DNA from: a virus
Virus record (IMG/VR): IMGVR_UViG_3300042992_000266
Coordinates: 1-33,833 of that record
Reading direction: 5' to 3' (one strand)
DNA: 33,833 nt
Shown here: piece by piece, positions 1 through 33,833 of the stretch
Layout: each line of letters opens with the position of its first letter
Position numbering within the stretch: position 1 is the first letter of the stretch
Position numbers and translations under genes: made by a program
Notes under the pieces: model-generated
Database searches by the model: none
What the model was told of the DNA's origin: nothing
What the model saw: the letters and a program-made list of their open reading frames with translations, nothing else

Positions 1-75
1 ACGGAAACTGTATAAACTGTATTTAAATTTAAAGACAGCGCACCTCTGTCAACCCTGTGGTTATTTGAAGCAGTT
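1..75. repeat. Terminal direct repeat, left copy (assembly overlap)
   Basis: The 75 bases are identical to 33759-33833. They lie inside the tail-fibre gene, and joining the ends restores one uninterrupted frame. The repeat is therefore best read as the overlap of a circular or circularly permuted assembly, not as an attachment site or a true terminal repeat. Confidence 0.95.
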
Positions 76-1553
76 GTATCGTTAATAAGTTTATCAGCAG
101 TCGTTTCACCTGTTGGGCTTGCTGTTTGATCTGCTGATATTGTAGCTCTAACTTTTTCCCAGTATGTGTCACCAAACTCCTCACTCCTTTGTAGAAGGTT
201 AGTCCTGCTCTCCTCGATCAGCAAGCCACGGCACGCGAATGGAGATGTGGGATTGTGGTCGAAACGTGGGCCGCGATAGCCGATACGCCATGAGGTGAAT
301 GTTCCCGATCCGCTCGCGGTCGTCATGTTGCAAACCAGCGACTGCGTGGCGGCATCGTAACTGGTCACAGTCCCCGTCATGATGTTCGACCCATTCGATG
401 CCTCTACGGCATCGCCAGTGCGCCAGAGTTGATCTTGTCCGGCGGTCGCATCTAGCACGAATGTTTTGCTCGCTGCGCTGATCGAGTTCGAGGTGGTCGA
501 GGTATCGATACCGTGGATCAGACCATCGCTGCCGATGTAGGTTGCGCCACTTCCTCGCGTAAAAGTCGGTGTCGGCCCACGACGAGCGGTCAGCGTCTTG
601 TCAGTGGCAAAGCGCAGATCGAGGGACGGCACGTTATCAGGGTTGACGTAATCAACGCCGCCAGCGGTCTTTCGGTAGATGTCGCCAGCAGAAATCAACG
701 GATCGGCGATTGCGGCTTCCTCGTCGAGGTAGGTGAGCAGCTTGCCGCCGATGTAGGGATACAGAGACGCTATTGAGGCTTTCAGCTCGTCATTGCCGTT
801 CAGTTTGCCGACCGCTTGAACCACCGTATCGGTTGCTGCGACCGTGCCAGCACCTGATACGTAGCCAGTGAGCAGGGCGGTAGCACCACTGCTGCCTGTC
901 GGGCCTTGGATGCCTTGGATACCTTGATCGCCCTTGTCCCCGGTCACAAAGAAATCAAACGCGACAATCTCGTTACTATCAAAAGCGGAACCCGATACGT
1001 ATGTTCCATTGATGTGATGATGATTGCCCTCGTCAGTTACGCTTGTGACAAGGAAATTAAAATGACTGGTGTCTGAATTTGAGTTGCTACGGATCACAAC
1101 CCGCGCCTTGATTGCTGATGTTGAGTCATCAATTAAATCTAGTAATGCACTGGTGCTTGTGCCGTCAAAATCCGTATCCCGAATCGCAATCCGAGTTACA
1201 GCACTTAAAGTTGAGCTATTAAACCTAAGATGCCCGGGACTCGGTGCGCCGGGGCTTGTGCTCGTGTCGAATCTGTATTTCAGCCCAGCACGGTCACCTT
1301 GCGCCCCAGTGGATCCAGTCTCACCTTGGATGCCTTGGATGCCTTGAATACCTTGGATGCCTTGATCACCCTTGGGCAGAACTAGATTCAATTCTTGGCT
1401 TGGGGATGATCCGGTAATGTTCGCAAATGCGGAAGCACCACTCTCCACCGTTCCGATTGTAAGGATATTCGGCGGCCCAGATGGGCCTTGATTGATGGAA
1501 ACAATTGATGGTTCATCAGATGATGATCTGATTTCTACGATTTCTATGCTCAT
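1..1553 (-). CDS. Tail fibre with collagen-like repeats, N-terminal two thirds (gene continues at 33758)
   Basis: The ATG at 1553-1551 overlaps the stop of the upstream gene (ATGA), and the frame stays open to base 1. Across the circular junction it continues at 33758 and stops at 32975, giving about 778 residues. Residues 20-60 resemble the GPP(N)xLTIGTV...LNLxLPKG leader common in phage fibres. Gly-X-Y repeats (mainly Gly-Ile-Gln) follow at about residues 62-86 and 205-223, and such repeats form trimeric collagen-like shafts. Beyond these is a beta-rich region. The fibre probably projects from the tail tip and binds the host surface. Its position after the baseplate genes supports this. Family features are known; receptor and specificity are not visible. 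Confidence 0.88.
   Translation of the reverse strand, partial: MSIEIVEIRSSSDEPSIVSINQGPSGPPNILTIGTVESGASAFANITGSSPSQELNLVLPKGDQGIQGIQGIQGIQGETGSTGAQGDRAGLKYRFDTSTSPGAPSPGHLRFNSSTLSAVTRIAIRDTDFDGTSTSALLDLIDDSTSAIKARVVIRSNSNSDTSHFNFLVTSVTDEGNHHHINGTYVSGSAFDSNEIVAFDFFVTGDKGDQGIQGIQGPTGSSGATALLTGYVSGAGTVAATDTVVQAVGKLNGNDELKASIASLYPYIGGKLLTYLDEEAAIADPLISAGDIYRKTAGGVDYVNPDNVPSLDLRFATDKTLTARRGPTPTFTRGSGATYIGSDGLIHGIDTSTTSNSISAASKTFVLDATAGQDQLWRTGDAVEASNGSNIMTGTVTSYDAATQSLVCNMTTASGSGTFTSWRIGYRGPRFDHNPTSPFACRGLLIEESRTNLLQRSEEFGDTYWEKVRATISADQTASPTGETTADKLINDTTASNNHRVDRGALSLNLNTVYTVS
1296..1370 (-). repeat. Collagen-like Gly-X-Y coding repeat
   Basis: Near-identical 9-base units, read as CCTTGGATG on the + strand, encode consecutive Gly-Ile-Gln triplets (fibre residues about 62-86). 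A shorter second block lies at about 885-941. These in-frame tandem units are prone to recombination and length change. Confidence 0.85.
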
Positions 1554-1885
1554 GATCGTGATGCGATTTGACGGAATTTGATTGTGCCGCCAGCGATGTA
1601 AATCACCCCGCCAGATGGAGTATCCAGCACCAAATCCCATTGGTAAACGCCGGGCGGAACATTAGCAGTCTGCTCGTCGGTTTTCGATACGACAATGATA
1701 CCATTAGCCGGGTTGGGGATTGTCGGGGTTAGATCGATCACCACAACGCTGGATGCGATTGTGGAACGAACCTTGGCCCGGGCGGAATATCCGGTTAGGT
1801 TGAATGCCGCGCCAGTCTCGTCCTTGCAGGAAAAGGATAAGCTCAATGTTTCTCCAGAATGGGCATCAAGGTTTGTGCCTGACAT
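1550..1885 (-). CDS. Baseplate adaptor-like beta-sandwich protein (BppU N-terminal-like)
   Basis: This 111-residue protein has the pattern of the small beta-sandwich domain that anchors receptor-binding proteins in many siphophages, as in the N-terminal domain of BppU. It has a hydrophobic start with GETLSLSFSCKDETG, then a Leu-Thr-Gly-Tyr-x-Ala-x-x-Lys-Val-Arg strand, and a final GVYQWDLVLDTPSGGVIYIAGG stretch. It lies directly before the tail fibre with an ATGA overlap, which fits an adaptor between tail tip and fibre. The assignment rests on pattern recognition and gene order. Confidence 0.6.
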   Translation of the reverse strand: MSGTNLDAHSGETLSLSFSCKDETGAAFNLTGYSARAKVRSTIASSVVVIDLTPTIPNPANGIIVVSKTDEQTANVPPGVYQWDLVLDTPSGGVIYIAGGTIKFRQIASRS

Positions 1886-1928
1886 ATAGCGGTTTAGGTA
1901 GCAGATTTAGCAAGATTTGTAAAGGACA

Positions 1929-3215
1929 TTATCGCAGCAGAACAGGACCCTCCCATAGCTGCAATAGCTTGTTTGTCGTGCCGCCGATGAACTCGCCAAT
2001 AGGAAGGTATTTATTGGTTGCGGAATTTGCTGGAAGGGAACTCAAGCTATACGGACCCTCGGCCCCGACAAAAAATCCGGAAGAATATTTCATGATATAA
2101 AAATAAACGGCAGGGATTGGATCCATGCTATCGTGAATGACCCCAATGAAGAAATCATCTGTCAGCCCATATTTTGTTTTTCCGTATTCCGTAGAAATAT
2201 AAGATCCTGTTGGGTCTGTGAATATAGCATCATCGCTAGTATCTTTTACTGCTATAATTCCAGTAGAGTCCCTGAATTCAGCTTGAGTTTGCCCAATGAC
2301 TATTTCATATGCCTTCCCGGTGGCATCATAAAATCTTTGATAATTATCAGAGTTGAAAACAAAGCTGGAACCGATAGATGTCTCCGCAGTTACGCTACAA
2401 GTCTTAATGTTTGCCGAATTCTCAAACAATGGATAAAGATTGAAAGCAATTCCTCCGTTTAAAGAATTTCCGTAGGCGGTAGAAGATGCAACAAATCCAA
2501 TCCTTCCAGTTCCTAGCGCCGGGGGAGTATATGGTGCAGCGCCGCCACCCGGCACACCTAGATTAAATGTTGAAGATGCCCCATCTCCAATGGCAGAAAC
2601 TTGCACGGTTGCGGTTGTCGGGCTTGCTAGATTTTTATTGAATGATGCAGTTCCGCTTCCTGATCCGCTAAATCTGCTTACTCCGTTCCATATAACATTA
2701 AAGTTCGTGTTTCCGGTGACGGATGTATATGTGAAATTTGTCGTTCCCGTTGCGGATCCAAGATCGATTGTAATGATTTGAGACCCCGGGCCGGAATGAC
2801 CAACCGTTGCGCTTGCTGGTGCGCGGTTGTTTATAGCTATTGATCCTAGAGGAGCTGTTGCAATAGTTCCTGTTGCGTTCTTAAAATCAAGATTCCCCGT
2901 TGATTGGTTAAACTCAATATAAAAACCTCCCGGCATCGAATCATTTATCCACTTGTAATCAGATATCGGTCTAAATACTCCAAATGGCAAATTTGGATTC
3001 CCGGTAAAACTCATTAAGATATTTCTTCCGCTCCCCCCAGCAAGAACCGGGGCAGGATTGAATGAATCAGATTCCCCTGTTGGGATTCCATCTATATCAT
3101 ATGACAAGATATAGGCGGCAGAAGTTGGGCTTGTTAAATCAATAAAAATACCGCCTTGAATATAGACATCACCATTATTTTGTTTAGATAGGTTAAATTG
3201 TGTTATTGCACTCAT
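1929..3215 (-). CDS. Tail-tip/baseplate structural protein, unknown family
   Basis: The protein has 428 residues, is rich in Gly, Ser, Thr, Asn and aromatic residues, and has no signal peptide or membrane segment. Its beta-rich composition and low charge are typical of tail-tip proteins. The middle part (about 115-225) contains Gly/Ser/Thr-rich repeats such as SGSGSGTASF, which suggests a stalk or linker between an N-terminal and a C-terminal domain. Its start overlaps the stop of the hub-like gene by four bases (ATGA). Position between the hub-like protein and the fibre adaptor supports a structural tail role. No enzymatic motif was seen. Confidence 0.6.
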   Translation of the reverse strand: MSAITQFNLSKQNNGDVYIQGGIFIDLTSPTSAAYILSYDIDGIPTGESDSFNPAPVLAGGSGRNILMSFTGNPNLPFGVFRPISDYKWINDSMPGGFYIEFNQSTGNLDFKNATGTIATAPLGSIAINNRAPASATVGHSGPGSQIITIDLGSATGTTNFTYTSVTGNTNFNVIWNGVSRFSGSGSGTASFNKNLASPTTATVQVSAIGDGASSTFNLGVPGGGAAPYTPPALGTGRIGFVASSTAYGNSLNGGIAFNLYPLFENSANIKTCSVTAETSIGSSFVFNSDNYQRFYDATGKAYEIVIGQTQAEFRDSTGIIAVKDTSDDAIFTDPTGSYISTEYGKTKYGLTDDFFIGVIHDSMDPIPAVYFYIMKYSSGFFVGAEGPYSLSSLPANSATNKYLPIGEFIGGTTNKLLQLWEGPVLLR

Positions 3216-4915
3216 ACATAAACAATATTATCTTGTGATGTCTTGCGGATCTTATCAACCAGCGTCCGGTAATCATTCCGAGCCGGAGCGCCAAGGTTGA
3301 TTGTTGTTCTACCTGTTTCGATTTCTAGAGACTCACCAGACACCAACGCGCTCATGGTTGAGAATGCGGCTAGTGAGTTTGAAATGTTGACCTTTGTTCC
3401 TCTGTATCTATTTCCGCCAACATCCTCCTGCTCTAATTGAATTGATCCCTCATATGGAAGCCAATTTTGAGCCGCAAGCAAATTCCCTGCAAGACCCTCT
3501 GGTGGATACATGAATGAATAATCCGATGGTCTATAAACTGTGGTTTCAGTTGCGAAATTTGCCGTTGATATTATCACGGGGACTGAAAAAGATTTCCAGC
3601 CCTGATATCTTACTTGATTAGAACCTTTAAAATACCCACCAAGCGCCGTGACTGTATCAAATCCAGCAGTATAGAAATATTGAGATTCAGCAAAACTTTT
3701 AGTTGTAGGTCCCCATCTATAGTGACCAGAAAAAGTTGCTTCTCTAATATTGTACCCCAATCCTCTCAACCAATCAGGGATTGCTCCGGTAGAAAGAAAT
3801 ATATAATTTGTGCTTGTGCTAACAACGGTATTATCTCTTAAAGTTAATCTAGGGGCGGCAATGGTCGTTATTTGTGACGCATTTCTAAACGCAACATCTG
3901 AATATTCAGTATAAGTCCCGCCGGGATCTATAACTGCCGGAACTCTTGTCAATCCATGAACCTTTGCAGCATTTACCATCGAATTATCGCTGTCGTGAAC
4001 AAAATTATAAACATCTGTTCCAGTAATTCCCTGTGTCTTGATTGAGTATGATTCGAACAAATCATTAGGCAGGAAGGTATCAAGCTCCGGTCCAGATATA
4101 GTTATGACCTGCCTTTGTGATAGATAATTAGTCCCAGAAGACTGCGATTGAAATCTAGTCAACCCTGTGGCGCTTCTATCAACATAAGGAAGTGTAACCT
4201 GTGATACTTGAAGATCGATCCTCGGATTTATATCAATAGATACAATCGGAGATGATAAAGCATCAAGAGCGGTTACAGGGGCGTTTCCTCTTCTGGTTAT
4301 TCTGATTCTTACTGGTTTTGTTGAATAATCAAACCATACCATTGTGTCGGGGCAAATCCGAACAAGCTCCGAAATAACTTGACCGCAGGTGGATTGATTC
4401 AATGTTATCCTTGGGAAAGCAAACATATTATCAACAGACGAACCCTGCGCTATGGTGGCGATTGGGACACCTAAAGCTGCTGATCTATTTATTGCATTCT
4501 CAAGGCTAGTTTTTAAATTCTGCCCGGCAGTTGCGCTTCCGAAGACGATTGAAATTCTCTCCCCTGAAGTTCCAGCACCATCATTCCAAACCGCAGTCAT
4601 TGGGACTTTATCAAGCCACCACCAAGTTCCTGATACGGTGACTTGGACGGATTGATTGAGGGAATCAATCATTGTTCTGATGTCGGTAACATATCCAACG
4701 AAGAATTGAACCCCGTTACGATAAAGTATCATTTCCTGTACAAGATCAGGGAATATAGCACCGGTCGGTGATGGTGAAATTGTAAATGTAAGAATATCAG
4801 CCTCAAGATTCTTAAATTCAACCTTTGCAGCACTAATAGATGCAGCTTCAAGCGTCCTTGCAGTCGCATCAAAATTTCTCCCGGTTTGCCCGGCGATTGT
4901 CCAGCTTACAGGCAT
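3212..4915 (-). CDS. Tail hub / baseplate-like protein
   Basis: The 567-residue protein begins with a segment resembling tail-hub (gp27/Dit-Tal type) domains: FTISPSPTGAIFPDLVQEMILYRNGVQFFVGYVTDIR carries the 'nominal axis, reported displacement' pattern seen in many phage hub proteins. The rest is beta-rich without catalytic motifs. It is encoded after the tape measure and one small tail protein and before the fibre genes, where hub proteins normally sit. The start has the leader AAGAATAATATG, a recurrent start context in this genome. The precise family is not established. Confidence 0.6.
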   Translation of the reverse strand: MPVSWTIAGQTGRNFDATARTLEAASISAAKVEFKNLEADILTFTISPSPTGAIFPDLVQEMILYRNGVQFFVGYVTDIRTMIDSLNQSVQVTVSGTWWWLDKVPMTAVWNDGAGTSGERISIVFGSATAGQNLKTSLENAINRSAALGVPIATIAQGSSVDNMFAFPRITLNQSTCGQVISELVRICPDTMVWFDYSTKPVRIRITRRGNAPVTALDALSSPIVSIDINPRIDLQVSQVTLPYVDRSATGLTRFQSQSSGTNYLSQRQVITISGPELDTFLPNDLFESYSIKTQGITGTDVYNFVHDSDNSMVNAAKVHGLTRVPAVIDPGGTYTEYSDVAFRNASQITTIAAPRLTLRDNTVVSTSTNYIFLSTGAIPDWLRGLGYNIREATFSGHYRWGPTTKSFAESQYFYTAGFDTVTALGGYFKGSNQVRYQGWKSFSVPVIISTANFATETTVYRPSDYSFMYPPEGLAGNLLAAQNWLPYEGSIQLEQEDVGGNRYRGTKVNISNSLAAFSTMSALVSGESLEIETGRTTINLGAPARNDYRTLVDKIRKTSQDNIVYV

Positions 4916-4916
4916 A

Positions 4917-5426
4917 TTATTCTTCCGCTACCTCTTGAGTTTGAATATCAACAGTAAATCCAATATTATAAGTAATAACCAATGATGTGACGGATCCGGT
5001 AGAGTTTTCAATTCCGGTTGTCCTTCCAACTGTCATCTTCGCTGGAGCGGTTCCAGCAGCGGAATATTGAAAGTATTTTTGATAAACCTGTTCGCATAAC
5101 CCGATCAATACCCTGCGAATGTCTCCAGATGAAACCTTGCCAGTCGTCCCGGATGCTGATTGAGCAGATGCCGTGAATGATGTTCCAGCAACCGCTCCGG
5201 ACGGAGCGCCAACGGATTGCCAATTAGTATCTCCAAGAGTGGTGATTGTATAGCTCAATCCGACAACAAGCCCGACAGGATCGATGTTTGCGGCTTGCCC
5301 AATTTCCGGCTTGGATAAATTTGACGAGGATACAAAATCATCGATATCAAATGAAACAACACCAGTTGATGTATCGCCATTATAATTTGATCCTAAATAT
5401 TCTGTTGGTAAGATTTTGGTTGGCAT
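4917..5426 (-). CDS. Tail protein with inserted Ig-like/TITT module
   Basis: This 169-residue protein lies between the tape measure and the hub-like gene. Residues about 55-98 form a module recognisable from many phage and environmental viral proteins: a Tyr-Thr-Ile-Thr-Thr-x-Gly-Asp-Thr-Asn-Trp stretch, then a Gly-Ala turn, a FTASA strand and a closing GTTGKV. The flanks (1-50 and 100-169) look like a single tail domain interrupted by this module. Function is probably structural at the distal tail. The leader ACAATTATG has no Shine-Dalgarno sequence. Confidence 0.6.
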   Translation of the reverse strand: MPTKILPTEYLGSNYNGDTSTGVVSFDIDDFVSSSNLSKPEIGQAANIDPVGLVVGLSYTITTLGDTNWQSVGAPSGAVAGTSFTASAQSASGTTGKVSSGDIRRVLIGLCEQVYQKYFQYSAAGTAPAKMTVGRTTGIENSTGSVTSLVITYNIGFTVDIQTQEVAEE

Positions 5427-5437
5427 AATTGTTTCTG

Positions 5438-6910
5438 TTATCTTGCTGGATATGCTAGGTTATTTACCCTGTTTTGTAAATTATTTAAAGCATTGATCGC
5501 TCCATTTAGCTTCGTTGTTATCTGATTATTTATAGAAGTTATCTGATTAAGCGCCTGAACATTTTGGGAATTTTGAGACTGAAGCCCGCTCAAAACCTTG
5601 CTATTAAATTGATTTTGGGAATTTTTAAGTTGTTCGAAAGCCGTGTTGAGCTTTGCAATTTCCTCTGGCTTTATCTGACCATCCGCCATTACCGCAGCGA
5701 ATCCCTCAAGCGCACTCTTCATGGAAGAACTTGCACTAGCTCCTTGCTTGTCGATCTCCGCTTGCAATTCTGTTTGAATTGCAGCAACTCCGGCAGTCCA
5801 TTGTGCCGTAGTCTGCTCCGTTATTTTGTCAACTTGAGCTTGGGCCTCGGCAACAATCTCCGCAGTTTTAGCGGTAGATATATCTTGTATATCTTGGAAA
5901 TCTTTTTCGAGTTGAGCCTTTAATTCTTCCGCTGCTTTTAGCTTTGCTTCCGCTGCTATTGCAGATTCTCCTCCCGGACCCTCTCTGTGGACTGCCTCTT
6001 TTAGAGCAAGGTTAGCTATCTCAACATTTCTTGTTGCTGCCGCCAAAGTATCTCCGGCAAGCGCCACTTGCCTGTCGATCTCCGCAAGTTTAGCGGTCGT
6101 CTCTGAATTTACTCTAGCGGCTTCAGCCACCCCGAGATCCGCTCCACCCGGGGCAGCAGCCCCGCCAACCGCAGATTGAGCGGAGGCAATAGCAGATTGA
6201 ACTTTGCTCCGCCTCTCTAGCGCGTCAATCTGCTCATTTACGGCATCGGTTTCCTTTTGGAAAAATTCAGCCATTTTCTCGGCTTTAACTTTTGCGAGGA
6301 TCTCCGACCGTATGGTCGCCATCGATTGAGCGTGTTCCTTTTGGGACTTGTCTAATTCCTTGGCCTGATTGTTAGCGTCAATCATTGCGCTCACCACTCC
6401 GCCAACAGCAGTTGCGACAACTCCAAGTGAAGCCTTTACCGGATCCCCAGTATTTGCTAATATATTAAGGAAATTTTTAACCCCGGAAATAGCAAGATCA
6501 GCCTCCGGGGATAGGTCCCCGAACGCTTTGGAAATCTTCCCTACCGCATCGGCAAGATTAGCCGCTACAATTCTCTCGGTCGCTGACCTGATCTCTTCTA
6601 GTTGCCTTTCATATGATTCCGCAGCCGCAGCCGCAGCATCAAGAGATTGCTTATTTTTTACTGCGGCAACATCTGAAGCAGCAAGCGCCTGTTCGGAAGC
6701 GGTCTGAACCTTAAAGAAGCTCTTCGATAATTCATCGGTTGAATTCAATATACCATCTAGCGAGCCGGATACTTTGCTTGATGTCGATTCAGCGGTAGAG
6801 GCTACATTTTTATTAGCCTCGGCTAATTTATCCATTGACCCGGCAGCTTGATCCGCTCCGGATGTATTAGCCGTTGTGCTGATATCGATATTGACCTTTT
6901 TTGATGCCAT
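5438..6910 (-). CDS. Tape measure protein
   Basis: The 490-residue sequence is rich in Ala, Gln, Glu, Lys and Ser, with long heptad-like stretches (about 185-390) predicting coiled coil. There is one hydrophobic segment near 155-180 (KASLGVVATAVGGVVSAMI), as is common in tape measures for membrane passage. It is encoded after the tube genes and before the tail-tip genes, the standard place. At about 1.5 angstrom per residue the tail would be roughly 70-75 nm, on the short side for siphophages. No peptidase or transglycosylase domain is visible. Confidence 0.75.
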   Translation of the reverse strand: MASKKVNIDISTTANTSGADQAAGSMDKLAEANKNVASTAESTSSKVSGSLDGILNSTDELSKSFFKVQTASEQALAASDVAAVKNKQSLDAAAAAAESYERQLEEIRSATERIVAANLADAVGKISKAFGDLSPEADLAISGVKNFLNILANTGDPVKASLGVVATAVGGVVSAMIDANNQAKELDKSQKEHAQSMATIRSEILAKVKAEKMAEFFQKETDAVNEQIDALERRSKVQSAIASAQSAVGGAAAPGGADLGVAEAARVNSETTAKLAEIDRQVALAGDTLAAATRNVEIANLALKEAVHREGPGGESAIAAEAKLKAAEELKAQLEKDFQDIQDISTAKTAEIVAEAQAQVDKITEQTTAQWTAGVAAIQTELQAEIDKQGASASSSMKSALEGFAAVMADGQIKPEEIAKLNTAFEQLKNSQNQFNSKVLSGLQSQNSQNVQALNQITSINNQITTKLNGAINALNNLQNRVNNLAYPAR

Positions 6911-6913
6911 ATA

Positions 6914-7702
6914 TTATGGGGCGACTAATCGTCCGGTTACGGATGTATTAAGCAGAACGGATGTGCCTACTTGCGATGCGGCAACGGATACATTGGCATC
7001 GTAGAATATTTGTTCGCTCATTGCAGCAAGCGGAACTGCTGCAGTTGTTCCCGATGAAATTAAAGACGGAGTTATTCCGGTAGCAGTCGTCCCCGGGCCG
7101 CCTATTGATATATTAAGAGTGTTGTCTTGCGCGGCATATGGACTCCGCCTAGTAAGAACAACATTTGCCCCGGATCCAGATACTGAAAAATACATCTGGA
7201 CCTGTGCTATTGTTAAAAGCCAATATCTAACTCTATCCATCCATACTGTAGCAGTTTCTCCAGCATATACTGGAACAGAAAGATCCCATCCATTAGCATC
7301 CATTCCGGGAGAAGTTATAATAAGGGCGACATTACCAGACCCAGTTACAGTTCCGACTCCAGTAGCCGTTTCAACTTGTCTAGTTCCATAATTGGGCCAA
7401 GGGGTGGTCAGTTTAAAGATGCAAGATGTTTGGTTGGAAAAATATCCCGGCAACGCCGACAGGAAATATGTAGACCATCTTTGATATGTATCATAATCAG
7501 GAAAATTAAATCTACTATCAAATGAAGCGCTCGCCATTGATCCCGAGCGGAAAAACTGCCGCCCCCAAGTCCCTCCGATATAATTAACGGATTGGAATTG
7601 ATTGCTGTATGATATGGAAAGATTCGATGTTTCGGCGGATGGTCCTTGGTCCCAGCCAGCGAGATCGATTATCTTATCCCCGATGAATGCGGCTGCATAC
7701 AT
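6914..7702 (-). CDS. Tail protein with inserted phage-tail beta module
   Basis: The protein has 262 residues. The N-terminal part (1-110) has aromatic-rich motifs such as YIGGTWGRQFFRSGS and FDSRFNFPDYDTYQRW, probably a tail-tube or Dit-like domain. Residues about 112-222 match a module inserted in many phage tail proteins, with a GxGxVxxxITSPGM strand, an AGETA turn, helix WMDRVRYWLL, a VVLTRR strand, an NTLNISIGGP strand and a TATGITPS ending. It lies between the tube protein and the tape measure. A structural role at the tail is likely; exact identity is uncertain. Confidence 0.55.
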   Translation of the reverse strand: MYAAAFIGDKIIDLAGWDQGPSAETSNLSISYSNQFQSVNYIGGTWGRQFFRSGSMASASFDSRFNFPDYDTYQRWSTYFLSALPGYFSNQTSCIFKLTTPWPNYGTRQVETATGVGTVTGSGNVALIITSPGMDANGWDLSVPVYAGETATVWMDRVRYWLLTIAQVQMYFSVSGSGANVVLTRRSPYAAQDNTLNISIGGPGTTATGITPSLISSGTTAAVPLAAMSEQIFYDANVSVAASQVGTSVLLNTSVTGRLVAP

Positions 7703-7705
7703 GAA

Positions 7706-8617
7706 TTATGCTACTGCAAGGACTGTGAACAATGGGTTAGGTGATCCAGATGTGAATGTGCGCCGAGCCGCCATGGTAAGCTGACCGACTCGATTGTCAG
7801 TTGGACTGAATCGTTTCTGAATATCGATCACTTGCACAGCAAGGCAGTCGAAATTCAATCCGCCAGATGTGCTAGTGCTGATATCGAGCGTTGAGTTTGC
7901 GAGATCCTCACCAACATCCAACGATCCGAAATAGGTATCGAATGAATTAGCTAAAGCCCCAGTCGGAATGCAGGTGATGTTCACGCCGAGATTCTGGAGC
8001 GACATATCAACCGTGCCCATGCCATCAACAGTTACGGGGTTAAGACTTAAGTCGAATGCGATCTCAAATCCAGCCTCGGAGTAGAAAGGCCCGACTGCGC
8101 CTAGCGTTGCTTGGTATGGAGCAGTAACGATCAAAGACGGACTGAATGCCGAGCCAATCGCTGCGCCAGCAGTAGCAGAATAATAATCAGCTAATGAACT
8201 TGGGTCGCCGCTCTTATCCACTAATCCGGTGAATTGAACCGATCCGAATGCGGTGTTGTTAGCTGTGCATCGAATCGAGGGCATCTGCGTCACGGCAGCA
8301 TTGTTGATCGTGTAAGTCTGATCAACGGATGTGATCACAAGCGCCTTGTCGGCTGATCCATAAATCGATCCACCGATTGCTGTGCTGCCATATGGGAAAA
8401 GCGTAGTTAATGCCTCGATCTCGCCAACTGGTTCAAACTCAACAACAACTTGGAAGTCTGTCTTTGCCTTGCCAACAATGCCATAGGCATCGGTTTCCTT
8501 GTCAAAGGTCGAGTTGGTCATGGTCAGCGAAACGCCACCCTTGGAGTAGAATGTCGCTCCATCGTAACCGATCTTACATGGGCCTCGAACGATTGTTGCT
8601 CTATCAAATGTTGCCAT
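7706..8617 (-). CDS. Major tail (tube) protein
   Basis: This beta-rich protein of 303 residues is encoded just after the tail-terminator-like gene and upstream of the tape measure, the normal position for the tube subunit. Typical features are an N-terminal 'material' strand (VRGPCKIGYDGATFYSKGGV), a long central region of alternating hydrophobic residues, and a final stretch (TMAARRTFTSGSPNPLFTV) resembling tube proteins of Mu-like and related siphophages. No chaperone frameshift gene is visible between it and the tape measure. The leader AAAGATAAAATTATG is A-rich and lacks a Shine-Dalgarno sequence. Confidence 0.65.
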   Translation of the reverse strand: MATFDRATIVRGPCKIGYDGATFYSKGGVSLTMTNSTFDKETDAYGIVGKAKTDFQVVVEFEPVGEIEALTTLFPYGSTAIGGSIYGSADKALVITSVDQTYTINNAAVTQMPSIRCTANNTAFGSVQFTGLVDKSGDPSSLADYYSATAGAAIGSAFSPSLIVTAPYQATLGAVGPFYSEAGFEIAFDLSLNPVTVDGMGTVDMSLQNLGVNITCIPTGALANSFDTYFGSLDVGEDLANSTLDISTSTSGGLNFDCLAVQVIDIQKRFSPTDNRVGQLTMAARRTFTSGSPNPLFTVLAVA

Positions 8618-8621
8618 AATT

Positions 8622-9101
8622 TTATCTTTCTGGGTCTGTGTTGGTTAATCCAATTGGTATTCTGAATGTCAGGACTTGCTGGAGCATCGATTCGTTCGCT
8701 TGTTGCGACATTGAATCGAATAACAAAACTCCGCCAGATAATGCAAGCCCTTCGGAATCTAGCGGTTGATGATGATGAATGAGACGGCAGATAGCTTCAG
8801 CAATTTCGGTGCATGATGGCTGCCTTGATCCCCGGGAGCGCCAAAGAGAAGGAATTTCCGAAACAATCACTTTAAATGATGAATCGCTCAAATATGGTCC
8901 GGGAGTGTTTTCAGAATCCGTATCGGCACCATCGAAGTTGACTAGCACGAACGCCCCGGCAGTCTGCATTGCGTTAAGGATTGATTTCTCGACATCTTTC
9001 GCATCCTCAACAAGCACAGGGATCTTCGGGACAGTCCGGAAATAATCATGATCCGCCAATCTCTTGGCGATGCTTTCCACGATCTGTCGAATGATGCTCA
9101 T
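8622..9101 (-). CDS. Tail terminator / tail completion-like protein
   Basis: The 159-residue protein begins with an amphipathic helix, then has alternating strands and helices ending in VLTFRIPIGL, the pattern of tail-terminator proteins. A Mu gp37 relation is possible but not shown. It directly precedes the tube gene and overlaps the connector gene by four bases (ATGA). In this role it would cap the tail tube and join it to the head. The middle carries an unusual His-His-His run (LIHHHQPLDSEG). Position supports the call more strongly than sequence. Confidence 0.5.
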   Translation of the reverse strand: MSIIRQIVESIAKRLADHDYFRTVPKIPVLVEDAKDVEKSILNAMQTAGAFVLVNFDGADTDSENTPGPYLSDSSFKVIVSEIPSLWRSRGSRQPSCTEIAEAICRLIHHHQPLDSEGLALSGGVLLFDSMSQQANESMLQQVLTFRIPIGLTNTDPER

Positions 9102-9550
9102 GGGGAAGTTGAGAAATCCATTACGGCGGATCCACCATATCGGAATGAGGATGCGGAAGAGTAAGCGAAGCTGGATGCGCCCGGATCATCCGAATCGGCA
9201 TCATTCTTGGCTAGATCGTCCAAGTAGTTTTCGGCTTCCTCAATGGATGATTTGCGATCATCGCCATTGAATTCAGCCAAGGAAGGAAAAGCATCGGACA
9301 GCAAACGCCTTGCAAGGGCATAGGCATGACGTTGCGCCCCGGGTGGCACATAGACACTAGAATTAACCACAGGCGGCAATCCGCGCTTCCTGCGCCCAGT
9401 ATTGACCCGGCTGGCAATGTCCAATGCAACATGGGTCAGAACCTCCGTCACCTTTTCTTCAGGTGCGGCAGATTCAGCAAGCAGCGAAGCGATCTCTTCG
9501 GATCCTAGTCTTCCCTGCAATCCCGCAAAATTTAATTCAGCCCATGCCAT
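9098..9550 (-). CDS. Head-tail connector-like protein (Mu gp36/DUF1320-like)
   Basis: The protein has 150 residues and is mostly helical up to about residue 115. The motif GRRKRGLPPVVNSSVYVPPGAQRHAYALARR recalls connector proteins in which a Pro-rich loop (LP..VP) precedes a helix of small residues, as in the DUF1320 family. The last 35 residues are Ser/Gly/Asp-rich and probably disordered. It lies between the decoration and terminator genes, where neck proteins are found. Family membership is an inference from pattern and order. Confidence 0.5.
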   Translation of the reverse strand: MAWAELNFAGLQGRLGSEEIASLLAESAAPEEKVTEVLTHVALDIASRVNTGRRKRGLPPVVNSSVYVPPGAQRHAYALARRLLSDAFPSLAEFNGDDRKSSIEEAENYLDDLAKNDADSDDPGASSFAYSSASSFRYGGSAVMDFSTSP

Positions 9551-9557
9551 AGATCAG

Positions 9558-9611
9558 TTAGAAAATTGCCGCTGATCCGAGGGAAATGAACAAACCCCAG
9601 ACCAGCGGCAT
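9558..9611 (-). CDS. Possible 17-residue hydrophobic microprotein
   Basis: In the 78-base gap between the decoration and connector genes, an ATG at 9611 opens 17 codons: Met-Pro-Leu-Val-Trp-Gly-Leu-Phe-Ile-Ser-Leu and so on, ending Ala-Ile-Phe. The peptide could span a membrane. Its leader (GATCTTAATATG) resembles other starts here. It may equally be a chance frame in an otherwise non-coding gap. Confidence 0.3.
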   Translation of the reverse strand: MPLVWGLFISLGSAAIF

Positions 9612-9628
9612 ATTAAGATCCAAGCTAA

Positions 9629-10033
9629 TTAGAAAAGTAGCTTGGTGGTGAACAGCTGACCAGCGAAGGTCCCGGCAGATGCGCTCGCAGTTTGCTCGAC
9701 GCGAATATAGCGTCGAGTTGCGGGATCAACCCGGAAGCGAACGCTCTTGGCAGCAACGCCAAGTCCGCCAGCACCAGTTTGCGTGGTTGCCACAGCAGGA
9801 TCCACAGCAGCGAAGGTCACGCCATCGGCGCTATCCTTGAAGGTGTAGGTAAGAACCGCTGCGTTAGCGATGCCGGAAGCGGCTGGAGCGGAAATTTCCA
9901 CCACGAAGTTTTGAATGTCGCCACCGAGGACTTGTTCAAGATCGAATGTTGCGGAATTTGCTCCAGCTTGGAGGATTGCCACCGACGAAGTGTAGGAGGC
10001 ATCTTGTTGATTGAGATTGAATTCAAAGGCCAT
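9629..10033 (-). CDS. Head decoration / capsid-stabilising-like protein
   Basis: The 134 residues are Ala-, Thr- and Gly-rich with alternating beta strands and almost no cysteine or histidine. A Val-Arg-Phe-Arg-Val-Asp-Pro-Ala-Thr-Arg-Arg-Tyr-Ile-Arg-Val stretch near residues 96-110 is a common strand pair in phage head accessory proteins. The gene follows the major capsid gene directly, where decoration proteins are usually encoded, separated by 28 bases. Such proteins bind the capsid exterior and stabilise the expanded shell. No enzymatic signature was seen. Confidence 0.55.
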   Translation of the reverse strand: MAFEFNLNQQDASYTSSVAILQAGANSATFDLEQVLGGDIQNFVVEISAPAASGIANAAVLTYTFKDSADGVTFAAVDPAVATTQTGAGGLGVAAKSVRFRVDPATRRYIRVEQTASASAGTFAGQLFTTKLLF

Positions 10034-10061
10034 TGTCGTATTATCTATTTAGGGGTTAGGA

Positions 10062-11000
10062 TTAAGCAAGGGCTTCATTGTCAGCGATCGAATCGGTGAT
10101 GATAATCGGGATACCGAACGATTCAGTAGGAACACCCGGAAGGATGCCAGTAAAGGCTTCCTGCTTGGTGCTGGCAGTCATCGTGCGGCTGATCTGAAGC
10201 TGGAATGCGGAACGGCGGCTCATCAAGAGATGGGTGGGGCGCTCGCCAACCGGGAACTTCGAAAGCAATTCAGCGATCTTCGCATCGGTGACACCCTTGC
10301 CGGAATCGGCGGTGCATTTCTTGATTCGGCCAATCGCGTATTTGTTGACGCATTGAAGACCGATCCATGCGGTGAGGTCTGCGATATAAGCAGCGAAGCG
10401 ATTGCCTGAAGCATCGGCAGCATCGCCTTCGCGGAATGGCGAAAGATCAAAGCTAGTTCCGTTGCCATAGACATATTGGACGCCTTGATTGCCCGCCTTG
10501 ATTGCATAAACCGAAGATCCAGTTGCGGAGGTTGTGCCGCCAGCGTCAACAACAAGCTCATCACCGAAGGTCGAGATGAATTCCTGAAGGCCGATGAAGC
10601 CTTTGCTTCCTGCGCTGCGACCATAGATGGTTTGCGAGCCGACAGTCGAAAGAGCAGCGCGCATCACGCCAGCGCCTTCGATTGCTTGGAGAGCTTCCGG
10701 GCCATCTTCGTAGCCGCGAGCAACTGCCTTGTCGACTTCGATGCGGGCGGAAAGGATGAAGGCTTCAACGAGGCGCTCGGTGAAGTTTGACTTCGTTGCA
10801 GCCGTTCCCTCATTAGCGGAGCGGAAAGCAACGGATGGACGCGAATTGCGAACCACAGTCTTATAACTGGTTCCGCGAATCGTGCGGGCGGGGATGGTCA
10901 CAACTTCAGGGGAGGCGGTAGCCACTTCCTCAATCAGACCGACAACCGGATCAGCGCCATTAAGTTTGGCAAGATCAAGTAGAGTAGTATTGTTAGGCAT
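10062..11000 (-). CDS. Major capsid protein
   Basis: The 312-residue protein matches a capsid family widespread in siphophages: an N-terminal LLDLAKLNGADPVVGLIEEV, then TIPARTIRGTSYKTVVR, an ANEGT segment, and RLVEAFILSARIEVDKAVARGYEDG. An HK97-type fold is expected for this group. Residue 1 is only a few residues before the conserved helix, so there is no long N-terminal delta domain; the separate protease/scaffold gene upstream supplies that function. The leader AGAAAAATAATATG is a good example of the A-rich start context. It sits between the protease/scaffold and decoration genes. Confidence 0.85.
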   Translation of the reverse strand: MPNNTTLLDLAKLNGADPVVGLIEEVATASPEVVTIPARTIRGTSYKTVVRNSRPSVAFRSANEGTAATKSNFTERLVEAFILSARIEVDKAVARGYEDGPEALQAIEGAGVMRAALSTVGSQTIYGRSAGSKGFIGLQEFISTFGDELVVDAGGTTSATGSSVYAIKAGNQGVQYVYGNGTSFDLSPFREGDAADASGNRFAAYIADLTAWIGLQCVNKYAIGRIKKCTADSGKGVTDAKIAELLSKFPVGERPTHLLMSRRSAFQLQISRTMTASTKQEAFTGILPGVPTESFGIPIIITDSIADNEALA

Positions 11001-11019
11001 ATTATTTTTCTATTGGGGA

Positions 11020-11520
11020 TTATTTGTTGAGCGATTGTGCTTTAAATGCAGCTTCGACGCGAGCGAGACCAGTCAGTTCAACTGAAGGAGTTTCTTCGAT
11101 GCGTCCAGCAAGAATTGTAGCGCCATTGATTGCTTCGTTGCTTGGCAGCGAGGCAAGAACCTTGGCTGCCTTCTTATCGGCAAGAATTGCACCTTTCCAG
11201 AATGCTTTAGCATCCTCGTCTTGTGGAGCGATGCGTCCAGATTTGACAGCTTCGTCGATTGCGGATTCAGCGGATGCCATATCCTTCTCTTCGATCTTTT
11301 TCTTCATATCTTCGTATTCTGCTTTAAGAGCGGCATATGCAGCTTCCATTTCAGCAAGTTGTTCTTCGGCGGACTTTTTGCCTTCATTAGCTGCTTCCAC
11401 TTGCTCGGCAAGGGAGGCGGATTCACGAAGAGCAGCGAGATTAGCCTTTGCGGTTTCGAGTGCGGTATCCGGCGATTCGCTCGCCTCAACCAGACCCAAT
11501 TCGATCAGTTGTTCAGTCAT
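11020..11520 (-). CDS. Nested scaffold protein (Mu gene Z-like internal start)
   Basis: An in-frame ATG at 11520 (Met176 of the protease gene) follows ACAAAATAATATG, matching the leader of the major capsid gene (AAAAATAATATG). Starting here would give a separate 166-residue scaffold: Met-Thr-Glu-Gln-Leu-Ile-Glu-Leu-Gly and then coiled coil. In Mu the scaffold Z is made in this way within gene I. The start lies at the junction of protease and scaffold halves, where it would be expected. No expression evidence is available. Confidence 0.6.
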   Translation of the reverse strand: MTEQLIELGLVEASESPDTALETAKANLAALRESASLAEQVEAANEGKKSAEEQLAEMEAAYAALKAEYEDMKKKIEEKDMASAESAIDEAVKSGRIAPQDEDAKAFWKGAILADKKAAKVLASLPSNEAINGATILAGRIEETPSVELTGLARVEAAFKAQSLNK

Positions 11521-12045
11521 ATTATTTTGTTCGTTATGTGATGCCGCAATGCGCGGGATTTCTTCAAATGCTGGATCATTGACTAGGGATCCGATCTCGC
11601 CACGCTTTGCTAGACCAGTCGGAATTCCGTCTTTTGAAAGAAGGAAAGTAGGGGAAAAATAAGAATAGTCGCGCCCCTCAACGGCTTTGCGCCCGGCTTC
11701 CGTCCATTCGACATCAAGCACAAGACCAACGCCTTCCTCATATCTAAATTCCTTGGGGATAAATGAGGCGGCACCTTGCTTATGATCAAACCCTGCGAAC
11801 GGGCGAACATTAGACTCAAATCGCTTATTAAGGTCTTCAGCGAATGATGCAGCAACCCGGGAATCAACTAGGACATCAACGGTTTTGGCCTTTCCGCCAA
11901 CGGTCGCATTGATGCGGTGTTGTCCTTCCGGGAGATAGACAATTGAACCAGCAACATCGGAAAGCTCCGATTGGATTGCAGCGGTTACAATGTTGGAATT
12001 GCGAAACATCGAAGGGAGATAATCATACATGGTCATATATGTCAA
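11020..12045 (-). CDS. Prohead protease with C-terminal scaffold (Mu gpI-like)
   Basis: The protein has 341 residues. The N-terminal half (about 30-170) resembles the Mu I protein / U37 prohead protease family: FAGFDHKQGAASF, the EGVGLVLDVEWTEAGRKAVEGRDYSYFSPTF block and the SLVNDPAF segment are characteristic. The C-terminal half (about 176-341) is Ala/Glu/Lys-rich coiled coil, typical of an internal scaffold. It would assemble the prohead with the capsid protein and then be cleaved. The capsid gene lies 19 bases downstream. The start at 12045 overlaps the upstream stop (ATGA); a second Met at residue 4 is possible. A nested start is described separately. Confidence 0.8.
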   Translation of the reverse strand: MTYMTMYDYLPSMFRNSNIVTAAIQSELSDVAGSIVYLPEGQHRINATVGGKAKTVDVLVDSRVAASFAEDLNKRFESNVRPFAGFDHKQGAASFIPKEFRYEEGVGLVLDVEWTEAGRKAVEGRDYSYFSPTFLLSKDGIPTGLAKRGEIGSLVNDPAFEEIPRIAASHNEQNNMTEQLIELGLVEASESPDTALETAKANLAALRESASLAEQVEAANEGKKSAEEQLAEMEAAYAALKAEYEDMKKKIEEKDMASAESAIDEAVKSGRIAPQDEDAKAFWKGAILADKKAAKVLASLPSNEAINGATILAGRIEETPSVELTGLARVEAAFKAQSLNK

Positions 12046-12659
12046 GTATTGAATTCAGATATCAAATAGTCCAAAGCGCCGTCCATGAATGCGTTCACAT
12101 ATGAATCTTCCGGAGGAAGAGCATTAGGCCAAGGCTTATGAGTGACGGATTTCACCAAGGCATAGATCGGTTTAATTCCGTTTGGAGCGCCTTCGTCAAC
12201 TTCGGCCAAAACATTCTTGACCCGGAACAATGGGTTAACCCGGTTGGAATATTCTCTAGCGGTCTTTGCGTGCGCTCTTGGATCCAACGGAATTGTTAGG
12301 TTGTTTTTGCGTTTAGCCCGGATCGTTCCGCCTGTCACTTTATGAGCCAATCCGATGGTTTGATTGCTAAATGTAACCGTGTTGGAATTTGGTTGGCTCA
12401 AACTCCAACCTCGCGCTGTGCCTTCCCACCAGCGGGTTTGCTCACGCCCCGGGCCATGAGTCGGCAGGCTCGGCGTGATCCATTTAACCCTTCCGGCCAT
12501 CGCGTAATATTTCCGAACCTCTTCGATTGCATCCTGCCCACCTTGCAGAACCGCAGCCTTGCGGACACCGGGAGCTGCCAAGGCAATAGCAGCAGCCTTG
12601 GCTTCATCCAGCCCGGTTGCCGTAATTGTGATGAATGAATTACCTACTTTCATCTTCAA
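12042..12659 (-). CDS. Phage virion morphogenesis protein (Mu gpG / tail completion-like)
   Basis: The 205-residue protein carries the pattern of the virion-morphogenesis family: a helical N-terminus (DEAKAAAIALAAPGVRKAAV), the central IGLAHKVTGGTIRAKRKNNLTIPLDPRAH segment corresponding to the usual 'xxHxxGGxIxxKxxKxLxIPL' motif, and a short C-terminal helix. Members help join or complete the tail. The gene follows the small portal-like gene with a 20-base overlap; Met3 (12653) is an equally good start. Its end overlaps the protease start by four bases. Confidence 0.6.
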   Translation of the reverse strand: MKMKVGNSFITITATGLDEAKAAAIALAAPGVRKAAVLQGGQDAIEEVRKYYAMAGRVKWITPSLPTHGPGREQTRWWEGTARGWSLSQPNSNTVTFSNQTIGLAHKVTGGTIRAKRKNNLTIPLDPRAHAKTAREYSNRVNPLFRVKNVLAEVDEGAPNGIKPIYALVKSVTHKPWPNALPPEDSYVNAFMDGALDYLISEFNT

Positions 12660-12882
12660 GCCCTTTCAGCATCGCTTTCCCGATTTCATTCTCTAGCGCA
12701 TCGGTCAAGGCTTGAGCGTTGAGCATCCCATACATTTGCGGGATGCGTTCGATTACTTGATCAACCTCCCGGATAAATGCGCCAATTGTCATCCGCTGCG
12801 ATTTGTCCATTAGGTCAGCTAGAACCTGATCGACTGGAGCGAGCCAATCGGAAGCAACATCTCTCAATTCCTCATCAGTCAT
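12640..12882 (-). CDS. Small helical protein resembling a detached DUF935 portal C-terminus
   Basis: The 80 residues form two or three helices: WLAPVDQVLADLMDKSQRMTIGAFIREVDQVIERIPQMYGMLNAQALTDALENEIGKAMLKGLEDE. In many Mu gp29/DUF935 portals the last 80 residues have the pattern (L)xPLLxPLxxLxxxAxSxEEFxxxLxxLxPxMDxxALAxxLAxAxFxAxLxGR, which fits this protein. Here that part is a separate gene overlapping the portal stop by four bases (ATGA). It may bind the portal or MuF protein. The comparison is from memory of the family. Confidence 0.6.
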   Translation of the reverse strand: MTDEELRDVASDWLAPVDQVLADLMDKSQRMTIGAFIREVDQVIERIPQMYGMLNAQALTDALENEIGKAMLKGLEDESR

Positions 12883-14585
12883 TGTTTGTCGAGTTTAGCG
12901 ACAATGGACTTTGCCCAACTGAATCCCTCATCCCCGCCCCATCCATTCCATGCTTGCCATCCCTTGCCCTGCTCATCCCAAGTCTGACCCTTCTTGTCCA
13001 CCTCATGGCGGCTGAAGAAAGAAACCATCCGGCGGACGGTATCCTCGGAAAGCTCGGATCGGCTGGAAATATCCCTAGCCCTAGCTAGACCGACAGATGT
13101 CATGCCTCGCTCGGATTGCGGCTTTGTCCGGCGGACCTCTAGCGCATTTGCAGCATTGCGGGCCATCTTTTCAGTAGGCCGGAGATCAACCGCAGCCGCT
13201 GATTCAACCTCGGCAATATCGGTGATTTCCTCCGACATTTCATCCGGCATATCCTCAACATCTGGAGCATCTACCGGAATCTCCGGCTCAATCGCTGGGG
13301 GCATAGAATCGCCACCGAAAATCTCCTCGCCTTCAATCGGCATTGGGATCCCAAGCTCATCATAGACCCACGCTTTAGGCATCTGAATGCCGATCTCATT
13401 GTAAATTTTGACACGCTCGGCAATTGCCTTCTCATCCTTTGGAACCGGAATCTCTAGTTCACAATAGGGCATATCCTCGGAAGCAACCTTGCCGAAGTTC
13501 ATCCGGACAATTGCCGGGATTAGCTGCGTTGTGATGATAGAAGCGACCCATGACGAAACGGATTGCAGCACCTCGCTCCGGATGCCGGAATGGACATCTC
13601 CTAGCGCACGGGATCCTGTCCCGGTGTTATCGGTCGTTAGCGTCTGCCCCAAGAGCAGGATATCACAAGCCCTGTCCGCCACATCCATCATGTGCGATTG
13701 CGGCAGGTTGTCGCCTCCGGTCACGGCAGAATGAATCTCGAAATCAACCCCCGGACCAGTTGCTGCCCAGCCGGATGATCCGATTGATTCCAGCATATCC
13801 TCGGCTTTATTTAGCGCATCCTCGGTGCCATCGGTCTTTGCCGTCCGCATCGGGATTCCGAAGAGCTGCGAGAATTGCATTAGCCAACCAAGACCATAGA
13901 CGGAGGCTAACCAGTATTTTGTCAGCGTCCGGAGATTAGCGGAATGGATCGGATGCGTCCCGCCTTGCGACCAAACACCGATCAAGAAACGATCAGGTGG
14001 GAAATCAACAAGAGATGCGTAATTTGTCCCACCCGGAGCAATCATCAAGCGATCAACATCATTCCCGGCGGATGGATAGGCTAGATATTTTGCAGGAACT
14101 GGAGCATAGCAACGAGGGCTAATGATACCATTTTGCGATTGCCATACGATCTCAAGGACAGAAATCCCCTTGGCGTAAGCATCAATCAAAGCCTTGATCA
14201 TCCCGGATACATCTAGCTCCCAATATCCCGGGCGGGGAGAATATGACTCAAGCGCCCGCTCGACAGTTTCGTAAATCTTAACCGCTGCCGGAGTCGGTTC
14301 CTCGGCATCCTCTCGGATTGCTGGCTTGATTTCCAGCTCCAGCCTAGCGACCGATCCCGCAACCTCATTTAGCGCCTTCCGCAGCCTTGGCCAAGTATCA
14401 AGCATAAGACGGAACAAGCGATCTTGATCCTCCAGCTTTCCAGTCCTAACGCCCCGAAGAATCGTGCGAACCTGATCCGGAGTGACATTTGCCAGATCAT
14501 AATCATTGGTTCGGTATTGTGCCGGGATAGGCCAAACAACACCCTTGCGCTCGTCGATTGTCATATGAGACTGTCGGATTAACAT
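12879..14585 (-). CDS. Portal protein (Mu gp29/DUF935-like) with extra C-terminal domain
   Basis: The protein has 568 residues. Residues 1-420 match DUF935 portals: RTILRGVRTGKLEDQDRLFRLML near 40-62, YAKGISVLEIVW near 137-148, and the conserved LLLGQTLTTDNTGTGSRALGDVH at 310-332. The portal forms the ring through which DNA enters and leaves. An acidic, disordered linker (about 421-465) leads to a separate C-terminal domain (470-568) with VGLARARDIS, DTVRRMVSFFSRHEVDKKG and AWNGWGGDEGFSWA. That domain is known from other phage head proteins and replaces the usual DUF935 tail. Met8 (14564) is an alternative start; 14585 has the A/T-rich leader. Confidence 0.85.
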   Translation of the reverse strand: MLIRQSHMTIDERKGVVWPIPAQYRTNDYDLANVTPDQVRTILRGVRTGKLEDQDRLFRLMLDTWPRLRKALNEVAGSVARLELEIKPAIREDAEEPTPAAVKIYETVERALESYSPRPGYWELDVSGMIKALIDAYAKGISVLEIVWQSQNGIISPRCYAPVPAKYLAYPSAGNDVDRLMIAPGGTNYASLVDFPPDRFLIGVWSQGGTHPIHSANLRTLTKYWLASVYGLGWLMQFSQLFGIPMRTAKTDGTEDALNKAEDMLESIGSSGWAATGPGVDFEIHSAVTGGDNLPQSHMMDVADRACDILLLGQTLTTDNTGTGSRALGDVHSGIRSEVLQSVSSWVASIITTQLIPAIVRMNFGKVASEDMPYCELEIPVPKDEKAIAERVKIYNEIGIQMPKAWVYDELGIPMPIEGEEIFGGDSMPPAIEPEIPVDAPDVEDMPDEMSEEITDIAEVESAAAVDLRPTEKMARNAANALEVRRTKPQSERGMTSVGLARARDISSRSELSEDTVRRMVSFFSRHEVDKKGQTWDEQGKGWQAWNGWGGDEGFSWAKSIVAKLDKQ

Positions 14586-14613
14586 AATAATTTATAATTG
14601 GCAAGCCATTGTT

Positions 14614-15966
14614 TTACATAGCATTGAAACCGGATCGGCGCGGGCTGGAGAATTCAGACCTGCGAGATCGAACCGGATCTTCCCCGGTCATCATGCCTTG
14701 CATAGCTGGACCACATACAATGCAGCCAAGCAGCGCATCCGCCCGGTCGGGAGATTTTAAACCGCTCGCCCGCATCGTATCCTTTGATTCAGCCCGGAGC
14801 TTTCCATTCTCGCTCCATTCAGTTTTGCGACTGGTAAGCTGCTTGAATGTGACAGGATCAAGATCGCCAAGAATGATCCGCCCCCGGGAAATCTCCCGGC
14901 AACCTATATGCCAAACCTCGCCAATCAAATTGGCATATTCGTTAGGCTCCCTTGATCTAGCCCCGCCATGAAATCGATTGATCCGCCATCCATGCTCGGT
15001 AAGCGCATCGATCATCACGGTCCCTAATCCGTCCGCATCTCCCCATATCTGCGATGCCTTCAGTTCCTCGGATTCAAAAAGCCGGATAAATTGCCTGACT
15101 CCCTGCATCGTATCCTTTTCCGCCCATGCCTTCACGATCTTTGCGGAATTGCCCCGGCGAACGGCTAGGACATTCTCATCTCGCCCGGCTGCAAAGTCGC
15201 AGAATGCCACGACAGTCTCGCCATGAGGATCCGGTGGATTATCGATTGCATCCCGCAGCGCATCGCTAGAAAGGATCAGGCGATCAACATCCTCGGCAAA
15301 CTCGGCAAGGTGCATAGATCGAAAGATCGGGTGCTTCTCTCCATAAACCTCCAGATCCCGCTGCCTCTTATCCGGATCGATGTGGGGGCATTCATCCGAT
15401 CTAGCTTTGATTCGATACCAATAATCCGCTTCCTCATGCTGCGAGCGATAGAACCATCCCATCGGCGCTCCCGGGGATGATGCTGCCAAGATCCGGTTAG
15501 CCGTGCATCGATCAACCGCAGCCTTGATTCCGTCCGGTATCGTCTTTGCCTCGTCGAGAACATAAAGCACCGGACTATCATCGGTGGCATGGTATCCCTC
15601 CGCTCTCCCGGGATTATCAGTCGAGAATCCGGAAGCCCATCCTCCCTGCGGAGTGCGAATCTCCGCCTGATTCCAAGTCCATCCTTGGAAGAGCGGATGT
15701 CCGCGATACTTTTCCATAGCGGGCCAAAGCTGAAGCAGCACCTGTCGCCATGACCCGGATGTCACCGGGATCCGCCCCTTGGGGAACATTGTGAGCCACC
15801 AAAGGATTGATGGAGCAATCACCGCAGCCGTCTTGCCGGATCCATTGGCTGCAACCAATGATGTCCTTTGATGGTTATTTATGCCCTTGAATGCTCTGAC
15901 CTGCCAATCATAGGGACGCAATCCAAGCACTCCAAAAGCAAATGGACCTAGATCAATATCAGGCAT
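14614..15966 (-). CDS. terL: Terminase large subunit
   Basis: From the ATG at 15966 the protein has 450 residues (Met-Pro-Asp-Ile-Asp-Leu-Gly). The frame stays open to 16065, but that extension runs within the small-terminase frame and is poorly protein-like; the 15966 start overlaps the upstream stop by only 8 bases. Walker A is AANGSGKT near 39-46, Walker B is LYVLDEA, and the RNase H-type nuclease carries FCDFAAGRDENV and a later GDADGLGTVMIDAL aspartate. It drives ATP-dependent DNA packaging and cuts concatemers. Together with a Mu-type portal this shows packaging by terminase rather than by transposition. Confidence 0.9.
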   Translation of the reverse strand: MPDIDLGPFAFGVLGLRPYDWQVRAFKGINNHQRTSLVAANGSGKTAAVIAPSILWWLTMFPKGRIPVTSGSWRQVLLQLWPAMEKYRGHPLFQGWTWNQAEIRTPQGGWASGFSTDNPGRAEGYHATDDSPVLYVLDEAKTIPDGIKAAVDRCTANRILAASSPGAPMGWFYRSQHEEADYWYRIKARSDECPHIDPDKRQRDLEVYGEKHPIFRSMHLAEFAEDVDRLILSSDALRDAIDNPPDPHGETVVAFCDFAAGRDENVLAVRRGNSAKIVKAWAEKDTMQGVRQFIRLFESEELKASQIWGDADGLGTVMIDALTEHGWRINRFHGGARSREPNEYANLIGEVWHIGCREISRGRIILGDLDPVTFKQLTSRKTEWSENGKLRAESKDTMRASGLKSPDRADALLGCIVCGPAMQGMMTGEDPVRSRRSEFSSPRRSGFNAM

Positions 15967-16330
15967 CAATGGACTCCCATTGCTTTTTGAATCGCTTAAT
16001 TTCTTCATTGTCCGCAATCGTTGTGATTGAATTGTTCTGCACATTAACTTGAACCTCCGGGCCATCTAGCGTTGACCATTTAGCCCGGCATTTGAGCCAA
16101 AAGATACAGGCAGTCAAAGCCTCTTTGGAATCGCTCATGGCAATATCATACAGGCGCTTTGCAATCTGACTGGTTGCCTTGGCTTGCCCAACATCGATGT
16201 CATCATCATAATATTTCCGCAGCGTCTTTTCATCGATGCCGACTTGATTGGCTACCATCCGGATCGGCACTCCAATTCCAGCAAGCGTTCGGATCAGCCT
16301 TCGGTTTTCTTCGCTAGGTTTGTGGCTCAT
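15959..16330 (-). CDS. terS: Small terminase subunit-like helix-turn-helix protein
   Basis: The protein has 123 residues. Residues 8-40 form a helix-turn-helix (RLIRTLAGIGVPIRMVANQVGIDEKTLRKYY). Residues 49-85 match small-terminase proteins, with ATSQIAKRLYDIAMSDSKEALTACIFWLKCRAKW, a pattern also found in Mu-type head clusters. It would recognise phage DNA and feed it to the large subunit. The start overlaps the upstream PLP-like gene by four bases (ATGA), and its end overlaps the terL start by eight. Confidence 0.8.
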   Translation of the reverse strand: MSHKPSEENRRLIRTLAGIGVPIRMVANQVGIDEKTLRKYYDDDIDVGQAKATSQIAKRLYDIAMSDSKEALTACIFWLKCRAKWSTLDGPEVQVNVQNNSITTIADNEEIKRFKKQWESIDA

Positions 16331-17037
16331 TTAATTAAAGGATTGGCGGGTCCGGTGACATTCCAAAATAGAATAATCCCATTGCCTCTTTTCTTTTTGC
16401 ATATCTTCCATGCCTTCGCATCATAATGCGGGCAGCTAGGAAATGGCGGACGGTCATCTATGGCTTTTGAGAAAGGCATTCCAGCCTTGAAGATATTTGC
16501 CCCGGCAACATCGGAGCTTGATAGAGTCCGCCCAACTTCAACAACATTTATCGATGCGCTAGGCCAAGCAGCCCGGAGCGAGCGAGCGAGAACGCCTGAT
16601 CCTGAAGCGCACCAAACTTCATCCGGGGTTATGCCAATCGATCTAGCAGCCGATGATATGGTCGAGATTGCAGCCGGAGTATTAACGCCAAATGGAATGA
16701 GAGTCGCCCCGGTCCTAGCGCAATATTCCCTTGCTCTTGCCTGAACGACTTTCAGATATCCGACAGGCACTTGCATTATTTTAGCCCCCATTCTCTTTGC
16801 CTCTAGCGCACGATCATGCGGAACTTTGCGCTTCGCTACGAATATGGTCGCCCGCTTTCCTAGCTTGGCTGCGGTATGAGCAAGAGCGGTTTGAGCGCCT
16901 CCCTCGCAGGGACTGGCATAGACAAGCTCATCTACTCCATCGAAGAGATAGGGAAGGAACCTTGCCTTCGTGCCGCCCGGGAATAGATCATCCCGGACGA
17001 CATTGATCCCAAAGTATTCCTTAACGATTGGAGTCAT
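16327..17037 (-). CDS. PLP-dependent enzyme-like protein, fold type II (short)
   Basis: The protein has 236 residues, about two thirds of the usual length of fold-type II enzymes (D-cysteine desulfhydrase/ACC deaminase, tryptophan synthase beta type). Three family hallmarks are present: VRDDLFPGGTK (14-24) with Lys24 at the Schiff-base position, SPCEGGAQT (42-50) at the SxxxGNxxxA loop, and CASGSG (143-148) at the phosphate-binding loop. These fit PLP binding, but activity and substrate cannot be inferred. It overlaps both neighbours by four bases (ATGA), so it is co-expressed with the ParB-methyltransferase and terminase genes. Confidence 0.7.
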   Translation of the reverse strand: MTPIVKEYFGINVVRDDLFPGGTKARFLPYLFDGVDELVYASPCEGGAQTALAHTAAKLGKRATIFVAKRKVPHDRALEAKRMGAKIMQVPVGYLKVVQARAREYCARTGATLIPFGVNTPAAISTISSAARSIGITPDEVWCASGSGVLARSLRAAWPSASINVVEVGRTLSSSDVAGANIFKAGMPFSKAIDDRPPFPSCPHYDAKAWKICKKKRGNGIILFWNVTGPANPLIK

Positions 17038-18380
17038 AATTCCTCGCCCAAGTCGGAGTTATCCTGATCCGGATTGATGTCTCCGAAATCGCATTCGCCA
17101 CAGGCTTGAGCTGCTTTCTTCCCATCGCCTTTAACGAAGACCAAAACATTTTGGTGAACCTTGCCTAGCTTCCGAGATGTCGAGAACGAGTTGCCCGCCC
17201 GCATCGCAACGGATCCGCAAGTGGTAGTCAAAATCGCCTCATTATAATAATTAAGCCCGGCGGATTTGAATGCCTCCACGGTGTCGCCAACGAAGTTATA
17301 GTAATTCCCGCTCTTATCCCGAACATCACCGACCACAAAGCAAGCGAATCGGTCTTGCTTCAATCGGCTGCAAGCCTTGGCGATGATCTCGAAATACGCT
17401 TCCTTGAAATCTGCATAATCCATCGTTGAGAGATCAAGTGGATTGGAGCTATAAACCTCTAGATCGGCATAGGGAGGACAAGAGAATATAAAATCGGCGT
17501 CTACATCATGGCATATCTTATCAATGTCCCTGCTATCTGCGTTGTGCCAAACCGGGGGAAGATCAGGGCAGATTTTGTCGCCTTGAATCCTATTCGCATT
17601 GACCTGCTCTTGACGAAGATCAACACCGATATACTGCCGCCCAAGGACGGAAGCCACAATGCCGCGAACGGATCCCCCGGCGAATGGATCCAGCACCGTT
17701 CCATTGCTCGGGCTAAACCATCTATAAGCAAGTTCGCAAAGCGTTGGATCGAATATGCTCGTCCCGCTTGCCCCGGTTCGCCTTGCCAGAAGATCCGGAC
17801 GACCTCCAGCCGGAGCGTTGCGACCCTCTTCGCTATCAATGCCAAGAGCGATCCATTTCCTCTTCCTATCCTGCCACCATCCATCCCTTGCATTTAGGAC
17901 GGAAAACGGAGGAACGCCGAATTTAGATGCCAGCGATCCGGATCCACTTCCCTCGCCTTTAGAATCCCCGTCATCATCGCCTTGATCCGGGAATAGATCC
18001 TCTATCTCTTCAGCATCAAATCCGATTAGATCCATATCAAAGTCAGCCTCCCGAAGCTCGGAAATCTCAAGCCCAAGCATCTCGGAATCCCATCCAGAAT
18101 TCAGCGCCAACTTGTTGTCGGCAATGATATAAGCCCGCTTTTGAGTCTCGGTAAGATGCCCTAGCCGGATGCAGGGAACCTCGGTCATCTCCAACTTCCT
18201 TGCAGCCATAACCCTTCCATGCCCGGCAATGATGCCATCATCGGAATCGATTAGGACAGGATTGGTGAATCCAAATTCCCTGATTGAAGCTGCTACTTGA
18301 GCAACCTGTTCATCAGAATGCGTCCGGCTATTGCGAGCATATGGGATTAGCTTATCTAGTTTTACTTTTTCTATTTTCAT
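17034..18380 (-). CDS. ParB-like N-terminal domain fused to DNA methyltransferase
   Basis: The 448-residue protein is a known phage fusion type. Residues 1-95 are a ParB/Srx-like domain (KLIPYARNSRTHSDEQV, then IIAGHGR at 51-57, a nucleotide-binding loop). A charged linker (130-150) follows. The methyltransferase part has the SAM-binding DPFAGGSVRG at 231-240, IGVD at 251-254, and the catalytic loop SCPPY at 300-304. Motif I precedes motif IV, as in gamma-type DNA methylases. Ser instead of Asp/Asn in the catalytic loop leaves adenine versus N4-cytosine open. It probably modifies phage DNA. Overlaps with both neighbours are ATGA type. Confidence 0.85.
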   Translation of the reverse strand: MKIEKVKLDKLIPYARNSRTHSDEQVAQVAASIREFGFTNPVLIDSDDGIIAGHGRVMAARKLEMTEVPCIRLGHLTETQKRAYIIADNKLALNSGWDSEMLGLEISELREADFDMDLIGFDAEEIEDLFPDQGDDDGDSKGEGSGSGSLASKFGVPPFSVLNARDGWWQDRKRKWIALGIDSEEGRNAPAGGRPDLLARRTGASGTSIFDPTLCELAYRWFSPSNGTVLDPFAGGSVRGIVASVLGRQYIGVDLRQEQVNANRIQGDKICPDLPPVWHNADSRDIDKICHDVDADFIFSCPPYADLEVYSSNPLDLSTMDYADFKEAYFEIIAKACSRLKQDRFACFVVGDVRDKSGNYYNFVGDTVEAFKSAGLNYYNEAILTTTCGSVAMRAGNSFSTSRKLGKVHQNVLVFVKGDGKKAAQACGECDFGDINPDQDNSDLGEEL

Positions 18381-19015
18381 TTTTTAGGTTTGGTGAAGTT
18401 CTCAAGCAGGGCAAATGGCTTGGATCCATATGCCGCAAGCCGATCATCTAAATCTATTTCAAGCCCAAGAGAATCCGCCTCGGCTTTTGACCAAACCACC
18501 CTTGCATATTTCAGCTTGTGCCGATCAATCAGCTCGTCGTGCTTTCCTCCATATGATGCCTGAAGCATTAGATTAGGTGGGATCTCGTTGATCCTAGCTA
18601 TCCAGAACGGAAGCGATTTAGTGAAAGCCCAAAAGTGGACATCCTCCCGGGACCGGATGAATCGCAGCCACCCATCAAAATAGTTCTGCGAAAAGAAGTC
18701 CCCGGCGGCATGGATCCGGACTAGCTTTGCCTTTCGGGGGAGGCATTGCAGGACTTCCTCTATCTCTTCGGGGGACTTTCTAACGACCGATTCAAAGTTT
18801 GTCCATAGCCGCTCCCGGACGGATGGATATCTCTCGGTCATTGCGGAATAGCATTTAAACTTTTGTCCCGGTCCGTTGGTGATTTTTCCGGTTTGCCTAT
18901 CTGCTTTTGCCAAGCATTGATCCGCAGCCGGACAGGTCCATCCGCTAGGGATGTTCCAAGCATAGGTAGCCGGATCGAATAGATATCTGTTCCCCTTGGT
19001 GAATGCTGGCTTCAT
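18377..19015 (-). CDS. GP88-like phage protein (possible Fe-S/radical-SAM relative)
   Basis: The 212-residue protein resembles the family named after mycobacteriophage gene product 88, with unknown function. The N-terminal half has IPSGWTCPAADQC (Cys28, Cys34) and KFKCYSA (Cys55). The central RIHAAGDFFSQNYFDGWLRFI and WAFTKSLPFW stretch is the family core. The three cysteines and barrel-like pattern recall Gp37/Gp68 and radical-SAM-like phage proteins, but there is no CxxxCxxC motif, so that link is tentative. It precedes the ParB-methyltransferase with an ATGA overlap. Genes of this family are often near methyltransferases. Confidence 0.65.
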   Translation of the reverse strand: MKPAFTKGNRYLFDPATYAWNIPSGWTCPAADQCLAKADRQTGKITNGPGQKFKCYSAMTERYPSVRERLWTNFESVVRKSPEEIEEVLQCLPRKAKLVRIHAAGDFFSQNYFDGWLRFIRSREDVHFWAFTKSLPFWIARINEIPPNLMLQASYGGKHDELIDRHKLKYARVVWSKAEADSLGLEIDLDDRLAAYGSKPFALLENFTKPKK

Positions 19016-19036
19016 GCTTTTTATAATGTGGAAGAT

Positions 19037-19183
19037 TTATGGAACTACATCGATTGTGTCCATTGTGAGAACAGTTGTCCTAGCGACAAGCGGATCCTCT
19101 CCATAGAAGATCAGGTCATCAATTGCCTCTTCGATGGAATCGTATTTATTCAATGCGATATCATCGATGATTTTGTCGATCAT
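19037..19183 (-). CDS. 48-residue acidic microprotein, unknown
   Basis: The ATG at 19183 shares one base with the stop of the MuF-peptidase gene (TAATG), the same arrangement as at 20796, 32277 and 32477. The product, Met-Ile-Asp-Lys-Ile-Ile-Asp-Asp-Ile-Ala and onward, is acidic (Asp/Glu-rich) and probably helical, ending Thr-Ile-Asp-Val-Val-Pro. No family is recognised. The region would otherwise be a 167-base gap in a tightly packed operon, which supports a real gene. Confidence 0.6.
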   Translation of the reverse strand: MIDKIIDDIALNKYDSIEEAIDDLIFYGEDPLVARTTVLTMDTIDVVP

Positions 19184-20796
19184 TACTTGGTTTTTATCCA
19201 TCCTACTTTGATAAATATTTTTTCTATCTCTTGGGCAATCGGCACAAAGTCATCATCATCCCATTGATCGGGATATCTAGCTCCATTGGTAGGGACTCCC
19301 TGTCTTTCTTTCAATTGCTCAAGCATCTTCGGGTTGCCTGACTTGGTTGCGATATATTGAGCATATGCCCGCGCAAACATTTCGTGATTAGATGTGAAGT
19401 AGTCAATGCTTCTTTGAGTTATCCCGGTGCTTGAAAAGATTTCTTTTATCTTCCTAGATTGGAAAGCAGCCTTTCTAAAATCCGAGAACAGATCAGAATA
19501 GGATGCCATTGATTGAATGCCTTTAGATCCGGTATTAGGAATCAATCCCTTAAATCCCTTATGGTCCATCCAATGCCCCATCTCATGCGTCAATGTCATT
19601 GGGGTTTTTCCAACCTTGAATATATCAATGTTGCCATCGGTAAGGCTATACTGACCATTTGCCGTTCCAGTAGATTTTTTAAAGTTAAGATATGCCGCTG
19701 GCAGCGGTCCGTCTCCGTGGATCGAATCGATTGTCTGAACAACTTCATCTGACAAAATCTTTTCCAATCTTGTTTCAGATGCTGATCTAAAAAGTTTGCT
19801 GGATATCTTCGTACCTTCCGGCTCGGTCTCCCCGGGCTTCGGCGCTGCAACCGGAGCTGGAGCCGTAGCTGGAGCGGGGATGGGAACCGGGACTGGAGCC
19901 GGGGCCGGAATCTGTCCGCTGCGAAGCGCCTTCAGCCCCTCAAGGGTTAGCTTTCCATCTGCGGTTAGCGCCTGTGGGCCTAGCCGGGATGTAATGGCAT
20001 TGATCGCTTGTTGCCGGATATCCGGAGTGATATCGCTGATATCGGCATTTACGCCTTTGTTAAATCTTGTCGGAAGCGTTGCGCCAAATTGAGTTAGATC
20101 GGGCGGCATGACCTTTTCCCCGGGCTTCACAAGCCCTAGCGCCTCGGCTCGCTTGCGAGATACCGGGAATGTGGTCATAAATGAGTTAAAGCCCCAAGGT
20201 CCCCAAGGAACACCGAAGCCACCGATGTCTGGCGAATTCTGCTCAAGCCAGAACTGGATATCATCGAAGCGCCGGACAGCACCCTCGTTGGCAACATGGA
20301 GCGTCCGTGGAACTTTTGCTCCGGGAGTGCGGACAAACTCGGCAGCGGGAAACCTATCGATCCTAGCCGGATCCGAAACCCGGGATTGATAGATGGCGAA
20401 ATCTTGGGCTTGAGCCGTATTCGTATTGAAGATCAGCTTTAGCCGGGATGCGCTGATTACATTCTGGATGGATTCATTCTTAAAATCTTCGGGGCTTGCC
20501 AGTCCTTCGCTGATTAGCAGGGCAGCGGCTTTCTCTCGGAATTTGGCTAGGCCGGATTCCTTGAAAACGATTTCATTCCCTCCAGATGGCGTGAGGATTG
20601 ATTCTGTCGCCCCGGATTGCCAGTCCAGCAACATGGAGCGCATCCGATGGAGAACCCGCGCAGAATTGATTGTGGCGCTAAAGAAGCTGCGTTGCCGGAT
20701 AGCTGGAGCGACTGCCGCCCATTCTTGAGAGTTGAAGGATCCGGGGGAAACTTTCCGCCGGACGAGATATTTCAGGCCATCAAGGTAGGTTTCCAT
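19183..20796 (-). CDS. MuF-type head morphogenesis protein fused to zinc metallopeptidase
   Basis: The protein has 537 residues. Residues 1-235 match the Mu gpF (MuF) head protein of DUF935-type phages: SFFSATINSARVLHRMRSML, then ASRLKLIFNTNTAQAQDFAIYQSRV and FGVPWGPWGFNSFMTTFPVSRKRAEALGL. A Pro/Ala-rich linker occupies about 296-325. Residues 330-537 carry HEMGH at 404-408 and a later SNHEMFARAYAQYI helix (about 469-482), the layout of gluzincin-type peptidases found in large polyvalent phage proteins. MuF proteins sit at the portal and can be injected; the peptidase may act on a head or host protein. TAATG coupling joins it to both neighbours. Confidence 0.8.
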   Translation of the reverse strand: METYLDGLKYLVRRKVSPGSFNSQEWAAVAPAIRQRSFFSATINSARVLHRMRSMLLDWQSGATESILTPSGGNEIVFKESGLAKFREKAAALLISEGLASPEDFKNESIQNVISASRLKLIFNTNTAQAQDFAIYQSRVSDPARIDRFPAAEFVRTPGAKVPRTLHVANEGAVRRFDDIQFWLEQNSPDIGGFGVPWGPWGFNSFMTTFPVSRKRAEALGLVKPGEKVMPPDLTQFGATLPTRFNKGVNADISDITPDIRQQAINAITSRLGPQALTADGKLTLEGLKALRSGQIPAPAPVPVPIPAPATAPAPVAAPKPGETEPEGTKISSKLFRSASETRLEKILSDEVVQTIDSIHGDGPLPAAYLNFKKSTGTANGQYSLTDGNIDIFKVGKTPMTLTHEMGHWMDHKGFKGLIPNTGSKGIQSMASYSDLFSDFRKAAFQSRKIKEIFSSTGITQRSIDYFTSNHEMFARAYAQYIATKSGNPKMLEQLKERQGVPTNGARYPDQWDDDDFVPIAQEIEKIFIKVGWIKTK

Positions 20797-21077
20797 TATT
20801 TTCCGTCTGTCAGTTTTTGGATGGCATTGAACGCGGATGATGCAAGGCCGGGGATTGATTGCATCGGTTTAGGCTTGAGCGGGCGGATCTTGTGGGGGGG
20901 TGAATATCGCGCATCATTGCTGGCTTCATGCTTCGCTATGAGCCTTAATGCGTAAAGACTTGGGCGGATTCTTTGCACGATTTTTAGAATATGTAAAGAT
21001 TCTGCTGATATTGCAATCCGTAACAGAATAACGCATCGGGAACAAATCAGCGTTCCCGGAATTTTCCCTGATTCCAT
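20796..21077 (-). CDS. First leftward ORF, small unknown protein
   Basis: This 93-residue frame ends with TAATG coupling into the MuF-peptidase gene, which suggests real translation at least at its end. The N-terminal half is hydrophobic and basic (LICSRCVILLRIAISAESLHILKIV); the C-terminal half is basic and proline-rich (PPHKIRPLKPKPMQS) before an amphipathic end. No family is recognised. The ATG at 21077 lies next to the control region and its first codons overlap an inverted repeat (21037-21058). The only other in-frame Met (residue 72) would give 22 residues. Confidence 0.45.
   Translation of the reverse strand: MESGKIPGTLICSRCVILLRIAISAESLHILKIVQRIRPSLYALRLIAKHEASNDARYSPPHKIRPLKPKPMQSIPGLASSAFNAIQKLTDGK
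21037..21058. promoter_or_regulatory. Inverted repeat CGGGAAC/GTTCCCG (operator candidate 1)
   Basis: Perfect 7-bp arms at 21037-21043 and 21052-21058 flank an 8-base spacer. They overlap the first codons of the leftward ORF. The right half, CAGCGTTCCC, recurs at 21265-21274, which suggests a protein-binding site used twice. Confidence 0.45.
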
Positions 21078-21112
21078 AAGGGATCCAGCCCTAATAATAA
21101 TAATAATAACAT
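21047..21112 (-). CDS. Possible poly-leucine leader peptide
   Basis: An ATG at 21112 opens 21 codons, beginning with six consecutive TTA leucine codons and ending at 21047 inside the next ORF in a different frame. Codon runs of one amino acid in a leader resemble attenuation peptides, but the run is also a simple TAA microsatellite read on the other strand. It could be chance. Confidence 0.2.
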   Translation of the reverse strand: MLLLLLLGLDPLWNQGKFRER

Positions 21113-21133
21113 AATTACATATTTATTTATATA

Positions 21134-21169
21134 TATATAGAGAGAGAGAGGGATATATCTCTCTATATA
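21134..21169. repeat. A/T-rich 12-bp inverted repeat
   Basis: Arms TATATAGAGAGA (21134-21145) and TCTCTCTATATA (21158-21169) are perfectly complementary around a 12-base spacer that continues the GA run. It could form a cruciform or mark an unwinding element. The low complexity means it may also be slippage-derived. Confidence 0.6.
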
Positions 21170-21194
21170 AGTATATAGGGCTATATCTTGGAAA

Positions 21195-21211
21195 AGCGTT
21201 ACCAGCGTAAC
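21195..21211. promoter_or_regulatory. GTTAC/GTAAC inverted repeat with GTTACCAGCGT
   Basis: The sequence AGCGTTACCAGCGTAAC contains the 5-bp inverted arms GTTAC and GTAAC. The unit GTTACCAGCGT recurs in the same orientation at 21260-21270, about 60 bases away. This is a candidate binding site for a phage regulator or replication initiator. Confidence 0.4.
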
Positions 21212-21246
21212 TTTCGCTTAATCGATTTAGGATCAATGAGTTGCAC

Positions 21247-21274
21247 GGGAACATGGCTTGTTACCAGCGTTCCC
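21247..21274. promoter_or_regulatory. GGGAAC...GTTCCC inverted repeat (operator candidate 2)
   Basis: Six-base arms lie at 21247-21252 and 21269-21274 with a 16-base spacer containing GTTACCAGC. It shares GGGAAC and CAGCGTTCCC with candidate 1 at 21037-21058. The pair brackets the A/T-rich segment. Confidence 0.4.
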
Positions 21275-21311
21275 ATATGGAAGGAATCGAGGGAATCCCG
21301 GCGAAAATCAT

Positions 21312-21420
21312 CAAGAATTGATGTGCCGGATCAAGGATTCTTGGGAAATTTATCAAGAAATTTTGCCCTTGTAAGCCGCATAAACACAAGGATTCTTGAT
21401 TTTCTTGAAACTTTTTCTTG
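21312..21420. repeat. Cluster of CAAGAA/TTCTTG boxes
   Basis: Six boxes are present: CAAGAA at 21312 and 21354, and TTCTTG at 21338, 21393, 21402 and 21415. Two of them belong to exact copies of CAAGGATTCTTG (21332-21343 and 21387-21398), a near-palindrome. The density just upstream of the rightward operon suggests iterons or activator/repressor sites. Confidence 0.55.
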
Positions 21421-21445
21421 AGAATCCGAAGGAATTCTTTAGATT
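21418..21445 (+). promoter_or_regulatory. Possible sigma70-type promoter for the rightward operon
   Basis: TTGAGA (21418-21423) and TAGATT (21440-21445) are separated by 16 bases, matching 5 of 6 and 4 of 6 consensus positions. Transcription would begin near 21452, at the base of the first leader hairpin. The spacing is slightly short and the host factor is unknown, so the call is tentative. Confidence 0.35.
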
Positions 21446-21451
21446 GAATCC

Positions 21452-21490
21452 GTCAGCCGCTCATGGCTGACAGAACCAGAACCAACCAAC
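21452..21490 (+). promoter_or_regulatory. Hairpin plus C/A-rich leader, gene at 21491
   Basis: GTCAGCC (21452-21458) pairs perfectly with GGCTGAC (21465-21471) around the loop GCTCAT. A 19-base leader almost without G or T, ending AACCAACCAAC, leads to the ATG. No Shine-Dalgarno sequence is present. It is the first of three leaders with this layout. Confidence 0.55.
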
Positions 21491-21688
21491 ATGAAAATCA
21501 AATCAGCAACCAAAAGAGCAGTCGCCAAATACGGAATCCAAACCTGCATCGATGCCTACGCAATGCACGAAGACGGCAACGGAGCCAGCACGGTCTCCCA
21601 TAGCTTCTCAATCCTCAACGGCAACACGAATGCTGGAGATGCAGCGATCAACGCTGGACGAGATATCAAAGAAAACGGAGTCATCTAA
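21491..21688 (+). CDS. Early small protein 1, unknown
   Basis: The 65-residue product begins MKIKSATKRAVAKYGIQTCIDAYAMHEDGNG and is probably an N-terminal helix followed by a Gly/Asn/Ala-rich part (NGNTNAGDAAINAGRDI). Its charge is near neutral with no membrane segment. It is the first gene of the rightward operon, so it is likely made earliest and could affect host metabolism, though nothing in the sequence shows this. Translation starts after a hairpin and a G-poor leader (21452-21490). No family is recognised. Confidence 0.65.
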   Translation: MKIKSATKRAVAKYGIQTCIDAYAMHEDGNGASTVSHSFSILNGNTNAGDAAINAGRDIKENGVI

Positions 21689-21696
21689 CCAACCCC

Positions 21697-21745
21697 GCCG
21701 GGTTCCATCCCCGGCACAACCAACCAGAACCAACCAGAACCAACC
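21697..21745 (+). promoter_or_regulatory. Hairpin with TTCCATC loop plus C/A-rich leader, gene at 21746
   Basis: GCCGGG (21697-21702) pairs with CCCGGC (21710-21715) around the seven-base loop TTCCATC. It begins eight bases after the stop of the previous gene. A 30-base leader follows containing repeated ACCAACCAGA units and no Shine-Dalgarno. The loop is identical to that at 21988-21994, although the stems differ. Confidence 0.65.
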
Positions 21746-21973
21746 ATGACAACTACCAAGAATTCCATCGCATCCCTAATCCCCAACAAGGAAGTGCTGA
21801 AGATGCTCCAGTCGCTTAAAGATTCAGAATGCTTCACGATTGAGGCTGACCTAGAATCCGGGACGATTCGCGCATTGCACGGAGAAAATCAGACGAGGGT
21901 ATTCGTTGCTCTTCGCAAGGGGAAGCCGGGCGCACCTTGGATCGTCCGGATGCACTCCAAGCTATTTATCTAA
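21746..21973 (+). CDS. Early small protein 2, unknown
   Basis: The 75-residue product is MTTTKNSIASLIPNKEVLKM followed by a beta-rich part (CFTIEADLESGTIRALHGENQTRVFVALRKGKPGAPWIVRMHSKLF). The pattern of a short helix then three or four strands with basic residues would suit a small nucleic-acid- or protein-binding domain, but no family is recognised. It is preceded and followed by hairpin leaders, so each early gene may be controlled separately. Confidence 0.65.
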   Translation: MTTTKNSIASLIPNKEVLKMLQSLKDSECFTIEADLESGTIRALHGENQTRVFVALRKGKPGAPWIVRMHSKLFI

Positions 21974-21981
21974 CCAATCTC

Positions 21982-22025
21982 CCGGGGTTCCATCCCCCGG
22001 ATCTAACCGAACCAAAAATAACACC
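21982..22025 (+). promoter_or_regulatory. Second TTCCATC-loop hairpin plus A/C-rich leader, gene at 22026
   Basis: CCGGGG (21982-21987) pairs with CCCCGG (21995-22000) around TTCCATC (21988-21994), starting nine bases after a stop codon. The next 25 bases (ATCTAACCGAACCAAAAATAACACC) lead to ATG. Relative to 21697-21715 the stem bases change while pairing and loop are kept. Confidence 0.65.
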
Positions 22026-22238
22026 ATGAATGAATCAGACCTAGCTTGTTTAATCGCAGAATCGCTTTCCGAATTCACGGAAGACATCATCGCCTCCGGA
22101 CGCGAGTCCCTGCACGGATTCGATTATGACGGAGCGGAGATCGAAACCTACGAGGATGCCGGGATCCTATCCCGGGATGCCGGGCTTGTTATCCGCATCG
22201 CCGGAAAGAAATTCTATGTCACAATCAGCAGAAATTGA
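22026..22238 (+). CDS. Early small protein 3, unknown
   Basis: From ATG at 22026 the product has 70 residues. The frame is open upstream to 21906, but that part overlaps the previous gene in another frame and lacks the hairpin leader, so 22026 is preferred. The sequence is acidic at first (MNESDLACLIAESLSEFTEDIIAS) and ends in a beta-hairpin-like RDAGLVIRIAGKKFYVTISRN. It is a soluble protein with no known motif. Confidence 0.65.
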   Translation: MNESDLACLIAESLSEFTEDIIASGRESLHGFDYDGAEIETYEDAGILSRDAGLVIRIAGKKFYVTISRN

Positions 22239-22242
22239 ACCA

Positions 22243-22449
22243 ATGAATAAATACGAAACCAAAGCAGTCCAGCTCTCGCTTGCCGTCCTAGACGGGGTGG
22301 AGCGCACCACCGATGTCACGGTCTATAATATCGTAAAGTGCATAAGCGATGCCATCCGGCAGCTTCACTTCACCAGCGTCGAGCGAGAGCTTGTCGATGA
22401 TGCGGTGCTTACGGCACTTGAGCAGAAAGGAGTGGAAGTTTGTTATTAA
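22243..22449 (+). CDS. Small unknown protein
   Basis: The 68-residue product begins MNKYETKAVQLSLAVLDGVERTTDVTVYNIVKCISDAIRQL and is mostly helical, without motifs. The frame extends upstream to 22126 but that part lies over the previous gene. The start here is four bases after the previous stop with the leader AATTGAACCAATG. No Shine-Dalgarno is visible. It may form an operon with the small membrane protein that follows. Confidence 0.6.
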   Translation: MNKYETKAVQLSLAVLDGVERTTDVTVYNIVKCISDAIRQLHFTSVERELVDDAVLTALEQKGVEVCY

Positions 22450-22450
22450 G

Positions 22451-22552
22451 ATGAATTGGGAACCACCAATTTGGCTTGGAATGATAATCTCCGGGATCCT
22501 TGGACTCTTATTTGTCGGGGCAGCTATTCTGCTTCACCACCTAACCCATTAA
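22451..22552 (+). CDS. 33-residue single-pass membrane protein
   Basis: The ATG at 22451 follows the preceding stop by one base. The product MNWEPPIWLGMIISGILGLL and onward has one hydrophobic stretch (about residues 8-28) and ends HHLTH. A short membrane protein in the early operon could alter the host envelope or exclude other phages, but there is no direct evidence. Confidence 0.55.
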   Translation: MNWEPPIWLGMIISGILGLLFVGAAILLHHLTH

Positions 22553-22556
22553 GCAA

Positions 22557-22787
22557 ATGATCGAATCAAATAAGAATAATATTTGGGGGCGCATCTATCA
22601 AATCGGAAAGAACGCATCCGGGAGATATCAATCGATATGTTCATGCGGCGGGCGCTATGCCAAGCAAGTCACAGTTCATCTTTCGGATTTCGACTACCAA
22701 CCTATAAAGATTGACCGCGCAGAATTCGCAAAGCTAATTCGACAACACAGGAAAAATGAAAAAAGAAATAAAGCTGAAGAAAAATGA
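22557..22787 (+). CDS. Small basic protein with CxC motif
   Basis: The 76-residue protein contains SICSCGG near 27-33, a pair of strands with aromatic residues, and a strongly basic C-terminal helix (RQHRKNEKRNKAEEK). The Cys-x-Cys pair might bind a metal only with other ligands, which are not evident. The start ATG is four bases after the preceding stop. Its end overlaps the next gene by 32 bases. Unknown family; perhaps nucleic-acid binding. Confidence 0.5.
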   Translation: MIESNKNNIWGRIYQIGKNASGRYQSICSCGGRYAKQVTVHLSDFDYQPIKIDRAEFAKLIRQHRKNEKRNKAEEK

Positions 22788-22956
22788 TCCCTGTCCGAAA
22801 TGCGGAGGGAGGATCGAATGGGATCTAGGTGATTCTGGATCCCGTTGGGAACCGGGGACTCCGCCTTGGATCGGATGTTCGGAATGTGAATTCTCTCCGG
22901 AGGATGAAGAAATAGACCACGACAGTTTTTATCCCTACAATAAATATGAACAATAA
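22756..22956 (+). CDS. Small zinc-ribbon protein
   Basis: The 66-residue protein has a typical zinc ribbon: CPKCGGRIEWDLGD at 13-26 and CSECEFSP at 41-48, four cysteines in two knuckles. The C-terminus is acidic (PEDEEIDHDS). Its start is in the basic end of the previous gene, with AGGA just upstream of the ATG, one of the few Shine-Dalgarno-like signals here. Role unknown; a protein- or nucleic-acid-binding adaptor is plausible. It overlaps the exonuclease start by 11 bases. Confidence 0.6.
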   Translation: MKKEIKLKKNDPCPKCGGRIEWDLGDSGSRWEPGTPPWIGCSECEFSPEDEEIDHDSFYPYNKYEQ

Positions 22957-23722
22957 TGAATACCACGCCATGCCCGGGATTTCTAAATCGGGCCTTGATC
23001 TTATCAACCGCAGCCCCGCTCATTATAAGTGGGCTAAAGATAATCCATCGGATCCAACTCCAGCGATGCGGATCGGAACCTTGACTCATCTAGCAGTCCT
23101 TGAGCCGGATCGCTTCGCATCTGAATGCGTTGTGATGCCTTCGATGGATCGTCGCACCAAAGCCGGGAAGGAAGCATGGGAGCAATTCCAAGTTGATTAT
23201 CCGGAGCATGAGCTATTGACTAGCGAAGAGCATACTAGAATCATGGCGATCCGGGATTCCGTATTTGCTCATCCAATGGCGCGAAAGCTCATGGATCGCA
23301 TCACCGATGTTGAGGTTTCGACATTCTGGAAGGATCCGGAGACCGGGGTTGATTGTCGCTGCCGCCCGGATGCGGTCCTAGATAATGGGATGCTGATCGA
23401 TTTGAAGACTGCCCGGGATGCCGGGCCGGGATTTGAGCGGTCGGTGGCTAAATACAGATACCATGTTCAAGCCGCATTCTATGGTGACGGCATGGGAGGG
23501 ATGGAGAATCGCCCGATGGTATTTATAGCGGTCGAGACGGAAGCCCCATATCTCGTAAGCTGCAACATCATTGGATACGATTCCCTGATTGCCGGATTGG
23601 AAGCATATCGGCGCAATCTCGCAACCTACGCTGAATGCGTGGCTAAAGATATTTGGCCGGGATATTCAGACGGAATGCAAACTATAAATCTTCCTGAATG
23701 GGAGCTAGAGCAAGAGAACTAA
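22946..23722 (+). CDS. RecE-type PD-(D/E)XK exonuclease
   Basis: The 258-residue protein matches the C-terminal nuclease domain of RecE/exodeoxyribonuclease VIII. It has EYHAMPGISKSGLDLINRSPAHYKW at the start, MRIGTLTHLAVL at 41-52, RPDAVLDNGMLIDLKTA at 140-156 with catalytic Asp142, Asp152 and Lys154, and KYRYHVQAAFY at 169-179. It degrades one strand of double-stranded DNA to give 3' overhangs for annealing. It is followed 12 bases later by a gene often paired with it. The length suits the isolated domain. Confidence 0.9.
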   Translation: MNNNEYHAMPGISKSGLDLINRSPAHYKWAKDNPSDPTPAMRIGTLTHLAVLEPDRFASECVVMPSMDRRTKAGKEAWEQFQVDYPEHELLTSEEHTRIMAIRDSVFAHPMARKLMDRITDVEVSTFWKDPETGVDCRCRPDAVLDNGMLIDLKTARDAGPGFERSVAKYRYHVQAAFYGDGMGGMENRPMVFIAVETEAPYLVSCNIIGYDSLIAGLEAYRRNLATYAECVAKDIWPGYSDGMQTINLPEWELEQEN

Positions 23723-23734
23723 CATATAATAAAA

Positions 23735-24142
23735 ATGAAGACAGAAACATATACCGGAAAAGTAAGCGGCATGAAGACAAGCCCTTGGTTGGCAAGTGAA
23801 GATTTGCTTGGGATCAGCCCGCAGCAAGTCGTCATCGCCGGGGTTTATAAGCATGAGGATGTGCCGATGGATGGCGGGCGCAAAGAGAAGCTGTTGTTTG
23901 CGGTAGGGTTTGAGAAAATCCAAAAGCAGATGATCCTGAATGCTACCAATCGGAAATCACTATCTCGGCAATTCGGCGCTGATACGAAGCAATGGATTGG
24001 CAAGACCGTAACGCTATTCGTTCAGGATGGAGTCCGGAAGCCGGGCGGACGAGCCGGGGAGACTTGCACCGGACTTCGGATCGCTTCGGGAGAATCAAAG
24101 CCGATGCCTAGTGCAGCGGACATCATGGAGGAATTAGGATGA
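23735..24142 (+). CDS. Unknown exonuclease-partner protein, beta-rich
   Basis: The 135-residue protein has the pattern YTGKVSGMKTSPWLASEDLLGISPQQVVIAGVYKHEDV, then QMILNATNRKSLSRQFGADTKQWIGKTVTLFVQDGVRKPGGRAGETCTGLRI. Proteins like this occur beside RecE-like nucleases in other phages, and the fold appears to be a small beta domain. A DNA-binding or annealing role is conceivable but unproven. The leader TATAATAAAAATG is A-rich. No catalytic residues were seen. Confidence 0.65.
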   Translation: MKTETYTGKVSGMKTSPWLASEDLLGISPQQVVIAGVYKHEDVPMDGGRKEKLLFAVGFEKIQKQMILNATNRKSLSRQFGADTKQWIGKTVTLFVQDGVRKPGGRAGETCTGLRIASGESKPMPSAADIMEELG

Positions 24143-24243
24143 AGATTAAACGCCCCTTAATCATCGGGCGGGATCCGATTATCACGATTGCCCTAATCCG
24201 GGCGCTAAACAAAAAGAAAGAAAGCAAAGCATGGAAAATATAA
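24139..24243 (+). CDS. Possible 34-residue basic microprotein
   Basis: The ATG at 24139 overlaps the stop of the preceding gene (ATGA). The product MKIKRPLIIGRDPIITIALI and onward is basic with a hydrophobic middle. It overlaps the next gene start by 13 bases. The coupling favours translation, but no family supports it. Confidence 0.4.
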   Translation: MKIKRPLIIGRDPIITIALIRALNKKKESKAWKI

Positions 24244-24488
24244 AAGAAACGCTGATAGAACTAGCCAAGGCCGGAATTGGAATCCGGGAATGCGCTGCGT
24301 TCGTAATTGTAAATGGACAGACATCCGGAGAGATTGCCGATGCGGTTGGATCCGCCCGGCATACAATGGCAACCCGGCTCAATACGCTTGCCCGCAAGGG
24401 CTTGATTGAAAGGGTTTGCTATGACGGAGCCTCCCGATGGGTTAAGACGGATATTGGATACGATGTGATGAACCGCGCCGGGATATGA
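24231..24488 (+). CDS. Winged-helix transcription-regulator-like protein
   Basis: The 85-residue protein is mostly a winged helix: helix NIKETLIELAKAGIGIRECAAFVIV, then QTSGEIADAVGSARHTMATRLNTLARKGLIERV as the recognition region, then a wing (YDGASRWVKTDIGYDVM). The pattern SGEIADAVGS..T..TRLNTLARKGLI is typical of MarR/ArsR-like domains. It probably binds DNA and may control phage genes. Its stop overlaps the helicase start by four bases (ATGA). A/G-rich leader. Confidence 0.7.
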   Translation: MENIKETLIELAKAGIGIRECAAFVIVNGQTSGEIADAVGSARHTMATRLNTLARKGLIERVCYDGASRWVKTDIGYDVMNRAGI

Positions 24489-25948
24489 TATCGCTCCGAC
24501 CATATCAATCTAGCCTGATAGATGCGGTCAGATCCAGCTATCGGGGCGGCAACCAGCGAGTTTTGGTTGTCGCCCCAACCGGATCCGGAAAGACCGTGAT
24601 GTTCTGCCATATAGCGCAGCAAGCCCGGGAGAATCGGAAGCGCACAATGATTCTCGTTCATCGGGCGGAGTTGCTAGATCAGACGAGCCGGACGCTAACC
24701 GCTTTCGGGGTTCCTCATGGCATCATTGCAGCGGGGCGGACATCGGATGGATCCGAGCTTATACAAGTGGCATCGGTTCAGACGCTAATCCGCCGGATTG
24801 ATCGGGTCATGGATCCGGATCTTATCGTGATTGATGAAGCCCACCACGCAATTGCCGGATCATGGCGCAAAGTGGTTGAGCAATTCGCTGCGGCCCGGAT
24901 CTTGGGAGTCACGGCAACTCCGGAGAGGCTAGATGGCAAAGGGTTATCGGATGTCTTTAATGACTTGATCCGAGGTCCGGAAGTCCGGGACCTGATCCGG
25001 GATGGATATTTATCCGCTCCGGTCTATTATGCCCCGCCCGGGGATATTGATATGGCATCCGTCCAGCTTCGCCGGGGAGATTATGACCAGAAAGGGCTGG
25101 AATCCATCATGGATGCCCCGAAAATTACCGGGGATGCCGTCGATCATTACCGGAGGATATGCCCGGGGACTCCAGCCATTGCCTTTTGCGTTTCCATCAA
25201 TCACGCAAATCATGTTGCGGAGGAATTCCGCCGGGCTGGATTCCGATCCGATACCATCGATGGAACTTTATCGGCGGAGGACAGGCGGGACAGGGTTCGC
25301 TCGCTAGGCAATGGGAGGCTTCAGGTGCTGACGAGCTGCGAAATCGTGAACGAGGGATTCGATCTTCCAATCGTAGCGGCTGCTATTTTGCTCCGCCCCA
25401 CTCAATCCTTGGGGCTACATCTTCAGCAGCTAGGCCGGGCGCTTCGTCCATCCCCCGGGAAAAGCCGAGCAATTATACTAGACCATGCTGGCAATCTTGC
25501 TAGGCACGGTTTGGCGGAGGATATCCGGGATTGGTCCCTAGATGGAGCGGAGAAGAGAAAAAAGAAAGCCAAGGACGGGGACAAGATAAAGACCCGGCAA
25601 TGCCCGGAGTGCTTTGCTTGCCATCCTTGGGCGGCATCATGCCCGGAATGCGGCAACGAATATGTCACGGACGGACGGCAGATTGAAGTAGTCGGCGGGG
25701 ATCTAGTCGCCTTGGATACGAGATTTCAGCAATGCCGAGGCTGCAATCATGTTCATTCCCGATGGGATGCTTCATGCCCGAAGTGCGGGATGATTCATGA
25801 TCCAGTCAGGGCTAGGAAAAAGGAGCAAGGCCGGGCGCAAACTCTTGACGAATTAGTTGCGCTAGGCAAAAGAAGAGGATACAAAAATCCTTATGGGTGG
25901 GCCAAGCATACTTGGTCTGCCCGAAACCAGAAAACAAAAAACATATGA
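24485..25948 (+). CDS. RadD-like SF2 helicase with C-terminal zinc ribbons
   Basis: The 487-residue SF2 ATPase has LRPYQ (motif Q area) near 4-8, APTGSGKT at 30-37, DEAH at 117-120, GVTATPERLD at 141-150, and a second RecA domain ending LQQLGRALRPSPGKSRAIILDHAGN. Two zinc-ribbon pairs follow (CPECFACHPWAASCPECG and CRGCNHVHSRWDASCPKCG). This layout fits the RadD/YejH family, which acts in recombination and repair. Here it may assist recombination-dependent replication with the RecE-like nuclease. Confidence 0.8.
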   Translation: MISLRPYQSSLIDAVRSSYRGGNQRVLVVAPTGSGKTVMFCHIAQQARENRKRTMILVHRAELLDQTSRTLTAFGVPHGIIAAGRTSDGSELIQVASVQTLIRRIDRVMDPDLIVIDEAHHAIAGSWRKVVEQFAAARILGVTATPERLDGKGLSDVFNDLIRGPEVRDLIRDGYLSAPVYYAPPGDIDMASVQLRRGDYDQKGLESIMDAPKITGDAVDHYRRICPGTPAIAFCVSINHANHVAEEFRRAGFRSDTIDGTLSAEDRRDRVRSLGNGRLQVLTSCEIVNEGFDLPIVAAAILLRPTQSLGLHLQQLGRALRPSPGKSRAIILDHAGNLARHGLAEDIRDWSLDGAEKRKKKAKDGDKIKTRQCPECFACHPWAASCPECGNEYVTDGRQIEVVGGDLVALDTRFQQCRGCNHVHSRWDASCPKCGMIHDPVRARKKEQGRAQTLDELVALGKRRGYKNPYGWAKHTWSARNQKTKNI

Positions 25949-26223
25949 ACCAAGAACTAGAAGATAGCGATGATTGGGAATGCTCTACTTGCAAGCAGAC
26001 GCATCCAAAAGAAACTGATTATGAATGCTCGTCTTGCGGGATGCTCGCATCGGAGCATATCAGCATAACTCAACTGTGTAAAACAATGAGGCGCTGGCAG
26101 GATCAGGCTTATTCATTGGAAGTAAGGAATAAGCAGCTTACGGAGCAGATAGAGAAAATTAACGCCTCGCTGGATGCAGCATTGGACTATATCGAATCCA
26201 ACAAGAAAGAATTTAGAAGGTGA
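25945..26223 (+). CDS. Zinc-finger and coiled-coil protein
   Basis: From ATG at 25945 (overlapping the helicase stop, ATGA) the protein has 92 residues; the upstream extension to 25897 lies in the helicase gene. Residues 12-34 have CSTCKQTHP and CSSCG knuckles, a zinc ribbon like those at the end of the helicase. Residues 50-90 are a coiled coil (RRWQDQAYSLEVRNKQLTEQIEKI). Probably a small adaptor in the replication cluster. Function unknown. Confidence 0.65.
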   Translation: MNQELEDSDDWECSTCKQTHPKETDYECSSCGMLASEHISITQLCKTMRRWQDQAYSLEVRNKQLTEQIEKINASLDAALDYIESNKKEFRR

Positions 26224-26471
26224 ACGCCGACACAGATACAAAGTCGGAGAGCGCCGACATCGAATGCCAAGAATGCCTAGATCAGTCTAGGCTACTTGGA
26301 ATGTCAGCCGAGCGAGAATGTGCCTTGCTCGGAAAGATAGATCGGATTGAGCGAGAGCGTGACGAATATAAAGGCTTACTTATTGAATTGCACAATGATA
26401 TAAATGTAATTCATTCAGGCAATGCCATAGCGAAGCTGAACAAAATGTTTAAGGAAGAGAATTATAACTAA
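26220..26471 (+). CDS. Small helical protein, GTG start
   Basis: The 83-residue product starts at GTG overlapping the preceding stop (GTGA). It has CQECLDQSRLLGMSAERECALLGKIDRIERERDEYKGLLIELHNDIN, mainly coiled coil with a single Cys-x-x-Cys pair. The frame has good protein-like composition. No family is recognised. Confidence 0.5.
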   Translation: MNADTDTKSESADIECQECLDQSRLLGMSAERECALLGKIDRIERERDEYKGLLIELHNDINVIHSGNAIAKLNKMFKEENYN

Positions 26472-26481
26472 AAAATATAAT

Positions 26482-26673
26482 ATGTATCCAAGCGAAAATA
26501 ATAACCAAGCAGGGAAGGGAGATATGCCTAGGCCAATTGCCCTTTCTAAATATCGTCAAAATTATGATTTGATTTTTAAAAAGCCCGAAAATCAAAAGAA
26601 TCAAATCCCACTTAATAATATCCAACCGCCATCTATCGACGAGCCGAAGATGGAAAACAAAAATCCTGCATGA
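26482..26673 (+). CDS. Small unknown protein with PRP-YxxNYDxIF motif
   Basis: The 63-residue product contains GKGDMPRPIALSKYRQNYDLIFKK, a motif I recognise from short uncharacterised phage proteins (G-x-D-x-P-R-P ... Y-x-x-N-Y/W-D-x-I-F). The ends are polar and disordered. The A/T-rich leader AAAAATATAATATG is the genome's preferred start context. Function unknown. Confidence 0.65.
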   Translation: MYPSENNNQAGKGDMPRPIALSKYRQNYDLIFKKPENQKNQIPLNNIQPPSIDEPKMENKNPA

Positions 26674-26867
26674 ATAACATTGAAGATTGCTTCCAGCGAA
26701 TAATTGAGGAAAAGAACAAGGCTCAAGCCGAGGCGAAGCATTGGAAATCCGAGGCTGACAAATGGCGAGAGGTTGCGGTCGATCAGGACGGAAGAATCGA
26801 ATCAATGATTGCCACGCTTTCCTCAAAGATGGACAAGATTGAATCTGAAATAAGGAGCCTAAAGTGA
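26670..26867 (+). CDS. Small coiled-coil protein
   Basis: The 65 residues form one long amphipathic helix (MNNIEDCFQRIIEEKNKAQAEAKHWKSEADKWREVAV, then IESMIATLSSKMDKIESEIRSL). The start overlaps the preceding stop (ATGA), and the end overlaps the nuclease start (GTGA). Probably an oligomerising accessory protein; unknown family. Confidence 0.6.
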   Translation: MNNIEDCFQRIIEEKNKAQAEAKHWKSEADKWREVAVDQDGRIESMIATLSSKMDKIESEIRSLK

Positions 26868-27217
26868 CGGAATCAGACGCTCAATCCCTGATCCGGCAGC
26901 AAGTCGGAAATGGTCCGGTCCGATTGTTCCGCAACAATGTCGGAGCGACCCGGGATAGCAAGGGGCGCTTGATTCGATATGGATTAGCGAAGGGATCAGC
27001 CGATCTAATCGGATGGGTTTCTAGGAAAATAACAGAAACAGACATCGGGGAAACGATTGCTCAATTCGTAAGCATTGAAGTAAAATCCTCATCCGGCAAG
27101 CCAAGGCCGGATCAAATTGCTTGGCAGGATGCAGTAAATAAGGCAGGTGGTCGTGCCGGGATTGCCCGGACGGTTGATGATGCCGAAAAGATAATCTCCC
27201 CCAAACAAACAAAATAA
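26864..27217 (+). CDS. VRR-NUC domain nuclease
   Basis: The 117-residue protein uses a GTG start overlapping the preceding stop. It has RLFRNNVGATRDSKGRLIRYGLAKGSADLIGW at 20-51 and SIEVKSSSGKPRPDQIAWQDAVNKAGGRAGI at 70-100, with Asp47, Glu72 and Lys74 as PD-(D/E)XK-type residues. The length is usual for phage VRR-NUC proteins, which may resolve branched DNA during replication or packaging. It lies in the replication cluster before the SSB-like protein. Confidence 0.85.
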   Translation: MTESDAQSLIRQQVGNGPVRLFRNNVGATRDSKGRLIRYGLAKGSADLIGWVSRKITETDIGETIAQFVSIEVKSSSGKPRPDQIAWQDAVNKAGGRAGIARTVDDAEKIISPKQTK

Positions 27218-27220
27218 AAA

Positions 27221-27511
27221 ATGAACAACATAATTAGAGTAAAAATCGATGTCACAAAGATCGACAAATCCGCAATCCATCACGGAGAAAAAGGTAAATA
27301 TATTGATATTACGCTTTTAGGAAATCGTGATGGAGAGGACAGATTTGGAAATCACTACATGGTCGTTCAGGATCTCGGCCAAGCTCGCCGGGAGTCCGGA
27401 GAGAAGGGTCCGATCCTTGGCAATGGGAAAATCGTAGGCCAAAAGCCAGCGATGCCGCCAACGCAGCCGACAATCATTCAATCCGGAGAGAATGAAAATG
27501 TCCCTTTCTAA
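27221..27511 (+). CDS. Putative single-stranded-DNA-binding-type protein with NVPF tip
   Basis: The 96-residue protein begins MNNIIRVKIDVTKIDKSAIHHGEKGKYIDITLL, a pattern known from a family of small phage replication proteins (KIDVTKIDKS ... KGKYIDxTLxxN). The C-terminus is a disordered Pro/Gln-rich stretch ending SGENENVPF. This resembles the acidic C-terminal tip of bacterial SSB (DDDIPF), which recruits partner proteins. It is next to the primase-helicase and a nuclease, as expected for an SSB. An OB fold is an inference. Confidence 0.6.
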   Translation: MNNIIRVKIDVTKIDKSAIHHGEKGKYIDITLLGNRDGEDRFGNHYMVVQDLGQARRESGEKGPILGNGKIVGQKPAMPPTQPTIIQSGENENVPF

Positions 27512-27776
27512 CCGGGTCAATTGGAAGGAATTTTTTTCCGATTCATGTATAGGCGACTCGTTCATTGCAGATGCCCCTGCAAAGGCATCTGCGATGGCGA
27601 GCGCCAAACGCTACGGCATCAAATTAAAGACAAAGAAAATGGAAAATTGCAGATATTTCTGCACAATCATCGATACTCTTGACGAAAGGCAAGAAATTCT
27701 GTCAGCATTTTCATCCCTCCCGCTGGATCAATTGCGGGCGATTTACAAAGCAGCGAACCAAGCTAAAATTTTATGA
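27492..27776 (+). CDS. Small basic protein, unknown
   Basis: The 94-residue protein (92 if the ATG at 27498 is used) overlaps the SSB-like gene by about 20 bases and its own stop overlaps the primase start (ATGA). It has an Ala/Lys-rich middle (APAKASAMASAKRYGIKLKTKK) and a helical C-terminus (PLDQLRAIYKAANQAKIL). The Ala-rich part contains a 9-bp hairpin in its DNA (27567-27592). It may be a small DNA-binding protein. Confidence 0.5.
   Translation: MKMSLSNRVNWKEFFSDSCIGDSFIADAPAKASAMASAKRYGIKLKTKKMENCRYFCTIIDTLDERQEILSAFSSLPLDQLRAIYKAANQAKIL
27567..27592. repeat. 9-bp perfect hairpin inside the small basic gene
   Basis: GCAGATGCC (27567-27575) pairs with GGCATCTGC (27584-27592) around the loop CCTGCAAA. 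It could be an RNA regulatory stem or a chance repeat in Ala-coding DNA. No function is shown. Confidence 0.45.
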
Positions 27777-30331
27777 ACCATGACTTCAGCGAACTAAATC
27801 AAAAGGCTTTACCATATATTGAATCAATCTGCCGGGAGCTATTCCCGGCAGGGAAGAAATCAGGGAGGGAATTTAAGGTCGGATCCCTATCCGGAGAACC
27901 CGGAGATTCGATGTCCATCAATGTCCAGACCGGGATGTGGGCAGATTTTGCAACCGGGGAGAAGGGTGGGATTCTTCGCCTGATCCAGCTCGCTAGAAAC
28001 ACCGACATCAAATCCGCTGCTGATTGGTTAGCGGGGAAAATCGGATCCGCCCCAACCCCTACGCCATCGAAATCCGACACATGGGTTGCAATGCCATTCG
28101 CTCCCGAGCCAGCGAATCAGTTTGTGCTGATGCATAAGGGCAGAAGCCCCGCAGCGGTATGGGAATATTTGGGCAAGGATAAGGAGATTCGCGGATATAT
28201 CGCCCGGTTCGACAATCCAACCGGAAAAGAGGTTTTGCCGCTGACATGGTGCAAATCGACATCAGGCGCAACAGGGTGGAAATGGAAGGCAATGGCGGAG
28301 CCTCGCCCGCTATTCAATCTGCCGGAAATCATCAGGAATCAAGACCCGATCATCATCGCGGAGGGAGAGAAAGCAGCCTCCGCCTTGATCGCTGCGGGCT
28401 GGAATGCGACCACTTGGTCCGGCGGATCATCGGCTCATGGTAAGACCGATTGGGAGCCGCTGCGTGGTAGAGCTTGCGTTATTTGGCCTGACAACGACTC
28501 GCCCGGGATGATTGCAGCCGAGTCCATCGCAAAGCGCCTAGAATCGATCTGTGCGTCAATTAGCATGATCGTGCCGCCTATTGATGCCGAGACCGGGTGG
28601 GATGCAGCCGATGCAGACCCGGATCAGATTCGCCAACTGATAGACCATGCCGAGAGCAGGACATCAATCGCCCGGGATCCGGATCCAGAATCTGACCCGA
28701 TTCAGCCGGACAGGATTGCCGATCTTCCTTTCCGCTTGCTAGGGGCGGATGGGGAGCTTTTCTATTATATGCCGGATAAATCGCAGCAAATCGTGAGCCT
28801 TGCTGCCTCCGCTCATAGCAAGAACAACCTAATGCGCCTTGCCCCGCTTCAATCTTGGGAGATTGTATTTCCGGGGAATAGCCAAGGGACGAATTGGGAT
28901 GCCGCGATCAACGCCTTGATCCAGCGGTCACAATCAATGCCAATGTTTGACTCCCGGAGGATCCGAGGCCGGGGATGCTGGATCGATGGAGAGGATGTCG
29001 TCTATCATGCCGGGGATCGCCTGATTATCAACGGAGCATCGGTGGCAATTCCTAAATACAATTCATCGCGCCGGGCGATTTATCATGGAGCATTGCGGAT
29101 CGATACCGAGACGGAAGAGGTAGCCAGCAACGCCGAGTCCGCAAAGCTGATTGACCTTTGCGAGATGCTTTCTTGGGAGCGCCCGCTGTATGGGAAGCTG
29201 CTCGCTGGTTGGCTTGCCCTTGCGCCCATTGGTGGAGCCTTGCGATGGAGACCGCATCTATGGGTGACCGGGCCGAGCGGATCCGGCAAATCGTGGATTG
29301 TCTCCAATATTATTCAGGCGCTCGTTGGCGATGCAGCCCTTCATGTTCAGGGAGCCACTTCCGAGGCTGGAATCCGTGGGATGCTTGGCAGCGATTCCCT
29401 CCCGGTAGTCTTCGATGAAGCCGAGTCGGAGGACAAATCTTCACAAGCCCGATTTGAATCGATCCTAACTCTTGCCCGGCAATCATCTACCGAGACTGGA
29501 GCCGGAATCGTCAAAGGCACGGCACAGGGAGGATCCGTCACCTATTTGATCCGATCAGCCTTTCTCTTCGCCTCAATCGGAGTGGCAGCGGTTAAAAAAT
29601 CAGATGTTAGCCGCATTTCGATCCTTCAGCTTCGCAAAAATCTTGGGCGCAACGCTGCGGAGCATTTCGATAAAGTGGTAGCAACTTGGAAATCTACTGT
29701 CTCAAATGATAGGTATTGCAGCAAATTTCGCGCCCGGTGCATCAAGAACGCAAAGATCATCCGGGAGAATTGTGAGATATTCGCTAGAGTTGCAGTTGAT
29801 TTTACCGGGGACAAGCGATCAGCGGATCAGATTGGTGCGCTATTAGCCGGAGCCTATTCCCTGACAACCAGCAAAGTCGTGAGCGATGCAATTGCCTTGG
29901 AATTTATGCAGCGGCAAGATTGGTCAGGCTTTAAGTCCGAAGATGTTGATAATGACGAAAACCAATGCCTCGCGCATCTTGCTGCAAGCACGATTCGATT
30001 TGATGTGGCAGCGGTCAATTACGCTAGGACCATTTCCGAAGTCATCGCAGATATCCAAAGCGATCCCTTATCAGATGATGATGCCGGGACAATGATGCGC
30101 CGCAAGGATAGAATGGACGCATTGCAGCGGCATGGGATTAGGTTTTGCCCGGAGAGCCGGGGAATCTATGTCGCTAATAATCATCCAGCATTAGAGCAGA
30201 TATTCAGCGCAACCGCATGGGGTGCTTCAAAATGGAAGCACCAACTTGAACGAGTGACCGGGGCAAAGAGAATGGGAGTGATGGCCTTTGGATCTCAAAT
30301 CCGCCAGCGGTGCGTATGGATCCCTATTTGA
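27773..30331 (+). CDS. Toprim primase-helicase
   Basis: The 852-residue protein combines a primase and a helicase. Residues 1-90 resemble a primase N-terminus (FKVGSLSGEPGDSMSINVQTGMWADF) but lack zinc-binding cysteines. A Toprim domain (about 190-260) has IIIAEGEK at 193-200 and DND at 240-242. An ATPase domain follows with Walker A GPSGSGKS at 500-507 and Walker B VVFDEA at 545-550; the ATPase half resembles DUF927-type helicases. It would unwind and prime phage DNA. No polymerase gene is seen, so a host polymerase is likely used. The hairpin at 30344 follows the stop by 12 bases. Confidence 0.85.
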   Translation: MNHDFSELNQKALPYIESICRELFPAGKKSGREFKVGSLSGEPGDSMSINVQTGMWADFATGEKGGILRLIQLARNTDIKSAADWLAGKIGSAPTPTPSKSDTWVAMPFAPEPANQFVLMHKGRSPAAVWEYLGKDKEIRGYIARFDNPTGKEVLPLTWCKSTSGATGWKWKAMAEPRPLFNLPEIIRNQDPIIIAEGEKAASALIAAGWNATTWSGGSSAHGKTDWEPLRGRACVIWPDNDSPGMIAAESIAKRLESICASISMIVPPIDAETGWDAADADPDQIRQLIDHAESRTSIARDPDPESDPIQPDRIADLPFRLLGADGELFYYMPDKSQQIVSLAASAHSKNNLMRLAPLQSWEIVFPGNSQGTNWDAAINALIQRSQSMPMFDSRRIRGRGCWIDGEDVVYHAGDRLIINGASVAIPKYNSSRRAIYHGALRIDTETEEVASNAESAKLIDLCEMLSWERPLYGKLLAGWLALAPIGGALRWRPHLWVTGPSGSGKSWIVSNIIQALVGDAALHVQGATSEAGIRGMLGSDSLPVVFDEAESEDKSSQARFESILTLARQSSTETGAGIVKGTAQGGSVTYLIRSAFLFASIGVAAVKKSDVSRISILQLRKNLGRNAAEHFDKVVATWKSTVSNDRYCSKFRARCIKNAKIIRENCEIFARVAVDFTGDKRSADQIGALLAGAYSLTTSKVVSDAIALEFMQRQDWSGFKSEDVDNDENQCLAHLAASTIRFDVAAVNYARTISEVIADIQSDPLSDDDAGTMMRRKDRMDALQRHGIRFCPESRGIYVANNHPALEQIFSATAWGASKWKHQLERVTGAKRMGVMAFGSQIRQRCVWIPI

Positions 30332-30343
30332 TCGTAAAAGTAA

Positions 30344-30373
30344 CCGCCCCGGAGTTTTTAACCTCCGGGGCGG
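30344..30373. terminator. Convergent terminator hairpin
   Basis: CCGCCCCGGAG (30344-30354) pairs perfectly with CTCCGGGGCGG (30363-30373) around an 8-base loop TTTTTAAC. It lies between the last rightward gene and the last leftward gene and could stop transcription from both sides. No long T tract follows on either strand, so factor-independent activity is not certain. Confidence 0.65.
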
Positions 30374-30418
30374 AACCATGAAACATGGGAACGCGAACCA
30401 AAGCGAACCAAGGGAAGA

Positions 30419-30661
30419 TTACTTTTTCCTTTTAGACATTGCAAGCCTATTTTGAATAGAATTCCAATCTATAAATCCCCGGGATAATCCGGAGTCTGTC
30501 ACGGATCTAGCGCATTTATCGCCTCCGCACCATATGAGCCTTGCCCCGGGCTGATAATCATGATCTGGCTGCTTCCCACAGGTAAAGCATGGCTTCGCCT
30601 GATTGCGGAACCATAAGACCGCAAATTGAGTCTCCCAATCAATGTCGGATTGATTGATCAC
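30419..30661 (-). CDS. Small zinc-knuckle protein
   Basis: The 80-residue protein has CFTCGKQPDHDY and a later LIWCGGDKC, four cysteines that could bind zinc. The ends are basic (SKRKK). The start overlaps the preceding stop by four bases (ATGA). It is the last leftward gene. Function unknown; HNH nucleases have similar cysteine pairs, but the His-Asn-His residues are not clear. Confidence 0.55.
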   Translation of the reverse strand: MINQSDIDWETQFAVLWFRNQAKPCFTCGKQPDHDYQPGARLIWCGGDKCARSVTDSGLSRGFIDWNSIQNRLAMSKRKK

Positions 30662-30900
30662 ACTTTGGTATAAGCGTTCGCTTGTTTGCCATTATGCCTG
30701 ACTTTTCGGCATACAAGTTCCCCGTTTGCGAGCATCCCGCGAATTCGATTTTGCGCTTGAGTTTTCGTCAAAGCTGGATCGATTTTTATGGCTTCGGCAT
30801 AGAAGTCAGCACAAGTAAATTCATCTTCTCGCATCGGCTCATCAATTAGTTTAGATAAAGCAAAATGTAAAGAATTGAGATTCCCTATTTTCTTTGCCAT
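30658..30900 (-). CDS. Small helix-turn-helix-like protein
   Basis: The best start is ATG at 30900, after the leader ATTGCAAAATAATATG, which matches other starts here; the frame is open to 30969 but that part covers the upstream gene. The 80-residue product MAKKIGNLNSLHFALSKLID and onward has a helical part with TKTQAQNRIRGMLANGELVCRKV, similar to a DNA-binding helix and wing. It overlaps the next gene by four bases. Unknown regulatory or accessory role. Confidence 0.6.
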   Translation of the reverse strand: MAKKIGNLNSLHFALSKLIDEPMREDEFTCADFYAEAIKIDPALTKTQAQNRIRGMLANGELVCRKVRHNGKQANAYTKV

Positions 30901-30901
30901 A

Positions 30902-31699
30902 TTATTTTGCAATATAAACCCTAGGATGGATGATTGGCAGCTCTCCCTTATCGACATTGCGCCAATCAAGGATTACGGCACTAGGTTGAGGAACAGCAGC
31001 CGGGACAACCTTGCGCCCGAACCTTGTGATTCCCTGCCACGCTCCGGTCACGACAGACATAGAATTACCATCGCTCCAGATGCCATGCCGATGCCTGTGC
31101 GCCCGGCAAATTACTTTTGGGATTGGTCGTCCCATCCGTGCGGCTTCGTGAATCTCAACGCCTAGATTGATTGAATGCTGCGCTGCTTCAAGATATGGTC
31201 TGCTTGTCGTTCCAATATGATGCGCGAAGCTGCAAAGGCATCCGTGGACATCAAGATCCAGCCTATCCCATGCGTGTTGCCCGGTCTGCGGATCTCGGGT
31301 GGCATTAAGAGCAGCGCCGATCCGGATCTCATCATTTCGAGTATGGACCTCCGTTCCCTTGACCGCATGGACGAGGGAAGCCCTAGCCGATAAAGTTGAA
31401 AGGACATCCAGAACGGCAGTTGTTTGGTCGCCAACATCGGCGCTCATAACCTGAAGGGTTCGATGGTGAATGCCTTCCACAAGATCACCATTTAGCACCA
31501 GATCAAAATTCTCATCGCCAATTGTGCATGATGCCCATCCGAGCATATCATTCCAGCATTTCCATAGCCACTTTTGAAATTTATTCTGCCCAATTGGAAA
31601 TCCTTCATTGGATATAAAACCTTCCGGCCAAAGACCGACAGATGATCCGATATGCAGATCGGACAATAATAGCACGATCTTCGATTTAGTTTTTATCAT
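30902..31699 (-). CDS. Calcineurin-like metallophosphoesterase
   Basis: The 265-residue protein has the family's metal motifs: SDLH at 13-16, NGDLVEG at 70-76, a KGTEVH loop near 114-119 in place of GNHD/E, an AHH, and CRAHRHRHG near the end for the GHxH motif. It binds two metals and hydrolyses phosphodiesters, but the substrate cannot be inferred. It follows the M15 peptidase by 14 bases in the lysis group, an unusual place for a replication-type enzyme. The Thr-Glu substitution in the third motif deserves note. Confidence 0.8.
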   Translation of the reverse strand: MIKTKSKIVLLLSDLHIGSSVGLWPEGFISNEGFPIGQNKFQKWLWKCWNDMLGWASCTIGDENFDLVLNGDLVEGIHHRTLQVMSADVGDQTTAVLDVLSTLSARASLVHAVKGTEVHTRNDEIRIGAALNATRDPQTGQHAWDRLDLDVHGCLCSFAHHIGTTSRPYLEAAQHSINLGVEIHEAARMGRPIPKVICRAHRHRHGIWSDGNSMSVVTGAWQGITRFGRKVVPAAVPQPSAVILDWRNVDKGELPIIHPRVYIAK

Positions 31700-31713
31700 T
31701 AAGATTTTTTATT

Positions 31714-32277
31714 CTATTGCGTAGCCTGAAAGTGCATCGCATCTCTGCCCCAGAATGCCCCGGCAGCCAACCACCCCTCTTTGGCGAATTCTTCCATGAC
31801 CTGAATCGGCATGGTCGCGTTAATCGGCCAAGCTCGATGATTGCCATTTGGCGCAGGATCCAGATCAATTGCCGCGCCCCGAGCGTGAAGCGATGGAAGC
31901 GATCCGCCGCGCATCGGTCGGTTGTTATAACATCCAGCGTATTGCTCGAGGATCCATCCGCATGATCCGCCATCGATTGACACTAGCACGCGATGCAATG
32001 AATCAGCAACCTTGCGATGGCATCGGATAGATTTGATTTTTTGCCCATCATATCTCACGCCAAGGCCGGATACGTCAATTGAGACGAGTTTAGATTCATC
32101 CCCGGCATTGCCGTAAAACTCCATCAGCGATGCTTGATCTGATCGAGGCCAAGGGTTTTCCAATGGCATCAAGGATTTAAGATGCGATTGACATGCAGCA
32201 ATAGACTTGCGCCCCCAAAATCCGTCCGGGGTGGTTCTGATCCGCTTTTGCAGATGATAGATTTCCGTGTAGGTCAT
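31714..32277 (-). CDS. M15-type peptidoglycan peptidase (endolysin)
   Basis: The ATG at 32277 shares one base with the preceding stop (TAATG), giving 187 residues; an upstream Met at 32316 lies inside the previous gene. Residues 1-38 resemble a peptidoglycan-binding repeat (IYHLQKRIRTTPDGFWGRKSIAACQSHL). The peptidase part carries SLHARGAAIDLD (His131, Asp138) and WGRDAMHFQ (His182), the zinc and catalytic motifs of M15 L-Ala-D-Glu / D-Ala peptidases. It cuts the cell wall at lysis. There is no signal peptide, so the small membrane proteins before it would release it. Confidence 0.85.
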   Translation of the reverse strand: MTYTEIYHLQKRIRTTPDGFWGRKSIAACQSHLKSLMPLENPWPRSDQASLMEFYGNAGDESKLVSIDVSGLGVRYDGQKIKSIRCHRKVADSLHRVLVSIDGGSCGWILEQYAGCYNNRPMRGGSLPSLHARGAAIDLDPAPNGNHRAWPINATMPIQVMEEFAKEGWLAAGAFWGRDAMHFQATQ

Positions 32278-32477
32278 TAGATCATTCTGCGCCAGATGCA
32301 TGATTCCATGCCGCATCCTTTGGATAGCCTAGAAACTTCAGTTTGCAGATTGCTAATGATCCGGTCTTGAGCTTCAAGCCGATTGTTCATGGTGCGCCAG
32401 AGTAACCCGGCCAAGGTAGCAATTACGCTACCAAGGCCGATCAAGACACCGAGGATCCATTCAACTGGGATGGTCAT
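32277..32477 (-). CDS. Single-pass membrane protein with coiled coil (lysis accessory candidate)
   Basis: The 66-residue protein has one N-terminal membrane segment (about 7-28, WILGVLIGLGSVIATLAGLLW) followed by a short coiled coil (NNRLEAQDRIISNLQTEVSRL). This is the layout of XhlA-type lysis accessory proteins, although no sequence match is claimed. TAATG overlaps link it to both neighbours. It may help form the holin lesion. Confidence 0.65.
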   Translation of the reverse strand: MTIPVEWILGVLIGLGSVIATLAGLLWRTMNNRLEAQDRIISNLQTEVSRLSKGCGMESCIWRRMI

Positions 32478-32632
32478 TAGCGGCGGCTATCTTGCGCTTT
32501 AACGAGTCCGAAACCTGCGGTGAGTGCAGCGATAGCACCCATGAAATCTGGGTTGCCACCTTTGAGGACTTGAACGCCCACATTGGCGAGCGTTGCGACG
32601 ATGGTTAAAATGCCTAGTGCGGTAGTTTTCAT
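32477..32632 (-). CDS. Holin-like small membrane protein
   Basis: The ATG at 32632 gives 51 residues: a first hydrophobic segment (about 3-20, TTALGILTIVATLANVGV) and a second (about 30-45, FMGAIAALTAGFGLVKA), with a short turn and a basic C-terminus (QDSRR). Two helices and a basic tail suit a small holin. The frame is open to 32914, but that part runs in the upstream gene and is not protein-like. The stop shares a base with the next start (TAATG). Confidence 0.6.
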   Translation of the reverse strand: MKTTALGILTIVATLANVGVQVLKGGNPDFMGAIAALTAGFGLVKAQDSRR

Positions 32633-32651
32633 ATGTGTGTATGTGTTGAGA

Positions 32652-32978
32652 TTATGCCCACCAGATATTGGGGACATCGGGGTTAAATTCTGGTCTGGGA
32701 ATGGAGATCTCGCTGCCAGCGTCATCTTCGACTGTCCAGTCGGATGCCCAGAAAATAAACTGCTCGCCGCCCTCTGGAATCGGGATGCCGACGAGATCTC
32801 TGAATAGCACCCACCAGTCCGAGCCGTTGTGCTCACCGACGATGCAAAGCGCATACTCATGGGACGCAAGGGTGATTTGCTCGTTGCCTTCGTCGTCGAT
32901 GGTCGCAAAGCCATTCGCCAGCCCGAACTGGACTGCGGTGGCGCGGTCGGGGAATTTTAATAGGTAGTCAGTGGTCAT
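32652..32978 (-). CDS. Small protein after the tail fibre, unknown
   Basis: The 108-residue protein starts with ATGA coupling to the fibre stop. It contains YLLKFPDRATAVQFGLANGFAT near the start and tryptophans (SDWWVLF, FWASDW, NIWWA) towards the end. It is acidic, soluble and probably beta-rich. Similar small proteins follow fibre genes in other phages and may be fibre-associated or assembly factors, but this is not proven. Confidence 0.6.
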   Translation of the reverse strand: MTTDYLLKFPDRATAVQFGLANGFATIDDEGNEQITLASHEYALCIVGEHNGSDWWVLFRDLVGIPIPEGGEQFIFWASDWTVEDDAGSEISIPRPEFNPDVPNIWWA

Positions 32979-33833
32979 GCTGTTAATTGGGCTAACTTTG
33001 CGTTGGGCAGGCGTTTTTTGTAGTAGCGGATGGCGGATACAGTCACGGTAGTAGTAAATCCAATTGAACCACCTATAATTAAAGAGGAAATTCCAGATGG
33101 TAACCCAGCATTTGTACTAGAGACTACACCACCGAGTCGAGATGCTGCTTGTTGATCTCGGGCATAAGCTACAACCCTCTTTTCTAAAAGTGGTACATTA
33201 GCATAAAAAGAACCAATATCAACATTTCCAGATCTAACTCTAGTAACATCCCGCCCAATGGCGACTTGCTCTGCGGCACTTGATCCAACGGCAGTAACAG
33301 CTCGTCCTAAAATCCCACTGTCACTGGACAAATTAGAAAACAGCGTCCCCTCACTCTGGTTATAGAAGTTATTAAAATCACCCCCCGTAATGTTACACAC
33401 ATCCGCGCCGCGAGCCAATGTGCCTGTCGTCGTCGGGATGTAGGAGGTGGGGAAGGAGCCGACTTCTAGTTGTGCGCCCCAGATGAAGATGCCTGATGTG
33501 CCATCACCTGTGTAGGAAAAGGTTGTTCCGTTTTGTCCGACATACATATAAAGTCTATGATTTGGCACTGTAGAACTAGATGTAAATGTAGCTGTGCATC
33601 TAAACCACCCATTGCCAAAGTTTTGAATAGTTCCGGTGTAACCTGCATTTTGTGCTGTCACAGAACCAGATCCAGATAAAGAGAACTGGACACCAGTTGT
33701 CGGGTTCGACGGATCAACACCAAGTGCCAATCCAGAGTATTCAGATGCTTTTGCAAATACGGAAACTGTATAAACTGTATTTAAATTTAAAGACAGCGCA
33801 CCTCTGTCAACCCTGTGGTTATTTGAAGCAGTT
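32975..33833 (-). CDS. Tail fibre, C-terminal third (5' part lies at 1-1553)
   Basis: The frame enters from the right edge without a start codon and is the continuation of the gene at 1-1553; the codon GTA spans bases 2, 1 and 33758. The segment encodes a beta-sandwich resembling carbohydrate-binding modules of phage fibres, with the typical phrases FIWGAQLE and SYIPTTTGTLARGADV, and then a C-terminal domain of unknown type. Such domains usually end fibres and contact surface glycans. An apparent TTG start at 33730 is an artefact of the contig end. The stop overlaps the next start at 32978 by four bases, which suggests coupled translation. Confidence 0.88.
   Translation of the reverse strand, partial: TASNNHRVDRGALSLNLNTVYTVSVFAKASEYSGLALGVDPSNPTTGVQFSLSGSGSVTAQNAGYTGTIQNFGNGWFRCTATFTSSSTVPNHRLYMYVGQNGTTFSYTGDGTSGIFIWGAQLEVGSFPTSYIPTTTGTLARGADVCNITGGDFNNFYNQSEGTLFSNLSSDSGILGRAVTAVGSSAAEQVAIGRDVTRVRSGNVDIGSFYANVPLLEKRVVAYARDQQAASRLGGVVSSTNAGLPSGISSLIIGGSIGFTTTVTVSAIRYYKKRLPNAKLAQLTA
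33759..33833. repeat. Terminal direct repeat, right copy (assembly overlap)
   Basis: This is an exact copy of 1-75. Removing one copy gives a circle of 33,758 bp. Circular permutation would fit headful packaging, but the sequence alone does not show which packaging mode is used. Confidence 0.95.

Follow-up and report, generated by a model that had tools for sequence, protein, structure and literature searches.

T-loop-capped hairpins between stop and start codons form a putative RNA family in phages with few Shine–Dalgarno sequences

Two hairpins that lie between consecutive genes of a phage genome are almost certainly members of a family of RNA hairpins under selection, judging from the way in which their stems and loops vary among viral contigs. 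The role that we favor, with a probability of roughly 0.5, is punctuation or protection of the mRNA between cistrons in hosts that make little use of Shine–Dalgarno (SD) sequences; this reading comes from the position of the hairpins. The window, i.e., the whole stretch of DNA analyzed here, comprises the 33,833 nt of IMG/VR virus record IMGVR_UViG_3300042992_000266. The terminase of the window phage shares 49% identity with its counterpart in Akkermansia phage Chambord, which makes a member of the Verrucomicrobiota the most likely host.

Hairpins and Leaders in the Window

Three perfect hairpins precede three consecutive small genes on the plus strand, and each is followed by an A/C-rich leader without an SD sequence, just as a first-pass annotation had described. 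H1 (21452–21471, +), with the sequence GTCAGCC[GCTCAT]GGCTGAC, is the leader hairpin of gene 1 (21491–21688, +; 65 aa), from which it is separated by a leader of 19 nt (21472–21490, +). The other two hairpins are intercistronic and capped by a T-loop: H2 (21697–21715, +), GCCGGG[TTCCATC]CCCGGC, starts 8 nt after the stop codon of gene 1, and H3 (21982–22000, +), CCGGGG[TTCCATC]CCCCGG, is found at the same distance from the stop codon of gene 2. Their leaders, of 30 nt (21716–21745, +) and 25 nt (22001–22025, +), run up to gene 2 (21746–21973, +; 75 aa) and gene 3 (22026–22238, +; 70 aa), respectively. Genes 1 and 2 had no match in PHROG or Pfam. Gene 4 (22243–22449, +) has no hairpin upstream in the window. 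The identity of the H2 and H3 loops on differing, fully paired stems had also been seen at the first pass. In the regions of H2 and H3, folding predicted no structure other than the hairpin and left the leader open; the z-scores were −3.5, −2.5 and −1.4 for H1, H2 and H3. Two near-identical contigs carry H2 and H3 unchanged, and both have lost the outermost pair of H1.

H1 had initially been grouped with H2 and H3 as one repeated element, but this grouping does not hold. The loop and size of H1 are different, and in the relatives L061, L077 and L071 (L numbers denote contigs and loci) the hairpin ahead of the operon's first gene has a sequence and loop unrelated to those of H1 (GTCGC[CGCGA]GCGAC, GCCGC[TGATG]GCGGC). 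The operon of L116 likewise opens with a hairpin, GTTGC[ACGAC]GCAAC. H1 is presumably a leader hairpin of another class than H2 and H3, with a similar task. A promoter-like sequence, TTGAGA-16-TAGATT (21418–21445, +), would set the transcription start close to the 5′ end of H1; promoter-like sites were no more numerous than in shuffled sequence, and this one is suggestive by its position alone.

Further upstream, the divergent region between two gene blocks (21030–21300) contains GTTACC/GGTAAC-like and GGGAAC/GTTCCC repeats that are operator-like in appearance, as well as a TA/GA simple repeat, the counterpart of which in L061, L077 and L071 is a long CT repeat. Positions 17034–18380 encode a DNA methyltransferase domain fused to a ParB-like nuclease domain.

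The SD 4-mer is absent in 34 of the 41 window genes checked. Starts without SD are thus the rule throughout this genome, and the missing SD is not a mark of the hairpin genes. The SD-poor setting itself is supported by this count and by the scarcity of SD sequences in organisms including some Verrucomicrobia, namely Akkermansia muciniphila and another Verrucomicrobia strain (PMC10783764).

The Hairpin Family

The family was collected by pattern scans of viral contigs, mostly seeded with TTCCATC, followed by a context filter that left 60 elements in 40 viral loci, with 27 distinct 19-nt cores; because there are near-identical contigs among these loci, the number of independent events is smaller than 60. 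Loci that matched by chance, either within coding sequence or ahead of a G-rich leader (L007, L008, L017, L041, L046, L052, L065 and L075 among others), were left out. So were true tRNA genes or the 3′ ends of tRNAs, in which the T-arm is genuine (L203, L204, L208; L010, L018, L068). The tRNA 3′ ends, which have a CAT anticodon and real T-arms (L010 2294, +; L018 6504, −; L068 1588, −), are probably attachment sites of integrated phages.

Almost all members share the same layout: a stop codon, a gap, a GC stem of 5–9 bp with a G–C closing pair, a 7-nt loop of the form U-U/C-C-N-A-N-C, a leader and an ATG. The leader consists of G-poor A/C sequence without an SD (46% A, 37% C, 5% G). Spacing is tight between the stop codon and the hairpin (5–16 nt) and looser between the hairpin and the ATG (7–43 nt, usually 15–30 nt). 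L011 and L066 carry six copies each and L116 carries seven, counting a last copy (4973–4993) that has no close ATG; within single contigs (L011, L066, L063, L116) the stems differ and the loop motif is constant. H2 and H3 scored 29.8 and 31.2 bits with the covariance model, of which both sequences are themselves part. The element is not restricted to early genes such as those named in the first-pass annotation: in contigs with a relationship to phage P8625 it separates the terminase gene from the portal gene. In all of these settings the hairpin would be transcribed inside a polycistronic mRNA.

Terminators are typically GC-rich stems located right after stop codons. The hairpins have this feature, and one member (L076) is then followed by TTTTCTTT. 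Nevertheless, a role in termination or attenuation of transcription is very improbable: five or more Ts within 8 nt after the stem were found in just 2 of the 60 members, so that the GC hairpin with a direct U-run that defines an intrinsic terminator is lacking, and a terminator scan flagged none of H1, H2 and H3 on the coding strand. Moreover, the next genes start tens of bases downstream, with no recognized promoter. The sequences do not suggest processing by RNase P either, as the stems are 5–9 bp long instead of about 12 and there is no constant RCCA at the 3′ side.

Selection on Stem and Loop

Covariation was measured in an alignment (A3) of 28 distinct cores, made up of the 27 above and one from L066 (6984), which had earlier been set aside for an SD-like 4-mer in its leader. 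Paired cells amounted to 96.4%, compared to 68.1% in shuffles, and double-sided changes to 44 cells, compared to 15.5. Five of the six pairs changed on both sides; the closing G–C pair is invariant by the search rule, and the pair adjacent to it varies once. The covariation score was 0.674, and at most 0.156 when the partners were slid, a control that preserves the relatedness among cores, which the shuffles ignore. A first set of 15 cores also gave strong covariation. The first-pass annotation had read the hairpins as selected RNA structure and had named conservation and covariation in related phages beforehand as the test; this reading is borne out by the covariation, by the repetition across phages and by the fixed orientation of the hairpins to the genes.

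TTCCATC was fixed by the seeds, and conservation of the loop was therefore tested without the seed. When loops of 3–10 nt with any closing pair were allowed in the G-poor gaps between stop codon and ATG of the carrier contigs, 42 of the 43 loops of 7 nt were T-loops. The non-seed loops were TTCGATC, TTCAATC, TTCTATC, TTCGACC, TTCAACC and TCCAATC, together with TTCCACC and TCCAACC. Variation is found mainly at T-loop positions 57 and 59, while U54, C56 and A58 are kept. Since members carry the first six of these loops, the CAT that the H1 loop had been seen to share has no meaning for the family. The T-loop motif was present on 67 hairpins in the 384,610 bp of carrier loci, and 56 of these had the context of stop codon, G-poor leader and ATG. 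The same loci yielded four hairpins with a reversed loop, three with a complemented loop and two with a C-closed loop, none of them in context; these loci are mostly TTCCATC-seeded, and the loop-free scans therefore weigh more than the loop-control counts. No T-loop hairpin in the reverse-complement orientation was found in the stop/leader/ATG context of the carrier loci.

A possible second intercistronic class was seen, with a 9-nt loop, CATCCTACA or CATCTCACA, on differing 5-bp GC stems between stop codon and ATG (L072 at about 3364, −; L212 at about 5441, −; L086 at about 3782, +).

The loop resembles that of a tRNA T-arm. The TruB/Pus4 T-arm-type loop GUUCNANNC on a stem of at least 5 bp is present in 58 of the 60 elements, including H2 and H3, and some copies in L116 have exactly 5 bp. 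A T-arm analogue of 17 nt with 53-GUUYRANYC-61 is acceptable to TruB, and the U54 methyltransferases depend on a canonical T-loop of 7 nt with a stem of 5 bp (PMC7912444). A T-arm-binding protein, for instance TruB, one of the U54 methyltransferases or a processing factor from phage or host, might thus modify or bind the mRNA between cistrons, or help to process it. We regard this as a minority possibility. Position 57 is a purine in the consensus of tRNAs but a C in TTCCATC, the most frequent loop of the family; the strict consensus GUUYRANYC is matched by only 16 of the 60 elements and by neither H2 nor H3, both of which have C57. U55 is missing in two members, and a stable stem or the fold of the T-loop could by itself account for the conservation. 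No tRNA cloverleaf was detected by ARAGORN in the window or in L011, L066, L116, L061, L077, L195 or L205.

Distribution among Phages

The carriers belong to several phage lineages. Many are related to Akkermansia phages (L092, L069, L072, L116 and others have protein relatives there) or to phage P8625 of Puniceicoccales (L040, L045, L047, L089, L097 and others). L084 has an unrelated terminase of PHROG 15, and the L011 contig could not be placed among the phage lineages. The element is absent from the isolated phages Chambord, Chantilly and DTMo-2021a of Akkermansia and from P8625; phages of these hosts therefore do not require the hairpin. When cultured phages and plasmids were searched with the element by BLAST, all matches were partial and at chance level. 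The 6-nt-loop pattern CCGGGGTTCCATCCCCGG had 17 matches in genome contigs, which were scattered over taxa, lacked the layout and were uninformative about hosts.

Scanning with the stem fixed and the loop left free uncovered the layout of stop codon, CAACCC, hairpin, leader and ATG in many other phages, with UUCG, GNRA or other caps. An SD was present in the leaders of 26 of the 37 hairpins with caps other than the T-loop, whereas all six T-loop caps had leaders without SD (Fisher p 0.002, relatedness among contigs not being corrected for). The layout is therefore a general one, with the T-loop cap as the version of the SD-poor group. In many phage contigs, including L101, L129, L155, L156, L162, L167, L173 and L184, the UUCG-capped GCCGGGGC[TTCG]GCCCCGGC recurs in this layout, preceded by CAACCC and followed by an SD and ATG.

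The restriction of T-loop caps to leaders without SD, together with the usual distance to the ATG, might suggest that SD-less translation of the downstream gene begins with a ribosome, or a translation factor, brought in or positioned by the hairpin. However, most SD-less genes of the window phage lack such a hairpin, the spacing is loose toward the ATG and tight toward the upstream stop codon, and the last copy in L116 has no ATG close by. We consider such a direct role in translation to be unlikely.

Gene Exchange at the Hairpins

Comparison of contigs indicates that related phages exchange genes at the hairpins. In six contig pairs, homology is one-sided and ends at the module, at about −14 to −4 or +35 to +45 relative to the stem. 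Thus, L053 and L057 are 98.5% identical up to +45 and unrelated beyond, L061 and L077 are 92.5% identical up to +35, and L068 and L072 are 96% identical up to +38. On the other side, identity is 96% from −4 onward for L044 and L048, 95.8% from −12 for L044 and L057, and 87% from −12 for L059 and L077. The region from the operon start to the exonuclease gene differs among the window, L061, L077 and L071, with collinear flanking genes. In L071, the homologue of window gene 4 is preceded by the hairpin AGCCGGG[TTCCATC]CCCGGCT, whereas the window has none. L077 has in this cassette region an ORF (3420–2125, −) that by eye resembles a DNA cytosine methyltransferase; the window has small unknown genes there.

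The six homology ends and the hairpin before the gene 4 homologue in L071 would be expected if the hairpin and leader were kept at the DNA level, as a short homology or a folded single-stranded site that marks the boundary of a cassette. Breakpoints at gene borders are, however, common in phages without any such element, and simple homology does not need compensatory changes. The hairpin is always oriented with the genes and its loop is conserved, which points to an RNA rather than a DNA role. Nor are there attC-like inverted boxes at the stem: the inversely repeated RYYYAAC/GTTRRRY boxes of an integron attC site are lacking at H2 and H3, because both flanks are A/C-rich on the same strand. 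Retention as a site of exchange is accordingly a doubtful explanation, if a less remote one than ribosome recruitment.

Proposed Role

The position right after the stop codon, the stable cap, the open leader and the parallels with UUCG and GNRA caps lead us to favor punctuation or protection of the mRNA. The hairpin would separate one cistron from the next, blocking run-through both of terminating or drifting ribosomes and of exonucleases, while the SD-less A/C leader of the next gene would stay unpaired so that ribosomes can load there. As a cap, the T-loop would be compact and stable, the counterpart of the UUCG or GNRA tetraloops in other phages, and the unrelated leader hairpin of the first operon gene would have a similar purpose. 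It is conceivable, with considerably lower probability, that the hairpins imitate the T-arm of tRNA and are read by T-arm-binding enzymes of the host as cistron punctuation in bacteria with little SD use. Recombination ranks below both of these readings, ribosome recruitment lower again, and termination last.

The hairpins offer a compact, testable RNA element for bacteria and phages whose expression signals are little known and whose starts mostly lack SD. In uncultivated phages, gene cassettes and exchange sites can also be located by means of the hairpin-plus-leader module. If the T-arm likeness is functional, the family would be a natural class of viral mRNA targets for tRNA modification enzymes.

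Comparison with Known Systems

We could find no description of this hairpin family. The first-pass annotation had stated the same, and Rfam concurs, with no family above the gathering score in the window and only chance-level matches at permissive thresholds in L066, L116 and L011; the layout, however, does have described analogues.

The T4-type phages reportedly possess mobile regulatory cassettes that consist of a stem-loop at the gene border and an early promoter, with genes being shuffled around them. These cassettes are attributed to Arbiol et al. 2010 in PMC4177764. The likeness lies in the stem-loop at gene borders amid gene shuffling; the hairpins described here belong to another loop class and have no recognized promoter between cistrons. 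There is no promoter-like site before genes 2 and 3, as judged by the sigma-70 consensus only, which speaks against membership.

In the cluster K mycobacteriophages, the start-associated sequences (SAS) are 13 bp long and contain an SD-like core, and the extended inverted repeats (ESAS) are imperfect, measure 17 bp and have a variable spacer (PMC3203893). As in our phages, a repeated inverted-repeat element stands before the translation starts of some non-structural genes, with a suspected role in initiation, but SAS/ESAS lacks a T-loop, has the SD-like core and occurs in other hosts (PMC3203893). The 13-bp GGGATAGGAGCCC is not found at the start codons here, where the leaders are G-poor A/C sequence.

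The tRNA T-arm and the mRNA sites of TruB, Pus4 and U54 methyltransferases share with the hairpins a G–C-closed 7-nt loop, U54, C56, A58 and a stem of at least 5 bp (PMC7912444, PMC9916637). The phage hairpins differ in being located outside tRNA, between phage genes, with stems of up to 9 bp and usually C at position 57. Finally, the UUCG- and GNRA-capped intercistronic hairpins of other phage contigs have the same layout of stop codon, CAACCC, GC stem, leader and ATG, and in part even the same stem; they differ from the T-loop family in their tetraloop cap and in the SD that most of their leaders contain.
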